Part shown: positions 1-64,000 of the stretch, piece by piece
Layout of the letters: each line of letters starts with the position of its first letter
Position numbering within the stretch: position 1 is the stretch's first letter
NCBI RefSeq assembly: GCF_900188485.1
Contig: NZ_FZPH01000006.1
Coordinates: 62,001 to 126,000 of the forward strand
Reading direction: 5' to 3'
Origin: Asanoa hainanensis
Lineage (GTDB): Bacteria > Actinomycetota > Actinomycetes > Mycobacteriales > Micromonosporaceae
DNA: 64,000 bases
Notes under the pieces: model-generated
What the model was told of the DNA's origin: nothing
Databases searched by the model: none
What the model saw: the letters and a program-made list of their open reading frames with translations, nothing else
Program-made: the position numbers and the translations under genes

Positions 1-1068
1 GACCACGTTGTAGAGGATCCGCTCGATCACGTCGGCGTAGCGGGCCTCGCCGGTCGCCAGCAGCAGGCGCCAGGCCAGCATGACCGCGGCGACGCTGGCA
101 CAGCTCTCCGAGTAGGCGCGATCCGACGGCAGCACGAAGTCGTCGCTGAACGCCTCGTCCATGTGCCGCGAGCCCATCCCGCCGGTCAGGTAGGTGCGCC
201 TGGCCCAGGTGCGGTCGAACTGCGCGGCGACGGCCTCGAGCAGCTCGTCGTCGCCGGTCTCGACGGCGACGTCGACCACGCCGCAGGCCAGGTAGAGCGC
301 GCGGACCGCGTGTCCACGCAGGACGGTGGCCGCGCGCACCGGGATGTCGTCACTGAAGTAGGACGCGCCGAACTGGTGCGGCGGCAGGCTCTGGTGCCCG
401 CGCCGCTCCACGAACAGCGCGGCCTGGTCGAGGTAGCGGCGCTCCCCGGTGACCCGGTAGAGCTCGACCAGGGCAGGCTCGATCTCCGGGTGGCCGCAGA
501 TCCCGCTGTTGCCGTCTTTTCCGAAGGTCGCGCAGATGTGGTCAGCTACCTTGCGGGCGATGTCGAGCAGCGGGCCCGGGCCGTGCACCCGGGTGTTGGC
601 CACTGCGGCCTGCAGCAGGTGGCCCGCGCAGTAGAGCTCGTGGCCCCAACGCAGGTCACTCCAGCGCGGCTGTTGGCCGTCCCGGCCGTACGCGGTGTTG
701 AGGTAGCCGTCGGGCTCCTGCGCGCCGCCGATCAGCGCGACCAGCTCGTCGATCTCCCGGACCCGAGCCGGGTCGGCGCGGCGGCCGGTCTCCCACGACA
801 TCGCCTCGATCAGCTTGTAGACCTCGGAGTCGGCGAACTCCCGGCCCCGGTGTTCGACCGGCCCGGTGGCCGCGCCGATCGTGAAGTTGCCGGTCCAACC
901 GACCTTGTCCATCCAGGCCCGGGCGTGGTCCAGGCTGCCCTCGCTGATGACGCGCTGCCGGTCGGCCCAGAACCCCGCCGTGATCCGCGCCTCGGCCAGG
1001 CCGAGCGGGCGCAACGCGCCGCGGGACGGGTCCACCGGCCGGCCGCCGGTGGGGTCGGAAGCTGCCAC
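1..1068 (-). CDS. GH127-family beta-L-arabinofuranosidase-like glycosidase, C-terminus cut by window edge
   Basis: The reverse strand reads 356 codons in one frame from a GTG at 1068 to the window edge, with no stop, so only the N-terminal part is present. GGAGGT lies about 6 nt before the GTG and decides the start. Segments such as GHELYCAGHLLQAA, TYLTGGMGSRHMDEAF and ATGEARYADVIERILYN are typical of the (alpha/alpha)6 barrel of family GH127 (formerly DUF1680), which removes beta-L-arabinofuranose or related sugars from plant glycans. There is no signal peptide, so it is probably cytosolic. The family's catalytic Cys-rich zinc site would lie beyond the edge and cannot be checked. The gene is divergent from a LacI regulator, the usual layout for a locally controlled sugar-utilisation gene. 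Confidence 0.85.
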   Translation of the reverse strand, partial: MAASDPTGGRPVDPSRGALRPLGLAEARITAGFWADRQRVISEGSLDHARAWMDKVGWTGNFTIGAATGPVEHRGREFADSEVYKLIEAMSWETGRRADPARVREIDELVALIGGAQEPDGYLNTAYGRDGQQPRWSDLRWGHELYCAGHLLQAAVANTRVHGPGPLLDIARKVADHICATFGKDGNSGICGHPEIEPALVELYRVTGERRYLDQAALFVERRGHQSLPPHQFGASYFSDDIPVRAATVLRGHAVRALYLACGVVDVAVETGDDELLEAVAAQFDRTWARRTYLTGGMGSRHMDEAFSDDFVLPSDRAYSESCASVAAVMLAWRLLLATGEARYADVIERILYNVV

Positions 1069-1110
1069 CGTTGTTACCTCCAGGTTTCGTGATGGCGCTC
1101 ACTCTGGACT

Positions 1111-1126
1111 CCGAAAACCTTTTCGG
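1111..1126. promoter_or_regulatory. Candidate LacI-family operator between GH127 gene and its regulator
   Basis: The sequence CCGAAAACCTTTTCGG has two perfect 7-bp arms (CCGAAAA and TTTTCGG) around a 2-bp centre. It sits in the 146-bp divergent intergenic region between the glycosidase start (1068) and the lacI-type start (1215). A further half-site, CCGAAAA, lies at about 1148-1154. Palindromes of 14-18 bp are usual for LacI-family regulators, so control of both genes from here is likely. Binding is inferred only. Confidence 0.55.
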
Positions 1127-1214
1127 CAAGATGCCAAATCGGCCATCCCGAAAACCCGCTGCTTGCTGATACGTTGCCCGCAGCAACAGAAAACGTTGGC
1201 GAAAGGTGTTTCTC

Positions 1215-2252
1215 ATGGGCCGGCACCGCACGCAGGCCGTGACGCTGTCCGACGTCGCGCGCCGGGCCGGTGTCTCGGTCGCCACGGCGTCGAAGGCGCT
1301 CAACGACCGGGCGCAGGTGGCCGCCGCGACCCGCCAGCGGGTCCTCGCGGCGGCGAGCGAGCTGTCGTTCCACCCCAACGCGCTGGCCCGCGGTCTGATC
1401 GTCGGCCGCACCCGGACCATCGGCCTGCTCACCGACGAGCTCGGCGGCCGGTTCTCCATCCCGATCCTGCTCGGCGCCGAGAACGCGCTCGGCAACGAGC
1501 AGATGTCGGTGCTCCTCTGCGACGCCCGCGGCGACGCCATCCGCCGGGCGCACTACATCCGCACGCTGCTGGCCCGCCGGGTCGACGGCTTCATCGTGCT
1601 CGGCGACAGCAACGACATCCGGCCGTCGCTCACCCGCGACATCCCGGTGCCGGTGGTCTACGTCTACGGCGAGTCCGCCGACCCGGGCGACTTCTCGCTG
1701 CTGGCCGACGACGAGGGTGGCGCGCGCCTGGCGGTGGAGCACCTGGTCGCCCTCGGCCGCCGGCGGATCGCCCACATCACCGGCCCGCACAGCTACCGGG
1801 CGGCCCGTGACCGGGTGACCGGCATGCGGGAGGTGCTGGCCGAACACGATCTCGCGCCGGCCGGCGACCCGCTCTACGGCGAGTGGTCGCAGCGCTGGGG
1901 CCGGCACGCCGCCCGCATGCTGCTCAGCGCCGAGCCCGAGACCGACGCCATCTTCTGCGGCAACGACCAGATCGCCACGGGCGTCTCGCAGACGCTGCTC
2001 GACCTCGGCCGGCGGATCCCGGACGACGTCGCGATCGTCGGCTACGACAACTGGGAGGACTTCGCCACCGACTGCCGGCCACCGTTGACCACTGTGGACC
2101 TCAACCTGGAACAGCTCGGCGCGACGGCCGTCGAGCACCTGTTCGGGGCGCTCGACGGCACTCCTTCGGTGGGCGTCGTGCGACAGCCGTGCCGGCTGGT
2201 AATTCGTGAGTCCACTGTGCCCACGACCGTGCCGCAGCCCCGCGTGGGTTAG
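1215..2252 (+). CDS. LacI-family transcriptional regulator
   Basis: A 345-residue regulator with an N-terminal LacI helix-turn-helix (VTLSDVARRAGVSVATASKALND, written here in part) and a periplasmic-binding-protein-like sensor domain with typical landmarks such as RTIGLLTDE, VDGFIVLGD, AIFCGNDQIATG and VAIVGYDNW. The ATG at 1215 is preferred over the in-frame GTG at 1206 because AAAGG at 1202-1206 then has a normal spacing. It very likely represses the divergent GH127 gene and responds to a sugar; the ligand cannot be read from the sequence. The last 4 bp overlap the end of the convergent membrane protein gene. Confidence 0.93.
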   Translation: MGRHRTQAVTLSDVARRAGVSVATASKALNDRAQVAAATRQRVLAAASELSFHPNALARGLIVGRTRTIGLLTDELGGRFSIPILLGAENALGNEQMSVLLCDARGDAIRRAHYIRTLLARRVDGFIVLGDSNDIRPSLTRDIPVPVVYVYGESADPGDFSLLADDEGGARLAVEHLVALGRRRIAHITGPHSYRAARDRVTGMREVLAEHDLAPAGDPLYGEWSQRWGRHAARMLLSAEPETDAIFCGNDQIATGVSQTLLDLGRRIPDDVAIVGYDNWEDFATDCRPPLTTVDLNLEQLGATAVEHLFGALDGTPSVGVVRQPCRLVIRESTVPTTVPQPRVG

Positions 2253-2698
2253 CCCGCCGCCGCGAACGTGGCGACCGCGACCGCCAGCATCAGCGCGTGC
2301 AGGATCATGTGCTCGAGGTTGGGGCGCGGGCGGTCGCCGATCCTCGGCAGCACGATCAGCGTCCGCGCGTACGTGCGGGCGTGAAGTTGTGCCCAGGTCA
2401 CGCCGGTGCCGGCGGTGGCCCATGGCACGGTGACCCCGACCAGGTAGGGCAGCCACCACAGCAGCAGCCCGCCGGCCACGATGAGCAGTTCGAGCGCGCC
2501 GGCGACGTAGCCCCAGGTGGGTGACACCGCCAGGAGTGCCGCGGGCAGCGCCATGACGGGGGCGTTGACGGCGACCTCGGTCCACTGCTCTTTGCGCTTG
2601 GCGTCGCGCACGTTGTTGAGCGGATAGACGTCCACCAGGGTCGTGACCGCGAAGTACGCGACCGCGCTCAGGATCAGTGTCAGCGCCAGTGCCCGCAT
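2249..2698 (-). CDS. Small four-helix integral membrane protein, unknown function
   Basis: The protein has 149 residues with four hydrophobic segments (about residues 3-20, 45-62, 67-90 and 130-147) and no recognised catalytic motif. Two in-frame ATGs exist; the one at 2698 is preferred because GGAG lies 6 nt before it, while the ATG at 2710 touches the TetR operator. The gene is divergent from a TetR-family regulator and shares its operator region, so it is the likely regulated target. Such pairs are often stress or drug responsive, but no substrate can be assigned. Confidence 0.8.
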   Translation of the reverse strand: MRALALTLILSAVAYFAVTTLVDVYPLNNVRDAKRKEQWTEVAVNAPVMALPAALLAVSPTWGYVAGALELLIVAGGLLLWWLPYLVGVTVPWATAGTGVTWAQLHARTYARTLIVLPRIGDRPRPNLEHMILHALMLAVAVATFAAAG

Positions 2699-2708
2699 GT
2701 CCAGCTCC

Positions 2709-2755
2709 ATTCTTACGGCGTAAGTTTCTGCTAGCCTGACTTACGCCGTAAGAAT
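2709..2755. promoter_or_regulatory. Double TetR operator (inverted 16-bp repeat)
   Basis: Positions 2709-2724 read ATTCTTACGGCGTAAG and positions 2740-2755 are its exact reverse complement. Each copy contains a 13-bp core, CTTACG-n-CGTAAG, that is itself palindromic around one base. Core centres are 28 bp apart. The region lies between the divergent membrane protein and TetR genes and abuts both starts, so it should repress both when TetR is bound. The symmetry is directly visible; the regulator assignment is inferred from position. Confidence 0.75.
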
Positions 2756-2773
2756 CGTCAAGGGGTGTTGGTG

Positions 2774-3424
2774 GTGGCAGTACGTCGGGTGGGCGCCAAG
2801 GCCGGGCTGAGCCGGGAGCAGGTGTTCGACGCCGCACTGGACTTCGTGGATGCCCACGGCCTGCCCGCGCTGTCGATGCGCAAGCTGGGTGCGGCGCTGG
2901 GCGTGGAGGCGATGACGCTCTACAACTACGTGCCCAACAAGGACGCGCTGCTCGACGGCCTGGTCGACCGGGTCATGGAGACGGCGTTCGCCGACCTCGA
3001 CTCGCCCGGAGCTTCATGGGTGCCGTGGCTGCGCTCTTTCGCGCACGCGCTCCGTCAGGCGCTGCTGGCCCACCCGGGCGTGCTGCCGCTGGCCGGCACG
3101 CGCCCGGTGAACTCACCGGACGCGCTGCGGATGTCGGAGCGCTGGCTGGCCGGGATGCGCGCGGGCGGCGTACCCCTGGGGCGGGCCATGGATGTCGTCA
3201 ACGTCGTGGCCACGTTCACGATCGGGCACACGCTCGCCGAGGCGGGCCGGACCCCCGGACACGAGGGCACCGAACCCAACCTCGACGACCGCGCCGACGA
3301 GCTCGACCCGGCCGAGTTCCCGAACCTGACCGAGGTGATCGCCACCCGGGCGGGCCTGGACTTCGACAGCCGCTTCACGGAGGCGATCGACATCCTGCTG
3401 GCCGGGTACGCGGCCCTGCCTTAG
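2774..3424 (+). CDS. TetR-family transcriptional regulator (TetR_C type)
   Basis: About 216 residues. The N-terminal TetR DNA-binding helices are clear (SREQVFDAALDFVDAHGLPA, then SMRKLGAALGVEAMTLYNYV) and the C-terminal part resembles the class of TetR proteins with a long ligand-binding domain. Several GTG/TTG codons occur in a row; AAGGGG at 2760-2765 best serves the GTG at 2774 (or 2771), not the one at 2765. It probably controls its own gene and the divergent membrane protein through the double operator upstream. The ligand is unknown. Confidence 0.9.
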   Translation: MAVRRVGAKAGLSREQVFDAALDFVDAHGLPALSMRKLGAALGVEAMTLYNYVPNKDALLDGLVDRVMETAFADLDSPGASWVPWLRSFAHALRQALLAHPGVLPLAGTRPVNSPDALRMSERWLAGMRAGGVPLGRAMDVVNVVATFTIGHTLAEAGRTPGHEGTEPNLDDRADELDPAEFPNLTEVIATRAGLDFDSRFTEAIDILLAGYAALP

Positions 3425-4722
3425 TAGTCGTTGACGTTGACGGTGATGCGGTGTTGGTCCGACGGCCAGTTCGGGACGTTGACCGACTCGTAGCCACCCT
3501 CGCGCTGGCCGACGGTGATGGACACGAGCCCCCTGCGTGCCGCCGGAATGAAGACGTCCATGCCGGTGATGAAGGTCTGGGCGAAGAACGCCGGCAGGGG
3601 CGCGGTCAGGTCGGTGCGGCCGTCGAGGCCCGCATCGAAGGCGAAGATCCCGATGACGCGCTTGACGCGCGGCGCGTTGGCGGCGTTGAGGATGTCACGG
3701 CCGTTGACCCACAACCGGTCACCGGCCGCGCCCTGGTCGCCCCACCATTCCTGCTGCCGCTGGATTGTCAACGCGGTGTGCCGGTCGCTGGTCTCGACGA
3801 GGGCGCCGAGCCCCTCACCCGGGCGACTGGTGAGCAGCCGGACGAACGCGCTGTCGCGCAGGAACGGCTGGAAGTAGAAGTGGTGCGTGGCGGCACCGGG
3901 CCGGACGACCGCGAACTCGTACCGGGCGGTGCTGTCGAGCTTGACGGGCCCGAACGCCCCGTCGCCGGTCAGGGCCGCGCGATGCACCGGTCGTGTGGAC
4001 AGCCGCCGCCCGGACAGCGGACTGACCCGGTAGACCTCCAACGTCGCGTCGGTGACCCCGGCGTTGCTGGGGAACAGCACGGCCCGCCCGGAGATCTCGG
4101 CGTGCCGGCTGGGCACGATCCGGCTGGTGTGCGGCGAGCGCCCACGGAAGAACCGGAACATCTCCCGGAAGGACTCCTCGGACGACACGGTCTGGGTATG
4201 CGACTGATCGGGAAAGTAGACATTGGTGGCGCCGGTGATCGCGCGGGTCTGGTCACCCTCGCCCCAGACAGCGAGCGTCTCCACGGCCCCCGGCGGAGCG
4301 GCAGCGGTGCGCCCGTCGAGGTTGACGTAGTGCGCGACCTTCTGCGCCCGGGCCGGTGAACTGGCGAGGTAGCTCTGCACGACAAAGGTCCCGAGCGAGT
4401 GCGCGACGATGTCGACCTGATCCTGCCCGGTCTGGGCCCGCAGGCGGTCAACCCGCTGGTCAAGCCCGGCAAAGATCGCGGGCAGCAGGGTAGCGACGTT
4501 GGGCGAGTCGTACTCGTGCGCCTCGATGACCTCGACGGGATAGCCGTTGCTGGTCAACCGCCGAGCCTGCGACTCGAACTGCGAAGCGGACCCGGCACTG
4601 CCGTGCACGAAGACGACCGGCCGGAATGCGGCGGGTTTGCCACCCGCGAGGGCGGGGGTCGCGGTCAGCACAAGAACAAGTGCGACAACCAGAGAAACCA
4701 GACCTCGAAAACGAGAGCGCAC
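3421..4722 (-). CDS. Secreted alpha/beta-hydrolase lipase
   Basis: About 433 residues with a signal peptide (positively charged start, hydrophobic core LVSLVVALVLVLTA, then ALAGG cleavage region). The catalytic domain begins with the oxyanion motif VVFVHGSAGS and carries the nucleophile elbow AHSLG (Ser about residue 109). A long C-terminal beta-rich half follows; this two-domain plan resembles bacterial and archaeal lipases of the AFL type, which hydrolyse long-chain esters outside the cell. GGAGGT close before the GTG at 4722 supports that start; a TTG at 4737 is the alternative. It ends within 4 bp of the TetR stop on the other strand. Confidence 0.85.
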   Translation of the reverse strand: MRSRFRGLVSLVVALVLVLTATPALAGGKPAAFRPVVFVHGSAGSASQFESQARRLTSNGYPVEVIEAHEYDSPNVATLLPAIFAGLDQRVDRLRAQTGQDQVDIVAHSLGTFVVQSYLASSPARAQKVAHYVNLDGRTAAAPPGAVETLAVWGEGDQTRAITGATNVYFPDQSHTQTVSSEESFREMFRFFRGRSPHTSRIVPSRHAEISGRAVLFPSNAGVTDATLEVYRVSPLSGRRLSTRPVHRAALTGDGAFGPVKLDSTARYEFAVVRPGAATHHFYFQPFLRDSAFVRLLTSRPGEGLGALVETSDRHTALTIQRQQEWWGDQGAAGDRLWVNGRDILNAANAPRVKRVIGIFAFDAGLDGRTDLTAPLPAFFAQTFITGMDVFIPAARRGLVSITVGQREGGYESVNVPNWPSDQHRITVNVNDY

Positions 4723-4866
4723 GACACCTCCAGGCAAGGGAAAGTTCTTGCATTGAGAGTGCGCATATCGTCGCAGCTCGATGCCTCCAGGTCCAGCGCC
4801 GCTGCCGAATCAGCTCACAGCCACGCGACGACGACGGACCACGTCACCCCGTACGTGGTGTCAGGC

Positions 4867-4905
4867 CGGGCTGGCCGCGCGCGTGCGGCGCGGCTGCCCA
4901 GCCCG
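4867..4905 (-). terminator. Hairpin downstream of the methyltransferase gene
   Basis: Arms CGGGCTGG (4867-4874) and CCAGCCCG (4898-4905) are perfect complements, with further GC pairing inside the loop. It lies just after the stop of the minus-strand methyltransferase and before the lipase, with no U-run, as is common for actinobacterial terminators. Confidence 0.5.
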
Positions 4906-4913
4906 CGCGTGGA

Positions 4914-5918
4914 TCAGGCGTGTCCCCAGGTCAGTGCGTGCATCGGGGTGATCGCGGCGGACCCCAGGTCGCGGAAGCCGTGCCGCGCCAGCAGGTCGTC
5001 GTACACCCGGCGGGGTAGTAGTTGGTCGTCGATCTGGGCTTCGAAGATCTGGATGCCGGACATCACCCGGCCCGGGGCGGTGCGTAGGCCCGCGTCGTCG
5101 TCCGCGAACGGGAAGTCCGAGATCACGAACACTCCGCCCGGCTTGAGCGCGGCCTTGACGTTGCGCGCGACCGCGTCGATGTCGCGGCACTCGTGCATCG
5201 AGATGTTGTTGATCACCACGTCGTACGGTTGGTCGACCGTCAGCTTCTCCAGCGGGCTGTCCCAGACGGTGATGTTCGTCAGGCCGGCCGCCTCGAGCAC
5301 CGAGCGTGCGACCTCCACCGAGTGGGCGTCACCGTCCACACCGGAGATCTCACTGTTCGGGTAGGCCTCCGCCAGCATGACCAGCCCGTGGCCCGAGCCG
5401 CAGGCGGTGTCCAGGACCCGGCAACCCCGCTCCAGAAGCTGCGCGAGGCCAGGAACCTGAGCCAGCCCGCCCGGCACGAGGCGGCGGTAGAACGGGCGGC
5501 CGGTGCCGCCTACCGCGGCGATGAACTCAGGCGAACAGCCGTCCCACCACAGCCGCTCGCCGCTCGCCAGGCTGGCCTCGAAACGGTCGAAGATCTCGGG
5601 CTGTTCGAGGACCTTGAAGACGCCACCGACGTACGCCGGGGACGTGTCGTCCAGGAGCACGGTCGCCAGGTTGTCGGCCAGGCGGTAGACGTCGCCGGCG
5701 CGGTCGCAGACGCCCGCGCCGTATGCGGCCCGGCACCAGGCGAACGTGTAGAACGGGTCCAGCGCGGTGCGGCTGGCTAGCTCGTCCGGCGTGGCCGGGC
5801 CGTCGTTCGCGAGCGCCGCCACGAGGCCGGTGCGCAGGCCGGTCGCGACGGTGCGGTGGCCCACGTACCCGGCCAGCAGCCCCAACATGTTTCCAACGGA
5901 TTCTTTGATGTCAGTCAT
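4914..5918 (-). CDS. SAM-dependent O-methyltransferase-like protein
   Basis: A 334-residue protein with an N-terminal winged-helix/dimerisation segment (residues about 1-90) and a class I methyltransferase core. SAM-binding motif I reads VLDTACGSGHG, the acidic motif II is ISGVDGD, and VINNISMHE followed by LKPGGVFVISDF match later motifs. The layout resembles small-molecule methyltransferases of secondary metabolism. It is divergent from an HxlR regulator with only 99 bp between starts, so it is the likely regulated target. The acceptor substrate is unknown. Confidence 0.85.
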   Translation of the reverse strand: MTDIKESVGNMLGLLAGYVGHRTVATGLRTGLVAALANDGPATPDELASRTALDPFYTFAWCRAAYGAGVCDRAGDVYRLADNLATVLLDDTSPAYVGGVFKVLEQPEIFDRFEASLASGERLWWDGCSPEFIAAVGGTGRPFYRRLVPGGLAQVPGLAQLLERGCRVLDTACGSGHGLVMLAEAYPNSEISGVDGDAHSVEVARSVLEAAGLTNITVWDSPLEKLTVDQPYDVVINNISMHECRDIDAVARNVKAALKPGGVFVISDFPFADDDAGLRTAPGRVMSGIQIFEAQIDDQLLPRRVYDDLLARHGFRDLGSAAITPMHALTWGHA

Positions 5919-5974
5919 GACCTCGATGTTCGGCCGCGACCGGGGTCGCCCGTCAGTTCACGAAATGAAGCCAA

Positions 5975-6011
5975 CCAGTTCTGTTTGTGTACTGGAGTGC
6001 CGCCCTACCGT
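5975..6011. promoter_or_regulatory. HxlR operator candidate and leaderless promoter
   Basis: CCAGT (5975-5979) and ACTGG (5991-5995) form a 21-bp inverted repeat within the divergent methyltransferase/HxlR region. A -10-like hexamer TACCGT at 6006-6011 lies exactly 6 nt before the hxlR-type ATG at 6018, so that transcript is probably leaderless and the repeat would sit at the -35 region. Confidence 0.5.
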
Positions 6012-6017
6012 GGGTGA

Positions 6018-6734
6018 ATGGGTACCTACTACCAGTTCTGCCCGGTGTCCAAGGCACTCGAGGTGCTGGACGAGCGGTGGACCCTGCTGATCGTCCGTGA
6101 GCTGTTGATGGGCAGCCGCCACTTCAACGACATCCGCCGGGGCGTTCCCCGCATGTCGCCGGCCCTGCTGGTCAAACGGCTCCAACGCCTGGAGCGCGTG
6201 GGTGTGGTCGAGCGCTTCCCGGACGGCAACAAGGTCATCTACCGGCTGACGCCGGCGGGCAAGGATCTACAGCAGATCGTCGACGGGTTGGGCGACTGGT
6301 CCCTGCGCTGGCTGCCCGAGCTCGGCGACGAGGACCTCGACCCGCATCTGCTGTTCTGGGACATGCGCCGCCAGGTCTCCCGGGCCGACCTCCCACCCGG
6401 CCGCACAGTGATCCACGTCCAGTTGGGCGACGTCGAGCCCAAGACCCGACGCTGGTGGCTGATCCTGACGGCGGACGACGCGGACGTCTGTGACTTCGAC
6501 CCGGGGCTTCCGGTGGCCGTGGCCGTCGAAACCACCCTGCGCTGCCTGACCCACCTGTGGCGCGGCGAACTGAGCTGGCGCGAGGCCGTCCGGGCCGGCG
6601 ACCTGTCGGCGACAGGCTCACGCGCGGCGGTGCGGGCGATCCCCCGCTGGCTCAACGTCCGCGCGGCTCCCAGCGACCCACGCCCGGAGTTCAGCGTCGT
6701 CGGGCGCCTGGCCGCGGACCTCCACCCCCGCTAG
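6018..6734 (+). CDS. HxlR-family transcriptional regulator with C-terminal sterol-carrier-like domain
   Basis: A 238-residue regulator. The N-terminal HxlR winged helix is evident (FCPVSKALEVLDERWTLLIV with the conserved early Cys, then RHFNDIRRGVPRMSPALL). The remaining roughly 120 residues, with TADDADVCDFDPGLPV and LTHLWRGELSW, resemble the SCP2-like tail found on many actinobacterial HxlR proteins, probably a ligand pocket. There is no Shine-Dalgarno; the promoter hexamer sits 6 nt upstream. It is divergent from, and probably regulates, the methyltransferase. Confidence 0.9.
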   Translation: MGTYYQFCPVSKALEVLDERWTLLIVRELLMGSRHFNDIRRGVPRMSPALLVKRLQRLERVGVVERFPDGNKVIYRLTPAGKDLQQIVDGLGDWSLRWLPELGDEDLDPHLLFWDMRRQVSRADLPPGRTVIHVQLGDVEPKTRRWWLILTADDADVCDFDPGLPVAVAVETTLRCLTHLWRGELSWREAVRAGDLSATGSRAAVRAIPRWLNVRAAPSDPRPEFSVVGRLAADLHPR

Positions 6735-6738
6735 CGCG

Positions 6739-7956
6739 TCACCCGTCGACGCGCTGTCGCGGCTCGAAGAGCGAGCGCGATTCCTCGGCCGGGGCTGCCG
6801 GCTCCACCCGCAGCTCAGGCTCGGGCTCGGGCTCGGGCTCGGGCTGAAGCTCCGGCTGGGTCGGCGGCTCCACCGGCTCGCTGTGCTCCTCCGGAGCGTC
6901 AGCCAGAGCCAGAGCCGGAGCCGCAGCCACGGCCGCCGGCTCCTGGTCGCGACCGATCGCGACCATCTTGAACTCGCCGGTCTGCTCGCTGATCGCGGCC
7001 GCGGCCATCACGGCCGCCGCCGCCCGGTCCGCCATCCGCTTCGCCTCGCGCTGCATGCGGACCCGGGCCTCCAGCGTCTGCTGCTCGACCTGCTCCGCAC
7101 CGCGCCGGGCGGCTTCGAGCCGCGACAGTTCCTGACTCAGTTCCTGGCGCGTCCCCTGCAGTCGATGCGTCACCTGGGCCAGGTCGTTCTCGACCGCCGC
7201 GCCGTCCTGGCGGAGCTGGCCGAGCTGCTGCTGGGCCTGTTCCTGCGCGTTGCGGAGCTGGGCCAGCGCCTGCTGGCGCGCGTCGATCTCCTTCTGCACC
7301 ATGGTCAGCTGCTGGTGGTAGGCCTGCATCTGCTGCTCGGCCTCGGCCGCGCGGGCCTCGTCGGCCTCCTGCGCCGCCGCCCGGTGCTCGTTGACCTCAC
7401 GCTCGACGTCCGAGCGCCACCGGGTCAGCTCCTGCTGGGTCTGCTCGTGCGCCGACTCGATGCGCGCCCGAGCCTCGCCCTCGGCCCGCTCCACCGCGGC
7501 CACGCTGGCCTCGTGCAGGCGCTTGGCCTCCTGCTCGGCCGCCTCGCGGGCCTCCTGGCCCAGCGTCCGCAGGCGCTCGGCCTCCTGGTGGGCCGCCTCG
7601 ACGACCTGCTCGGCGGCCGCCTTGATCTCGGCCGCGTGCTCGCCGGCCGCGTCGACGATGGCCTGGCCCTGCTTCTCCGACAGGGCCAGGATCTCGTCGA
7701 CCATGGATCCCAGGTGGCGGAACGACGCGCGGTCCAGGCGGGGCGGCCGGTCCCGGAGCTCGGTCAGCTCGCCGTGCATCTGCTCGAGGTTGGCGTTCAG
7801 GCCGCGGATGTGGTTGTGCGCCTGCTCGCGCTCCGCGTTGAGCTGCGAGATGCGGTCGGCGGCGTCGGCGACGTGCCGGTCGACCTGCTTCTTCTCGTAT
7901 CCGCGCATCGACGTGTCGAACGTCGGCGTGTCATATACCTGCTGACCTTGGGACAT
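6739..7956 (-). CDS. DivIVA-like coiled-coil protein
   Basis: A 405-residue, almost wholly helical protein. The first 60 residues (FDTSMRGYEKKQVDRHVADA) match the DivIVA N-terminal region, where the conserved RGYxxxQVD motif is expected. A very long Ala/Glu/Gln-rich coiled coil (about 40-300) follows, then a Pro/Glu-rich tail with EPEPEPEPE. In actinobacteria such proteins organise polar growth or bind the cell envelope as filament-like scaffolds; this one lacks the shorter architecture of the main Wag31 protein and is probably a paralogue. It ends 5 bp after the HxlR gene on the opposite strand. Confidence 0.8.
   Translation of the reverse strand: MSQGQQVYDTPTFDTSMRGYEKKQVDRHVADAADRISQLNAEREQAHNHIRGLNANLEQMHGELTELRDRPPRLDRASFRHLGSMVDEILALSEKQGQAIVDAAGEHAAEIKAAAEQVVEAAHQEAERLRTLGQEAREAAEQEAKRLHEASVAAVERAEGEARARIESAHEQTQQELTRWRSDVEREVNEHRAAAQEADEARAAEAEQQMQAYHQQLTMVQKEIDARQQALAQLRNAQEQAQQQLGQLRQDGAAVENDLAQVTHRLQGTRQELSQELSRLEAARRGAEQVEQQTLEARVRMQREAKRMADRAAAAVMAAAAISEQTGEFKMVAIGRDQEPAAVAAAPALALADAPEEHSEPVEPPTQPELQPEPEPEPEPELRVEPAAPAEESRSLFEPRQRVDG
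6818..6846 (-). repeat. 6-bp tandem repeat encoding the Glu-Pro tail
   Basis: On the plus strand the unit GGCTCG repeats four times exactly at 6818-6841 and then decays. It encodes the alternating Glu-Pro stretch at the C-terminus of the coiled-coil protein. Its length could vary by slippage without breaking the frame. Confidence 0.75.
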
Positions 7957-7992
7957 CCGTCATCCTCCACCGCACGCGCTCGATCGGCGGGA

Positions 7993-8991
7993 CTATACCG
8001 CCGCGACAGCCCGCTCCGACAGCAGCAAGTTGACGTCACCGAACTCGTGCCAGCGGTAACCGGCCGCCAGCGCCTCCCGATAGGACCGGGCGACCAGGTC
8101 CGGACCCGCCACCGCGGCCAGCAGGTCGAGGTGCGAGGCGCGCGGTGGGTGGAACCCCGTCAGCAAGCCGTCCACGACCCGCACACCCCGCTCCGGCGTC
8201 ACCACCAGGTCGGTCCAACCCGATCCGGCCGCGCCCCCGGTGGTCTCCAGCGCCCGGACCACGGTGGTGCCGACCGCGATCACCCGCCGGGCGCCCGCGA
8301 GCACCCGCGCCGTCGTGTTGGGGACTTCGAACCACTCCGGGTACGGCCGCTCGTGCGCCTCCGCCGACGCCACCCCGGTATGCAGCACGATCGGGACCAC
8401 CTGCACGCCGGCCGCGACCAGCCGGGTGACCACCCGGTCGGTGAACGGCCGGGCCGCGCTGGGCATCTCGGCGCTGCCGGGCTCGGTGGCGAACACCGTC
8501 TGATAAGCCGACAACGGCCATTCGCGCGGCACATAGTCGTACCGGATGGGTGAGCCATGAGAATTCAGATATGTCCGGACATCGGCGAAGGACAAGGACG
8601 CGACCCAGAGCCGACCACGGGAGTACGGCGCCAGCAGCGTCACCGACCCGCCGCCGCGCAGGTCGATCCGTTGCCCGGTGGCCGCGGTCGGGGCCAACGC
8701 GCCGCGCGGCTCCACCAGCCACGTGCCGTCCGGGTTGGCCGTGGAGAAATGCACGGCCTGTCCGTCGAGCGTCGGGGCCGCGGCCGGCAGCGTCGCCGAC
8801 GTGTTGACCACCAGCACGTCGCCCGGGCATAGCACGTCGGGCAGTTCCCGGAAGATCCGGTGCGCTTGGGCGTACGGGGTCGAGACGAGCATCCGTACAC
8901 CGTCGCGTGGCACACCGCGGGCCTCCGGCGGCTCGTGCGCCGACAGCTCGTCGGGCAGCACGAAGTCGATCGGCGACCCGGTCGCGGTCAC
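7993..8991 (-). CDS. QueA-like S-adenosylmethionine:tRNA ribosyltransferase-isomerase homologue
   Basis: About 332 residues matching the QueA family: LPDELSAHEPPEARGVPRD near the start, LPDVLCPGDVLVVNTSATLPA, the segment SHGSPIRYDYVPREWPLSAYQ, and ERPYPEWFEVPNTTARV. QueA transfers the ribose of SAM to 7-aminomethyl-7-deazaguanine in tRNA during queuosine synthesis. It is shorter than typical QueA (about 345) and no other queuosine gene is nearby. The GTG at 8991 shares GTGA with the stop of the upstream SDR gene, so the two are translationally coupled; a GTG at 8994 is also possible. Whether it still makes epoxyqueuosine is uncertain. Confidence 0.85.
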   Translation of the reverse strand: MTATGSPIDFVLPDELSAHEPPEARGVPRDGVRMLVSTPYAQAHRIFRELPDVLCPGDVLVVNTSATLPAAAPTLDGQAVHFSTANPDGTWLVEPRGALAPTAATGQRIDLRGGGSVTLLAPYSRGRLWVASLSFADVRTYLNSHGSPIRYDYVPREWPLSAYQTVFATEPGSAEMPSAARPFTDRVVTRLVAAGVQVVPIVLHTGVASAEAHERPYPEWFEVPNTTARVLAGARRVIAVGTTVVRALETTGGAAGSGWTDLVVTPERGVRVVDGLLTGFHPPRASHLDLLAAVAGPDLVARSYREALAAGYRWHEFGDVNLLLSERAVAAV

Positions 8992-9656
8992 CACTGCGCG
9001 ACCCGGACCCGGCCCGACTCCGGCCGCGCGGCCAACAGGCGGAGGAACGCGGGCACGACCGACTCCGGCTCCGGCCGGTCGCTGATGTCCTCGCCGGGGA
9101 ACGCCTCCTGGTGCATCCGGGTACGCAGGTCGCCCGGGTCGGCCCACCACACCCGCACGTCCGGTTCCTCGGCCGCCAGGATCCGGCTCGCCTGTTCCAG
9201 CGCCGCTTTCGCCGAGCCGTAGCCGCCCCAGCCGGCGTACGCCTCGATGGCCGCGTCCGAGGTCACGTTGAGCACCGCCCCGCCGCGCTTGCGGAGTCCC
9301 GGCAGGGTGAGCTGGGTGAGGGCGAGCGGCGCGTGCACGTTGATCTCGTAGACCTCGCGCCACGCCTCGATCGGATAGTCGGCGATCCGCGGCTGCGGCG
9401 AGGGCCCCAGGATGCCGGCGTTGTTGACCAACAGGTCGGCGCCGCCGTAGCGGTCGGCCGCCTCGACCAGCGCGACGAGGTGCTCGGGGTCGGCGACCGA
9501 ACCGACGACGGGGGTGACACCGGGTCCGAACCCGACGGCGGCCAGCGCGGCCCCGTCGCGGCCGTCGACGACGACGTTCCAGCCGGCCCGCGCCAGCCCG
9601 CCGGTGAGGGCACGCCCGAGGCCTCGGGACGCGCCGGTGATGATCGCTGTTGTCAT
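8988..9656 (-). CDS. Short-chain dehydrogenase/reductase
   Basis: A 222-residue classical SDR starting at the ATG 9656, which places TGASRGLG (the NAD(P)-binding glycine motif) at residues 8-15 as expected. NNAG and the catalytic YGSAK (YxxxK) are intact, with a Ser in LNVTSDAA. It begins an operon with the QueA-like gene and is divergent from the GAF sensor kinase, across the cluster of DosR-like boxes. The substrate is unknown. An upstream in-frame extension to 9737 would run through the palindromes and is unlikely to be translated. Confidence 0.88.
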   Translation of the reverse strand: MTTAIITGASRGLGRALTGGLARAGWNVVVDGRDGAALAAVGFGPGVTPVVGSVADPEHLVALVEAADRYGGADLLVNNAGILGPSPQPRIADYPIEAWREVYEINVHAPLALTQLTLPGLRKRGGAVLNVTSDAAIEAYAGWGGYGSAKAALEQASRILAAEEPDVRVWWADPGDLRTRMHQEAFPGEDISDRPEPESVVPAFLRLLAARPESGRVRVAQW

Positions 9657-9699
9657 GCCTACGACGCTAGGAACGACGGCGGCCGATGCCATCGGACCA

Positions 9700-9736
9700 G
9701 GGACGACCGCGTCCCGGGACCTTGGTCCTAGGACCA
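9700..9736. promoter_or_regulatory. Cluster of DosR/NarL-type palindromes in divergent promoter
   Basis: Three overlapping dyads occur in 37 bp: GGGACG/CGTCCC at 9700-9715, GGGAC-CTTG-GTCCT at 9716-9729, and the perfect 14-bp palindrome TGGTCCTAGGACCA at 9723-9736. The second has the GGGAC-N4-GTCC geometry of the mycobacterial DosR (DevR) box. Because the adjacent genes are a GAF-type kinase and a NarL-type regulator, the boxes are the likely target of that regulator and would control both directions. The dyads are seen directly; binding is inferred. Confidence 0.65.
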
Positions 9737-9768
9737 TCGGACCGGATCACTGACGGCCTGGTACGAGC

Positions 9769-9774
9769 TACGGT
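9769..9774 (+). promoter_or_regulatory. -10 hexamer of leaderless kinase transcript
   Basis: TACGGT ends 6 nt before the GTG at 9781, which would make the start codon the first transcribed bases. No separate Shine-Dalgarno with proper spacing is present. Confidence 0.45.
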
Positions 9775-9780
9775 GCGAGG

Positions 9781-10890
9781 GTGGACGCGCGCGAAGAACT
9801 GCGGGCCCTGAGCGCCGCCGTACTCGCCGTGACCGCGCGCCAGTCGGTGCGCGAGGTGCTCCAGACCATCGTGTCGGCCGCGCGCCGGCTGCTGGACGCC
9901 CGGTACGCGGCACTAGGCGTGCCCGACGAGGACACTGGTGCTTTCGCCGAGTTCGTCGTCGACGGGATCAGCGCCGCCCAGTGGAGCGCGATCGGCCCAC
10001 TGCCGCGCCAGCACGGCCTGCTGGCGGTCATGCTGCGGGATCCGGCGCCGCTGCGGCTGGCCGACATCCGGTCGCACCCGCGCTTCGAGTACTGGCCGAA
10101 GCACCACCCCGAACTGCGCGACTTCCTCGGCATGCCGATCGTGCACGGCGACGAGATCCTCGGCGCGCTCTACCTGGCCAACAAGCGCGGCGGCGAGTTC
10201 GACCGCGACGACGAGGACCTCCTTCGGATTCTCGCCGGTCACGCCGCGATCGCCCTGGTCAATGCCCGGTTGTACGAACGCAGCCGCGAACTGTCGGTCC
10301 TCGAGGAACGCGACCGGATCGCCCGCGAACTGCACGACTCGGTCGCCCAGAAGCTGTTCGGCCTGCGGCTGACCGCCGACGCCGCGGCGGCGCTGGTCAC
10401 CCGCGACCCGGCACGGGCGGCGGCCCAGCTAGCCACCGTGCGGGTTTTGGCGGCCGAGGCCGCCGACGAGCTCCGCGCGATCGTGGTCGGCATGCGGCCT
10501 GCCGACCTGGCGCACGAAGGGCTGGACGCCGCGCTGGGCAAGCAGGCGAGGCTGCTCGATCGGGTACACGCTGCGCGGGTGAGGCTGCGGGCCGACCCGG
10601 TGCCGCGGGTGGCACCCGAATGCGAAGACGTCGCGTACCGGGTGGCGCAGGAGGCCCTGCACAACGCGTTGCGGCACGCGTCCGCGCGTACCGTCGAGAT
10701 CCGGTTGTTCCTCGACGGCGCCTTGGTCGTCGAGGTCAGCGACGACGGCTCGGGCCTGCGCCCCACGGACCAGGCCACGCTGGGCCTGACCTCGATGCGA
10801 GAGCGAGCCGCCTCGGTCGGCGGCCGGCTGACGGTCGAATCGGCACCCGGCGAGGGCACGACGGTGCGGCTGGAGGTGCCGGTTGACTGA
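9781..10890 (+). CDS. GAF-domain sensor histidine kinase (DevS/NarX-like)
   Basis: A 369-residue soluble kinase. A single GAF domain spans about residues 20-165 (LRDFLGMPIVHGDEILGALY, then LANK is characteristic of the DevS/DosT group). It is followed by a HisKA_3 dimerisation helix with phospho-acceptor His185 in ARELHDSVAQKL, and a HATPase domain with the N-box ALHNALRHA and G-boxes DDGSGL and GEGTTVRL. DosS-type GAF domains bind haem and sense oxygen or NO; whether this one does cannot be told. It is translationally coupled to the response regulator, whose start overlaps its stop by 8 nt. Confidence 0.93.
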   Translation: MDAREELRALSAAVLAVTARQSVREVLQTIVSAARRLLDARYAALGVPDEDTGAFAEFVVDGISAAQWSAIGPLPRQHGLLAVMLRDPAPLRLADIRSHPRFEYWPKHHPELRDFLGMPIVHGDEILGALYLANKRGGEFDRDDEDLLRILAGHAAIALVNARLYERSRELSVLEERDRIARELHDSVAQKLFGLRLTADAAAALVTRDPARAAAQLATVRVLAAEAADELRAIVVGMRPADLAHEGLDAALGKQARLLDRVHAARVRLRADPVPRVAPECEDVAYRVAQEALHNALRHASARTVEIRLFLDGALVVEVSDDGSGLRPTDQATLGLTSMRERAASVGGRLTVESAPGEGTTVRLEVPVD

Positions 10891-11509
10891 CCGGATCAGG
10901 GTGCTGGTGGTCGACGACCACGCCATGGTGCGCCAGGGCCTGCGGTCGTTCCTGGAGGTACAGGACGACCTGGAGGTGGTCGGCGAGGCGGCGGACGGTT
11001 CCGAAGCGGTCTCGCGTGCGGCGGAGCTGCTGCCGGACGTGGTCCTGCTCGACCTGCGGATGCCGGGCGTGGACGGGGTAACGGCGCTACGCGAGATGAC
11101 CGCGCGGGGCCTGCCGTGCCGAGTCCTGGTGATCACGAGCTTCACGGAGCCGGCCGCGGTGCTGCCGGCGGTCCGCGCGGGAGCAGTAGGCTACGTCTAC
11201 AAGGACGTAGACCCACCGGCCTTGGCGGCGGCGATCAGATCGGTCCACCTCGGACACACGCTGCTCCACCCGGACGTGGCCCGCGTACTGAGCGAGGGCG
11301 AACCGGGCGCGGACCCGGCCCGGCTGACGCCGCGGGAGCGGCAGGTGCTGACGGAGATCGGCCGCGGGCGGTCGAACCGGGAGATCGCGCGAGCGCTGGG
11401 CCTGGCCGAGAAAACGGTAAAGGCCCACGTGAGCGCGATCCTGGCCAAACTCGGAGTCCAGGACCGGACACAAGCGGCCTTGTACGCGGTCCGCGCAGGC
11501 CTGGCCTAG
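10883..11509 (+). CDS. NarL/FixJ-family response regulator
   Basis: A 208-residue protein with a receiver domain (acidic DDH at 11-13, phospho-acceptor Asp57 in VVLLDLRMPG, Lys near VYKD) and a C-terminal LuxR-type helix-turn-helix (LTPRERQVLTEIGRGRSNRE and EKTVKAHVSAIL). It starts with TTG, preceded by GGAGG about 6 nt upstream, and overlaps the kinase gene, so the two form a two-component system. The GGGAC-N4-GTCC dyads 1.2 kb upstream are its likely targets. Confidence 0.95.
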   Translation: MTDRIRVLVVDDHAMVRQGLRSFLEVQDDLEVVGEAADGSEAVSRAAELLPDVVLLDLRMPGVDGVTALREMTARGLPCRVLVITSFTEPAAVLPAVRAGAVGYVYKDVDPPALAAAIRSVHLGHTLLHPDVARVLSEGEPGADPARLTPRERQVLTEIGRGRSNREIARALGLAEKTVKAHVSAILAKLGVQDRTQAALYAVRAGLA

Positions 11510-11593
11510 ACGCCACGTACGGGTGACACGGTCGCCGTAGGTTTGGGTGTCTGCTCTTCTTACCTGAAGCCGCGCTCTCGGTGGGGAGGCTCC

Positions 11594-12085
11594 ATGCGTC
11601 CGGACGGCGAACAACCGACGATGGGTGAGCCGGCGGTTCCGCCGGACGGCGCCAGCTTCGCGATCAGCCCGGACGGGCAGACGGCCACCATCAACCTCGA
11701 CGACCTCTCCGCGACGGCGGGCGTCGGGACGGCCGAGGTGCTGACGCGGGAGTTCTCGATCGCCTTCCCGGTCACGGGCGACACCATGCCCGCGGCTGTC
11801 GAGGTCGCGGTCACCGGATACGCCTTTGCGTTCGGCTCGCGATCCCGCCGGCAGGAGGGCGAGGGCGACGTCGCCGGGAAGCTCACCGTCGTGGTCCACG
11901 AGCGGACCATGCCGTTCTTCTCCTACGCCAACTCCAGCGGCGAGTTCACCCACCCCGTGGCGGCCCGCCTACGCGGCGCCCCGGAGCTGCGCATCACACT
12001 CCAACTGGAGCTCCGACCGGACCCGGCCGTCACCAACTTCTCCGCGATGCTGTCCGTCGCCACCATCGACGTCATGTTCCTCTGA
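11594..12085 (+). CDS. Hypothetical protein, probably beta-rich
   Basis: A 163-residue protein from the ATG at 11594, chosen because GGAGG lies about 6 nt upstream. Composition suggests alternating beta strands (LTVVVHERTMPFFSYAN, LRITLQLELRP) with no signal peptide, membrane segment or known catalytic motif. It lies in the same direction as, and 85 bp downstream of, the response regulator and is followed by the DUF302 gene. I do not recognise the family. Confidence 0.7.
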   Translation: MRPDGEQPTMGEPAVPPDGASFAISPDGQTATINLDDLSATAGVGTAEVLTREFSIAFPVTGDTMPAAVEVAVTGYAFAFGSRSRRQEGEGDVAGKLTVVVHERTMPFFSYANSSGEFTHPVAARLRGAPELRITLQLELRPDPAVTNFSAMLSVATIDVMFL

Positions 12086-12124
12086 CGGCTTGGGCAACAG
12101 CCGGACAGCCGGCGGTCACGCTGT

Positions 12125-12130
12125 TAGCGT
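12125..12130 (+). promoter_or_regulatory. -10 hexamer of leaderless DUF302 gene
   Basis: TAGCGT lies 7 nt before the ATG at 12138 (4 nt before the tandem ATG at 12135) and no ribosome binding site is visible. Confidence 0.4.
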
Positions 12131-12137
12131 CCGAATG

Positions 12138-12665
12138 ATGGCGATCTCCGAGAGCCGCTACCAGGCCGACCGCTACCGCATCCCCGTCGAAGGGTCGTTC
12201 GAGGACTTCCGGCAGCGGTACGAGACGGCCGTGCCGGCGCTCGACTACGCGGCCCTCAACGCGCTCATCGCCCGCCAGGCCGACTGGTCGGAGGTCACCG
12301 CCCAGGTGGACGCCGCGGCGCCGTGGGGCTTCCTGCGCTACTGGTCCAGTGACGACGGTCCGCTGATGCGGCTGGCCCACGACCCGGGAGAATGCGTGGT
12401 CTACCTGATGGGCAACCACGTGCTCGCCGAACGGATGTACCGCCATGACCAGGCCGCGATGCTCTACGCGCCCCTGCGACCGATGATCGCCAGCCGGGCC
12501 GGCGAGACCCACTTCATCATCGAACGCCCGAGCGCGACCTTCTCGTCGTTCGGTGCCGTGGGCGCCGACGACATCGCCGAGGTAGGCCACGAACTCGACC
12601 GCAAACTCGCCGCACTCCTGGAACACCTGGACGCCCCAGTGCCACCAGCACTGCACAGCGCCTGA
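12138..12665 (+). CDS. DUF302-like protein
   Basis: About 175 residues. The central part, with GFLRYWSSDDGPLMRLAHD, YLMGNHVLAERMYRHDQAAM and YAPLRPMIAS, resembles DUF302 proteins, where a conserved pattern of this type ends in LYAPLR. The fold of the family is known but its role is not. Two tandem ATGs (12135, 12138) are possible starts. It is a soluble protein with no signal peptide. Confidence 0.75.
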   Translation: MAISESRYQADRYRIPVEGSFEDFRQRYETAVPALDYAALNALIARQADWSEVTAQVDAAAPWGFLRYWSSDDGPLMRLAHDPGECVVYLMGNHVLAERMYRHDQAAMLYAPLRPMIASRAGETHFIIERPSATFSSFGAVGADDIAEVGHELDRKLAALLEHLDAPVPPALHSA

Positions 12666-12722
12666 ACGCGTGATCATCTTGGGCTGGTCGCGGCCTGTTC
12701 GTCGGAGCCGGCGGCCGAAGTC

Positions 12723-13109
12723 GTGACCGAAACGGTGGTCCTGGCCGTCGAAGACCTGACCCTCACCTTGACCGGCCTGGCAGAGCTCGTGCGGCCCGTC
12801 GGCGCCGCGTCGATAGCTGGTCCCGTCATGACCTTTCGGCAAGGTCAAGACGCGGGTTACATCGTCGAGGTGACCGACCCTGAGGCTGATGGCGTCTTCG
12901 AAGATTGGCCCCCGGATCGAATTCCGACCGCGCCCTGCGTCGTCTTCAGCGTTGACTACAGAGAGCCTGATCTTGTTCTTGTGTTGGTTCAGGCGATCGC
13001 GCGGAGATACGTGGTCACGGTCGATACCAACTACGGCCGAGTCGTACCGGGCAAAGAACTGACGCGGCACATGCTGTCGTACACCCCGCCGGACGTCCGG
13101 CCCGGCTGA
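12723..13109 (+). CDS. Hypothetical protein
   Basis: A 128-residue open frame starting with GTG, with protein-like composition (VVFSVDYREPDLVLVLVQAI, YVVTVDTNYGRVV) and lower GC than its neighbours. No family is recognised. The opposite strand also has a long open frame here, but its Arg/Gly/His-rich translation looks like a shadow. It ends just before the decayed copy of the metalloprotease 3' end. Confidence 0.55.
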   Translation: MTETVVLAVEDLTLTLTGLAELVRPVGAASIAGPVMTFRQGQDAGYIVEVTDPEADGVFEDWPPDRIPTAPCVVFSVDYREPDLVLVLVQAIARRYVVTVDTNYGRVVPGKELTRHMLSYTPPDVRPG

Positions 13110-13117
13110 CGACGAAG

Positions 13118-13248
13118 GGGCCGGGGACCGGCCTCCTCTCCGTGCGGTGGTCCGCCTTCGCTCGGGTTGAACTCGTCCTCACCGAGTGGACGTCCGGAAC
13201 GTCGGCGGTGCCGCCGAGCCCGTCCGCGCCGACTCCGTACAGGAGCGG
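13118..13248 (-). pseudogene. Decayed duplicate of the metalloprotease 3' end and terminator
   Basis: This stretch repeats, in the same orientation, the end of the adjacent protease gene. A 27-nt block at 13154-13180 is identical to 13381-13407, and a 21-nt block at 13228-13248 is identical to 13456-13476. The intervening bases align with substitutions and a 1-nt deletion, so no frame survives. About 55 nt between terminator and coding part are missing in the copy. A hairpin (GGCCGG at 13120-13125, CCGGCC at 13129-13134) corresponds to the real terminator at 13291-13313. It is the remnant of a second, tandem protease gene. Confidence 0.8.
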
Positions 13249-13290
13249 AAGTCGTACACCCGGCGGGCGGTTGGTCTCTAGCTGACGGAA

Positions 13291-13313
13291 GGGGGCCGGC
13301 AGGACCGGCCCCC
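13291..13313 (-). terminator. Terminator of the metalloprotease gene
   Basis: A perfect 9-bp stem, GGGGGCCGG / CCGGCCCCC, with a 5-nt loop CAGGA, starts 14 bp beyond the protease stop codon. There is no U-run. Confidence 0.7.
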
Positions 13314-13326
13314 TCCGCGCGGTGGG

Positions 13327-15252
13327 TCAGCGGGTCAGCACCGTCGCGAGCCGGCCCTTGGTGTCCTCGGTGCCGGTGAAGCCTTCGCTCGGGTTGAACT
13401 CGTCCTCGCCGAAGTCGACGTCCGGGTCGTCGGCGGTGCCGCCGATGCCGTCCGGGCCGACTCCGTACAGGAGCGGGAAGTTGCCGCCCTGGTCCATCAG
13501 GTTGAGGGTGTCGTTGAACTGGTCGACGTGCCAGTTGCCGAAGAAGTGACCGGCCTCGTGGGACACCACGTTGCCGATCGCCTGGGCGATGAAGGCGCGC
13601 TTGTCGCTCGCCGGCGTGAGGTAGAAGTTCAGCGACGCGTCGTCGGCGGCCGGGCCACTGAGCACGTCGAGCAGGATCAGTGCCGATTCCTGCGTGTCGA
13701 AGTTGCCGGGGTCGATCGACTGGGCGATGCCGATCGTGTTGACGCCGGACTCGGCGATGGTGCCGCCGACGATCAGCCGGCTGACGTTGACCTCGCCGAA
13801 CGGGTCGGCGTTGTCGCGGCTGTTGAGGATCTTGAGGCGGAACTTGTCGTTGAGCCCGCTGGCGACGAGGTCCTGCTTCAGGTTCTCGGTCACCTCGGCG
13901 ACGATCTTGTTGATCAGCGCGTTCTCGTCAGCGGTGGTCAGGCCCCAGCGGCCGAGGAAGGCGCGGAACGGGCTGAGCGTGACGACGCCCGGGCCACCGA
14001 AGATCGCGGTGTTGAGCCGCTGGCCGTTGAAGTCGATGAAGATCGTCTGGGTGATCTTGTCGCCTTCCAGGTTCGGCCGGAACGCCTCGACGGTGATGTC
14101 GTAGTTGCCGCTGCCGCTGCCGACCGACACGTAGTGCAGGCCGTCCTCGTCGGCGACATGCTCGCTGACGGCGTTGCCGCCACCGGGCAGCGGGCTGTTC
14201 GGCGGGTAGATGAAGGTGGCGTCCTGGTCGGAGCCGTGCACCTCGCGCCCGGCGGTGTCCCACACGGTGATCCGCGCGGCCGAGCCGGTGACCGACGTGC
14301 CCAGCACGTCGCCCTTGCGCAGCTGCACGGCGTAGAAGTCGACGTCGGCCGCGGCCACGTCGAGCAGCAGGTTGTACGCGCCCTCGCTGGCGGCGCCGTC
14401 GCCGCTGGCCGGGTCGAACGGGTCGGCCGGCAGGACGTTGTAGCCGGTCACGGCCAGGTAGTAGTCGCCGGCTGCGGTGAACGTGAAGCGCAGGAGGCTG
14501 TCGAGGCCGCCGGAGTCGTCGTTGAACGCGATCTCCTCACCGGCGGCGTTGTAGAGCGCGAGCATCGGGTCGAGCAGGCCCACCGGGGTGTCCATGTCGG
14601 CGGTCATCGTCTCGCCGACCTGGGTGATGGTGAGCTTGTAGAAGTCGAAGTCGCCGGTGTCGCCCGCGGCGGAGCCGTGCGGCCCGTCGCCGATCGTGCC
14701 GCTGGTGCTGATCCCGTTGCGAACGCCCTGGATGCCGGTGTCGCGGGCCAGCGGGATGGCGCCGTCGTCCTCGGTGTTGGGGGTCAGGGCGGTGCGGGTG
14801 ACCACCTCGTTGTCGAGCGAGCCGAGGATGCGGGCCCGCGGGTTCTGCTTGCCCTTGGTGCCGAAGCCTGGCACGGGCTGGGCGATGGCCGGCGAGTCGT
14901 TGCTGCCCTGGGTGCCGTCAGGCTCGTCCTCGTCGACCAGCACCGGCGACACGGCCACCGCCTTGCGGAGTGCCCGCTTCTGCTCTCGGACAAGGCCCTG
15001 CTTTTCGGCGACCTGCTTCCACGCGGCATAGTCGATCGTCGTCGGATCGGGTACGAGTGCCAGATACGGATTGACGCCCGTCGGTGCCTTTCCGGCCGGC
15101 GCCTTGTCTGCGACCTGTCCCCCTGTCGCCAGCCGTGCGCGGTCCGCGGCACTCGGCCCCGAGTCGTTCTTAAGTTCGGCCGTCGCGATGGTCGCTGGCA
15201 GCATCGCTGCTACCAGCGCCGTCCCGGCCAACAGCGCGATGGTTCGACGCAT
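13327..15252 (-). CDS. Secreted zinc metalloprotease with PPC-like domains
   Basis: A 641-residue exported protein: signal peptide at 1-26 (IALLAGTALVAAMLPATIATA), a propeptide-like region to about 170, two beta-sandwich modules resembling PPC/pre-peptidase domains (DFDFYKLTITQVGETMTADM and DVDFYAVQLRKGD mark each start), and a C-terminal catalytic domain. The zinc motif HEAGHFFGNWH at 565-575 matches HExxHxxGxxH of metzincins, with a Met-turn-like LNLMD at about 583-587. It would cleave proteins outside the cell. The ATG at 15252 starts the signal peptide. A long AT-richer promoter region lies upstream and a decayed duplicate lies downstream. Confidence 0.88.
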   Translation of the reverse strand: MRRTIALLAGTALVAAMLPATIATAELKNDSGPSAADRARLATGGQVADKAPAGKAPTGVNPYLALVPDPTTIDYAAWKQVAEKQGLVREQKRALRKAVAVSPVLVDEDEPDGTQGSNDSPAIAQPVPGFGTKGKQNPRARILGSLDNEVVTRTALTPNTEDDGAIPLARDTGIQGVRNGISTSGTIGDGPHGSAAGDTGDFDFYKLTITQVGETMTADMDTPVGLLDPMLALYNAAGEEIAFNDDSGGLDSLLRFTFTAAGDYYLAVTGYNVLPADPFDPASGDGAASEGAYNLLLDVAAADVDFYAVQLRKGDVLGTSVTGSAARITVWDTAGREVHGSDQDATFIYPPNSPLPGGGNAVSEHVADEDGLHYVSVGSGSGNYDITVEAFRPNLEGDKITQTIFIDFNGQRLNTAIFGGPGVVTLSPFRAFLGRWGLTTADENALINKIVAEVTENLKQDLVASGLNDKFRLKILNSRDNADPFGEVNVSRLIVGGTIAESGVNTIGIAQSIDPGNFDTQESALILLDVLSGPAADDASLNFYLTPASDKRAFIAQAIGNVVSHEAGHFFGNWHVDQFNDTLNLMDQGGNFPLLYGVGPDGIGGTADDPDVDFGEDEFNPSEGFTGTEDTKGRLATVLTR

Positions 15253-15777
15253 GAAGCCCTCCCCCTTGCGGCCAGGCCCCTATGCCCAGCCCATCGATGG
15301 CTATCGAGACGCTATCCAGCCGCCCACGGCAGTGAACAGATCGAAATCGATGTCACATACATAGACCAGTCACGATAGCTATCGAAACCCGGATATTTAT
15401 CGTGATCAACAGGTGAAACTGTCAGCCATCTGTCGGGAGGGTTGCCAAGCCGTACGTTCGGCCACCTCGACTCGGCCATCCGGCCGGTCCGCCCACTGTG
15501 GATCTTGGTGATGCGTCAGGCCACAGTAGATGATCATGAAAGCGTGCTCCGGAGCGGCGTCGCGTCACCGCGCCGACATGTCGGCGTTTACGCAGGTGAA
15601 GACCGCCAGCTTGGAACAGAGGCCACGGGCCTTTCGGCGGCCTTGACCCGTGGTCCATCATTGAGTGAAGCGGACGAATGAGGTGCTGACGAGCCGTCCC
15701 GTGGCGCGTCCACAGTGTTCTCCCGGGTTGCTAGCTAACGTCAGTGGAGTCAGGCGGCGGATGGTGGTGCGCGACAG
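15253..15777. other. Non-coding divergent region between protease and SCO2524-like gene
   Basis: 525 bp without a convincing gene. The part at about 15290-15420 is AT-rich for this genome and contains the perfect 12-bp palindrome CGATAGCTATCG (15373-15384) and related CTATCG elements at 15301-15320, likely regulatory sites for the protease. Near the other end, TAACGT at about 15736-15741 may be the -10 of the plus-strand operon. Two 79-codon open frames on opposite strands at 15422-15681 have no coding character. Confidence 0.5.
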
Positions 15778-17622
15778 ATGAGGATGCAGCCTCGTCAACA
15801 GCTGCTGGAGATCTGGAACGCGACAGTGCGTTCGTCCTGGTCAGAGCGGGAAAAGAAGTGGAAGTTCGGCGGGCGCGACGCCCCCAACTCCATCGGTGAC
15901 GCCGAGCAGCTGCTCTGCATCCTGACCCCGGCGACCAAGGTCGAGTCCTTCAAATTGGACCGTCCGGACGAGACAGCCGAAGACATGATCCGGGCGCTAC
16001 GCCCGCTCGGCAACGCGACCGAGATCCCGAAGACCCTGATCGGGATCCTCCGCGAATACTTCGACCGCTACAGCGACCCTGACGGCACTCCGCTGTTCTC
16101 CGGCTCGTCCTACTTCAGCTCGACAGGGCCGGCGCAGCCGTCGAAAGAGCAGCTCAGGCTAGACATCGTCGACTCGTTCGCGATGTCCGTCACGCTGTCG
16201 CTGTCCGTACTCGGTTTCCTCAAGGTCCTCCGGTCGGTCGCCAACCGCGAAGAGAACCGCAGAGAGATCGAGGCGCTCGAGTTCCAGGCCAGCACCCGGC
16301 TGAGCGCCGCCATGGTCGGGCTCCTGCGCAGCTTCACGGTCAACGTCTTCGACATCGACTCCGCGTACGGCCAGGCGCTCACCACCATGATCAACCAGGA
16401 GAACCTGCCACAGCGCCAGGTGGTCAGCGCTGTCCGCCGCGACCTCCGGGAAACCATCGCCAGCTTCCGCGAGGTCCTGATCGGTTCCGGCCAGGTCGGC
16501 GACATCGACAGCCCCGACCGGCTGTTCGAGGTCGGCTGGTCCTGGGGGATCGTCACCGGCGCCCCGCCCATCGAGACCAACGAGCCGGTGGGCCAGCAGC
16601 CCAAGGGCTTCGCCCAGGACGCGCCCTACCTCTACTTCACCGTCATCGCCGTCGACGCGATCGAAGACCTGTTCTCCGAACGTACGCGCGTCCTCGGTCT
16701 GCTCAACGAGGAGCAGCAGCGGCTCTCGCGTGCGCTCCAGTTGCGGTGGGAACTGACCCGCGCCTACTGGTCGACCATGGCGACGTTCGGGCAGGCCCAG
16801 CGGTGGCCGGTCGAAGACATCCCGTGGCGCACCACTGACGAGGACGCGTCCGACTACTACACGCTGCTGGTCACCTCGCTCGCCGTCAAAGGCCTGGTCC
16901 AGGAGCGCGGCTCCGACATCGAGCTGGGCCGGATCGGCACCGTGCTGGAGGAGCTGGCCAACCGCGCGCGGGTCACCCGGCGTCCGTTCGACACCGACCC
17001 CGCACTGAGCCTGCACGCCCCGGGCGTGCTCGTGCCGCTGGTCGGCAGCGAAGACGCGGGTGACTCCCGCCTGTTGTGGACGGTCTCCGAGTTCGCCGCC
17101 CTGCTCTTCCAGCGCACGACCGTGATCGGCGGGCTGATCAACGACGCCGAGGGCCGCAGCCGGATGCTCGACTTGGCCGACCGCACCTGGGAGCACCTCA
17201 ACAGGCGCCGCCTCGACAAGGGGCCGGGCCGCAACCTGTGGGACCAGCCCACCTCGGTGTTCGGCCAGCTGACCACCCGTTACGACAAACCGTCCTGGTA
17301 CTACACCCAGCGCGTGGTGCAGGGCCTGGTGACGACGGCCAACATGCTCAACCGGCCACCACTGCGCAGTCCGCGCCTCGGCAACTACGCGTTCGACCTG
17401 CTCACCGAGGCCGAGCACCTGTACGACATGGAACTGCTCTCGGGCGCCGGCGACGCCGGACCGCGCATGCGAGAGACACTCAAGGTCGCGTCGATCCACC
17501 TGTCCCGGGCCCGCGAGATCTTGCCGGAGCGCCCTGGCACCGCTGCCGTCCTAGCGGCGCAGGTGCTCATCGCGCTGGACGAACTGGCCGCCGCGAGGCG
17601 TGACGTGACCGAGGCGGGCTAA
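15778..17622 (+). CDS. SCO2524-family protein of unknown function
   Basis: A 614-residue soluble, mostly helical protein. The N-terminal pattern QPRQQLLEIWNATVRSSW, SIGDAEQLLCILTPATKVES, and SVTLSLSVLGFLKVLR match what I recall of the actinobacterial family named after Streptomyces coelicolor SCO2524. No catalytic motif is evident. It is the first gene of a three-gene operon: the next start is 4 nt after its stop. The family usually travels with SCO2521-2523 homologues, all of which are present here, so these proteins probably act together. The function of the set is unknown. Confidence 0.8.
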   Translation: MRMQPRQQLLEIWNATVRSSWSEREKKWKFGGRDAPNSIGDAEQLLCILTPATKVESFKLDRPDETAEDMIRALRPLGNATEIPKTLIGILREYFDRYSDPDGTPLFSGSSYFSSTGPAQPSKEQLRLDIVDSFAMSVTLSLSVLGFLKVLRSVANREENRREIEALEFQASTRLSAAMVGLLRSFTVNVFDIDSAYGQALTTMINQENLPQRQVVSAVRRDLRETIASFREVLIGSGQVGDIDSPDRLFEVGWSWGIVTGAPPIETNEPVGQQPKGFAQDAPYLYFTVIAVDAIEDLFSERTRVLGLLNEEQQRLSRALQLRWELTRAYWSTMATFGQAQRWPVEDIPWRTTDEDASDYYTLLVTSLAVKGLVQERGSDIELGRIGTVLEELANRARVTRRPFDTDPALSLHAPGVLVPLVGSEDAGDSRLLWTVSEFAALLFQRTTVIGGLINDAEGRSRMLDLADRTWEHLNRRRLDKGPGRNLWDQPTSVFGQLTTRYDKPSWYYTQRVVQGLVTTANMLNRPPLRSPRLGNYAFDLLTEAEHLYDMELLSGAGDAGPRMRETLKVASIHLSRAREILPERPGTAAVLAAQVLIALDELAAARRDVTEAG

Positions 17623-17626
17623 CCAA

Positions 17627-18544
17627 ATGTTGATCTTCGCGACCTCCGACAAGGGCGGCACCGGTCGCTCCGTCACCAGCAGCAACATCCTCTATCGGAG
17701 TGCGCTGCAGGGCAGTGACGTCTGCTATCTCGACTTCGACTTCGGCTCGCCGACCTCCGGCGCGATCTTCAACATTCCCACGACGCTGCACGGCACCACC
17801 CAGGGTGGCCTGCACTCCTACCTGCACGGCATGGTCGCCGACCCGCAGCGGTTGGAGATCTGGCAGGAGTCCGACCGGTCCAGCCTGCGCAGCCGTCCGC
17901 CGGGCGCGGGCCGGTTGGTGCTGCTGCCCGGCGACAGCGGCGGCGGCGAGTTCCCGATCACCAAGGAGAACACCGAGCGCTGCGCCCGGCTCTTCCTGCA
18001 CCTCGAGGAGGAGTTCGACCTCTGCCTGGTCGACCTGAGCGCCGGCCGGTCGTACGCGACCGAGATGGTGCTCGCGGCGACCGCGACCGAAGCGTTGCGC
18101 AACATCCGCACGCGCTGGCTGGTCTTCCACCGCTGGACCCGGCAGCACGTGCTCGCCGCCTCCGGTCTGGTCTACGGCGAGCGGGGCATCCTGCACACCG
18201 GGGAAAGCCACGGGCACGACCGCGAGGAACTGCAGAACTCGTTGCGGTTCGTACGCACCGCGGTGGTCAACCCGGACTCACCGGAGCTCGAAGGGCTGCG
18301 GCCCGCCCAGATCGCGTGGCTGCGCGACGTCGACCGGGATCTGTCCGAACTGGCCAGCAGCCGGAAGGTCGGTCGCACCCTGCTGCTCGGGTCGATCCCG
18401 CTCGACCCTGTCCTGCAATGGCGTGAACAGCTTATTTCGGATAACGACGTGTGGTCGCGGCGCATCGCGAACCGTGAGACGCTGGAACAGTTCGACTCGT
18501 TGGCTAAAAAGATCGTCGACGATGCGGCCTGGGAGACGCTGTGA
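17627..18544 (+). CDS. SCO2523-family variant P-loop (ParA-like) protein
   Basis: A 305-residue protein with a ParA/MinD-like beginning. The deviant Walker A motif is KGGTGRS at residues 9-15: the signature lysine (Lys9) is kept but the canonical phosphate-binding lysine is Arg14. YLDFDFGSPTSG (about 34-45) and LCLVDLSAGRS (about 132-142) take the places of the switch and Walker B motifs. The family known from SCO2523 is described as a variant P-loop group. It may bind nucleotide without normal hydrolysis. It is 4 nt downstream of the SCO2524-like gene and shares GTGA with the next gene, so all three are translated together. Confidence 0.85.
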   Translation: MLIFATSDKGGTGRSVTSSNILYRSALQGSDVCYLDFDFGSPTSGAIFNIPTTLHGTTQGGLHSYLHGMVADPQRLEIWQESDRSSLRSRPPGAGRLVLLPGDSGGGEFPITKENTERCARLFLHLEEEFDLCLVDLSAGRSYATEMVLAATATEALRNIRTRWLVFHRWTRQHVLAASGLVYGERGILHTGESHGHDREELQNSLRFVRTAVVNPDSPELEGLRPAQIAWLRDVDRDLSELASSRKVGRTLLLGSIPLDPVLQWREQLISDNDVWSRRIANRETLEQFDSLAKKIVDDAAWETL

Positions 18545-19491
18545 CCGGAGTGGCATTCGAAGAGGCGGTCGCTGCGCGGAACGTCGAACGCGTTCCGCTC
18601 TCGCACCTTTCGATCGAGCTGGGCCACCTCTACATGGAAGAGTTCGCCGGCGGCATGGACTCGCTGCGCCGGCACTTTCGCCGGATCGCGCCGTGGGCAC
18701 AGTCCGCCGCGCGCACCGTCGCGACCAAACCGGGCGGCAACCGCCCCCGGGTCAGCACCTGCTTCCTCGTCGACGACTACTTCTCGCGGTTCAGCACACC
18801 GCGTGAGGTGATCCCGATGCTGGTCGCGGCCGCCGAAGAGAGCGGCCTGGTGATCGACTACCTGGCGCGCGAGTCGGGCTGCGCGGTCGCCGACGAGATC
18901 CCGCTGGCCAAGCTGGTCGAGCAGGCCCTGGTCACCGACCCGGTGCCGGGCAGCAACGGCATCCGGCCGCCGACCACGGAGACCGGCTGGCTGTGCAACG
19001 GCCAGCGCTCGCCGAACACGGTCGCGATCCCGGCGATGGCCGACAAGGGTTGGCTGCCGCCGATGCAGAACGCGGCCAACCGGCACTCGATCTTCGTCGA
19101 CGTCGAGCTGTGGGACCTCGAGAACGGCCAGCGACGCTGGTCGTGCCCGTTCCTCGCGGCGGTCTGGCAGCTCATCCGGCTCGGCCTGCTGCGCCACAAC
19201 GGCGAGATCGTCACCACGCCCTGGCAGGTCGAAGAGCTCCCCGACGACTGGGACAAGCTGCCCGCCGTCGTGCAGCTCAACCCGCGCGCAGCCGCGTTCA
19301 GCGCCTACCGCACGTTCTCGGTGCTGGGCTCGCGGTTCCTGCAGGTCGAGCTCGCGGTGCGGACCATCCTCAACCAGGTCTCGATCGACCCGACGGTGCT
19401 CGACCAGGTCTTCACCCGCATGCGCGGCGAAAACATGGAGCTGCCGAAAGAGCTGGTCGACCGCATCGACTACGTCTTCATCGGGGAGTGA
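18541..19491 (+). CDS. SCO2522-family protein of unknown function
   Basis: A 316-residue soluble protein with no recognised catalytic motif. PLSHLSIELGHLYMEEF near the start, VSTCFLVDDYF, and NRHSIFVDVELWDLENGQRR resemble the SCO2522 family as I remember it. The GTG start overlaps the stop of the P-loop gene (GTGA). The gene ends 4 bp before the stop of the convergent NACHT-HEAT gene, leaving no room for a terminator, so the two converging transcripts must overlap. Confidence 0.8.
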   Translation: MTGVAFEEAVAARNVERVPLSHLSIELGHLYMEEFAGGMDSLRRHFRRIAPWAQSAARTVATKPGGNRPRVSTCFLVDDYFSRFSTPREVIPMLVAAAEESGLVIDYLARESGCAVADEIPLAKLVEQALVTDPVPGSNGIRPPTTETGWLCNGQRSPNTVAIPAMADKGWLPPMQNAANRHSIFVDVELWDLENGQRRWSCPFLAAVWQLIRLGLLRHNGEIVTTPWQVEELPDDWDKLPAVVQLNPRAAAFSAYRTFSVLGSRFLQVELAVRTILNQVSIDPTVLDQVFTRMRGENMELPKELVDRIDYVFIGE

Positions 19492-19495
19492 CACG

Positions 19496-22400
19496 CTAGT
19501 CGCCGATGTCGGGCAGGTGCTCGGGGTCCGCGCCGGGTAGCCAGCTCAGCGCCTGCCCGGCGAGCCGACGGAAGTTGCGGTCGTCGTCGGTGCTGGCCAG
19601 CGTGACCAGTAGCCGCCGGATCTCGACGTCGCCGCCGAACCGCTCGCACAGCGCCCGCACGGACGCCTCGCGGATCGACCAGTCACCGTCGCGCACCATG
19701 TCGACCAGGATCTGGCGCACCTCTTCGTGCGCGTAGAGGCGCTCGCCCAGCACCCGCAGGGCCTCGCGGCGCACCCGCAGGTCGCTGTCGCGGCGGACGG
19801 CCTCGATCAGCAGTTCGCGGATCGCCGGGTCGCCGCCGAACGACTCGCCGAGCGCCCGCAGGGCCGCGGCGCGGACGGTCTCGTCGTCGCCGGTCGCCCG
19901 CAGCGCGAGCAGGTCGCGGTGCTCGTCGTCGATGCCGGCCGCGACCAGGGCGACGGCGGCCTCGGTGACGACCAGCGCGTCGGGGTCGCGCCGGACCCGG
20001 TCGAGCAGGATCTCCCGCACCTCCGGCTCAGCGGCGTACGGCTGGAGCGCGTGCGCGGCGGCCTCGCGTACCCGGGGGTTGGCGTCCGACTGCACCCGAG
20101 CGGTGATCACGGTGCGGGTGCCGTCGTCGGCCACCTTGGCGGCCGCCGCGAAGACCTGACCGTCGGGATCGTCCCGGGTGCGCTCCAGGAGCAGCGCGAT
20201 CACCTCGGGGTCGGCGGCCGCGTGCCGGGCCAGGGCCCGGACGGCGGCACCGCGCACCTCGGCGTGGGCGTCCTGCCGAGCCCGGTCGAGCAGCTCGCGG
20301 CGGACCTGGGTGTCGCCGCCACAGCGCTCGGCCAGGGCGTCGACCGCGGTCCGGCGTACCGTCGCGTCGGGATCCTCGCCGACCAGCCGCGACAGCACGG
20401 CGCAGACCGTCGCGTCGAGGCCGATCTTCTTCACCAGGGCCTCGGTCGCGGCCAGCCGGACGGCGGCGTCGGTGTCGGTATGTGCGATCTTGGCCAGGGC
20501 CGTGGTGGCCGGTGCGAAACCGGGCAGCGCCGCGGTCAGCGCCCGGATGGCGACGAGCCGCACCTCGGCCGAATGGTCGCGGCGCGCGCACTCGACCAGC
20601 GCCGTGTGCACCTCGGTGTCGGCGCGGAAGTGCTCCCGGAGGATCTGCACGGCGGCCCGCCGGGCGATCTCGTCGGGGTCGCGGCCGGTGCGCTCGATCA
20701 GCAGGCTCTTCACGGTGTCGGCCGCGTCGAACCGCTCGACCAGTGTCTTGGCCGCGCTGCTCAGCACGCCTGCGTCGCGGTCGTCGTGCAGCAGCGCGGT
20801 CAGCAGGCTCTGGACGGGCTGCCCGGAGCCGAGCCGGTCGGCGAGTACGCGCACCGAGGCGCGGCGGACCACACCGTCGGGCTCGGCGCGGATCCGCTCG
20901 ATCAGCACCTCGCGCAGGTGCTCGTAGCCCAGGCCCCAGTCGTTGAGCGCCCGGGCGGCGACGGCCACCACCTCGGCGTCGCGGTCGGTGCGCACCCGGT
21001 CGACCAGCGCCGAGCGGACCGTGTCGTCGTACGGCAGCCGCTCCATCATCTGCACGGCCGTGCGGCGCACACCCGCGTTGCCGTCGCGGCGGGTGCGGTC
21101 AAGTAGTAGGCGGCGGACGGCCGACTCGTCGCGGAACCGCTCGCCGAGCGCCCGCACGGCAGCCAACCGGACAGCGGCGTAGCCGTCGACGGTGGCCCGC
21201 TCCAGCAGCACGTCACGCACCCGGGAGTCGGTGCCGAACCGCTCACCGAGCGCTTCGACGGCGGCCAGCCGCACGCCGGCGTACGCGTCGTCGCGGGCCC
21301 GGCGGATCAGCTCCTCGCCGGCCCGGGTCAAGGCGAGCTGGTAGGCACTGCGGTTGGCCGCGGTGCCCGCCACCTGCGCGAGCTCGGCCAGCCCGGCGAC
21401 CGCCGCGTACGACGCCCAGCGGTCGTCGATCGCGCTGAGCACCGTGCTGAACAGGTCTTCGATGTGCTCCGACGGCGGCGCCAGGATCGCGGCGAGCTGC
21501 GCGGCATAGGCCGACACCGAGCTCCAGATCAGCCGCACGCCACGGCGCCGGTACCAGGTGAGGTAGATCTGGCCGCCGGGCCAGGTGGCGCCGATCGTGC
21601 GGGCCGCCGGCAGGATCTCGGTCTCGATCAGCGCCATCGTGTCGCGGTCGTCGATCGAGACGCAGTGCTCGATCAGCAGGATGATCCGGCGCAGCAGGTC
21701 CTGGGCAGGGATCGACACCGCGGTATGCGGGTTGCGCACCTCGGCCAGGCACTGCGCGGCCAGCGCGAGGTTCCACGGCGGCTGCGCGAAGGCACCGGCC
21801 GGCCACGGGTGGTTGACGTCGGTCGCCAGCAACGAGATCAGCTGCGCGGTGTGTCGTTCGTGGAGGGCGCCGGCGACCAGGCGGAGCACCTCGCGCCAGG
21901 ACGGGTCGGCCCAGTGCTCGACGAACAGGTCCTTGAGCCGGCTGAACGGCCACTGCTGGTCGTGCTTGAACTTGCCGACCACGGCCTCGGCGCAGAAGAA
22001 CTCGAGGAATGTGCGGTGCACGAACCCGTACAGGTGGGGGCCGTAGCGGCTCAGGATGAAGTTCCGCTCGCGGAACTGGTTGATCATCGAGCGGGCGATC
22101 GCGCGCGCCTCGGCCGGATCCTTCTGGTAGCGCTCGGCGAGGTATTCCTCGAACACCTCGCTCAGGTCCTCGGCGCTGACGTAGTTGGCCGCCAACCCCC
22201 GTTCACCGCTCTGCACCTTGTACGCCAGCCGGCGCAGAAGCTCTTTCTTGTCCTCGGCGTCGATGAAACCGGGGCTCTCGTATTGGTCCTGGAGGTGGCG
22301 GTTGATGTCCCAGTGCTCGACCAGCACCGAGGCCGCGTGGTCGAACAGCTTCCAGCGCTCGCGGGGCAGCGCCTGGTGCTTGCCGATGATCGCCAGGATG

Positions 22401-23833
22401 GTCAACAGCATCGGGTTGCCGGCCAGCTCGCGGATCGACGGCGAGTGCCGCATCGCCGCCAGCAGCCGGGCCCGCCGGGCCGCCGAGTCGCCGGGGCGGT
22501 CGTTCATCGCAAGGTCGTACCAGCTGGCCAGGAACTCGGTGATCTGGTTGTCGTCGAGATCCTGCAGGGTGAAGTGGGCGAAGCCGAGCTCGCTGAGCAC
22601 CCGCCGGGCGTACCCGATGATGCGGGACGTGACGATCACCCGCACGTGCGGGAACTCGCCGGCGAAGGCGGCGATCTGGTTGGCGACCGCCTCGCGGCGG
22701 CGCTTGTCGAAGATCTCGTCGAGGCCGTCGAAGATGACCACGGCCGGGCCGCCGCCGGTCAGGTAGCGCAGCAGTGCCGCCCGCTCCAGGCCCAGGCCGT
22801 CGAGGCCGGCGCGATGGTCGAGATAGTCGACGAAGTTGCTGCACTTGCCCTCGGCGTAGAGCGCGACGTAGGAGCGCAGCTCGATGAACAGCGGCAGGTG
22901 CCCGTCGAGCGGGCCGAGCCGGTCTTCGACGGGTGTGCCGTTCTGCGAGAGCGCGAGGGCGATGTAGCGGGCCGCGGTCGACTTGCCCGAGCCAGGGTCG
23001 CCGAGCAGCACGATCGCCTGGTTGTCGGGCGCGGCGACGATGTCGAACAGCCGGCGCAACGGCTTGGCACGGTAGGCCTTGTGCAGCAGCGCCAGCTCGT
23101 CGGGGTCGACCTCGTCGGGCACGTCCTCGGTCTCGAGATGGCCCTCGTACTGCATGCGCTGCCACCACTCGCGCGGCAGCTCGACCGGCGGCGGGTCCTC
23201 GCGCACGGACTGCTCGATGAACACCGAGGTGAGCCGCATCTGGAGGTATTCGTCGCGCTGCGGTGGCGTCAGCGCGTCAAGGTCGAGACCGCCGTATTGC
23301 TGGTGGAGGCGGTCGTAGTAGCGCTTGAGCGTCTCGGCGCTGAGCGACTGCAGGGGGCCGGTCGGCCGGCCGATGTCGGCCAGGCAGTTGGCGACGGCGG
23401 CGGTGACCAGCGCGGCCAGGTCGCCCGGGCCAGTGAACGTGCTGCACATGTGCCGGACCACGAGCTCGCTGCGCAGGGCCTCGATCTGCTCGGCCTCGCC
23501 GCCCCGGTCGATGTGCACCCGCGGCCACGGCGCTTCCTCGTCGAGCAGGAAGATCAAGCAGGGCTTGCCCATCGCCTCGGCCTGGCGGTATTCGAGCTCG
23601 GTGATCGACCGGTCGTAGCCGGGTGGCACGAAGCCGTAGCGCCAGGCGAAAATGCCGACATAAAGGTCGCACTCGGCGACGTCTTCGAGGCAGCGCTCGA
23701 CCGGACGTCGATCTTCGGCCACATAGGACTCCATGGCCACGTCTTCGACCCGCAACCTGCGGAGCGCCAGTTTCACAGCGGAACGGCACTCTTCGAGATC
23801 ACGGAACGTTGCTGAGACGTAGACCTTGGTCAA
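19496..23833 (-). CDS. DUF4062-NACHT-HEAT-repeat protein (bacterial NLR-like NTPase)
   Basis: A 1445-residue protein starting at TTG 23833, chosen because GAGGAG lies 5 nt upstream and the next residues (TKVYVSATFRDLEE) are the usual DUF4062 start. Domain order: DUF4062 (about 1-155, with CDLYVGIFAWRYGFVP and SITELEYRQAEAMGKPC), linker, NACHT NTPase with Walker A GDPGSGKST (278-286) and Walker B VVIFDGLDEI (365-374), helical winged region, then from about 830 to the end 15-20 HEAT-like repeats with the pattern D-x-xVRxxAxxAL. NACHT proteins of bacteria act as anti-phage sensors; the repeats would recognise the trigger and DUF4062 is the probable effector. It is embedded between SCO2522-like and SCO2521-like genes. 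Confidence 0.88.
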   Translation of the reverse strand: MTKVYVSATFRDLEECRSAVKLALRRLRVEDVAMESYVAEDRRPVERCLEDVAECDLYVGIFAWRYGFVPPGYDRSITELEYRQAEAMGKPCLIFLLDEEAPWPRVHIDRGGEAEQIEALRSELVVRHMCSTFTGPGDLAALVTAAVANCLADIGRPTGPLQSLSAETLKRYYDRLHQQYGGLDLDALTPPQRDEYLQMRLTSVFIEQSVREDPPPVELPREWWQRMQYEGHLETEDVPDEVDPDELALLHKAYRAKPLRRLFDIVAAPDNQAIVLLGDPGSGKSTAARYIALALSQNGTPVEDRLGPLDGHLPLFIELRSYVALYAEGKCSNFVDYLDHRAGLDGLGLERAALLRYLTGGGPAVVIFDGLDEIFDKRRREAVANQIAAFAGEFPHVRVIVTSRIIGYARRVLSELGFAHFTLQDLDDNQITEFLASWYDLAMNDRPGDSAARRARLLAAMRHSPSIRELAGNPMLLTILAIIGKHQALPRERWKLFDHAASVLVEHWDINRHLQDQYESPGFIDAEDKKELLRRLAYKVQSGERGLAANYVSAEDLSEVFEEYLAERYQKDPAEARAIARSMINQFRERNFILSRYGPHLYGFVHRTFLEFFCAEAVVGKFKHDQQWPFSRLKDLFVEHWADPSWREVLRLVAGALHERHTAQLISLLATDVNHPWPAGAFAQPPWNLALAAQCLAEVRNPHTAVSIPAQDLLRRIILLIEHCVSIDDRDTMALIETEILPAARTIGATWPGGQIYLTWYRRRGVRLIWSSVSAYAAQLAAILAPPSEHIEDLFSTVLSAIDDRWASYAAVAGLAELAQVAGTAANRSAYQLALTRAGEELIRRARDDAYAGVRLAAVEALGERFGTDSRVRDVLLERATVDGYAAVRLAAVRALGERFRDESAVRRLLLDRTRRDGNAGVRRTAVQMMERLPYDDTVRSALVDRVRTDRDAEVVAVAARALNDWGLGYEHLREVLIERIRAEPDGVVRRASVRVLADRLGSGQPVQSLLTALLHDDRDAGVLSSAAKTLVERFDAADTVKSLLIERTGRDPDEIARRAAVQILREHFRADTEVHTALVECARRDHSAEVRLVAIRALTAALPGFAPATTALAKIAHTDTDAAVRLAATEALVKKIGLDATVCAVLSRLVGEDPDATVRRTAVDALAERCGGDTQVRRELLDRARQDAHAEVRGAAVRALARHAAADPEVIALLLERTRDDPDGQVFAAAAKVADDGTRTVITARVQSDANPRVREAAAHALQPYAAEPEVREILLDRVRRDPDALVVTEAAVALVAAGIDDEHRDLLALRATGDDETVRAAALRALGESFGGDPAIRELLIEAVRRDSDLRVRREALRVLGERLYAHEEVRQILVDMVRDGDWSIREASVRALCERFGGDVEIRRLLVTLASTDDDRNFRRLAGQALSWLPGADPEHLPDIGD

Positions 23834-24019
23834 CGCGGCTCCTCGATTACGCGAGCGACACGCGCCGTTACCGTACCAACATCTGGCAACCTTCGGGTTC
23901 CCGGGCATCGGGGCTGATCAAAGTATCGTCTGGGTGGCATTCCGCGCGGCACCCTTGCCTACCGGGCGGACCATGGGATGTGATTCAGCCGCTATCGTTC
24001 GGCGCGCACGGAGATGGAC

Positions 24020-24952
24020 ATGCTCACGTTTGGCGAGGTCCACACCGGACTTCTGCAGAACTCGACCTCGCTGCCCTGGGATGCCACGGCCGAGGTGCTC
24101 AACCTGCTGGTCGGCGAGCAGGTGCGCCGCTCCGAGCGGCCGATGGCGTACGCCGTCTCACCGAACCTGTTGACCAGTGTGGACTGCCGGCTGCCGGCCG
24201 GCTCCGGCAAGGTCATCCGCGGCGTCGGCACCGTGGTCTCCCGTGCCTCGATCACCGGCGGCCACGTGGCGCAGGGTTCCGGGCACGCGGTCGTGGTCAA
24301 GAGCACCGCCAACCGACGGCTCTCCTGGTCGCACTACCTGACCAGGCCGGGCACGATCGAGGCGATCGGCAAGGCGGCCGGCGACGACATCGCCCGAGGC
24401 TTCGCCGGCACCGGCCAGCCGATGGGCACCCTCGACCTGGGCGCCATCAGCGGGCGGACGCTCGACGCGGTGCAGCGCTCGACCCGGCTCGACCGGCACC
24501 CGCCGTTTCGCACCCAGCGCACCCACATGCGCTGGGTGGTGACGCCGACCGACGAGCCCGGCGCCGAGGCGACCGGCACGTTCCGGGTCGCGACGCCGAC
24601 GCTGCGGGTGCTCGAGCTCGTCGTGCCGCGCGACCACGTCGGTGCGATCGTCGACCTCTGCGAAGACCTCGCGCTGCACGACTGGCTGCTGACCACCCTG
24701 CTGGCCCTGATGGAGTCGAGCCTCACCGGGCCGGGCACCCGGGCGCAGCGGATCTCCCGGCTGCGCCCGGCGATCGACACCCTGCTGCACCTGTGGATGC
24801 CGGCGGCCCGGGTCGACGAGGCGGTGCAGCCGGTCTGGCAGTCGCTGGAACGCCGGCCCGGCTTCACCCGCCAATGGGAGGCCTCGGTCAGCCGGATCCG
24901 CGACCAGCTGACGCTCGGCACCCTCGCCCTGCTCGAGTCCGCGACGGCCTAA
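24020..24952 (+). CDS. SCO2521-family protein of unknown function
   Basis: A 310-residue soluble protein. The opening MLTFGEVHTGLLQNST and AYAVSPNLLTSVDCRLP match what I recall of the family named after SCO2521. The ATG at 24020 is chosen over 24014 because ACGGAG at 24008-24013 then has 6-nt spacing. It is divergent from the NACHT-HEAT gene with about 190 bp between starts. A possible -10 (TATCGT) lies near 23994. Its partners in other actinobacteria are the SCO2522-2524-like genes, here separated from it by the inverted NACHT gene. Confidence 0.8.
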   Translation: MLTFGEVHTGLLQNSTSLPWDATAEVLNLLVGEQVRRSERPMAYAVSPNLLTSVDCRLPAGSGKVIRGVGTVVSRASITGGHVAQGSGHAVVVKSTANRRLSWSHYLTRPGTIEAIGKAAGDDIARGFAGTGQPMGTLDLGAISGRTLDAVQRSTRLDRHPPFRTQRTHMRWVVTPTDEPGAEATGTFRVATPTLRVLELVVPRDHVGAIVDLCEDLALHDWLLTTLLALMESSLTGPGTRAQRISRLRPAIDTLLHLWMPAARVDEAVQPVWQSLERRPGFTRQWEASVSRIRDQLTLGTLALLESATA

Positions 24953-24955
24953 CCC

Positions 24956-25186
24956 CTATTGCGGCGGGCGCGCTGACAATTCGCGCCATTCGAACGGCCC
25001 GACGAGAAGGGCGCGCACGCGGTCGTACGCGTCCTCCTCGCTCTCGAACTCGTAGAAGTGGGACACACCGTCCGCGCCGCCCGCCCGCTGCTCGACATGC
25101 CACGTATCGGCGTCGATCCGCAGGTAGACGTCGCGCCGCGCGGCGCGGCCCCACTTCCCGTTCCACCAGTGTTTTCGCTGCTCCAT
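24956..25186 (-). CDS. Small LexA-controlled hypothetical protein
   Basis: A 76-residue acidic-basic mixed protein with several Trp and aromatic residues (KHWWNGKWGRAARRDVYLRI, FYEFESEEDAYDRV). I have an impression of similar short actinobacterial proteins but cannot name a family. There is no Shine-Dalgarno: the hexamer TACTGT lies 6 nt before the ATG, so the mRNA is probably leaderless, and a perfect LexA box abuts that hexamer. It should therefore be induced by DNA damage. It lies between mscL (same strand, upstream) and the SCO2521-like gene (convergent, 3 bp away). Confidence 0.8.
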   Translation of the reverse strand: MEQRKHWWNGKWGRAARRDVYLRIDADTWHVEQRAGGADGVSHFYEFESEEDAYDRVRALLVGPFEWRELSARPPQ

Positions 25187-25192
25187 GGTGGC

Positions 25193-25214
25193 ACAGTATC
25201 GAACATACGTTCGA
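25193..25214 (-). promoter_or_regulatory. LexA (SOS) box and -10 of the small gene
   Basis: TCGAACATACGTTCGA at 25199-25214 is a perfect palindrome matching the actinobacterial SOS consensus TCGAAC-N4-GTTCGA. Read on the minus strand it is immediately followed by TACTGT (25198-25193), which is 6 nt from the ATG at 25186. LexA bound here would cover the spacer of the promoter. The box begins next to the mscL stop codon. Confidence 0.85.
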
Positions 25215-25670
25215 CTATCGCGAGGTAGGGGGATTCTCCCTGCCGACGGTCTGGTCGAGGGCCGAGCGGTACTGGCCCGGGACCCGGCCGCCGGCGATCA
25301 GGGCGTCGCGGATCTCGGTGAGCAGCTTGATCTCTTCGCTGGGCGCGGCGGGCGGGGGCTCCTCGCCACGGCGGCGACGCTCGGCCAGCTTGTTCATGGG
25401 GAAGATCACTAGGAAGTAGAGGGCGGCGGCGGTCAGCAGGAACGTGATGAGCACGTTGATGAACGCGCCCCATTCGACGTAGTTGTTCGCGCTGATCTCG
25501 TTGCGCCCGCCGACTCGGTTGGCGCCCGCCCCGATGAGCTTGAGTAGGGGTTCCAGGAACGACTTGGTGAACTGGGTGACCACGCCGGTGAACGCCGCGC
25601 CGATCACCACGCCGACCGCCAGGTCGACCACGTTTCCGCGCATGATGAAGTCTTTGAAGCCCTTAAGCAT
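25215..25670 (-). CDS. mscL: Large-conductance mechanosensitive channel MscL
   Basis: A 151-residue membrane protein with the MscL signature at the N-terminus (MLKGFKDFIMRGNVVDLAVG, then VVIGAAFTGVV), forming TM1, a periplasmic loop, and TM2 (FINVLITFLLTAAALYFLVIF) followed by the cytoplasmic helix. The homopentameric channel opens under membrane tension and releases solutes on hypo-osmotic shock. AGGGTGAG precedes the ATG. It lies 8 bp after the GntR regulator gene on the same strand and is probably cotranscribed with it. Confidence 0.97.
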   Translation of the reverse strand: MLKGFKDFIMRGNVVDLAVGVVIGAAFTGVVTQFTKSFLEPLLKLIGAGANRVGGRNEISANNYVEWGAFINVLITFLLTAAALYFLVIFPMNKLAERRRRGEEPPPAAPSEEIKLLTEIRDALIAGGRVPGQYRSALDQTVGRENPPTSR

Positions 25671-25678
25671 GGCTCACC

Positions 25679-26347
25679 CTATTCCCGCGCGGGGGCCTCC
25701 AGGAACTTGCCCGCCTCGTGTGCCGCACGGTCGGCATCGCGGTCACGGATAGCTCCCACCAGTCGACCATGATCGATGTGTGTGCCGGCCCGCATCGACG
25801 GTCCGACCGCGACGGCCACGGACGCTCGGACGGCTGCGCCGACCGACGCGTACAGCTCGGCCAGCATCGGGTTGTGCGCCGCGGCCACCACGGCCACGTG
25901 CAGGTCGGCGTCGGCCTCGACGAACACGTCCACGTCGCCGGTCTGCCAGGCCGCGTCACGCGCCACCAACGCCGCGTCGAGTTTTTCGAGATCTTCAGGG
26001 GTACGCCGCAGCGCCGCCAACCGGGCCGCCTCGACCTCGAGGGCCCGCCGTACCTCGATGGTGTGCTCGGGATCGGAACCGCCGAACTTGCGGGCCACGA
26101 CACCGGTGAGCTCGTCGGTCGACCGCACGTAGGTGCCGGAGCCCTGCACGCCCTCGAGCACCCCGGCGTGGGTCAGCGCCTTGACCGCCTCGCGCACCGT
26201 GTTGCGCCCGACACCGAGCAGCTCCACGAGTTGCGGCTCGGTGGGGATCTTGCTGCCGATCGGCCACTCGCCGACCTGGATCTGCTCGCTCAGGGCAGAG
26301 ATCACCTGCTGCACCAGTGTCGACCGCGACAGTGTCATGCGTAACAT
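25679..26347 (-). CDS. FadR-subfamily GntR transcriptional regulator
   Basis: About 222 residues: an N-terminal GntR winged helix (VISALSEQIQVGEWPIGSKI, PTEPQLVELLGVGRNTVREAV) and an all-helical FCD ligand domain with metal-ligand-like residues (DADLHVAVVAAAHN, HGRLVGAIRDRD). The ATG at 26347 follows the hexamer TATGGT by 6 nt, implying a leaderless transcript; GTG 26350 and ATG 26338 are alternatives. It is divergent from an MFS carrier, its likely target, and upstream of mscL. Confidence 0.92.
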   Translation of the reverse strand: MLRMTLSRSTLVQQVISALSEQIQVGEWPIGSKIPTEPQLVELLGVGRNTVREAVKALTHAGVLEGVQGSGTYVRSTDELTGVVARKFGGSDPEHTIEVRRALEVEAARLAALRRTPEDLEKLDAALVARDAAWQTGDVDVFVEADADLHVAVVAAAHNPMLAELYASVGAAVRASVAVAVGPSMRAGTHIDHGRLVGAIRDRDADRAAHEAGKFLEAPARE

Positions 26348-26353
26348 CACCCC

Positions 26354-26381
26354 ACCATAAATCGTCCCATGATTCTAGGCT
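26354..26381. promoter_or_regulatory. Back-to-back -10 elements flanking a GntR operator
   Basis: The minus-strand hexamer TATGGT (26359-26354) and the plus-strand hexamer TAGGCT (26376-26381) flank a 15-bp imperfect palindrome AATCGTCCCATGATT (26360-26374). The hexamers are 6 and 7 nt from the gntR ATG and the MFS GTG. A regulator bound at the palindrome would block both. Confidence 0.55.
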
Positions 26382-26388
26382 GGTCGTC

Positions 26389-27699
26389 GTGAGCACCGCC
26401 GACACCGCCCCACCTGTCCCACGCCGCCAACTCGTGATGGTGCTGGTCGGCATCGTCATCGTGGCGGTCAACCTGCGCGCGGTGGTCACCTCGCTCGGCG
26501 CCCTCCTCGACGAGGTCCGCGACGGCCTGCACCTGTCCGGCGCGCTGGCCGGCGTCGTGACCACGATCCCGACCCTCGCCTTCGCCGTCTTCGGCGCCAC
26601 GACACCGTGGCTGGTCCGGCGCGTGGCGCCGGCCCGGCTCCTGGTCGGCGCGATGGTGGTGCTGGCCCTCGGCCAACTGCTGCGGGTGCTCACCGACGCT
26701 CCGGCCGCGTTCATCGGGTTCAGCGCGCTGGCGCTGGCCGGCATCGCGGTCGCCAACGTGCTGCTGCCGATGATGGTCAAGCAGAGCTTCCCGAGCCGTC
26801 CGGGCCTGGTCACCGGCGCGTACACGGTCTCGATGTCGATCGGTGCCGCAGCGGCGTCCGCGACCGCCGTGCCGGTCGCGCACGCGTTCGGCTCCTGGCG
26901 GGCCGGGCTCGGCGTGTGGGCGCTGCTCGCCGCGATCGCGGTCCTCCCCTGGCTGCCGGCCGCCCTGCGCCGCCGCCAGCGGGTGGTCCGGCGGCCCGGA
27001 CACCACCCGGGCGCCAAGGTCCGGCCGGCCCGCACCCGGATCGGCTGGTCGATGGCGGTGTTCTTCGGCATGCAGTCCATCGCCGGGTACGCCACGATGG
27101 GCTGGCTGGCGCAACTCTTCCGGGACTCCGGTTTCACCCCGTCGACGGCCGGCCTGCTGCTCGCCGGCGTCACCCTGTTCGCGTTGCCCTTCGCGCTGCT
27201 GATGCCGGCACTGGCCGGCCGGGTGCGGCGGCTGGCGCCCGTGCTGCTGACGCTGACCTCGATGTCCGCGATCTCGTACGTCGGCCTCGCCGTGGCTCCC
27301 CATGCCGGTGCGGTGCTCTGGGTCACCCTGCTCGGCATCGGCCAGACGGTGTTCCCCGTGAGCCTGGTCGTGATCGGCCTGCGGGCCCGCACGCCAGAGG
27401 GAACGGTCGCGCTCTCGGCGTTCGCACAGAGCGTCGGCTATGTCCTGGCCGCGCTGGGGCCGCTGCTGGTGGGCATCCTCTACGAGGCGACGGGTGGCTG
27501 GGTCGCGCCGCTCGGCGTGCTCATGGTGGCGTTGCTGGTGCAGGCGACGGCGGGCGTGCTGATCAGCCGGCCGGCCTTCGTCGAGGACGAGGCGGGCGCA
27601 CCCGGCGCGAACGGCCCGATCGAAGCGGTCGAACCGACGCCCGCGGCCGTGCTGGCCGAGACCGGCCCCCTGGCGGAGCCGCTGCGCGAGGCCGCTTAG
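26389..27699 (+). CDS. MFS transporter of the CynX/NimT type
   Basis: A 436-residue integral membrane protein with 12 predicted helices. The first segment VGIVIVAVNLRAVVTSLGAL and the paired motifs VFGATTPWLVRRVAP and PAFAGRV-like loops fit the cyanate/nitroimidazole (CynX/NimT) branch of the major facilitator superfamily. The GTG at 26389 is the likely start, following TAGGCT by 7 nt without a Shine-Dalgarno. The last 40 residues are a hydrophilic Ala/Pro-rich tail. The substrate is unknown; control by the divergent GntR protein is likely. Confidence 0.88.
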   Translation: MSTADTAPPVPRRQLVMVLVGIVIVAVNLRAVVTSLGALLDEVRDGLHLSGALAGVVTTIPTLAFAVFGATTPWLVRRVAPARLLVGAMVVLALGQLLRVLTDAPAAFIGFSALALAGIAVANVLLPMMVKQSFPSRPGLVTGAYTVSMSIGAAAASATAVPVAHAFGSWRAGLGVWALLAAIAVLPWLPAALRRRQRVVRRPGHHPGAKVRPARTRIGWSMAVFFGMQSIAGYATMGWLAQLFRDSGFTPSTAGLLLAGVTLFALPFALLMPALAGRVRRLAPVLLTLTSMSAISYVGLAVAPHAGAVLWVTLLGIGQTVFPVSLVVIGLRARTPEGTVALSAFAQSVGYVLAALGPLLVGILYEATGGWVAPLGVLMVALLVQATAGVLISRPAFVEDEAGAPGANGPIEAVEPTPAAVLAETGPLAEPLREAA

Positions 27700-27718
27700 C
27701 TGATCGCCGCTTCCGCGG

Positions 27719-28078
27719 TTAGCTGGTGGCCGCTTCGGCGGCGCCGGCCGCGACCGCTTCGTCGACGGTCGCGTACGTGTGCAGCACCTCGACCAGGCCG
27801 CTGACCTCGAGGATGCGGCGCACGCCACGCTGCGGGGCGGCCAGTCGCACGGCTCCACCGGCGTCGTCGGTGCTGTTCTTCGCGCGGACGAAGACGGACA
27901 GCCCCGTGGAGTCGCAGAACGAGACGTCGGTCAGGTCGAAGACCAGGCGGGACAGGCCGCGGTCGAGGAGATCGGTGATCTGGTCCTGGAGCTGGGGCGC
28001 GGTGGCCATGTCCAGCTCGCCACCCACCGACACCACGACAACGTCGCCGCGCTGTTCCGTGTCCACCGTCAGTGACAT
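27719..28078 (-). CDS. STAS-domain anti-sigma factor antagonist
   Basis: A 119-residue single-domain STAS protein. VVVSVGGELDMATAPQLQ is the start of the domain and FCDSTGLSVFV holds the phospho-acceptor Ser57. Proteins of this type bind an anti-sigma kinase when unphosphorylated and free an alternative sigma factor. AGGAGGT lies about 6 nt before the ATG at 28078; the upstream in-frame extension is not needed. No partner kinase is encoded nearby. Confidence 0.92.
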   Translation of the reverse strand: MSLTVDTEQRGDVVVVSVGGELDMATAPQLQDQITDLLDRGLSRLVFDLTDVSFCDSTGLSVFVRAKNSTDDAGGAVRLAAPQRGVRRILEVSGLVEVLHTYATVDEAVAAGAAEAATS

Positions 28079-28175
28079 GCTCGACCTCCTGTGTCCGGGG
28101 GAACGGTACTCCACCGGACGGTCGGAGAGCACGGTTGGTCACCGCCGCGTGGACACTGGGCCCCTGGACGCGAAC

Positions 28176-28225
28176 GGCCCGAGGGCCTGCCGTGGCTGTG
28201 CTGTCCGTCGGCAGGCCCTCGGGCC
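28176..28225 (-). terminator. Strong hairpin between flavin reductase and STAS genes
   Basis: The 17-bp arms at 28176-28192 and 28209-28225 are perfect complements (GGCCCGAGGGCCTGCCG in the first), with a 16-nt loop. It lies 20 bp after the flavin reductase stop on the minus strand, and no U-run follows. Confidence 0.8.
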
Positions 28226-28244
28226 AACTGCGTGTGGGCGCCGG

Positions 28245-28811
28245 TCAGGCGGCCTTGCCACGCAGCGGAGCGAGCGCCCGGCTCCACTCGACGACCTGGT
28301 CCAGGGTCGTGTGGAGCGCGTCGGCCTGGTGCTCGCCCGGCTTGAACACGCTGAAGTTCTCGAAGTCGTGGAAGAGCGAGAGCATGACCTGCGAGCGCAC
28401 GTCGGCCAGCTTGAGCTCCCCGGCCACGAGGCGCAGGTTCTCGACGGCGCGCGCGCCACCGACGGAGCCGTAGCTGACGAAGCCGACGGCCTTGTTGTTC
28501 CACTCCGCGAACAGGAAGTCGATCGCGTTCTTCAGGGCGCCCGAGGTGGAGTGGTTGTACTCCGGGGTCACCATCACGAAGCCGTCGAACGACGCGATCT
28601 TCTCGGCCCAGGCCAGCGTGTGCGGCTGCTGGTAGTTGCCCATGCTCGGCAGCCCGATCTCGTCGAGGTGCGGGAGCTTGTAGTCGAGCAGGTCGACGAG
28701 CTCGAACTCGGCGTCGGTGCGCTTCTGCGCGTGCTCGTACACCCACTTGGCAACGGCCTCGCCGTTGCGACCGGGGCGGGTGCTGCCGAGGATGATTCCG
28801 ATCTTGGTCAC
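28245..28811 (-). CDS. NADPH-dependent FMN reductase family protein
   Basis: A 188-residue flavodoxin-like protein. The FMN phosphate loop is IILGSTRPGRNGEAVAKWV, and VTPEYNHSTSGALKNAIDFL is the family signature for the flavin-binding turn. Such enzymes reduce quinones, azo dyes or chromate using NADPH. The start is the GTG at 28811. It is divergent from a MarR regulator across two inverted repeats, so it is the likely target, perhaps induced by electrophiles. Confidence 0.92.
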   Translation of the reverse strand: MTKIGIILGSTRPGRNGEAVAKWVYEHAQKRTDAEFELVDLLDYKLPHLDEIGLPSMGNYQQPHTLAWAEKIASFDGFVMVTPEYNHSTSGALKNAIDFLFAEWNNKAVGFVSYGSVGGARAVENLRLVAGELKLADVRSQVMLSLFHDFENFSVFKPGEHQADALHTTLDQVVEWSRALAPLRGKAA

Positions 28812-28853
28812 GATGTGCTGTCCCTGCTCAAGAGAAGGACTCGGGGTAAGTCC

Positions 28854-28904
28854 TTGCTTCGTCAAGCAAACATACGAGCAGTTCCTTGCGCGAGCAAGTA
28901 AGCT
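28854..28904. promoter_or_regulatory. Two MarR operators and leaderless -10
   Basis: TTGCTT-CGTC-AAGCAA (28854-28869) and CTTGC-GCGA-GCAAG (28885-28898) are perfect inverted repeats in the divergent region between the flavin reductase and the marR-type gene. TAAGCT (28899-28904) is 6 nt before the ATG at 28911, next to the second repeat. Confidence 0.65.
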
Positions 28905-28910
28905 GGTCGT

Positions 28911-29387
28911 ATGCGTCCCGTCACAGAGCCCGCGGCCCCGCCCCTGAGCGCCGACGAAGAGGCACTCGTGCGCACGCTGGCACGCGTGATGACGGTGTTG
29001 CCCAAGCTCATGGACCATGACCTGCGGCAGGACGCCGGCATCTCGCTCACCGAATACACCACGCTCATGCACCTGTCCGAGGCGCCTGACCGGCAGCTAC
29101 GGATGAACGAGTTGGCTACGGCGTGTGACCTCTCACTCAGCGGCATGACCCGCGCGGTCGCCCGCCTGGAGTCCGACGGTTTCGTCCGCCGCATCCGCTG
29201 CGACACCGACGGTCGAGGCTGGGAAGCGGTGCTCACGCCGGAGGGGCTCGCCCGGCTCGAAGCGGCGTACCCGACCCACCTGCGTTCGACCAGGCAGCGC
29301 ATCACGGACAACTTCGCCGACTTCGACCTGGCGGCGTTGACGCGGGCGCTCGACAGGGTCAGCTGCCCCGGCACGACTCCCATCTAG
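28911..29387 (+). CDS. MarR-family transcriptional regulator
   Basis: A 158-residue regulator with the MarR winged helix: LTEYTTLMHLSEAPDRQLRM, NELATACDLSLSGMTRAVAR as recognition region, and RRIRCDTDGRGWEAVLT as wing. The ATG at 28911 is preceded by a -10 hexamer rather than a ribosome binding site. It probably represses itself and the divergent flavin reductase through the two operators upstream. There is no conserved redox Cys near the N-terminus, so a ligand or oxidant signal cannot be chosen. Confidence 0.92.
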   Translation: MRPVTEPAAPPLSADEEALVRTLARVMTVLPKLMDHDLRQDAGISLTEYTTLMHLSEAPDRQLRMNELATACDLSLSGMTRAVARLESDGFVRRIRCDTDGRGWEAVLTPEGLARLEAAYPTHLRSTRQRITDNFADFDLAALTRALDRVSCPGTTPI

Positions 29388-29412
29388 GCGTCGGCGGTGG
29401 CACCATGATCAC

Positions 29413-30144
29413 ATGTGTTACGGAGACGAGGCCCGCCCGCCGCAGCCGCCCAACCCGGGCCCGGTCGGTGCGCACGGCCCGGTGGTGCTGAGCTCCCCCG
29501 ACGGCACCGAGTTCGACGGCTACTTCGCCCATCCGGCGGAGCCGACCGGTCGCGGCATCGTGATCTTCCCGGACGTACGCGGCCTGCATGTCTTCTACAA
29601 AGAGCTCGCGGAGAGCTTCGCGGCGGCCGGTCTGTCGGCGCTGGCCTTCGACTACTTCGGCCGGAGCGCTGGACGCGGCGAGCGCGGCGAGGACTTCGCG
29701 TACCGCGAGCATGTCGACGCTTTGGACTTTTCGAGCGTACGGATGGACGCCTCCTCCGCCGCGGCCTGGCTCCGCGACCACGGCTCGACGTCGTTGTTCA
29801 CCGTCGGTTTCTGCTTCGGCGGCGCGATGTCCTGGCGCCAGGCGGCGGCCGGCGACGACCTGCGCGGCTCGATCGGCTTCTACGGCGTGCCGTCGCGGGT
29901 CACGGACGTGGCGGACGAGATCACGTCGCCGCTGCAGATCCTGGCCGCGGGCCAGGACTTCACCCCGGTGGCGGAGGTGGAGCAGTTCGCGGAACGGGTC
30001 CGCGCCCACGGTGCGGACGTACGCATGACCGTCTATCCGGACGCGGGTCACAGCTTCTTCGACCGCAGCTTCGGCCAGCACCAGGCGGACGTCGCGGACG
30101 CCTGGCGGCAGATGCTCGCGTTCATAGCAGAAAAGGCGTCCTGA
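29413..30144 (+). CDS. Dienelactone hydrolase family protein
   Basis: A 243-residue cytosolic alpha/beta hydrolase. The nucleophile is Cys134 in GFCFGG, typical of dienelactone hydrolases, with Asp in AGQDFTP and His in DAGHSFFDRS completing the triad. The family opens lactone rings in aromatic degradation but many members act on other esters. The ATG at 29413 begins MCYGDEARPP. It follows the MarR gene by 25 bp on the same strand and precedes the VOC protein by 31 bp. Confidence 0.9.
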   Translation: MCYGDEARPPQPPNPGPVGAHGPVVLSSPDGTEFDGYFAHPAEPTGRGIVIFPDVRGLHVFYKELAESFAAAGLSALAFDYFGRSAGRGERGEDFAYREHVDALDFSSVRMDASSAAAWLRDHGSTSLFTVGFCFGGAMSWRQAAAGDDLRGSIGFYGVPSRVTDVADEITSPLQILAAGQDFTPVAEVEQFAERVRAHGADVRMTVYPDAGHSFFDRSFGQHQADVADAWRQMLAFIAEKAS

Positions 30145-30161
30145 CCAGGACAAAACCGGAC

Positions 30162-30167
30162 TAGGGT
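30162..30167 (+). promoter_or_regulatory. -10 hexamer of leaderless VOC gene
   Basis: TAGGGT lies 8 nt before the ATG at 30176; no ribosome binding site is visible. Confidence 0.35.
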
Positions 30168-30175
30168 ACGAAGTC

Positions 30176-30532
30176 ATGGCGCTGCAGACCCGCATGGTGA
30201 CCTTCGACTGTGCCGACCCGGCGACCCTGGCCAGCTTCTGGGCGGCCGCCACGGGCCTGCGCGAGTCCTGGCGCCACGAGAACGACTTCCTCATCCTCGG
30301 CGAAACGCCCGGTCTGTGCCTGGGTTTCCAACGAGTCCCGGAGCCCAAGACGGTGAAGAACCGGGTCCACCTGGACTGGAGCAGCGACGGCGACCCGGCG
30401 GCGGAGATCGACCGCCTCCTCGGCCTGGGCGCTACGGTGGTCGACCGCCAGAAGATGCCTCAGGGCTTCGGCTGGACGGTCCTGGCGGACCCGGCAGGCA
30501 ACGAGTTCTGCGTGGCGACACCGACGACTTGA
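30176..30532 (+). CDS. VOC (glyoxalase/dioxygenase) superfamily protein
   Basis: A 118-residue protein made of one pair of beta-alpha-beta-beta-beta modules (VTFDCADPATLASFWAAATG, then NRVHLDWSSDG and VLADPAGNEFCV). It resembles the small actinobacterial glyoxalase-like group with DP-x-LA-FW; the expected metal ligands are only partly visible. Function may be detoxification or ligand binding; no substrate can be given. Confidence 0.88.
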   Translation: MALQTRMVTFDCADPATLASFWAAATGLRESWRHENDFLILGETPGLCLGFQRVPEPKTVKNRVHLDWSSDGDPAAEIDRLLGLGATVVDRQKMPQGFGWTVLADPAGNEFCVATPTT

Positions 30533-30566
30533 CCTGAAGCCCGGTTCAGCTGCTTCGCTGTCGGCC

Positions 30567-31217
30567 GTGAGCTTTGCAGGACTGCGCGTCGCGATCACCG
30601 GCGCGGGACGGGACACGGGACGGCTACTGGCGGAGGCGTTCGCTTCACGCGGGGCGTCGGTCTTCCGCTCGGCCCGCGACCGGGCGGCGGCCGATTTCCA
30701 GTGCGATCTTGCCCAACCGGATTCGGTACGCGCGTTCGCCGCAGCCCTGGCGGAACGAACGGACCGGCTGGACGTGCTGATCCACAACGGCGCCGCCTAC
30801 ATCGAAGGCGCCGACCTGGCCGACGCGACCGACGACACGATCGAAAGCCTGATGGCGGGCACCACCGGCGTCGTGCTGTTGACCAAACACCTGTTGCCGC
30901 TGCTGCGGGCGTCTTCGAGGCCTGACATCGTCAACATGATCTCCGCCTGCGGGGAGGTCGGACACCACCGCTCGGGCGCACACCCAGCGTTCTACGCGGC
31001 GAAGCACGCCCACGCCGGACTCTCCTCGATCTTGTCGCACCGCCTGCGGCCGGAAGGAATTCGGGTCATCTCCCTGTTCCCGCCGGACTTCGTCCAACAG
31101 GGCCCACGCGAGCCCACCAGCGCCCTCACCGCGTCCTCGATAGTGAACTGCGTGCTGTTCGCGGTCGGCCAGCCCCGGGACTGCTTCATCCGCGAGTTCC
31201 ACTTCGAGCAGGTCTGA
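30567..31217 (+). CDS. Atypical short-chain dehydrogenase-like protein
   Basis: A 216-residue SDR-fold protein starting at GTG 30567. The cofactor motif reads TGAGRDTG where TGxxxGxG is expected, so the middle glycine is Asp. The position of the catalytic Tyr in YxxxK reads FYAAK, giving Phe in the aligned place. HNGA replaces NNAG. The fold landmarks (LDVLIHNGA, IVNMISACGEV, FPPDF) remain. It may be a non-catalytic or altered-cofactor member. It lies alone after the VOC gene on the same strand. Confidence 0.8.
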   Translation: MSFAGLRVAITGAGRDTGRLLAEAFASRGASVFRSARDRAAADFQCDLAQPDSVRAFAAALAERTDRLDVLIHNGAAYIEGADLADATDDTIESLMAGTTGVVLLTKHLLPLLRASSRPDIVNMISACGEVGHHRSGAHPAFYAAKHAHAGLSSILSHRLRPEGIRVISLFPPDFVQQGPREPTSALTASSIVNCVLFAVGQPRDCFIREFHFEQV

Positions 31218-31336
31218 GCGAGCGTCCGGCCTTGTACGGCCATTTCGAACGTGCTGTCGGCCCGTGCCCCAAGCACCTCTACTGATCGGTGAGTCCAGCG
31301 GCTCCCCTGCCGCGAACCCCCATCAGGAGGTCCACC

Positions 31337-31711
31337 ATGATTCACCGGCTCTACATGCGACTGGCCACCCTGACCGCCCTGGCGGCGTTGGCAGCGGTTG
31401 TTCCGGCCGTCGCGGCTCAGGCCGCGGTCCCAACCGCCCGGGCGACTCTGCTCACCAACATCTCCGTGACCGTCACGACGAACATGTGCCCACAGGGCGG
31501 GTCGGTGAGCAAGGCGAACGTCGCGATCGACACACCCGGCACATCGGGCGTGAGCAGTGGCGACACCGTGGGTGGCCTCAAAGCGTGGGTGGGCAACAAC
31601 GCGGTCCACGGCTCCAACTTCTGTCGGACGACGTGGTACGGCGGTGGCTACTACTGGTACTGGTCGGTGACGCGGTACTTCTCGTTCAACGGCCAGCACA
31701 CCTACGTCTGA
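31337..31711 (+). CDS. Small secreted protein
   Basis: A 124-residue exported protein from the ATG at 31337, with AGGAGGT about 6 nt upstream. The signal peptide (LATLTALAALAAVVPAVAAQ, then AAV) covers about 30 residues. The mature part has two Cys (MCPQGG, NFCRTTW) likely to form a disulfide and an aromatic stretch YYWYWSV near the end. No family is recognised; it could be a small extracellular lectin-like or inhibitor-like domain. It ends at a shared bidirectional terminator. Confidence 0.8.
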   Translation: MIHRLYMRLATLTALAALAAVVPAVAAQAAVPTARATLLTNISVTVTTNMCPQGGSVSKANVAIDTPGTSGVSSGDTVGGLKAWVGNNAVHGSNFCRTTWYGGGYYWYWSVTRYFSFNGQHTYV

Positions 31712-31722
31712 CGGCGGTCGGC

Positions 31723-31761
31723 GTCCGTGATCCGGGCTGCTCATCCGCCCGGATCACGGAC
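31723..31761. terminator. Bidirectional terminator
   Basis: Perfect 15-bp arms GTCCGTGATCCGGGC (31723-31737) and its complement (31747-31761) with a 9-nt loop sit between the convergent secreted-protein and lipoprotein genes, 12 and 9 bp from their stops. Confidence 0.85.
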
Positions 31762-31769
31762 CACGGCGG

Positions 31770-32291
31770 TCAAGGACAGTCGGTGGCCCGCAGCATGCGG
31801 GTCGGCTGCGGCGTCCCGATCTCCGGCTTGCCGTTGCGCCAGGTCGTGGTCACGACGATCTGTCGGTCCGCGACGGTTCCCGTGTTGTCGGCGCTGTACC
31901 CGGTGCCTCTCACCACGGTCGTCCCGCCCACGAAGGCCAGGCAACCCCCGTCGAGAAAGATCATCTCGGTGCGCGGCACGTGTGCGTTGCGGGCGAGCAC
32001 GGCGATGCGGACCGGGTTGTCCGGGTCGGAGGCACCGTCGAACACCTCGATCTGGTACGCCGCGCCCGACAGGTCGCATCGCATGGCCACGAAAGCCTCG
32101 TTTCTGCCGTCGGCGTTGACGTCGTGGAACTGCGGGGAGAAGGTGGCCTTCACGACCCTGCCGGGACAGTTGAGGTCGCGGCCGGTGACAGCCACCCAGT
32201 CGACCTTGCGCAGGTCGGTCGGGAACGGTGTGCACCCGCCGGCCAATGCACCAACGGTAAGAACGATTGCGATGAGCCTGCGCCGCGCCAT
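31770..32291 (-). CDS. Putative lipoprotein with FG-GAP-like motif
   Basis: A 173-residue protein starting at ATG 32291. The signal sequence ends in a lipobox, ALAGGC, so the mature protein would be anchored at Cys20 on the outer face of the membrane. FHDVNADGRNEAFVAMRC resembles the calcium-binding DVNxDGxxD loop of FG-GAP repeats. It lies 93 bp downstream of the STAND-WD40 gene's... opposite end: both are on the minus strand, with this one downstream. Function unknown. Confidence 0.8.
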   Translation of the reverse strand: MARRRLIAIVLTVGALAGGCTPFPTDLRKVDWVAVTGRDLNCPGRVVKATFSPQFHDVNADGRNEAFVAMRCDLSGAAYQIEVFDGASDPDNPVRIAVLARNAHVPRTEMIFLDGGCLAFVGGTTVVRGTGYSADNTGTVADRQIVVTTTWRNGKPEIGTPQPTRMLRATDCP

Positions 32292-32384
32292 GGGGTCTCC
32301 CGTCGTCGCCGGATTTGTCACCAGCGAAGCGGACCGCGCGGTGCGGATGGAACGGTGCGGGCAATGCCCGGACAAGGCCGGACG

Positions 32385-35300
32385 TCAGACTCCGCATGGT
32401 GCGCGGGACGCCTGTCCAGGCACGTACTTGTGCCATTCCCCCGAGGTGATCGGGTCACCCGCGGCGGCGCAGATCTGCCGGGCTACGGCCTCCGGATCCA
32501 GGTCCCACAGCCGGGCGACCTTGTCGACACCCCCGGTCGCGAGCAGCCCTCGCCGCTGGTCGAACGCGACGCTGAAGACCGCGCCGGCGTGGCCCTCCAC
32601 CGCGGCGACGAAGCGCGGAGCTGTTCGGTCGGCGATGTCCCAGATCCAGACAGTCCCGTCCCCGGCACCGGCCGCGAGGGTGCGGCCGTCGCCGCTGATC
32701 GCCACCGCGTAGACATAGTTGTCGGGCCCGGTGAGGGGTGCGCCCAGCGGCGTCGGACGCGCGGGGTCGGACACGTCCCACAGCCGCACGGTGTTGTCCG
32801 CGCTGCCTGCCGCGAGCAGGTGGCCGTCGGGACTGAAGGCGAGCGAGAACACGTAGTTGTCAGGTCCGCCGAGGGCGGGCCCGAGGCTGACCGGGCGCCG
32901 CGGATCGGCGATGTCCCAGAACCGGATCAACCTGTCAGCGCCACCCACCGCGAGGACCCGGCCGTCGGGACGGAACGCGGGTCCGTAGACGTAGTTGGTC
33001 GGTCCGGCCAGCGGACTACCCAGCAGCGCCGGCCGGGCCGGGTCGGACACGTCCCACAGCGACGCGGTGTGGTCGTCGCTCGCGACAGCCAGGATCCGGC
33101 CGTCGGGGCTGAAGGAGAGCGCCTCGATGACCGCGGTGTGCCGGACGAGCCGCCGCGGGATCGGAGTCGGTCGCGCGGGATCGCTGACATCCCACAGTTG
33201 CACCGCGCCATCGGTCGTGCCGACGGCCAGCGTGTGCCCGTCGGGGCTCAATGCCGCCGCGCCCGACGTCCGGCCGACCACGGCCGCCGGCGTTATGGTC
33301 GGGCCCTGCGGCCGCGGTGCGCGCGGATCCGTCACGTCCCAGAGCGCGGCGCTGTTGTCGCTGCTCGCGATCGCCATGACGGTTCCGGATTCGGCGAATA
33401 CGGCGTTGAACACCGTCTCCGCGGGGCCGGCGATCACCGGTCCGGGCGGGTGCCACAGCCGGACGGTGCCATCGGCACCGCTGGACGCGAGCTGGCCCGT
33501 CGGGTCGGCCACCCCTATGCCGGTCACCGGCGCCGGATGCGGCAACGCGGCCATGACCCGCCACGACCCCGTGTCGAAGATCCACAACTTGCCGTCAGAG
33601 CTCGCGGCCGCGAGCCGCCGCCCGCTGTCGAAATACGCGACCGCGTTGATCCAGCCTCCCGCGATCGTGAGTGGTGGCTCGGCCCGGGGCCGGTCAGGGC
33701 GTTCGATGTGCCAGACCCGGACCGTCTTGTCGGCCGATCCGGTTGCGAGTGCGCGACCGTCGGGGCTGAAGGCGACCGCGTAGACCGTCTTCGCGTAGCC
33801 GGTCAGCGGCGCGCCGAGCGGGCGCGCGCCGCCGGGGCCGCCGACCTGGAACAGCCGCACAGCCAGGTCGGCGCCACCGCTGGCGAGCAGGCGTCCGTCA
33901 GGGCTGTAGGCGACGGAATGCACGAACGCACCGGTCTCCACCGGGTCGCCCAGAGGCTGCGGCTCACCGGGTCGGGCGATGTTCCACAAGCGGATCGTCC
34001 CATCGGCACTGCCGGCCGCGATCGCACCACCGTCGGGGCTGAAGGCGACCGAGTAGACGGTGTTTCCGAAGCCGGTCAGCGTCGCGACAGGCACGGTCGC
34101 GTCGGCGCGGCTGATGTCCCAGAGGCGCACAGTGCGGTCGCCCCCGGCGCTGGCGAGGAGGCGGCCGTTCGGGCTGACTGACAACGCGAACACAGTCGCG
34201 GTGTGTCCCGGCACGGCCGGCCCGCGCGGGGCGGGGCGGCCCGACCGGTCGAGAGTCCACAGCCGCAGTGCGAAGTCCGGGCTGGCTGCGGCCATGACCT
34301 CGCCCGACCGGCTGATCGCGACCGCTTGGACGACACCCGGCGGACCCATCAGCCGCCCTACGGCCGGAGATCCATAGGCCGCGAGCAAGCTCGATCGGGC
34401 CTCCGGGGTCGGTGCCGCCCGGTAGGCGGCCAGGCTGAGCTGTGCCGCCACCATGGGATCGGTGCCCCGAAGCTCGTCGGAGACCGTCGCGATCTGGCGT
34501 GACACGGCCAGGTCTCGTTCCCGCCTGGCGTCCGAGCGCTGGCGTAGCGCCACCACGGCCAGGCCGGCCGTCACCAGCACCAGGCACGTGAGCGTCGCGA
34601 CCAACTGCTTCAGCGTGCGGGTGCGCCGACGGCGCAGCCGCGCCTCCGCGCGGTCGCTCTCGATCGCTTCTTCCAGGTAGTCGCGTTCGAGCGGGTTGAG
34701 CCGGTCGCGGTTCGACGGCTCGGCGAGCCACTCGTTCGCCACAGCGAGTCGGCCACCTCGCGGAAGCGCGTGCTGGTCTCGCCCCGACTCCTGCCATTGC
34801 CGCGCCCCGTCGGTGATCTGGCGGTGGACGCGCAGGTGCGCGCGGTCCGACTCGATCCAGTCCCGTAGCCGCGGCCAGGCTGACAGCAGGGCCTCGTGCG
34901 TGATCTGCACCTCCTCCGCGTCGACGGAGACCAGCCGGGCGGCGACGAACCGTTCGAGTGCCGCACCGAACGCGTCGTCGGACACCAGTTCGTCCCGCTG
35001 CACTCTGCGCCGGGTGTCGGTCGTTCCCTGGCCGAGGTGCACCAGCCGCGGGAAAACCCGTTTGGCCGCCTCCTGCTCTTCGGCCTCGAGCTGCTCGAAC
35101 ACGGTCTCCGCGGTGTGCGCGACCGCACGGCTGACGCCACCTGTTTCCTGGTAGGCGTCGACGCTGAGTTTTCCGTGGCGGCTCAGCTCCCAGGTCGCGC
35201 GCAGCGCGTGCGACAGCAACGGAAGGCTGCCGGTGTCGTGGCTCGCCGGGTCGAAATCGCGGAGCAGCAACTCCAGGAGCCCGTCCTCGATGTCGAGCCG

Positions 35301-36236
35301 CGCTCGTCGCGCCGGTTCCACGATCGCCCGGCGGACCTGCTGGTCGGTCATGGGCCCGACCACCACCTGGCGGTTGGCCAGCGCCTCGGCAAGCAGGGGA
35401 ATGCGCAGCGCCCGGTGGTAGAAGTCGGCGCGCATGCCGACGACCACGGACGACCGGGTCGCGGCGAGGTCCGTCAGGATCCGCACGAACAGCTGCCGCT
35501 CACGGTTCTCCGTGGTCTGCGTGAAGATCTCCTCGAACTGGTCGACCACCACGAGGGTCGCCGCCGCACCATCGCCGAGCAGCGCCGAGATGGCGGCGGG
35601 GCCCGCTTCCAAGGCCGCGGCGGCCTGTCCGGCGTCGGTGGCGGTGTCGGTCGACAGTCCGCGCGCGAGACTCGCGGTCGGGTGCGCGCCGGGCGTCACG
35701 ATGACCGCACGCATCGGTGTGGACCCAGCGCGACGCAGCGCGGCGACGGCGCCGGCGCGGATAAGCGACGTCTTGCCGGATCCCGACGCTCCGACGACGG
35801 GAACCACTCCACCAGAGCCGCCGACCGCCCTGATCGCGTCGACGAGGCACGAGGTCAGTTCCTCGCGCCCGAAGTACCACTCGGCGTCGTCCACGTCGAA
35901 GCTGGCCAGTCCCCGGTAGGGCACGGGCGCGTCCGCCGGCCGCCGCCCGGGTGCTCGTCGGGCGCGGGCCAGGGCCTGCCGCCAGCGGGCCTGCTCCGCG
36001 GGCTCGCGCACCCCGCAGGCGGCGAGGATCGCCTCGATCAGGTCGGGTGGCTTCGACGGCGGCAGGTGCCGGCCCGAGAAATAGTCACCGACCGTCGCCG
36101 GTGGCAGCTTGACGACCTTGGCAACGTCGCGAACGGTGAGTCCGGCTCGCTCCCGCACCGCGGTCAGCGCCCGGCCGAACTCCTGCCGGGTGCGAATCTG
36201 GAGAACCGGGTCGTCGTGCGGTGAGAACTCCGACAT
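32385..36236 (-). CDS. XRE-STAND ATPase-WD40 repeat protein
   Basis: A 1283-residue multidomain protein. An N-terminal XRE-like helix-turn-helix (about 15-65, LTVRDVAKVVKLPPATVGDY) precedes a STAND-type NTPase with Walker A GASGSGKT (149-156) and Walker B ATLVVVDQFEEIF (about 225-237). A single transmembrane helix (LVATLTCLVLVTAGLAVVAL, about 545-565) follows, then some 14 WD40 blades to the C-terminus, recognisable by repeated FSPDGxxLAxGSxDxTVRLWD patterns, enough for two propellers. The order suggests that the WD40 part senses a ligand and the NTPase oligomerises. Similar proteins are common in actinobacteria; several are proposed conflict or signalling proteins. No effector enzyme domain is visible. 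Confidence 0.9.
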   Translation of the reverse strand: MSEFSPHDDPVLQIRTRQEFGRALTAVRERAGLTVRDVAKVVKLPPATVGDYFSGRHLPPSKPPDLIEAILAACGVREPAEQARWRQALARARRAPGRRPADAPVPYRGLASFDVDDAEWYFGREELTSCLVDAIRAVGGSGGVVPVVGASGSGKTSLIRAGAVAALRRAGSTPMRAVIVTPGAHPTASLARGLSTDTATDAGQAAAALEAGPAAISALLGDGAAATLVVVDQFEEIFTQTTENRERQLFVRILTDLAATRSSVVVGMRADFYHRALRIPLLAEALANRQVVVGPMTDQQVRRAIVEPARRARLDIEDGLLELLLRDFDPASHDTGSLPLLSHALRATWELSRHGKLSVDAYQETGGVSRAVAHTAETVFEQLEAEEQEAAKRVFPRLVHLGQGTTDTRRRVQRDELVSDDAFGAALERFVAARLVSVDAEEVQITHEALLSAWPRLRDWIESDRAHLRVHRQITDGARQWQESGRDQHALPRGGRLAVANEWLAEPSNRDRLNPLERDYLEEAIESDRAEARLRRRRTRTLKQLVATLTCLVLVTAGLAVVALRQRSDARRERDLAVSRQIATVSDELRGTDPMVAAQLSLAAYRAAPTPEARSSLLAAYGSPAVGRLMGPPGVVQAVAISRSGEVMAAASPDFALRLWTLDRSGRPAPRGPAVPGHTATVFALSVSPNGRLLASAGGDRTVRLWDISRADATVPVATLTGFGNTVYSVAFSPDGGAIAAGSADGTIRLWNIARPGEPQPLGDPVETGAFVHSVAYSPDGRLLASGGADLAVRLFQVGGPGGARPLGAPLTGYAKTVYAVAFSPDGRALATGSADKTVRVWHIERPDRPRAEPPLTIAGGWINAVAYFDSGRRLAAASSDGKLWIFDTGSWRVMAALPHPAPVTGIGVADPTGQLASSGADGTVRLWHPPGPVIAGPAETVFNAVFAESGTVMAIASSDNSAALWDVTDPRAPRPQGPTITPAAVVGRTSGAAALSPDGHTLAVGTTDGAVQLWDVSDPARPTPIPRRLVRHTAVIEALSFSPDGRILAVASDDHTASLWDVSDPARPALLGSPLAGPTNYVYGPAFRPDGRVLAVGGADRLIRFWDIADPRRPVSLGPALGGPDNYVFSLAFSPDGHLLAAGSADNTVRLWDVSDPARPTPLGAPLTGPDNYVYAVAISGDGRTLAAGAGDGTVWIWDIADRTAPRFVAAVEGHAGAVFSVAFDQRRGLLATGGVDKVARLWDLDPEAVARQICAAAGDPITSGEWHKYVPGQASRAPCGV

Positions 36237-36396
36237 CGGGACCTCATTCGGCGGAGATGCCAGAACCTACCCGCCGCCGTCACGGAACCGCTGTCCTTGA
36301 TTGGTCTATATGAATGCGCTTCCCGTATCTACCCACCCTTGGCGGCACCGGCAACCTCCGGGCCCATCGCGTCCGTCCCTAGTGCATGGGGTGGAG

Positions 36397-36921
36397 ATGA
36401 GTCGGATGACGGCCTCGGACGAGGACGCGTTTCGTGACTACGTGGGCGCGCGAATGCCGGGATGGCGGCGCACCGCCTACCTGATGTGCCGCGACTGGCA
36501 CCTGGCCGACGATCTGGTGGGTACGGTGCTGGGCAAGCTCTACGGTCGCTGGCGCCGCCGTTCGGAGATCAACGACGTCGACGCGTACGTGAACGGAATG
36601 CTGGCGCGGGCGGTGATCGACGAGACGCGCCGGCCGTGGCGGCGCGAGCACCCGGTCGACGAGTTCCCGCCCGACGGGGCGGTCGATGCCGCCGACGCGG
36701 GCAGCGTCGACCGGCTGACCCTGGATTCCTACCTCGCCCGGCTCGGGCCGCGGCGGCGGGCCGTGCTCGTCCTGCGCTTCTATTGCGACCTCTCCGTCGA
36801 AGAGACCGCCGACGTGCTCGGCGTCTCGCTCGGCACGGTCAAGAGCCAGACCGCGCGCGGGCTCGAGACCTTGCGCGCATTGTCGTTGACACCCACACCG
36901 AACAGGCAGGTGCTGCCATGA
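36397..36921 (+). CDS. SigE-family ECF sigma factor
   Basis: About 174 residues with sigma region 2 (FRDYVGARMPGWRRTAYLMC, RDWHLADDLVGTVLGKLYGR) and region 4 (LGPRRRAVLVLRFYCDLSVE, ETADVLGVSLGTVKSQTARG). The pattern matches the SigE family of actinobacterial ECF factors. The ATG at 36397 follows GGGGTGGAG; ATG 36406 is an alternative. The downstream membrane protein overlaps by ATGA and is probably its regulator. Confidence 0.92.
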   Translation: MSRMTASDEDAFRDYVGARMPGWRRTAYLMCRDWHLADDLVGTVLGKLYGRWRRRSEINDVDAYVNGMLARAVIDETRRPWRREHPVDEFPPDGAVDAADAGSVDRLTLDSYLARLGPRRRAVLVLRFYCDLSVEETADVLGVSLGTVKSQTARGLETLRALSLTPTPNRQVLP

Positions 36922-37721
36922 GCTACCGGACTCTCTTCGATGCCACCATTCCACCGGAGCCGCCGCCACGGCACACTGTGGACGTTCTGATCCGTCGGGC
37001 CCGGCGGAGGCTCGCGGTCCAGCGCCTCGGGGCAGTCGCCGGCGGGCTCGCGGTGGTCGCCGCGGCCACGGCGGGCGGGTTCGCGGTCGCTTCCGGGCCG
37101 GCGGCGATCAGTCCGGCGGCAAAGGCCTCGGCCGCGCCCAGCCCGAGGAGTCCGGTTCCCTCGACATTGCGCGGGGTCGAGCCCACGGAGACCACCGCGC
37201 ACGCCATCGCCCGCCTGAAATCCGCCATTCCGCGGGCGATCCGCGACGCCGTGCCAGGTGTGCGACTCGGTCGGGTGCCCACCGTCATCCGCCGGACCGT
37301 GCCCGCCAGCCCGACCGGGGACGGCGGGACCTATCGGGCGAGGTTGTACTACGACATGCCGACGCCGCTGGCCGTTCAGGTGGCGGGCAAGCAGGGCGAC
37401 ATCAGCATCTCCGTCGAGCGTCTGATCGTGGACTCTTCCTGCGAGCCGACCACCGAGGACCCCGGGGCCCGGCCGAACCGGCCCTCGCGGCCCACCAGGC
37501 CGGAGCGGTCCTGCGTGGAAACCGAAGGACCCGCCGGCGAACGAGTGGTGACGAGCACCCTCGTCGGTCCGTCGTCGGACAGCGTCGTCATCGACATGCG
37601 GGTCGACCGCCCCGACGGATCCATGGTCAGCATCTATCTCGACAGCCCCAAAGGCTCGGTGTTTACCGTCGAGCAACTGCTGGCCATCGCCCTCGACCGC
37701 CGGGTCTCGTTTTATCCCTGA
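36918..37721 (+). CDS. Membrane protein coupled to the ECF sigma factor (putative anti-sigma partner)
   Basis: A 267-residue protein with a short cytoplasmic N-terminus (1-38, rich in Arg), one transmembrane helix (about 39-62, LGAVAGGLAVVAAATAGGFA) and a Pro/Ser-rich linker before an extracytoplasmic domain. Its start overlaps the sigma gene stop (ATGA), the usual layout for an anti-sigma or sigma-associated membrane protein. The cytoplasmic part is too short for a zinc anti-sigma domain, so the anti-sigma role is inferred only from position. Confidence 0.75.
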   Translation: MSYRTLFDATIPPEPPPRHTVDVLIRRARRRLAVQRLGAVAGGLAVVAAATAGGFAVASGPAAISPAAKASAAPSPRSPVPSTLRGVEPTETTAHAIARLKSAIPRAIRDAVPGVRLGRVPTVIRRTVPASPTGDGGTYRARLYYDMPTPLAVQVAGKQGDISISVERLIVDSSCEPTTEDPGARPNRPSRPTRPERSCVETEGPAGERVVTSTLVGPSSDSVVIDMRVDRPDGSMVSIYLDSPKGSVFTVEQLLAIALDRRVSFYP

Positions 37722-37756
37722 GCCGCATGGCGGGTGTTCGTGCCAGAATCCAGCCC

Positions 37757-38785
37757 GTGTCTGTTCGGTATCCGCACCCCCTGCGTCCCGGTGACCGCGT
37801 CGGCGTCACCTCCCCTTCGAGCGGCGTCGACAAAGGGATGTGGGGCCGCCTCGAAGTCGCCGTACGGGAGGTGGAGGCTCGCGGATACGAGGTAGTGGTC
37901 GGCGACTGCATGGACGGCGCCGGTCACGTCAGCGCTCCCGCCGCCGACCGGGCCCGTGAGCTGATGTCGATGCTGACGGATCCCACGATCAAGGCGGTGG
38001 TGCCGCCGTGGGGTGGGGAGACGGCGATCGACCTGCTGCCCCTGCTCGACTGGGACCGGCTGCGCGAAGCCGAGCCGACCTGGGTGGTCGGGTTCTCCGA
38101 CATGGCGACCATCATCACGCCCCTCACCCTGCTGACCGGCACAGCGACCGTGCACGGCAACAACCTCATGGACACCCCGTACCGCGTGCCCGAAGGGCTC
38201 CTGTCCTGGTTCGACATCGTCGCGGCCCCGCAGGGGCAGCCGTTCACACAGCGCCCGCCCGGCCGCTACCGCGCCGCGGGCTGGGACAACTATCGCGAGC
38301 ATCCTGAGGTACGCGAGTACACGCTCGACACGCCCGGCCAGTGGACCAGGCTCGACGCGGACGGAGACGTCGAGGTCGAAGGGCGCCTGATCGGAGGCTG
38401 CGTCGAAACGCTCTGCAACCTCGCGGGCACGGCGTACCTCGACGCTTCGGCCTTCGCCCGAGCCGAGGCACCGGACGGCCTCCTGGTCTACGTTGAAGCG
38501 GCCGGCGACGACGCCTTCACGATCTGCCGCAACCTGCACGGCATGCGGCTGGCCGGCTTCTTCGACAGCGCGAACGCGGTCCTCGTCGGCCGGACCAAGG
38601 CACCGGACGGCAGCTCACTAACCCAGCACGAGGCGGTTCTGGACGCGCTCGGCCCTCTGAACGTGCCCATCATCGCCGACGTCGAATGCGGCCACGTCGT
38701 GCCGTACCTGCCGATCGTCAACGGAGCACACGGCCGAGTCGTACACACCTCGACCCGCAGCGAACTGACGCAGACGCTGGACTAG
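37757..38785 (+). CDS. S66-family peptidase (LD-carboxypeptidase / MccF-like)
   Basis: About 342 residues. Family features: RYPHPLRPGDRVGVTSPSSG at the start, GGE in VPPWGGETAI, nucleophile Ser114 in VGFSDMATI, and Glu/His of the triad in GRLIGGCVE and DVECGHVVP. S66 enzymes cleave the LD-peptide bond in cell-wall fragments or, as MccF, inactivate microcin C-type antibiotics; GFSDMATI-TPLTLLTG resembles the MccF branch. The GTG at 37757 gives the usual family N-terminus; an ATG at 37727 is also in frame. Confidence 0.88.
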   Translation: MSVRYPHPLRPGDRVGVTSPSSGVDKGMWGRLEVAVREVEARGYEVVVGDCMDGAGHVSAPAADRARELMSMLTDPTIKAVVPPWGGETAIDLLPLLDWDRLREAEPTWVVGFSDMATIITPLTLLTGTATVHGNNLMDTPYRVPEGLLSWFDIVAAPQGQPFTQRPPGRYRAAGWDNYREHPEVREYTLDTPGQWTRLDADGDVEVEGRLIGGCVETLCNLAGTAYLDASAFARAEAPDGLLVYVEAAGDDAFTICRNLHGMRLAGFFDSANAVLVGRTKAPDGSSLTQHEAVLDALGPLNVPIIADVECGHVVPYLPIVNGAHGRVVHTSTRSELTQTLD

Positions 38786-39066
38786 CGGCCGATCAGGGTG
38801 CGTAGGGCCGCGCAGTGGGCGTCGTACGCCTGTTGGCCCGCGGTCGTCATCTTGTAGGTCGTGCTCGCGCCCTTTCCGCGCCCGCCTTTGGTCGACGTGA
38901 CGTAGCCGGCCGATTCTAATGTGGACATCTGCTTCGACAGGTCCGACTCGGCGAGGTCCAACTGCTCCCGTAGGAACCGGAACGAGACCGATGGGGCGTT
39001 GGCCAGGATGGCCATCGCGGCCAGGCGTTTGGGGGCGTGGATGACCGGGTCCAGGCCACCGATCAC
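38782..39066 (-). CDS. Winged-helix transcriptional regulator (HTH_34-like)
   Basis: A 94-residue one-domain regulator: LDPVIHAPKRLAAMAILANA, RFLREQLDLAESDLSKQMST and ESAGYVTSTKGGRGKGASTT outline the winged helix of the MarR/ArsR-like family that lacks a separate ligand domain. The GTG at 39066 shares GTGA with the stop of the upstream membrane protein. It probably binds the 28-bp palindrome ahead of the operon and regulates itself. Confidence 0.88.
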   Translation of the reverse strand: MIGGLDPVIHAPKRLAAMAILANAPSVSFRFLREQLDLAESDLSKQMSTLESAGYVTSTKGGRGKGASTTYKMTTAGQQAYDAHCAALRTLIGR

Positions 39067-39518
39067 GACAGCCTCGACCGCACCTCGGTGGCCGCTCGCG
39101 CGTAAACCCGTTCGTAGGCGGCAAGCCCGAGGGTGACCAGCACGAAGGCCACCCCCGCCGCCACCGCCGGGCCGGTCAGCCACCAGGTGAGCGCGACCAG
39201 CGCGGCGACCACCAGAAGGCCGACCAGATAGTGCCGCCACACAGCGGCGATCTCCGACGGAGGTCGGCCCCGACCGGGGAACGGCAGGGCGCCATGCCTG
39301 CGCCGCAGCCAGGACACGAAGACGAGCTCGACGACCAGCAGCGCGGCCAATGCACCGAGGAACAGCCCGGCGTTGACCCGCCACCACTCGAACGTGCCGA
39401 CGACGCCCGCTGTCCACCCGCCGACGGCCGGCGCGTACCACCACGGCGTCGGCGGGTATTCCACGTACGGAGCCGCCGAGGCGCTCTCGACGATCCGTAG
39501 CTGCTCGCGCGCGTCCAT
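39063..39518 (-). CDS. Membrane protein cotranscribed with winged-helix regulator
   Basis: A 151-residue protein with four hydrophobic segments (two between about 45 and 70, two between 100 and 138) and no known motif. The ATG at 39518 lies 7 nt after the hexamer TAGTGT, so the operon mRNA is probably leaderless. Translationally coupled to the regulator through GTGA. Such regulator-plus-membrane pairs often form autoregulated units; the role is unknown. Confidence 0.8.
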   Translation of the reverse strand: MDAREQLRIVESASAAPYVEYPPTPWWYAPAVGGWTAGVVGTFEWWRVNAGLFLGALAALLVVELVFVSWLRRRHGALPFPGRGRPPSEIAAVWRHYLVGLLVVAALVALTWWLTGPAVAAGVAFVLVTLGLAAYERVYARAATEVRSRLS

Positions 39519-39525
39519 GGCCGAG

Positions 39526-39564
39526 ACACTACGAACTACTTTCCACTTTTGCAAGTGGAAAGTA
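39526..39564 (-). promoter_or_regulatory. 28-bp operator and leaderless promoter of the membrane/HTH operon
   Basis: Arms TACTTTCCACTT (39537-39548) and AAGTGGAAAGTA (39553-39564) are perfect complements around a TTGC centre. On the minus strand the -10 hexamer TAGTGT (39531-39526) follows directly, 7 nt from the ATG. The repeat also adjoins the stop codon of the SEC-C gene, so it could double as a weak terminator. Confidence 0.75.
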
Positions 39565-40569
39565 CTAGCGCGACCTGGGCAGGCAGTCCTTCTTGTACTT
39601 CAGGCCCGACCCGCACCAGCACGCCTCGTTGCGGGCCGGCGGCCAGGAGATGTGCGCACCCGGCTGGGCCGCGAGCTCGGTCGCGTACCGGTTGCGGATG
39701 TCCGCGTCCGTCGGCTCCCCGCCGTGCTGCCTGGCGAACCCGGCCAACCCGTCGGCCGACGCCCGGAGAACGCTCAGGCTCACCCCGCCCGCGTCCGCCT
39801 GGCCCACCAGATGCTTCTCCAGCCGCGCCCGGTGCGCATCCCAGTCCGGCCCGTAGACCTCAGCCAACTCGGGCGCGGCCGCCAACACCTTGGCGAACTC
39901 GGCCTGCGGGAAGAAGACCAGGTCGGCCTCCGCGGACTGCGGCGGTGCCGCCCGGCGGGTCAGCTGTGCCTCCAACCGGTCGGCCAGGTCGTCCTGCTTG
40001 TCGTGCGGCAGGTTCAGGTCACGGCGTACCCGGTGTCGCTGCTGCAACAGGAAGAACAGCACCCCCGGTGCTTCCTCGGACGCCACCGTCGAGGGCTCGC
40101 CCCGGGCGGAGATCAGCGAGTCGGCCGCGGCGCTGAGCCACTCCTCGGCCACCGCCGCGCGACCGCCGGCCTCCAGCGCCGCGCTCACGTAGGCGGGCGC
40201 GTCGGGCTGCTCGGACAGCAGCGGGCGCAGCTCGGTCACGGCGGCCAGCGCCTCGTCGTCACGGCCGCCGACCCGGAACAGGATGCGGGCCCGCAGCGCG
40301 GTGGCGAAACCAGCGGCGGCGGCGTCCGAGGCGGGAGCGGCCGCGACGGCCCGGTCCGCGTACGACAGGGCCGCGTCCAGCCGGGCCCGTACCTCGGCGA
40401 TCTCCGCCGCCAGGGTCAGCGCGAACCCGGCGTCCTCCGGCTCCGCCAGGCGGTTCTCCTCCACGGCGAGCGCCAGGTCCGCGGCGACGCCCAGGGGATC
40501 GGCCGTCCCCAGCGCCGTGCGGCGAAGCTCTTCCAGGTCAGCGCTCGTAAGCACGTCTCTTGTCAGCAC
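39565..40569 (-). CDS. SEC-C metal-binding domain protein
   Basis: A 334-residue protein. The C-terminus, NEACWCGSGLKYKKDC, is a SEC-C zinc motif (CxCxSxxxxKxCC-like). The remainder is helical and TPR-like (residues about 30-160: ALSYADRAVAAAPASDAAAA). SEC-C tails are found on SecA and on many unrelated bacterial proteins and may bind ribosomes or SecB-like partners. The GTG at 40569 is 6 nt after TACCGT, implying a leaderless transcript; no Shine-Dalgarno is seen. Confidence 0.85.
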   Translation of the reverse strand: MLTRDVLTSADLEELRRTALGTADPLGVAADLALAVEENRLAEPEDAGFALTLAAEIAEVRARLDAALSYADRAVAAAPASDAAAAGFATALRARILFRVGGRDDEALAAVTELRPLLSEQPDAPAYVSAALEAGGRAAVAEEWLSAAADSLISARGEPSTVASEEAPGVLFFLLQQRHRVRRDLNLPHDKQDDLADRLEAQLTRRAAPPQSAEADLVFFPQAEFAKVLAAAPELAEVYGPDWDAHRARLEKHLVGQADAGGVSLSVLRASADGLAGFARQHGGEPTDADIRNRYATELAAQPGAHISWPPARNEACWCGSGLKYKKDCLPRSR

Positions 40570-40628
40570 AATTTCACGGTACGTCGGTCGCGGGCCGCAC
40601 CACCCGCGGATCACCTGTTACGCGCGCC

Positions 40629-41240
40629 TCAGGAATCGGCCCACGTGCCGATCCGGTCACCCACATGCCACGCGCCGGCGATCGGAGACGGGTCGAGCAA
40701 AGGGTTCGCTGCCCGGCCGACGCCCCAACAGAACGCCAGCCACTGCGGCACGAGCTCGGTGACGTCGAGCACGGACCGCTGCTTGCGGAACCGGTCGAGC
40801 ACGGAGATCTGCGTGGACGTGCTCTCCCCCTGCCACTGCTCGGCCGGCACCGGCAGGCGCAACAACGCGATGTTCCGAAAACGATCGGCATCCGCGTACG
40901 CGGAGAGTCGCCCGACCTGCAGCGCGTTGGCGGCCGTCGGCACACCGAAGCCGCGGGGCGGGTCGAGCGACACCTCGTACAACAGCGTGCCGGCGCCCGC
41001 GACCGACCCGAGCAGCGCGGCATGCGACCAGTGGCTCGGCGTCAGGTCGTGGCGCAGGTGCGCCTGCGCGACCCGCAGCCGGAAGCCGATGTGGTCGCGC
41101 GCACCGATCAGCAGGAGCTGCGTGCCGTGACCGGTGAGCTCGCGCCCGAGCCAGTCCAGGTTGGACTCGTCGGCCGCGCGGGGAGCGGGCTGGAACGACG
41201 GCGACGCGTCGCCCGCGTTCGAGGCGAGGATGTTCAGCAT
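40629..41240 (-). CDS. Hypothetical protein, possible permuted papain-like fold
   Basis: A 203-residue soluble protein. SHWSHAALLGSVAGAGTLLY has the look of the His-containing segment in permuted NlpC/P60-like proteins (YiiX type), but the expected Cys is not clearly placed, so the assignment is weak. AAGGA precedes the ATG at 41240. It starts 10 bp after the stop of the PhoD-like pseudogene on the same strand, suggesting that the two once formed an operon. Confidence 0.65.
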   Translation of the reverse strand: MLNILASNAGDASPSFQPAPRAADESNLDWLGRELTGHGTQLLLIGARDHIGFRLRVAQAHLRHDLTPSHWSHAALLGSVAGAGTLLYEVSLDPPRGFGVPTAANALQVGRLSAYADADRFRNIALLRLPVPAEQWQGESTSTQISVLDRFRKQRSVLDVTELVPQWLAFCWGVGRAANPLLDPSPIAGAWHVGDRIGTWADS

Positions 41241-41250
41241 CCGATTTCCT

Positions 41251-42554
41251 TCACCAGGTGGGCGACAGGGTGATCGTGGTCTCGTGCGGCGGCCCGCTCG
41301 CGCCGACCATCCAGTAGCTGACGGTCAGCTCGAGACCGAAACCGGATCGCCGGAACCGCAGCAGGGCGACGTGGTTGCCCTTCTCGTTGTGCAGCGGGTA
41401 CTTGCGGCGCAGCGCGAGCTTGGCACCGCCGGCGGTGAACCAGTCCGGCACGTCAGGGGCGTCCCGATGCCGATGCGCCGGGTCGCCAGGGCCACCGAAC
41501 AGGTGCTTCGCCTTGTTGGCCAGCGCCGAGAACTGGTCCATCCCGACGGTGCTGACCAGCGCGGCGGGAGAGGAGATGACCTCGTACAGCTCGGCGCCGC
41601 CGCGGACGTCGAGCGCGCCGAGCACCCGGCCGTAGTGCACGTCGCCGGTCAGGCAAAGCACCGGGCGGCCGGCCTCCGCGAGCCCGACGAGCGCCGACAT
41701 GATGGCCGGGTAGTCACGGTAGTTGGACAGGTTCCGGTCGCCGAAGGTGGACTTGAACCATTTGGCCGGTGGCTGGAACAGCGACTGGCCCGTCACGACG
41801 ACTCCGTAGTGACCCTGCGCGGCGACCCGGCGTACCCATTGCTGGAACTGGGCCAGGCCGTACGCGGACGAAGCGTTGGGCGCGAGCGGATGCGGCCCGT
41901 GCGGCAACGTGTGCCGGCGGTCGGGCGTGCGGAAACTCCGGTTGTCCATGAGAAAGAACGACAGCGGGGGTACGTCGAGCTCCAGCATCCGTTCGTAGCC
42001 ACCGGGTTCGCTGCGCTGGAAGGCGGTGAACATCCGGTTGGCGGCGGTCAGCCAGTTCGCGCGGGAGCCGCTGCCGATGCTCTCCTGGACGATCGGGCTG
42101 GGGTGCGGCGCGTTGTTCCAGAACTCGTGGTCGTCGGGGATGGCCGCGCTGGGTGCCGCCTGGAGCAGACCGCGCCCGCCTTGTCCTCCGCCCGGTGGTA
42201 ACACGACGCGAGCAGCACGTTGAACTCGCGCGGCACCTCGACGGGCAGCGCCTGGGTGCGCAGCGTGGCGCGCTCGCCATCGGGCAGGGCGACCGACAGC
42301 TGGTGGGTGGAACCCGGGTCGATCCCGTCGCGGAACTCGAACACGCCGCTGAACACGCGCGGTGTCGTCGCGGACACCATGGCCGGGGGACGGGCGCTCT
42401 CGACGGGCCGCACGACGAGCGGCTCGGCAGGTCGGCCGTCGAGGTGCCAGTCGAGCGCCGGCGGACCGGTCAACCCCGTGGCGCCCAGCCACACCTGCAG
42501 GCCGCGACCGGTATGGGCACGGGGATGGAGCACGACCGACACGTGCTCATCCAA
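41251..42554 (-). pseudogene. PhoD-like metallophosphatase with frameshift and internal deletion
   Basis: Two frames hold the two ends of one gene. From 42554 the frame reads MDEHVSVVLHPRAHTGRGLQ down to LLASCYHRAEDKAGAV near 42175. The continuation, starting with APSAAIPDDHEFWNN, is in another frame and runs to 41251, with TGDVHYGRVLGALDVRG and later PhoD features. In intact PhoD-like proteins the segment after SCYHRA includes about 100 residues with the metal-binding GDQxY motif; here this is missing at the junction (about 42165-42180). The enzyme would lack essential metal ligands. The rest is well preserved, so the loss is recent. Confidence 0.8.
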
Positions 42555-42584
42555 GCGGCCGGCGGGGCGGGTGCGGCGCTTGTG

Positions 42585-43232
42585 CTAGAGATCCGACACG
42601 GGCGAGCAGGGAAGCAGACCGCGCAGGACCAACTGGGCCAGCGCGTCGGCAATCCGGTCTCGGTCCTGCTCGGCGATGGGCGCTGCGCCAGGGTCGATCC
42701 GGTCGACCATCGCGTTCTGGCCCAGCGCCAACGCGGGCCCGATGAGGGCGAAGTAGAGGACGTGCTGCGGCACCTTCGGCATTCGTCCGGCAGCGGTGAG
42801 CGCGGAGAAGGTGGGCTCGATGCTGTCCCAGAACGGCTTGACGGAGAGCCGGTGCAGGTAGTCGAGGCGCTCGGAGTCGCGGGTCGCCTCGTCGGCGATC
42901 AGCCGGTTCAGCTCGGACGCGGCCGAGGCCGTCCGGTAGAGCTGGCGGACCACGAACTCGAGTCGCACCGCGTCGTCGTCGGCGGCGTGCCGGGCGAGGA
43001 GCTCGTCCCGCTCGGCCTGGACGCCGGCGAGGGCGAAATCGACCACCGCGCGCCAGAACGCCGACTTCGACCCGTACCGGTCGTGGACGAAGTTGTGGCT
43101 GACGCCGAGCCGTCGGGCAAGCTCGCGCATCGTGGTCGCCTCGTAGCCGAGTTCGGAGAACGCTTCGAGGCCCCGCTGGAGGATCTCGCTCTCGTCGAGC
43201 CCGACAGACGAGTTCCCGCTTCTCTGACGCAC
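42585..43232 (-). CDS. TetR-family transcriptional regulator
   Basis: A 215-residue regulator with the DNA-binding pattern ILQRGLEAFSELGYEATTMR, ELARRLGVSHNFVHDRYGSK. The GTG at 43232 is 7 nt after the hexamer TAGACT, so it is probably leaderless, and the start codon lies inside a perfect dyad that is the likely autoregulatory operator. It is divergent from a methyltransferase gene and 30 bp upstream of the PhoD-like pseudogene. Confidence 0.92.
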   Translation of the reverse strand: MRQRSGNSSVGLDESEILQRGLEAFSELGYEATTMRELARRLGVSHNFVHDRYGSKSAFWRAVVDFALAGVQAERDELLARHAADDDAVRLEFVVRQLYRTASAASELNRLIADEATRDSERLDYLHRLSVKPFWDSIEPTFSALTAAGRMPKVPQHVLYFALIGPALALGQNAMVDRIDPGAAPIAEQDRDRIADALAQLVLRGLLPCSPVSDL

Positions 43233-43245
43233 GTCAGAAAGTCTA
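43223..43245 (-). promoter_or_regulatory. TetR operator spanning its own start codon
   Basis: TCTGACG (43223-43229) and CGTCAGA (43232-43238) are perfect arms around CA. Read on the minus strand, the -10 hexamer TAGACT (43245-43240) lies just upstream and the GTG start (43232-43230) is at the centre of the dyad. Confidence 0.6.
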
Positions 43246-43303
43246 GCTCTAGTGCGATCATCCCAACTATCCTGCGTGTCTCACCACAATGTGGAGGTCG
43301 CAA

Positions 43304-44107
43304 GTGTCCACTCCGGATAGTCCCTCGGTGGCCGAGCTCGACACCGGCATCCCGCACTCGGCCCGGCTCTGGAACTACTGGCTGGGCGGCAAGGACAACT
43401 TCGCCGCGGACCGGGCGGTGGCCGACCAGATCCTGGAGATGGTCCCCGAGATGGTCGGGTCCGCCCGCGCCGACCGCGCGTTCCTCGGCCGGGCCGTCCG
43501 TCACCTGGCCGGCACCGAGGGCATCCGCCAGTTCCTGGACGTCGGCACCGGCATCCCGACCGCCGACAACACCCACGAGGTCGCCCAACGGACAGCGCCG
43601 AGCAGCCGGATCGTCTATGTCGACAACGACCCGATGGTGCTGACCCACGCCCGCGCGCTGTTGACCAGCCACCCCGAGGGTGCCACCGACTACCTCGACG
43701 CCGACCTCCGCGATCCCGAGGCGATCGTCGAAGGTGCCAAGCGGACGCTCGACTTCGACGAGCCGATCGCGGTGATGATGCTCGGCATCCTCAACTTCGT
43801 GCCCGACGACGCCGAGGCGGCGGACCTGGTGCGGCGGCTCGTCGCACCGCTCCCGTCCGGCAGCTTCGTGACGATCTCCCACCCGACGACCGAGGTCAAC
43901 GGGCCGGTGATGATCGAGGCGCTGAAGCTGTGGAACGAGGGCCCCGCGGCCAAGATGGTGCTGCGCAGCGCCGAGCAGGTGGCCGCGCTGTTCGGTGACC
44001 TGGACATGGTCGAGCCGGGCGTCGTGAGCTGCTCGCTGTGGCACCCGGACCAGGGCGCCGCGGTGGAAGAGGTGCCGCACTACGGCGGGGTGGGGCGCAA
44101 GCGCTAG
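43304..44107 (+). CDS. DUF574-type SAM-dependent methyltransferase
   Basis: A 267-residue protein starting at GTG 43304, with GGAGGT 6 nt upstream. HSARLWNYWLGGKDNFAADR is the family hallmark of the large actinobacterial group PF04672 (DUF574). The SAM site is FLDVGTGIPT, followed by VYVDNDPMVL. Many such paralogues exist per actinomycete genome; substrates are unknown. It is divergent from the TetR gene. Confidence 0.93.
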   Translation: MSTPDSPSVAELDTGIPHSARLWNYWLGGKDNFAADRAVADQILEMVPEMVGSARADRAFLGRAVRHLAGTEGIRQFLDVGTGIPTADNTHEVAQRTAPSSRIVYVDNDPMVLTHARALLTSHPEGATDYLDADLRDPEAIVEGAKRTLDFDEPIAVMMLGILNFVPDDAEAADLVRRLVAPLPSGSFVTISHPTTEVNGPVMIEALKLWNEGPAAKMVLRSAEQVAALFGDLDMVEPGVVSCSLWHPDQGAAVEEVPHYGGVGRKR

Positions 44108-44277
44108 CTGGGGCTGTGGGGGCCGCTACCGGAACGCCCGAGCGGAAGATCGGGTAGATTGGGTGTAGACGGCCCCCGACGGCTCTGCCGCGGAGGCCGT
44201 GATATGCGTCCGGTCAGCGGCGCGCAGGCCCACGGTCCGCGCCGAACCACGCGCCCCCTTGACGTTCGGAGATCCAC

Positions 44278-45720
44278 ATGGCGGCACGCCGCCCCCCGCA
44301 AGACCTGCCCAGTTCCACCAAGTCGTTCGCCGACCTCGGCCTCTCGCCCGCGCTCATCGCGCCGCTGGCCCGCGTCGGCGTCACCGCCCCGTTTCCCATC
44401 CAGGCCGTGACGCTGCCCGACTCGCTCGCCGGGCGCGACGTGCTCGGCCGTGGTCGCACGGGTTCCGGCAAGACGTACGCGTTCGTGCTGCCGCTGCTGG
44501 ACCGGCTCGCTCGGGAGACCAAACAGCGCCGGCCCGGCCGGCCGCGCGCCTTGATCCTGGCGCCGACCCGCGAGCTCGCGACCCAGATCGAGGCGACCCT
44601 TCTGCCGCTGGCCCGGGCGCTCTCCCTGCGCACCGCGACCATCTTCGGTGGCGTCGGCGCGGGTCCGCAGATCACCGCCCTGCGCAACGGCGTCGACATC
44701 GTCGTCGCCTGCCCGGGACGGCTCGACGACCACGTCCGCAACGGCCACGCGCGCCTCGACGCGATCGAGATCACAGTGCTCGACGAGGCCGACCACATGG
44801 CCGACCTCGGCTTCCTGCCGGTGGTCAAGCGCCTGCTCGACCAGACTCCCCGGACGGGTCAGCGCATGCTGTTCTCGGCGACGCTGGACGCTGCCGTCGA
44901 CGGCCTGGTCCGGCGCTACCTGAACAACCCGATCACCCACAGCGTGGACTCGGCCAAGTCGCCGGTCGTCAAGATGGCCCATCACGTGCTGCACGTGCGC
45001 CACGACGACCGCCTGGCGGTGCTGACCGACCTGACCTCGGCGCCCGGCCGCACGCTGGTCTTCACCCGCACCAAGCGGGGCGCGAAGGCGCTCACCCGCC
45101 GGCTCGTCGCCGGTGGTGTGCCGGCCGTCGAGCTGCACGGCGACCTCGCGCAGGGCGCCCGCACCCGCAACCTCAACGCGTTCACCGAGGGCAGCGTCCA
45201 GACGCTGGTCGCCACGGACATCGCGGCCCGCGGCATCCACGTCGACGACGTCACGCTGGTCATCCACGCGGACCCGCCGGTCGAGCACAAGGCCTACCTG
45301 CACCGTTCCGGTCGCACGGCCCGCGCCGGCGCGTCGGGCATGGTGATCACACTGATGACCGACAGCCAGGTCGACGACGTGCGTCAGCTGACCCGCGAAG
45401 CCGGCATCCGGCCCAAGACGACGCGGCTCGGCCCTGGTGACCCGTTCCTGGCAGAGCTGGCCCCGGGTGAGCGGACGTTGGTCAGCCCGCCGCCGGCGCC
45501 CGAGCGGGACGCGCTGCCGCCGCGGCAGCGTGGCCGGGGCTCCGGCCGCAGGTCGCCGCAACCCGCCCGGGACGCCCAGCCGGCGCGCGCCACCCGCACG
45601 GCGCAGCCCGCGCGAACCCGGACGGGCCAATCCGCACGAAGCGGGACGGGCCAGGCCGCGCAGTCGACCGGCGGCTCCGCCGCGACCTTCTCCAGCCGCA
45701 GCCGGGTCGGTCGCCGCTGA
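44278..45720 (+). CDS. DEAD-box RNA helicase
   Basis: A 480-residue helicase with all core motifs: Q-motif region PFPIQAVTLPDSLAGRDVLG, motif I GRTGSGKT, Ia PTRELATQ, II DEAD in VLDEADHM, III SAT in LFSATLD, and VI HRSGRTARAG. An Arg/Ala/Gln-rich tail of about 90 residues (residues 390-480) probably binds RNA. GGAG lies 7 nt before the ATG. The 170-bp leader upstream contains several GC-rich segments and could hold post-transcriptional control, as in cold-shock helicases, but no known RNA element is recognised. Confidence 0.95.
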   Translation: MAARRPPQDLPSSTKSFADLGLSPALIAPLARVGVTAPFPIQAVTLPDSLAGRDVLGRGRTGSGKTYAFVLPLLDRLARETKQRRPGRPRALILAPTRELATQIEATLLPLARALSLRTATIFGGVGAGPQITALRNGVDIVVACPGRLDDHVRNGHARLDAIEITVLDEADHMADLGFLPVVKRLLDQTPRTGQRMLFSATLDAAVDGLVRRYLNNPITHSVDSAKSPVVKMAHHVLHVRHDDRLAVLTDLTSAPGRTLVFTRTKRGAKALTRRLVAGGVPAVELHGDLAQGARTRNLNAFTEGSVQTLVATDIAARGIHVDDVTLVIHADPPVEHKAYLHRSGRTARAGASGMVITLMTDSQVDDVRQLTREAGIRPKTTRLGPGDPFLAELAPGERTLVSPPPAPERDALPPRQRGRGSGRRSPQPARDAQPARATRTAQPARTRTGQSARSGTGQAAQSTGGSAATFSSRSRVGRR

Positions 45721-46326
45721 TCACGCCGCGCCCGTGACCCACGGGCGCAGGGCGACGTCGGTCGCCCGTCGCACCGCCGCCTGCACGGCAGCCGGGTCAT
45801 CGAGCCGATCGAGGTCGGCGAGAAGCACCTGCAGCGCGGCGGTGACCGCACCGACGAAGGCGCCGGTCAGCGCGGCCGCGCCGACCTCGTCGAGCTGTTC
45901 CGGGAAGGCGGCCGCGAGGTGCCGCGCGATCTCGCCCTGCGCGTCGGTCTGGATCTGCAGCGCGCGCCCGCGTACCGCCGGAATCTCCCGGATGTAACGC
46001 AGCCGTAGCGCCGCCAGGCGACCGGACAGGTCGTCGTTGTCGTCGCCGACCCGATGCAGCGCGCGCAGCAGGACGTCGGCCGGCCCCTCGTGCGGCCCAC
46101 GGTCGGCGATCGCCTCGACGGCCGCGCGCACGCGGGCGTCGCTCTCCGGAAACAGCAGCTCCTCCTTGCTGGGGAAGTAGCTGAAGAACGTCCGGGTGCC
46201 GATCTCCGCGGCGGCGGCAATGTCGGCCACTGTGGTCTCGTCGTAGCCGTCGCGCTCGAACAGGGTGGTGGCCGCCTCGACGAGGGCCTGGCGGGTGCGG
46301 GCGCGCTTGCGGTCACGAAGGGACAT
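45721..46326 (-). CDS. TetR-family transcriptional regulator
   Basis: A 201-residue regulator with a classical TetR N-terminus (ARTRQALVEAATTLFERDGY, DETTVADIAAAAEIGTRTFF). The ATG at 46326 is 7 nt after TAAGCT (46339-46334), implying a leaderless transcript. It is divergent from a FAD monooxygenase and the region between contains a perfect 8-bp-arm inverted repeat, the probable operator. It ends 1 bp after the convergent helicase gene. Confidence 0.92.
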   Translation of the reverse strand: MSLRDRKRARTRQALVEAATTLFERDGYDETTVADIAAAAEIGTRTFFSYFPSKEELLFPESDARVRAAVEAIADRGPHEGPADVLLRALHRVGDDNDDLSGRLAALRLRYIREIPAVRGRALQIQTDAQGEIARHLAAAFPEQLDEVGAAALTGAFVGAVTAALQVLLADLDRLDDPAAVQAAVRRATDVALRPWVTGAA

Positions 46327-46373
46327 GCCATGCAGCTTATCGCACCAACTGCAAAACCGCGCGGTCATTGCAA

Positions 46374-46397
46374 AACTGCATCCGATGCAGTTAACGT
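46374..46397. promoter_or_regulatory. TetR operator and leaderless promoter of the FAD monooxygenase
   Basis: AACTGCAT (46374-46381) and ATGCAGTT (46385-46392) are perfect arms around CCG. TAACGT (46392-46397) overlaps the second arm and lies 7 nt before the GTG at 46405. Further ACTGCA and TTGCA elements at 46347-46372 may be a second, weaker site. Confidence 0.65.
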
Positions 46398-46404
46398 CGA
46401 ACGC

Positions 46405-47502
46405 GTGACCTCCTCCGTGCTGATCTCGGGTGCCGGCGTGGCCGGCCCCACCCTCGCCTACTGGCTGGCCCGCCACGGCTTCACCGTCACGGTCGTGGAG
46501 CGCGGCGCCGGCCCGCGGTCCAGCGGCAACCCGGTCGACGTGCGCGGTCCCGGCTGGGCCGTGGCCAACCGGATGGGCGTCGTCCCCCAGCTGCGCGCCG
46601 CCGCGACCCAGGCCACCGCGATGCGGCTCGTCGACGGCACCGGCCGGTCGCTGGCCCGCATGCCGATGCCCGCCAGCCGCGGCGACGAGGTCGAGCTTCC
46701 CCGTGGCGACCTGGCGTCGGTGCTGCTCGACGCCGTGCGCGACGACGCCGAGTTCGTGTGGGACGACACGATCACGCGGCTCGACCAGGACAGCGGCGGC
46801 GTCGACGTCACCTTCGAGCGCACCGCCGCGCGCCGCTTCGACTTCGTGGTCGGCGCCGACGGTCTGCACTCGACAGTGCGGCGGCTGGCGTTCGGCCCCG
46901 AGCAGGCCTTCGTCCGCCACCTCGGCCTGCACGTGGCGACGTTGCCGCTCGGCACCGACGAGGGCACCGACGTGCTCCTGCACAACACGCCGGGCCGGCT
47001 CGTGTCGATCCATCCGGCCCGCGGCGCGGCCCTGGCCGCGTTCATCTTCCGGTCCGCACCGGTGCCCGGCTTCGACCACCGCGACCAGAGCCAACACAAG
47101 AAGATCGTCACCATGGCGTACGCGGACGCGGGCTGGCGGGTTCCGGAGTTGCTGGACCGGGTGGTGGCGGCCGACGACCTCTATTTCGACGCGGTCAGCG
47201 AGGTCCGGCTCGACTCCTGGTCCCGGGGCCGGGTCGCGTTGCTCGGCGACGCGGCGTCGTGCGTCTCGCTGTTCGGCGACGGCTCCTCGCTGGCCATGGC
47301 GGGCGCCGCGACGCTGGCTTCGGCACTGGCCGCTTCCGGTGGCTTCGCCGCGTACGAGTCCGCGCATCGCACACTGGTCGCCCCGAAGCAGCGTCGCGTC
47401 GGCCGGGCCGCGGGCATGTTGGTGCCGAAGACCCGGCTCGGCCTGGCCGTCCGCGACCTGGCCGCGCGCGGCGTGTCCGCTTTTGGACAGCGGGCGGCTT
47501 GA
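46405..47502 (+). CDS. FAD-dependent monooxygenase (TetX/PHBH-like)
   Basis: A 365-residue flavoprotein. GAGVAGPTLAYWLARHGFTV is the N-terminal FAD-binding Rossmann motif, FDFVVGADGLHSTVR the DG motif, and VALLGDAASCVSLFGDGSS the second FAD motif (GD). The arrangement matches class A monooxygenases that hydroxylate aromatic compounds or antibiotics; short size and TetR partner resemble tetracycline- or rifamycin-modifying relatives, but the substrate is not known. Control by the divergent TetR protein is likely. Confidence 0.9.
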   Translation: MTSSVLISGAGVAGPTLAYWLARHGFTVTVVERGAGPRSSGNPVDVRGPGWAVANRMGVVPQLRAAATQATAMRLVDGTGRSLARMPMPASRGDEVELPRGDLASVLLDAVRDDAEFVWDDTITRLDQDSGGVDVTFERTAARRFDFVVGADGLHSTVRRLAFGPEQAFVRHLGLHVATLPLGTDEGTDVLLHNTPGRLVSIHPARGAALAAFIFRSAPVPGFDHRDQSQHKKIVTMAYADAGWRVPELLDRVVAADDLYFDAVSEVRLDSWSRGRVALLGDAASCVSLFGDGSSLAMAGAATLASALAASGGFAAYESAHRTLVAPKQRRVGRAAGMLVPKTRLGLAVRDLAARGVSAFGQRAA

Positions 47503-47566
47503 TCGGTAGCCGTCACTGGCGGCGTCGCATAGGTTGTCGACAGGCGCACCGAAGGCGAGGCCAGCC

Positions 47567-49606
47567 ATGCGAGTCGCGGGGAGAGCGGATGCGGCCGACC
47601 CCTTTCGCGATCTGCGCGCGCTGATCGAGACCCTACCGGTGCCGTCGGCGCCGGCCACGTACACGCAGCGGGAAGCGGCCCTTGGTCTCGCTCTCATGGA
47701 CCTTTCGCTGCGCCTCGAGCACGTCCCCAGGGTGGCCGAGCACCTGACGCTGATCGACCGAGGCCACATGACCCGCTCGGTCAGCGTCGACGTCGACCTC
47801 CAGGCGATAGCCGGCGCACAGCGCAGGCGGATCACCTCCGGCTCGTCCCTGTGGATACCCGTCTCGCGTTACAGCCGCAGCGACCTGGCGCCGGTGGTGG
47901 TCAAGGACTCGACCGGCGCGGTGGTGCCGAGGTTCACCCACCGCGACTCCAACCGGGTGACCGCGGCCGCGTTCGTCCGGCTCTTGTCGATGCTGATCGA
48001 CGCGCACGCCGACGTGACCGCCCGCGACACCGTCGTACACAAGCTCCGCCACACCCATCAGCGCTCGCGCTGGCTGCTCGAAGCGGCGATCACCGAGCTG
48101 GTGACCGCGGGCTCGCTGCCCGAGACCGGCATCCGGACGCCGCTGGACTATGCCCTGCTGCCGCCGCTGTCCGGCGCCCCCGGGCGGGAGGTCGACTCCC
48201 GGGCCGTGCGTGACCTCGCGCTGGCCGGGCTCGACGAGCTGTGGCCGGCCGACGCACCCAGCGGGATCCGGCTGCCGTTCGCCCACCTGCTGAGGTTGGC
48301 GTGCAGCCAATACATGTTGGTCGTGCTGCTCGACGCCGCCCACCCCCGTCGGTTCCTGACCTGGGACGCGCCGCTGCTGCCCGGTCGCCGGCCGAGTGCG
48401 CCGATCCAGCGGCTCGTGCAGAGCGTGCTGCCGGTCAACCGCGAGTTCGTGGTCGAGTACGAGACCGCGATCCCGCGGTCCGTCGGCGCGTACCACCTGA
48501 CCGTCGAGGTCAACGAGGAGGTCAGCGTCCGGCGGTTCGTGCTGTCCAGCGACGTCGACGACGACTTCGTGCAGACGCTGACGCAGGACGTAGAAATGCT
48601 GGCCGAGGGCGTGGCTGGTCTCCCTCATCGCAAGCTGCTCGAGCTCGAGCTCCAGGGGATCGCCTCGCGGTTGGCGGAGGTCGGGCGGCGGCGGTTGACC
48701 GATCTGACCAACTACCGGCGCTACATCGCCGAGCGGCACCGGTCGCTGGCCGCGTTCACCCCTGGGGCCGCCGCGCTCGACGGTGACGAGGTGGTCGCCG
48801 CGTTGAGCCGGGGTGACTGTTCCGTGCCGGTCCTGGCCGCGTTCGCCGCGCACTACTCGGCGGACAGCATGCGGCATCTCGCCCGCGGCCCGCTCGCCGG
48901 TGCGGCGCTGCCCGCGCTGGCCAACGGGATCCGCGACTACCAGCTCGGGCACGACATCACCACCGACAACGACCCGCGCGAGAACGGCGCGCACGCACAC
49001 TGGCGCCGGCCTCCGCTCGACCTGAGTCCACACTCGACGGCGCCGGTCCGTGCCGTGGCGTACCTTTCCCTGGCCGACGAGGCGCCGGCCCTGATCGAGG
49101 GCATCACCCGGATGGTGGTCGGCCTGGCGCTGGTGGTCCTCGGCATCGGCACGCTGCTGACCGGCGGTCCACAGTGGCTCTACTCGGGTCGGATCGTGCC
49201 CAACTCGGTGCCGGCCCAGGCCGATGCCGTCGTCGCCGTGTTGTTGCTGGTGCCGGGCCTGCTGATCGCCCGGCTCGACCTGCCCAGCACGCACTCGGTC
49301 CTCGGTCAGCTGCGCCAGTTCCAGCGCACCATCGCGTTCATCTCGGTCGCCGTCACCACGGGCCTGGCCATCGCGGCCGGTGCCGTGCACACCGACCATG
49401 CGATCACCCGCGCCTTCCAGGCCGGCATGGCGGTGCTGGGCCTCATCCTGGTGTGCTGCCTGCTCGAGTTCCTGGCCCGCCGGGCCCGCCGCCGAAACCC
49501 GGTGCCCCGGTCCTCCCGGCTGCCGCGCTGGCTCACGGCCACCGCTCCCCGACCCCGCCGGGCGTACGCCCCGGACGCGGTCTTCGACGCACGTGGTGAG
49601 GTGTGA
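47567..49606 (+). CDS. Large protein with C-terminal membrane segments, unknown function
   Basis: A 679-residue protein from the ATG at 47567. About 520 residues are hydrophilic, with no recognised domain; the C-terminal third has four hydrophobic helices (MVVGLALVVLGIGTLL; VVAVLLLVPGLLIA; ISVAVTTGLAIAAG; GLILVCCLLEFLA) and a basic tail. It is followed after 1 nt by another unknown gene, so the two are translated together. The large cytosolic part plus a membrane anchor suggests a scaffold or sensor. I do not recognise a family. Confidence 0.8.
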   Translation: MRVAGRADAADPFRDLRALIETLPVPSAPATYTQREAALGLALMDLSLRLEHVPRVAEHLTLIDRGHMTRSVSVDVDLQAIAGAQRRRITSGSSLWIPVSRYSRSDLAPVVVKDSTGAVVPRFTHRDSNRVTAAAFVRLLSMLIDAHADVTARDTVVHKLRHTHQRSRWLLEAAITELVTAGSLPETGIRTPLDYALLPPLSGAPGREVDSRAVRDLALAGLDELWPADAPSGIRLPFAHLLRLACSQYMLVVLLDAAHPRRFLTWDAPLLPGRRPSAPIQRLVQSVLPVNREFVVEYETAIPRSVGAYHLTVEVNEEVSVRRFVLSSDVDDDFVQTLTQDVEMLAEGVAGLPHRKLLELELQGIASRLAEVGRRRLTDLTNYRRYIAERHRSLAAFTPGAAALDGDEVVAALSRGDCSVPVLAAFAAHYSADSMRHLARGPLAGAALPALANGIRDYQLGHDITTDNDPRENGAHAHWRRPPLDLSPHSTAPVRAVAYLSLADEAPALIEGITRMVVGLALVVLGIGTLLTGGPQWLYSGRIVPNSVPAQADAVVAVLLLVPGLLIARLDLPSTHSVLGQLRQFQRTIAFISVAVTTGLAIAAGAVHTDHAITRAFQAGMAVLGLILVCCLLEFLARRARRRNPVPRSSRLPRWLTATAPRPRRAYAPDAVFDARGEV

Positions 49607-49607
49607 C

Positions 49608-51134
49608 ATGGCGCTGCGGACGTCCCGCTCGGCGGAACTGGCCCGGATCGCGGCCGAGACGGCCGCCGCCGACACGTCCTCGGTGCGCCTCCGATTGATC
49701 CACGGCCCGGCCGGCGCCGGTTTTGCCGGCCTGCTCAAACCCTTCCCGGACTTTGACCCACCCCTGCACGAGCTGGCCGCCTGGCCGAGCGACTTCTGGA
49801 CGTTCTCGGTCGCGGGTCTCGCGATGTCCGTCTGCACGTGGCCGGCAGCGGCGACGGTGTTCAGCTCGCCGTTCGAGGTCGGAGCGCCGCGTCAGACGGA
49901 TTATCCGGACACCTTCGCGTACGACGCCTTCTCGGTGCCCAACCCGGGCTTCCTGAACGAGCCGAACCGGCGGATCGACGCGCTGCTCACCCTCAACAGC
50001 ACACACTGGTCACCGTCCTATCGCGACTGCCTGGTCACGGGCGTGGTGCTGGCCCGGATGTGCGCCCTCGCGGTGTCCCGCGGCCAGAGCCCGATCGTGC
50101 ACCTGCACACGCCGGTCTCCCCGTTCATCGACCAACAGATCTCGGCGCGCGGCGACGGCTCGTTGGAGCGACTACGGGACGCGGTGGGCCCGTGCGTCCG
50201 GGTGTCGGTGGCGGTGAACCCGCAGGAGCCGACGGCCCGGCTCGCCTTCGAACAGGGCCTGGTCGCGTTGGCGGAGGAGTTCGGGCTTGGTCTCAAGTTG
50301 AATGACCGCCGGTTCAACCGGGTGCCCGGCGAGTGGTTCACGATCCGGGGCTTCGACCGGGAGCGCTATCGCCAGGTGCGGGCGCGCCTGTTCCCGGAAA
50401 CCCCGATGCACTTACCCAAACACGCGATGATCGCGAGCGTGATGGGCCCGGCCCGCCTGGGCATGGCCGCAGACGTGATCTCCCGCCTGAGCGCCAACGG
50501 AGTCGGCGTCCTGGCCGCTGCGGTGTCGTCGGTACGAAAGATCGGCTTCGTCAACCTGGTGCTGCCCCTGGCGGAGGGAGCCGACCTGGCGGCACCGGCG
50601 TGGTCGGGCGAGTGGGACGACGGGCTCAAGCTTCTCGCGGAACGCTGCCGAACGTTCGACGCCGCGGCCCTGGACCGTGGCGAGCTGGCGGCGTACAAGG
50701 TGGCCCTGAGCCCACCGATGCCGTGCTCGTATCCGCGTTCGAGCCGCCGAACGGGCGCGTCGGTAACGGGCCGAGTGCCGTACCCGTTGTGGCTGCGCTG
50801 GGACGTCCCGAACCGAACGGTCGGGTCGCCGCTCCTGCTGTCGATGGTGGAGCAGAACCTGGCGGCTTACGCCTCGCAGACGGAGGTGGCCTACGCGCAG
50901 GCCCGGGTGGGCCGCGGGGACACGGTGCGCGGCCGAGCCAAGCTGGTGGTGCTGCTGGCGGAGCCACCACGCGACGTCGCGGACGCACAGGCGCTGCTGA
51001 ACGAGGTGGCGGAGCGGGTGCAGGAGCGGACACTGGAGCAACTGTTGGACGGGCGGTTGGTCGGCCCGGGCCAGGTCCGACTGCGGCTTTCGCCTCGGGA
51101 GCGCTGGCTGACGTACGCGGGCGTCTCGGCGTAG
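49608..51134 (+). CDS. Hypothetical protein cotranscribed with the membrane protein
   Basis: A 508-residue soluble protein with the ATG at 49608, one nucleotide after the previous stop. It has no signal peptide or membrane helix and no motif that I recognise; composition suggests a mixed alpha/beta fold (SPIVHLHTPVSPFIDQQISA, VGVLAAAVSSVRKIGFVNLV, YPLWLRWDVPNRTVGSPLLL). Because it is translationally coupled to the preceding gene, the two products probably act together. Confidence 0.8.
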   Translation: MALRTSRSAELARIAAETAAADTSSVRLRLIHGPAGAGFAGLLKPFPDFDPPLHELAAWPSDFWTFSVAGLAMSVCTWPAAATVFSSPFEVGAPRQTDYPDTFAYDAFSVPNPGFLNEPNRRIDALLTLNSTHWSPSYRDCLVTGVVLARMCALAVSRGQSPIVHLHTPVSPFIDQQISARGDGSLERLRDAVGPCVRVSVAVNPQEPTARLAFEQGLVALAEEFGLGLKLNDRRFNRVPGEWFTIRGFDRERYRQVRARLFPETPMHLPKHAMIASVMGPARLGMAADVISRLSANGVGVLAAAVSSVRKIGFVNLVLPLAEGADLAAPAWSGEWDDGLKLLAERCRTFDAAALDRGELAAYKVALSPPMPCSYPRSSRRTGASVTGRVPYPLWLRWDVPNRTVGSPLLLSMVEQNLAAYASQTEVAYAQARVGRGDTVRGRAKLVVLLAEPPRDVADAQALLNEVAERVQERTLEQLLDGRLVGPGQVRLRLSPRERWLTYAGVSA

Positions 51135-51294
51135 CGGTCAGCCGAAGTCTCCCGACGACCTTATGCAGGTCGCCGCCAAGGCCACTGCTTGTTACTGGTT
51201 TCGGAAGAAGGACCCAGGAGGAGCCGCCACCATTCGCTGCGAACGGACGAGCCGCTTGGATCAAGAAAGTTGATCTGTCGTAGATCTGCCAGCG
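51135..51294. other. Non-coding stretch at the edge of a lower-GC patch
   Basis: 160 bp without a gene. GC content falls here and stays low to about 52100. No att-like direct repeat, transposase or tRNA is visible. Confidence 0.4.
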
Positions 51295-51993
51295 ATGCCG
51301 GGTGTCGGAATGACATTGTATGGCATGCCCTTGGACGATTTCGATATCGGCGATTACATCACGTTGGTTCTTGGACTCGCAGCGCTTATTCTAAGTCTAG
51401 TTACCATTTTCTCCCAGGCGGGCCCTAGGTCTTCGCCCGGTGCCCAAACAACTCGCAGGTGGAAAGTAACAGGGGGAATTACCGCGCTTGTGGCCACTGC
51501 GGCATTGGTGGTCCCTTTCGCTACCGCAGGAAATAATGACGCCGGACTCGTCGGAACCGCGACAAGCATCGCTGCCACAAGCCCGAATATCACGATCGAC
51601 GGCACGGATGACGGCAGTATTCCTCTATGCGCAACGATCAAGGGATCGGCACCCGTTGTGCAGCATAGAGACCTCTGGATTGCATATCGTCGCGATACGC
51701 CTAACAATCGTACTCACCTGTTCATCCGAACTATCAAGGGCGAAGGGACGGAGCGGTGGCAGACGCCGCCGTCGGAGGTGGGTAGAAAAAGCTCCACCGG
51801 CCATCGGTATCGATTCTATGCGTTCTACGCGTCTAAGGATTTCAGCTCGTTCCTCGCAGGAGCGGCCGCTGGTATCACAGACGATCTGACGCCAGCTCAG
51901 CCGTATCCTTATTTCATCGCCTTACCCCAAGGCGTCGAAGACTCCCCCATCAGGACCTTTACGCGGAATGCAGATAGTCGTCCGTGTGACTGA
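51295..51993 (+). CDS. Membrane-anchored hypothetical protein of lower GC
   Basis: A 232-residue protein with two hydrophobic segments near the N-terminus (about 20-40 and 60-78) and a 150-residue soluble C-terminal domain, probably outside the cell, with two Cys (SIPLCATIKG and the final RPCD) that could pair. Codon use is clearly less GC-rich than in neighbouring genes, suggesting transfer. No family is recognised. The ATG at 51295 or the Met at 51310 may be the start. Confidence 0.7.
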   Translation: MPGVGMTLYGMPLDDFDIGDYITLVLGLAALILSLVTIFSQAGPRSSPGAQTTRRWKVTGGITALVATAALVVPFATAGNNDAGLVGTATSIAATSPNITIDGTDDGSIPLCATIKGSAPVVQHRDLWIAYRRDTPNNRTHLFIRTIKGEGTERWQTPPSEVGRKSSTGHRYRFYAFYASKDFSSFLAGAAAGITDDLTPAQPYPYFIALPQGVEDSPIRTFTRNADSRPCD

Positions 51994-52229
51994 GCATTCC
52001 CGCTTTACTTCCAAGCGCCATATACGACGGAACTGGATTATGCGAAGCTCGGGCGAAGCGGCCAAAGCTAATGACTTCAACCCTTCGGGCCAGAAGCCAA
52101 GATCGCCGCGAGGACAGATCGCAGCGCCAGCGCTTAGTAGGTACCCCGCTCTCTCAAGGTCTTCCGTTGTCAGCTCGGCGTGCTGGCGACCAATACTGTT
52201 CCGGTCGAGCGGGTCGATAGTTCGATGGT

Positions 52230-52790
52230 GGTGGGGTCGATGCTGTGCTCGGCCGCAACCCGCGTCGCCCAGCAGTCACCTGTGGTCGCCTCCCCACGAC
52301 ATTGCCAGATCGTCGTCCGGGTCTAGATCTTCTGGCTTACCGGCGATGCCGAACCCGTCGAGCAGGCGGCGCTCGATTCCGGACGGCTCGCCCATCGCCG
52401 CTTCCGGGAATTCAGCGATCCAGCGCCGCAGGACTGTGCCGTGCTCCGCGATCAGCCACGCCTCGCCGTCGTGGTCGCTGTGGAAATACGCCTGGCCTGG
52501 CCGAACCGTGCGCTGAGGTCCTTGCACAGCTTCGTGGTCGGATCCATGCGGGCCAGGTGGGGCAGGCCCAGCCAGGCGCCGAATGCGAGGGTCCAGCCGT
52601 TCAACGCCGGCGTGACGACCACGGTGGAGAAGCAGTTGTCCGCGCTGTGCGCTACCTCGTCGACCAGGTCACGGCTTCGGGCCAGGTGCTCGGGCGCACC
52701 TCCGTCAAGCTGAGCCGCCGCACCAGGGCCGCCTGGCCGGCAGTGGCGACCGCGAGCCACGACAACCAGTAGGCCCGGACCGGCATCGGC
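52230..52790 (-). pseudogene. Frameshifted hypothetical gene remnant
   Basis: Three frames on the minus strand join into one plausible protein. The first, from about 52790, gives MPVRAYWLSWLAVATAGQAA; the second gives NCFSTVVVTPALNGWTLAFG and PTTKLCKDLSARFGQA; the third (52527-52276) gives QAYFHSDHDGEAWLIAEHG and EPSGIERRLLDGFGIAG. Shifts occur near 52710 and 52500, and a stop follows at 52276. Each piece has normal codon use but none is a complete gene. The family is not recognised. Confidence 0.6.
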
Positions 52791-52865
52791 CCATCAGCAA
52801 CGACCACGATCACCATGGTATGGCGGGCATCGAAGAATGTCGTACGCCGCTGGCACTATCGCTCC

Positions 52866-53303
52866 ATGCAGTGGACACCTGTCTGGGCGTTGATCGGCTC
52901 GCTCATCGGCGCCGCCGGCACGTTTCTTGGTGTGGTCAAAGCGCAGCGGGCGACGTTGGAGCGTGAGCTGCAGATCAAGCTGTGGGATCTGCGGGCTGAC
53001 GCCTACGTCGAGCTCGTCAGGTGGACGGCGTGGGTCGAGCACTGGTACATCGTGGGCGCTCCGGATCCCCACGAGCGCCCGCTCACGGTGACCATGGCGC
53101 GCACCGCCGCCCGGATCCAGGCGTTCGGCGACGACGAGACCGGAGCCAAGGCGTTCCGACTACTGGAGCTACTCCGCCCGCAGGTCAGCAGCCAGAACAT
53201 CAGCGGGCGCCCGCCGCCGCCGGACGAAATTCGGGAGCTGGCCCGGGATCTCGCTCGCCTCGCACGCGACCGACTCGCGCCACCCGACGGGGTGAGGCGT
53301 TGA
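52866..53303 (+). CDS. Small membrane-anchored hypothetical protein
   Basis: A 145-residue protein from the ATG at 52866. One N-terminal transmembrane helix (VWALIGSLIGAAGTFLGVV) is followed by a helical cytoplasmic part (QRATLERELQIKLWDLRADA and so on). No motif is recognised. Its TGA overlaps the ATG of the downstream phosphotransferase-like gene (TGATG), so the two are translated together. Confidence 0.7.
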   Translation: MQWTPVWALIGSLIGAAGTFLGVVKAQRATLERELQIKLWDLRADAYVELVRWTAWVEHWYIVGAPDPHERPLTVTMARTAARIQAFGDDETGAKAFRLLELLRPQVSSQNISGRPPPPDEIRELARDLARLARDRLAPPDGVRR

Positions 53304-54598
53304 TGGACGACGTCGTCGGGCGACGCGGGCACGACCCGCAAGCACTGCGGTCTATTCCACGACCGGCCGGGCCGGCATCCCCAGCCTCGGACCCCGACAT
53401 CCTGCACCGGCGCGGGCACGACCCGCACGCACTGCGGTCTATTCCACGACCGCCCGGGCCGGCATCCCCAGCCTCGGACCCCGACATCCTGCACCGGCGC
53501 GGGCACGACCCGCACGCACTGCGGTCTATTCCACGACCGCCCGGGCCGGCATCCCCAGCCTCGGACCCCGACATCCTGCACCGGCGCGGGCACGACCCGC
53601 ACGCTCAACCGTCAACCGCGGGTTCGGCCGCACTGACATCGGCGCCCGGCGCCCTCATCCGGCTCGGCGACCACCCGCGGGCCAGGCCGCCAAGCACAAC
53701 CACTTCCGGGTCGGCGTCCGCAGCCTTGGTCGTCGGCTTTCTTGATCGGCTCGGGTTCGATCCGCGGGCGCTGCGGTCGAGCACGACCTTGGCCGGGTCG
53801 GCGTCCGGCGCTTTGGTCGCCCGGATTCGGTTGGGTGACCGTGAGTTCGTGCTCAAGACAGCCACTGAGCGCGAGGCGGCGTTCTACCGTTCGGCTGAGG
53901 TCGTGCCTGTGCGCGTGCCGAAGGTGGTGGCGAGCGACGACACCTGCCTGCTGTTCGAGGCTCTCATCCCGCTCCCGCCCGCCAAGGACTGGCCGGCCGC
54001 CCGATGGCTCGAGGTCGCGCGGCAGCTTGGGGAGCTGCACCACCCCGGCGTCAGAGCCGCGGTCGGCGATCAGCCCTGGCTCAAACGCCCCGCACCACAC
54101 CGCAGCCCCGACGCGACCGCTCGGGCGTTCTGGACCAGAGACGAGCTGGCGACCCCTATCGAGGGACCGCGACTACCGCCCTGCCTGATCCACGGCGACC
54201 TGCACGCCGGGAACCTCCTCGCCGACAGGACCGGCGACAGCGGCCAAGACGGCGGGAACCGCCAAGACGGCGGGAACCGCCAAGACGGTGAGGGCGGCGG
54301 GAGCGGCCGGAGCGGCGGGCTCGTCTGGGCCGACTGGCAGGAGGTCGGCATCGGCAGCGGGCCTGAGGATCTTGCCCTGCTCTGGCAGCGCGCCGAAGCC
54401 GACGGGGCCGATCCGCCTCGGGACGCCATGCTGGCCAGCTATGCCCGAGCGCGCGGCATCCCGTGCGACGACACCCTGCGCCGGGCCACCACCGCGGCCG
54501 AGGTGCGGCTGCTACTCCTGGACTGGCCGCCGCACCTAGCCGGCGATCCCGGCCGCGCACGCATCATGCGGAGGCGGCTGCACGCACTGCGACAGTGA
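53303..54598 (+). CDS. Aminoglycoside-phosphotransferase-family protein with repeated N-terminus
   Basis: A 431-residue protein. The kinase-like core begins at about residue 160 with GFDPRALRSSTTLAGSASGA and REFVLKTATEREAAFYR (the Lys is the ATP-binding one) and has the catalytic loop IHGDLHAGN (His297, Asp299) and a metal-binding segment WADWQEV. APH-family enzymes phosphorylate aminoglycosides or many other small molecules; the substrate is unknown. Two oddities: 95 extra N-terminal residues made of 29-residue repeats, and a Gly/Asp/Arg-rich insert (about 310-335) between catalytic and metal loops. It overlaps the convergent methyltransferase by 35 bp. Confidence 0.82.
   Translation: MDDVVGRRGHDPQALRSIPRPAGPASPASDPDILHRRGHDPHALRSIPRPPGPASPASDPDILHRRGHDPHALRSIPRPPGPASPASDPDILHRRGHDPHAQPSTAGSAALTSAPGALIRLGDHPRARPPSTTTSGSASAALVVGFLDRLGFDPRALRSSTTLAGSASGALVARIRLGDREFVLKTATEREAAFYRSAEVVPVRVPKVVASDDTCLLFEALIPLPPAKDWPAARWLEVARQLGELHHPGVRAAVGDQPWLKRPAPHRSPDATARAFWTRDELATPIEGPRLPPCLIHGDLHAGNLLADRTGDSGQDGGNRQDGGNRQDGEGGGSGRSGGLVWADWQEVGIGSGPEDLALLWQRAEADGADPPRDAMLASYARARGIPCDDTLRRATTAAEVRLLLLDWPPHLAGDPGRARIMRRRLHALRQ
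53327..53604 (+). repeat. Three 87-bp tandem repeats plus partial fourth
   Basis: The unit begins GGGCACGACCCGCA and repeats at 53327, 53414 and 53501, with a partial copy at 53588. Copies 2 and 3 are identical; copy 1 differs at two bases. Each encodes 29 residues (GHDPxALRSIPRPxGPASPA and so on), so the frame is kept. The unit looks like an altered copy of the enzyme's own beginning (GFDPRALRSSTTLAGSASGA). Confidence 0.92.
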
Positions 54599-55373
54599 GC
54601 TGGTGGCTGCTGGCGCCCAGCAGCGTCGGCTCCGATTCGATCTCGCGCAGCATTTCCAGCAGCAGGGCGGTGCGCTCGGCTGACGCCAGGAGCTCGTCCA
54701 ACCGTGGCCCGATCATCCACAGCGGACTCTCCACGGACAACCTCTGACGGACGACGAGACCAGCCTCCGCCGCCTCCGCGGCGGGTTCGTCCGGATGGTG
54801 GAAGTAGGCGCTGGTGAACCACCCGCGCTCCGGCGAAGAAGGGCGGTGCATTCCGTCAGACAGGGCGCCCTCGACCAGCGGGCGGAAGGCGGCGTCGCCG
54901 AAGCGGTCGTTGGCGAATCCATCGAACAGGGAGGCGAAGCGGCTGATCGTCGCGCCCACGACCACCCCGCCGGGGCGCACGACGCGGGCGGCTTCGCGCC
55001 AGGCGGTTACTCGGTCCGAGCGCGAGAGGAGGTGGTAGAGCGGCCCGAACAACAGCACCGCGTCGGCGGTGTCGGCGGCGGCCGGCAGCGAACGGGCGTC
55101 ACCCAGGACGGCGGTTACCCCGGGCAGCGTCGCGGCGTGCGCCACGTGGTCGGGCACCGGGTCGACGACCTGGACCTCGTAGCCGGCGGCGGCCAGCGGG
55201 ACCGCATAGACCCCCGTGGCGCCACCGACGTCGAGGACGTGGGCCGGGGCAGCCGGCAGCAACCGGGTCAGTGCGTCCCACGTGCGCAGGAACTCCAGCC
55301 GTCCGGCGCCGGCGGTGAGTCGATGGTGTTCGCCGCCGCGCTTGTAGTAATCGAGCACCTCTGGACGAAGCAT
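54564..55373 (-). CDS. Class I SAM-dependent methyltransferase
   Basis: A 269-residue protein from the ATG at 55373. The SAM site is VLDVGGATGVYAVPLAAAGY, with VVDPVPDHV as motif II, DAVLLFGPLYHLLSR as motif IV and RVVRPGGVVVG later. It resembles the Methyltransf_11/25 group, broad small-molecule enzymes. Its 3' end overlaps the convergent phosphotransferase-like gene by 35 bp. Substrate unknown. Confidence 0.88.
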   Translation of the reverse strand: MLRPEVLDYYKRGGEHHRLTAGAGRLEFLRTWDALTRLLPAAPAHVLDVGGATGVYAVPLAAAGYEVQVVDPVPDHVAHAATLPGVTAVLGDARSLPAAADTADAVLLFGPLYHLLSRSDRVTAWREAARVVRPGGVVVGATISRFASLFDGFANDRFGDAAFRPLVEGALSDGMHRPSSPERGWFTSAYFHHPDEPAAEAAEAGLVVRQRLSVESPLWMIGPRLDELLASAERTALLLEMLREIESEPTLLGASSHQLTVAVRAAASA

Positions 55374-55611
55374 GCCGAAATCCTCGGCGCCACAGAGACA
55401 GGAGGCAAACGCTTTACAACCTGCTTTGCCGATCATCGGGGCCTGAGACGGGCCCGACCGCCGCCTGGCGGCGTCGCAGGGCCGCCTTGCCTCGATCCTG
55501 TACCCGCGCGGCCGGGGCGTCCGCTCACCGAGAAATACCACCGGTCCCCGGCAATCCCGGGCCACCTGGCGGTGACGCCGGCTCGGCCCACGATGATGGG
55601 CAGGACGGGCC
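55374..55611. other. Intergenic region upstream of methyltransferase
   Basis: 238 bp between the methyltransferase start and the end of the GGDEF/HD-GYP gene. The Gly/Arg/Pro-rich open frames through it have no coding character. No clear terminator or operator is seen. Confidence 0.4.
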
Positions 55612-57750
55612 CTAAAGGCGCACCGGTGCGGCCAGGTCGCCGACCAGGCCCTCGCTGACCAACTCCAGGAACGCGTCGGCCACCACCGGGTCGAACTGGG
55701 TGCCGCGGCCCCGCTCGACCTCCGCGCGGGCATCCTCCATCGGGAGCGCGGGTGCGTACGGGCGGTCCGCCAGCATCGCCGCCCACGCGTCGGTGACGGT
55801 CACTATCCGGGCCTCGATCGGGATCTGGTCGCCGGCCAGGCCCAGCGGGTAGCCCGTGCCGTCGAAGCGTTCGTGGTGTGCCGCCACGACGGCCGCCAGG
55901 TCGGGGCGTTGGCCCAGGTCCGTCAGCAGGCGGGCGCTCTCCACCGGGTGTTGGCGCAATTGCTCCCACTCGGCGGGCGTCAGCGGCAGCGCCTTGCGCA
56001 GCACCGAATCAGCCACCATGACCTTGCCGATGTCGTGCAGCCGCCCGGCCGCCGCGGCCCGGCGCAGCGCCGCCATGTCGAGGCCGAGGCGTTCGGCGAC
56101 CAGCAGCGACCAGCGCGACACCGCGGTGCTGTGTTCCTGCGGGCTGAGCGCCGCGTCGATCCGGTCCGCCAGCCACACCAGGCCGATCGGCAGGTCGGGG
56201 TCGGCGTCCACCGGGTCGGTCAGCATCCCGGCGGCCACGACCCGGTTGCGGCCGTTGGCCTTCGCCCGGTACAGCGCCGCGTCGGCGTCGTGGACCAGGC
56301 CGTCCGGGTCCGTCACCGGGCGGGCGCCGCGGGTGCCGGCGGTGGCCACTCCCAGCGACACCGACAAACGGACGCTGCGGCCCTGACCGATGGCGACCTC
56401 GGTGCGGCCGATCGACTGGCGGATCTGCTCGGCGATCTCGATCGCGACCTCCTCGCCGACGCCGGGCAGCAGACAGCCGAACTCCTCACCGCCGTAGCGG
56501 GCCACCACGTCGCTGGCCCGGACCGTGCCACGGATGCGTTCCGCGATCCGGGCGAGCACGACGTCGCCGGCGGGGTGGCCGTAGTTGTCGTTGACCTTCT
56601 TGAACTCGTCCAGGTCGAGGAGGAGGACGCTGAGCGGAGTGTCGGACCGGTCGGCGCGCTCGGCCTCGATCCGCAGCATCTCCTGGAAGAAGCGCCGGTT
56701 GTAGACACCGGTGAGGCCGTCGGTGATGGCGAGGCGTTCCTGTTCGCGGAGCGCGGCCCGGAGTTGGGTGGCGAGCCGGGTGCGGTCCCGGATGATCAGC
56801 AACTGCCGGGCCAGCAACCCGGCGAACAGGGCGAGCAGGATCGCCAGCATCCCGCCGGTGACCGGACCCTCGTCGAGGCGGTCGGCGAGGATCAGGCCGG
56901 TGGCGGCGATCGCGGCGATGACGAGCGGCACCGCGGTCAGGTCGCGGGACCGCCGGCGTTCTCGAACCTCGGGCTCGGCACGCCGGATCGCCGCGATCGC
57001 GCCCAGGGCGAACAGCACGGCCTCGACCTGCCAGCCGATGTTGATCCAGTTGCCGTCGCCGGTCTGGGAAGCGATCGAGTACGCGTACACGGCGTCGGTG
57101 ACCCCGGCCACCGCGAAGCCGGCGCCGACCAGCACGGCCCAGGCCGGCAGGCGATGCCGCCCGGCCAGCCCGACGGCGGCCAACAGGGTGACGAGGGCCA
57201 CACCGAAGAGTGGGTACGCGAACGCGACGAAGTCCGCCAGCCGCGGCGCGTGTGGCAGCGACGGGCCGATCGCCGCCTGCCAGCCGATCGTGCCGAGCCC
57301 GAGGGCCAGCAGGCCCGCGTCGAGCAACCCTCGGATGTGGCGCAGGTGGCCGGTGCTGCCGATGCCGACGAGGATGGCCGGGATCGCGAACACGTACGAG
57401 GACAGGTAGAAGAAGTCGGCGCTCGACACAGCGGGCGGCCCGCGCTGCGCGACGTAGGTGTAGTAGACCCAGATCACCTCGCCGACCAGCCAGAGCGTGT
57501 TGGACACGGCGAGGAGGGCCCAGGCACTGCGGGTGCGGCCGGTGGTGACGACCGCGGCGAAGATCGACAGACCGACGGCCACGACGATCGGCACGAGGTA
57601 CGGCAGGTCGACGATGGCGGTCGACGGGTGCACCTGGGCGATTACCAACAGGATGACAAAGGCGACCAACCACCCGGCGCCGACGACCGCAGCCCATCGC
57701 ATCGCCCGGTCTCGCCGGACGAATGAGACAAGTGACGCGGTCTCCGACAC
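55612..57750 (-). CDS. Membrane GGDEF and HD-GYP c-di-GMP signalling protein
   Basis: A 712-residue protein with about ten N-terminal membrane helices (residues 15-320), a GGDEF cyclase domain and an HD-GYP phosphodiesterase domain. The cyclase site is GGEEF (420-424) with an intact inhibitory I-site RASD (411-414) five residues upstream. The HD domain has HD at 572-573 and HHERFDGTGYP at 625-635, so both activities look possible. It would make and degrade cyclic di-GMP in response to a signal in the membrane. No Shine-Dalgarno is obvious at the ATG 57750. Confidence 0.93.
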   Translation of the reverse strand: MSETASLVSFVRRDRAMRWAAVVGAGWLVAFVILLVIAQVHPSTAIVDLPYLVPIVVAVGLSIFAAVVTTGRTRSAWALLAVSNTLWLVGEVIWVYYTYVAQRGPPAVSSADFFYLSSYVFAIPAILVGIGSTGHLRHIRGLLDAGLLALGLGTIGWQAAIGPSLPHAPRLADFVAFAYPLFGVALVTLLAAVGLAGRHRLPAWAVLVGAGFAVAGVTDAVYAYSIASQTGDGNWINIGWQVEAVLFALGAIAAIRRAEPEVRERRRSRDLTAVPLVIAAIAATGLILADRLDEGPVTGGMLAILLALFAGLLARQLLIIRDRTRLATQLRAALREQERLAITDGLTGVYNRRFFQEMLRIEAERADRSDTPLSVLLLDLDEFKKVNDNYGHPAGDVVLARIAERIRGTVRASDVVARYGGEEFGCLLPGVGEEVAIEIAEQIRQSIGRTEVAIGQGRSVRLSVSLGVATAGTRGARPVTDPDGLVHDADAALYRAKANGRNRVVAAGMLTDPVDADPDLPIGLVWLADRIDAALSPQEHSTAVSRWSLLVAERLGLDMAALRRAAAAGRLHDIGKVMVADSVLRKALPLTPAEWEQLRQHPVESARLLTDLGQRPDLAAVVAAHHERFDGTGYPLGLAGDQIPIEARIVTVTDAWAAMLADRPYAPALPMEDARAEVERGRGTQFDPVVADAFLELVSEGLVGDLAAPVRL

Positions 57751-57862
57751 CTATTGTCTCCCTACAATTACCTGGCGTTACGAACGACTGCCCAGTTAAC
57801 GCCTTACGTAGGGTGCCTTCAAGAGGTGCGGACAGTGAACCGGGACACCGCCCGGAGACGCC

Positions 57863-58312
57863 TCAGCGGGTGATCGCGAACATGTAGCAGCCGTAGGCGA
57901 TGTTGCGGCTGTGCACCTGGACGACCGCCGGGTCAGCGAGGATCGAGGCGATGACGGCCTCCGGATCGGTGCCGTCGTGCTCCCGCGTCGCCGGGTGGAT
58001 CCAACCCCGCGAGTCGTACGCCCGCAGCACCTGCCGACGCCCCCGCCAGTCCGCCGGATAGCCGGCCGCCGGCTCGGTAGGACAAGCAACGGCATGCGCG
58101 AAGACCGCGCCGATCTCGCGGTACGGACTGGCCGGCAGCACCGGCTCGTACCCGAAGAGGATCAGGTCCTCGCCGGCCGACGCGTCGCGAAGACAGCAAC
58201 GCAACGGCTCTCCACCGGTGGCCACGACGGTCTCGACGGGGTGGCCGGAGACATCGCGCCCGCTGGTCCGTACGCCGGCGAGGGTCTGTGCAGAAATCGC
58301 GTGGATTCGCAT
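57863..58312 (-). CDS. DUF1203 family protein
   Basis: A 149-residue protein from ATG 58312. MRIHAISAQTLAGVR at the start, GGEPLRCCLRDASAGEDLIL and GRRQVLRAYDSRGWI match DUF1203, a small family of unknown function with a conserved CCL motif. It is followed by nothing on this strand until the GGDEF gene promoter and is preceded by a terminator. Confidence 0.88.
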   Translation of the reverse strand: MRIHAISAQTLAGVRTSGRDVSGHPVETVVATGGEPLRCCLRDASAGEDLILFGYEPVLPASPYREIGAVFAHAVACPTEPAAGYPADWRGRRQVLRAYDSRGWIHPATREHDGTDPEAVIASILADPAVVQVHSRNIAYGCYMFAITR

Positions 58313-58371
58313 GGGGCAAGTCTTCAGAACGGCGACACCGAACGCTGGCGGCTTCCGGACCTGGCGCTGAG

Positions 58372-58416
58372 GCCCGCCAGCCGTGCGACACGCCGACAAA
58401 GGCACGGCTGGCGGGC
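58372..58416 (-). terminator. Terminator after the alpha/beta hydrolase gene
   Basis: Perfect 15-bp arms GCCCGCCAGCCGTGC (58372-58386) and its complement (58402-58416) with a 15-nt loop, between the hydrolase stop at 58448 and the DUF1203 start. Confidence 0.8.
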
Positions 58417-58447
58417 GATGATCACGTTACGCCGTCAACGGCCGTCG

Positions 58448-59308
58448 TTACCCGCCCGTGTGGGCGACGATCGCCGGCACCACGGTCGGCCATACCTGCC
58501 GAGGCGGGTACTCGTGGCCGACTCCCGGCATCGGCACCAGTCGGGCGCCCGGGATCTCCCGGGCCAGCGCCTCGCCGTGCGGGAACGGGAAGAACGGGTC
58601 CTCGGTGCCGTGCAGCACGAGAGTGGGCACGGCGATGTCCGCCAAGGCGTACGGAGAAGGTGGGCCCTGCTCGAGGATCCAGTGGTTGGTCTGGCTGGCC
58701 GCGAAGTCGGTCGTGCGGTCGAAAGCGGTCGCCACCACCGATCGCGCCTCCGCAGGACTGAGCGTCACCGAGCCGCCGAACGTCGCGAGGTCGGCCACCA
58801 CCCGGTCGATCGCGGCCGCCCGGTCGGTCCAGTCGGGCGCGGGCTGGCCAGCCGTGAACAGCGCCTGGATCCGCTCGGCGGGCGGCGGCAGCGGCGGAGC
58901 ATCGGAAGGCCGCGACAGGGCCCCACTGGTGGCGATGAGCGTGATCGAGGCGACCCGGTCCGGGTGGGTGACCGCGAGCTCCTGGGAAACCCCGCCGCCC
59001 ATCGACACGCCGACCAGGTGGGCCCGGGCGATCCCGAGCGCGTCGAGCACCCCGACGGCGTCGGAGGTGAGCTGCATCCCGGTGTAGCCCGGCTGACCGG
59101 CCGGATAGTTGGTCGACCGCCCGGTGTCACGGTTGTCGTAGCGGATGACGAAACGGCCGGCGGCGGCCAGCGAGGCACAGAAGTCAACGGCCCAGAAGTC
59201 CATCGACGACGCCGCGCCGCCGAGCAGCAGGACGGCCGGATCACCGGGCGCGCCGAACGTCTCGGCGCACAGGGTGGCATCACCGACCGGCAACAGCAGC
59301 TCGGGCAT
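58448..59308 (-). CDS. Alpha/beta hydrolase
   Basis: A 286-residue cytosolic hydrolase. The oxyanion region is LLLGGAASSMDFW, the nucleophile is Ser102 in GVSMGG, the acid is in GTEDPFF and the His in GVGHEYPP. RYDNRDTGRST is typical of the esterase/aclacinomycin-methylesterase (RdmC-like) group. The gene lies 3 bp after metH on the same strand and is probably cotranscribed with it. Substrate unknown. Confidence 0.88.
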   Translation of the reverse strand: MPELLLPVGDATLCAETFGAPGDPAVLLLGGAASSMDFWAVDFCASLAAAGRFVIRYDNRDTGRSTNYPAGQPGYTGMQLTSDAVGVLDALGIARAHLVGVSMGGGVSQELAVTHPDRVASITLIATSGALSRPSDAPPLPPPAERIQALFTAGQPAPDWTDRAAAIDRVVADLATFGGSVTLSPAEARSVVATAFDRTTDFAASQTNHWILEQGPPSPYALADIAVPTLVLHGTEDPFFPFPHGEALAREIPGARLVPMPGVGHEYPPRQVWPTVVPAIVAHTGG

Positions 59309-59311
59309 CGC

Positions 59312-62935
<3,624 letters not shown>

Positions 62936-63058
62936 CGCCGCATTCCCTCCGGTTGCCCACCCGCTCCCCACCGAGGAAATCCCGACCACCGGAGCGACCG
63001 TCGAGAGTACCCGGACCGGATGACGCCCACCCGTCCGGCGGACCGGAGTGTGAGCGGG

Positions 63059-63880
63059 CTATCGCGCCAATCGCGCCAGAAGTCCGGAGGCTGCCACGAT
63101 GCCCACCGCGGTCGCCACGAGCAGCACCGCGAAGTCCAACGGCAGGCGGGCCGGCGTGCCGATCAGCAGGCCACGCAACGCTTCCACCTGATAGCTCAAC
63201 GGGTTGACGTGGTTGACCACCTGCAGCCAGCCGGGCATCAGCGACACCGGATAGAGGGCGTTGGAGGCGAAGAACAACGGCATCATGATCGCTTGGCCGA
63301 TTCCCATCATCCGGTCACGCGACAGCACCAAGCCGGCGATGGTGACCGACAGGCAGCAGAAGAACGCGGCGCCGAGCAGCACCACGACGACCACGCCCAG
63401 CAGCTTGAGCGGGTTGACGGTAAAGCGAACGCCGAGCAGTTCGGCTATCGCGTACACGACGACCGCCTGAGCGAGACCGCGTACGCCGGCCGCGAACGCC
63501 TTCCCGGTCACCAGCGCGGCCCGCGGCGTCGGGGTGACCATCAGCTTGGCCAGCACGCCGGCGTCGCGCTCCCAGATGATCTGGATGCCGTAGAAGATCG
63601 ACACGAACAGCGCCGACTGGGCCAGCACGCCGGGCGCGAGGAAGTCCAGGTACGGCACCCCGCCGGTCGGGATCGCGTGCAGCTTGGTGAACGTGACGCC
63701 GAAGATGACCAGCCAGAGCGCCGGTTGGACGGCCCGGGTGACCAGCTCGCTGCGGTCGTGGGAGAGCTTCTGCAGCTCGACGACGCAGAGCGCCACGACC
63801 CGCGACAGGATCAGCCGCGGCCCCATCCGGCGGTCGATGTCAACCGAGCCGGCCGGCGGTGCGGCGAGTGGCACGGACAT
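63059..63880 (-). CDS. ABC-2 type transporter permease
   Basis: A 273-residue membrane protein with six helices of the ABC-2 family and the signature region LPLFFASNALYP-like (MPLFFASNALYPVSLMPGWL) typical of daunorubicin/drug exporters of the DrrB type. The ATG at 63880 lies inside the end of the upstream ATPase gene, with 41 bp of overlap, so the two form a coupled pair. The substrate is unknown. It is followed by metH after 124 bp. Confidence 0.9.
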   Translation of the reverse strand: MSVPLAAPPAGSVDIDRRMGPRLILSRVVALCVVELQKLSHDRSELVTRAVQPALWLVIFGVTFTKLHAIPTGGVPYLDFLAPGVLAQSALFVSIFYGIQIIWERDAGVLAKLMVTPTPRAALVTGKAFAAGVRGLAQAVVVYAIAELLGVRFTVNPLKLLGVVVVVLLGAAFFCCLSVTIAGLVLSRDRMMGIGQAIMMPLFFASNALYPVSLMPGWLQVVNHVNPLSYQVEALRGLLIGTPARLPLDFAVLLVATAVGIVAASGLLARLAR

Positions 63881-64000
63881 CGCGCAGTCCCTTCTGTTCG
63901 TCTTCGAGCGAGCCACCGGAGTACGCGCGAAAGACGTCCTCGAGCGTCGCGTCGGGTCCTCTGCCGAGGCCGTCGATCAGCTCGCGCGGGGTGCCGAGCT
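63840..64000 (-). CDS. ABC transporter ATP-binding protein, C-terminal end only
   Basis: A frame open to the window edge and ending at 63840 encodes 52 residues: LGTPRELIDGLGRGPDATLE, DVFRAYSGGSLEDEQKG and a short basic tail. The pattern G-TP-x-EL and TLEDVF is the usual C-terminus of DrrA-type drug exporter ATPases. It is the partner of the overlapping ABC-2 permease. The nucleotide-binding motifs lie outside the window. Confidence 0.8.
   Translation of the reverse strand, partial: LGTPRELIDGLGRGPDATLEDVFRAYSGGSLEDEQKGLRDVRATRRTAGRLG

Follow-up and report, generated by a model that had tools for sequence, protein, structure and literature searches.

Within the window, the whole 64,000-nucleotide stretch of the Asanoa hainanensis genome analyzed here, three genes of the SCO2524, SCO2523 and SCO2522 families converge on a gene coding for a bacterial NLR-like protein with DUF4062, NACHT and HEAT regions, leaving 4 bases between the converging stops, and a divergent SCO2521-family gene is found on its other side (Table 1). 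The proteins of the four SCO families matched full NCBIfam equivalog profiles above the curated cutoffs, so that curated models confirm this gene order as given in the original prediction. The three convergent genes had also been described as overlapping, which holds for SCO2523 and SCO2522 (4 bp, the only overlapping pair) and fails for SCO2524 and SCO2523, which are 4 bp apart. The NACHT-HEAT frame measures 1470 aa from its ATG, and homologues favor a start near residue 26, giving the 1445 aa first assigned to it. Among ten neighboring ORFs compared with NCBIfam and Pfam, one encodes a further STAND protein (32385-36236) and the remainder are ordinary or unassigned; FxsB, FxsC and FxsT were absent, by NCBIfam, from the 6 locus and 10 neighboring ORFs of the window. 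The five locus proteins gave at most weak, partial PADLOC matches, with no convincing defense family for the SCO families.

Table 1. Genes, domains and intergenic region of the SCO2521-2524 locus, in window coordinates
Feature	Position	Strand	Details
SCO2524-family gene	15778..17622	+	614 aa; NCBIfam NF040567, 875.4 bits (cutoff 300)
SCO2523-family gene	17627..18544	+	305 aa; NCBIfam NF040564, 506 bits (cutoff 200)
SCO2522-family gene	18541..19491	+	316 aa; 468.5 bits (NCBIfam cutoff 200)
DUF4062-NACHT-HEAT gene (bacterial NLR-like)	19496..23908	-	Pfam scan; likely start near 23833
HEAT repeats, putative sensor	19589..21298	-	About residues 870-1440; PF13646, 181.8 bits, 8 stretches
NACHT domain	22520..23017	-	Residues 298-463; PF05729, 29.5 bits (cutoff 26.7)
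DUF4062 domain (TIR-like NADase family)	23579..23827	-	Residues 28-110; PF13271, 77.1 bits (cutoff 24.7)
NACHT/SCO2521 intergenic region, head-to-head	23909..24013		180 bp for an NLR start at 23833
SCO2521-family gene	24014..24952	+	312 aa; NCBIfam NF040565, 393.1 bits (cutoff 150)

The large protein shares with bNACHT proteins (PMC12169576) the order of N-terminal effector, central NACHT and C-terminal sensor: its NACHT domain, with a Walker A motif (GDPGSGKS) and a Walker B-like one (DGLDE), is flanked by the putative effector on one side and by the repeats on the other. DUF4062 does not occur in the main text of that article, and its passages on these proteins gave no SCO partners. DUF4062 has been reported as a TIR-like NADase family in a 2026 preprint (PMC13174449), and a profile search matched the DUF4062 chains of TEP1 (E value of 3e-5) and of KpSwz, the Swarozyc protein (E value of 1e-4). 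The residue likely to be catalytic, Glu 106, falls in the column of KpSwz E97 when aligned with chain 10wc_A, an E97A structure that shows Ala there, and both this Glu and the two Walker motifs are kept in 23 of 23 SCO-linked homologues. The N-terminal domain belongs by sequence to the reported NADase family, and a front end that looks like an NAD-destroying enzyme suggests a built-in cell-suicide or defense switch. The likeness to Swarozyc lies in the DUF4062 domain with its alignment-inferred Glu: the profile alignment covers residues 7-201 of the 326-residue KpSwz chain, which has its own AUX domain (the KpSwz-type auxiliary domain being one that binds the phage portal), whereas the window protein runs on as NACHT-HEAT and is encoded at SCO2521-2524. 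In the animal TEP1, NWD1, NWD2 and NPHP3-type proteins, DUF4062 also adjoins a NACHT ATPase (PMC13174449); the window protein itself has an NPHP3_N match slightly above threshold (28.2 bits against a cutoff of 24.8). Several of the human proteins carry WD40, while the window protein has C-terminal HEAT repeats and bacterial gene partners, and among four human DUF4062-NACHT proteins NAD+ hydrolysis was reported for TEP1 alone (PMC13174449). Eight full-length homologues from outside Asanoa have lengths of 1436-1453 aa and share 44-62% identity with the window protein.

SCO2524 matched no Pfam family, and its 41 homologues gave single scattered weak Pfam matches only. SCO2523 is a variant P-loop protein, MinD/ParA-like, in which an Arg replaces the expected Walker A Lys (DKGGTGR), with K9, R14, D36, D38 and D136 invariant in the 22 aligned sequences; against the KGGVGR-motif variant AAA ATPase model (NF047398) it scored 37.2 bits (threshold of 90), indicating a similar motif in a nonmember. 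Structural comparison of a model matched the predicted catalytic domain of SCO2522 to the class I aminoacyl-tRNA synthetase fold, and the protein is predicted to resemble these enzymes; the HIGH and KMSKS signatures were not evident by eye, and the model stops at about the place where the KMSKS loop would come. The SCO2521 model is confident (pLDDT of 94.3), yet no confident counterpart was obtained among solved folds.

The distribution was followed in named loci and in a sample of family genomes. SCO2523 relatives are widespread in actinobacteria, being encoded on 425 stretches of one collection, of which the best 80, skewed toward relatives of the query, were taken as named loci (L031-L110). 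The NACHT gene was present at 13 of these and absent from 67, which indicates that the core does not need the NLR. SCO2524 was detected in 84 of 150 sampled Micromonosporaceae genomes, with a patchy presence within genera, and the core is also found outside the family; one SCO locus (L089) lies on a record titled as a plasmid. Each of the 6 genomes sampled from the genus had a DUF4062-NACHT gene next to SCO2524, as did 24 of the 150 family genomes. Full-length NACHT relatives were located at SCO loci in 25 of 30 cases in the 150 genomes and were absent from the 66 genomes lacking SCO2524, an absence that holds within the best 7 or best 2 first-look candidates scored per genome. The difference (24 of 84 genomes with SCO2524 versus 0 of 66 without) gave a Fisher P value of 1.7e-7, relatedness being ignored. 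In 24 of 24 distinct loci the NACHT gene faces SCO2521 head-to-head, with the pair found in both orientations and, in 6 loci, with an intervening gene, and one genome with two SCO loci has its own NLR at each. Not all copies are intact: at L112, SCO2524 and SCO2523 are broken and the NLR is open, L048 shows the reverse, and L046 is without the NLR. In a flank control, the commonest flanking families appeared in 9 of 25 loci, some with short flanks, against 24 of 25 for NACHT.

In the core-gene tree, the NACHT-bearing loci formed one branch (23 of 24 tips; SH-aLRT of 97), with 2 changes. This tree omits L112, L115, L118, L120, L129, L056, L105 and any locus missing one of the three core genes, and the NACHT tree omits the duplicates L115, L118, L120 and L129 and the broken L048 and L128. 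In the latter, the linked genes fell in one clade (support of 100/99) together with three copies located elsewhere in their genomes; these unlinked copies have longer frames, and L124, the one of them that was scanned, carries additional NTPase and TIR domains at its end. The clade does not have sole possession of the architecture, since another unlinked DUF4062-NACHT-HEAT protein (L127) was placed elsewhere in the tree. Core and NACHT distances were strongly correlated over 22 loci (r = 0.97), partly from shared inheritance in the same genomes, and L047/L051 and L116 differed in position between the two trees with weak support and a long-branch warning. Recruitment to the SCO2521-2524 locus took place a single time, in a Micromonosporaceae branch, and the gene has been kept and inherited along with the locus ever since. 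Of the two histories put forward originally, insertion of the NLR into the set or assembly of the set around it, the latter fails, since 67 of the 80 named loci lack the NLR. A chance insertion is rejected on the tree, orientation and flank controls: the NACHT gene occurs in one clade, in a fixed head-to-head order, and, within its branch, more often than any flanking family. The NACHT gene belongs with the set, and few copies were found elsewhere. No description of this pairing was found in the open-licence papers searched.

Of the 67 named loci without NACHT, 60 encode instead a predicted membrane protein, weakly matched to DUF6879, which lies downstream of SCO2521 on the same strand in 59 of the 60. 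Two loci carry a different membrane-type protein. NACHT and the membrane protein occurred together at none of the 80 named loci. Among 40 further loci, hand-chosen from NACHT-free genomes (34 of the family and 6 outside, with species partly shared with the named loci), 33 had the DUF6879-like protein and 7 had neither. Repeated independent swaps between the two had been expected and were not found, the tree giving two NACHT changes and one NACHT branch; with one branch, the exclusion at the 80 loci counts as one evolutionary event rather than many.

The best explanation as a whole, to which we assign a probability of roughly 0.45, is that the SCO module has in an NAD-depleting NLR an alternative to its usual output. 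The HEAT arm would keep the NLR off at rest; a trigger would lead to NACHT oligomerization and bring the DUF4062 domains into alignment, and the aligned domains would hydrolyze NAD+, leading to cell arrest or death. The SCO proteins may supply or gate the trigger, with SCO2521 as the first candidate, and the trigger itself might be a phage, another invader or, in a guard model, disturbance of the SCO complex. Several such outputs would exist, among them the NLR, with the membrane protein as the most usual. More tentatively, SCO2521-2525 could form a modular system, so far undescribed, for cell suicide or immunity in filamentous actinobacteria, whose core (the variant MinD/ParA-like protein, the class I synthetase-like protein, two proteins with no known relatives and, in many cases, a methyltransferase) would sense disturbance and drive one of several exchangeable outputs: usually the weak-DUF6879 membrane protein, a different membrane-type protein at two loci, and the DUF4062-NACHT-HEAT NADase receptor in one clade. 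CBASS and Thoeris are modular defense systems with exchangeable effectors, and the resemblance would lie in a conserved core with alternative outputs, here an NADase or a membrane protein, but no known signal-synthesis core was recognized among the families scanned at the SCO locus.

It is rather unlikely, although less so than the other alternatives, that SCO2521-2525 is a growth or development module in which the NLR controls programmed hyphal death or arrest or guards the module, the natural trigger not being a phage. The sco2521-2526 genes are named in PMC11472566, PMC3017869 and PMC6344877; the first reports them as an operon of Streptomyces coelicolor listed in a HupS-controlled coexpressed group and cites the SCO2525 methyltransferase as required for normal growth. 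This is just as compatible with a role of the SCO set in growth or development. The breadth of SCO2524 in the family, the presence of the core beyond it and the weak PADLOC matches point the same way, but patchiness within genera and the plasmid-titled record would better suit an accessory trait. Defense systems, moreover, typically have exchangeable outputs.

We consider improbable the multicomponent anti-phage conflict system originally proposed, with SCO2521-2524 as dedicated immune parts and the NLR as their NTPase sensor-effector. DUF4062 proteins protected Escherichia coli, and for KpSwz a loss of NAD+ was demonstrated (PMC13174449); bNACHT proteins are antiphage (PMC12169576). Of 15 unlinked NACHT-HEAT loci, taken as better matches ahead of about a dozen weaker ones, 6 also have FxSxx-COOH systems next to the NACHT-HEAT gene (L131, annotated in full, has FxsB, FxsC and FxsT), and Kaur et al. 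treat this kind alongside conflict systems (PMC7159879). These systems (FxsB radical SAM, FxsC TIR-like and FxsT KGGVGR-NB-ARC-TPR) share with the SCO locus an Arg-variant MinD/ParA-type P-loop and a STAND NTPase, but their NACHT-HEAT proteins match the window protein only from the linker onward and are without DUF4062. Against the proposal stand the absence of the NLR from most SCO loci, the largely ordinary or unassigned neighbors and the want of a convincing defense-family match for the SCO families. Least probable is that the NLR came to lie next to SCO2521 in a single event and hitchhiked without functional coupling. The single recruitment speaks for this, as do related copies at other genomic sites, of which three fall within the clade; against it stand the flank counts, the scarcity of copies elsewhere and a head-to-head order kept in both orientations and even across an intervening gene.

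The four SCO families, named after Streptomyces locus tags, have no assigned job, and an NADase-type NLR tied to them is a testable handle, as whatever these proteins sense could be read out by measuring NAD+. The locus is also a bacterial counterpart of the human TEP1/NWD1 DUF4062-NACHT layout, with candidate partners encoded alongside.

All five genes between positions 15778 and 24952 of the window passed curated family models, so the gene set is real. SCO2524, SCO2523 and SCO2522 run rightward; the DUF4062-NACHT-HEAT gene (hereafter NACHT gene, or NLR for its product) runs leftward, with its stop 4 bases from SCO2522, and is head-to-head with the start of SCO2521. The SCO2523 protein of the window matched loci of three named Asanoa species at 96 to 99%.

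Relatives of an alignment of 22 SCO2523 proteins were encoded in 425 stretches of one collection, and the gene content of the best 80 (L031 to L110) was scored with profiles built for this analysis. Within these best 80 of 425 loci, SCO2524 was present in all, SCO2522 in 79 and SCO2521 in 78, together with a SCO2525 methyltransferase in 49 and a DAO-type FAD oxidoreductase in 52. DUF4062-NACHT was found in 13 of them, one broken (L048). Sixty others encode a protein with hydrophobic segments near the N-terminus that matches DUF6879 weakly; the two never occurred together in the 80, and seven loci had neither. Two members of the DUF6879-like family that were scanned scored 22.8 and 19.3 bits, under the Pfam cutoff of 23.9, and in all 39 members aligned, the first 90 residues include one or more hydrophobic segments. 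In 59 of the 60 loci of this membrane type, its gene lies downstream of SCO2521 and is read in the same direction. Of the seven loci with neither, two (L041 and L054) have a differing protein beside SCO2521, a possible third output type. SCO2521 to SCO2524 were likewise present without NACHT or the DUF6879-like protein in L183 to L185, taken from three of the 13 SCO2524-bearing genomes of genus code g12, and L183 and L184 carry a gene of 529 to 607 aa with a hydrophobic stretch upstream of SCO2521. Broken frames, reflecting either decay or sequencing error, were seen in L112 (genome G006; SCO2524 in three pieces, SCO2523 in two, NACHT gene open) and in L048 (Paractinoplanes aksuensis; NACHT in pieces, core intact).

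Features at or related to the SCO loci, with coordinates in the window or in the fetched locus
Feature	Location	Strand	Remark
Other STAND protein, nSTAND1 + WD40 repeats	window 32385-36236	-	~7 kb from SCO set
MscL gene	window 25215-25670	-	near SCO2521
Different protein in place of DUF6879-like protein beside SCO2521	L041:11869-12768	-	hydrophobic N-terminal segments by eye
Different protein in place of DUF6879-like protein beside SCO2521	L054:4633-5652	-	hydrophobic N-terminal segments by eye
Unlinked copy, 2054 aa, DUF4062-NACHT-HEAT-nSTAND5-TIR	L124:9610-15774 (G024)	+	domain annotation
AAC(3)-like aminoglycoside N-acetyltransferase family gene, within FxSxx cluster	L131:7539-8510	-	161 bits, below 270 cutoff

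According to the original prediction, absence of NACHT from nearly all other loci would make it a chance insertion. The count goes part of the way, as 67 of the best 80 of 425 loci lack it, but tree, orientation and flanks all contradict a chance insertion. NACHT was recruited to the SCO locus once and then kept. In a core tree of SCO2524, SCO2523 and SCO2522 from 88 loci (quick method, with a tool warning on long branches), the NACHT-bearing loci fall in one branch (SH-aLRT 97) comprising 23 of them plus L046, which has none, and the NACHT label requires two changes. In the NACHT-region tree, one clade (100/99) unites the 23 SCO-linked sequences with three copies encoded away from the SCO locus, and a fourth unlinked DUF4062 copy (L127) falls outside it; the placement of L047/L051 and L116 differs between the two trees, with weak support. 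Across 22 loci, pairwise distances in the core tracked those in NACHT (r = 0.97; none of 2,000 permutations reached this value), partly because the two are inherited together within a genome. NACHT is head-to-head with SCO2521 in all 24 distinct loci, six of which have a DAO gene between them pointing the same way as NACHT. Relative to SCO2524-2522, the pair was seen either way round, which implies at least one inversion that did not separate the two genes. To control for hitch-hiking, gene families around 25 loci of this branch were counted: NACHT was present in 24 and the commonest other families in nine (three tie), short flanks in some loci understating the flanks a little. A family of ~150 aa at the place matching the MscL gene of the window, and probably identical with it, was found beside 9 of these 25 loci, so that in some members of the branch the locus seems to keep a stable position on the chromosome.

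SCO2524 was present in 84 of 150 sampled genomes of the family and in 7 of 396 of the phylum. Matches to A2, a profile built from residues 1 to 690 of 11 linked NACHT proteins, were counted as full-length if they began no later than profile position 3 and extended into the NACHT region. With the best seven candidates per genome scored, the family genomes gave 30 (among them a broken one and one truncated at a contig end; a DUF4062-only match in G101 was left out), 25 of them within ~5 kb of a SCO2524 match (24 genomes, 11 genus codes). The other five all lay in genomes that had a linked copy as well. No such match turned up in the 66 family genomes without SCO2524 (again best seven candidates), nor in the 396 genomes of the phylum beyond the window's own (best two candidates), absences that are no proof. 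NACHT and the SCO set are solidly and selectively associated. Frames of 2,018 to 2,193 aa were found for four of the five unlinked copies, and the one in L124 combines two NTPase modules with a TIR-type domain at either end.

Outside the clade, most NACHT-HEAT relatives lacked the DUF4062 part, their match to A2 starting only near position 145. The three tested by hydropathy (L131, L134 and L135) have hydrophobic N-terminal segments ahead of the shared linker, and the starts of L141 and L142 differ from these. In 6 of 15 fetched loci (L131, L132, L133, L134, L137 and L138), the NACHT-HEAT gene lies beside a KGGVGR-type motif gene and a cluster, which in the fully annotated L131 consists of FxsB, FxsC and FxsT of a FxSxx-COOH system; genes related to the AAC(3)-like gene of L131 also occur in L133 and L137. 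Stand-alone systems of the FxSxx kind with an inactive MinD/ParA-like domain are among those described by Kaur et al. (PMC7159879). SCO2523, too, has a variant P-loop (DKGGTGR, with R14 in all 22 of the 22 sequences aligned), so that related NACHT-HEAT proteins, differing in their N-terminal parts, join two kinds of systems that both have an Arg-variant P-loop protein.

A 2026 preprint describes DUF4062 as a family of TIR-like NADases, with KpSwz of the Swarozyc defense protecting bacteria from phage through NAD+ depletion and human TEP1 hydrolyzing NAD+ (PMC13174449). The A2 profile matched the solved DUF4062 chains of both. The last Glu of the SITELEY motif aligns to a position where the deposited KpSwz chain carries an Ala, which from the alignment we take to be E97A; all 23 SCO-linked proteins have Glu there and both NACHT motifs. 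By the layout of STAND proteins, as outlined in PMC12169576, the HEAT arm would act as sensor, NACHT would then oligomerize and DUF4062 would finally cleave NAD+. We regard this prediction of NLR biochemistry as good, bearing in mind that activity is reported for only one of four human DUF4062-NACHT proteins, TEP1 (PMC13174449).

We rate the SCO2521-2524 locus as a new genetic setting for a bacterial NLR with an NADase-type effector, its NADase activity being predicted; what the SCO proteins do and what triggers the NLR are matters of inference. Bolder, and in our estimate less likely than not, is the reading of the locus as a modular system for suicide or immunity whose outputs can be exchanged.
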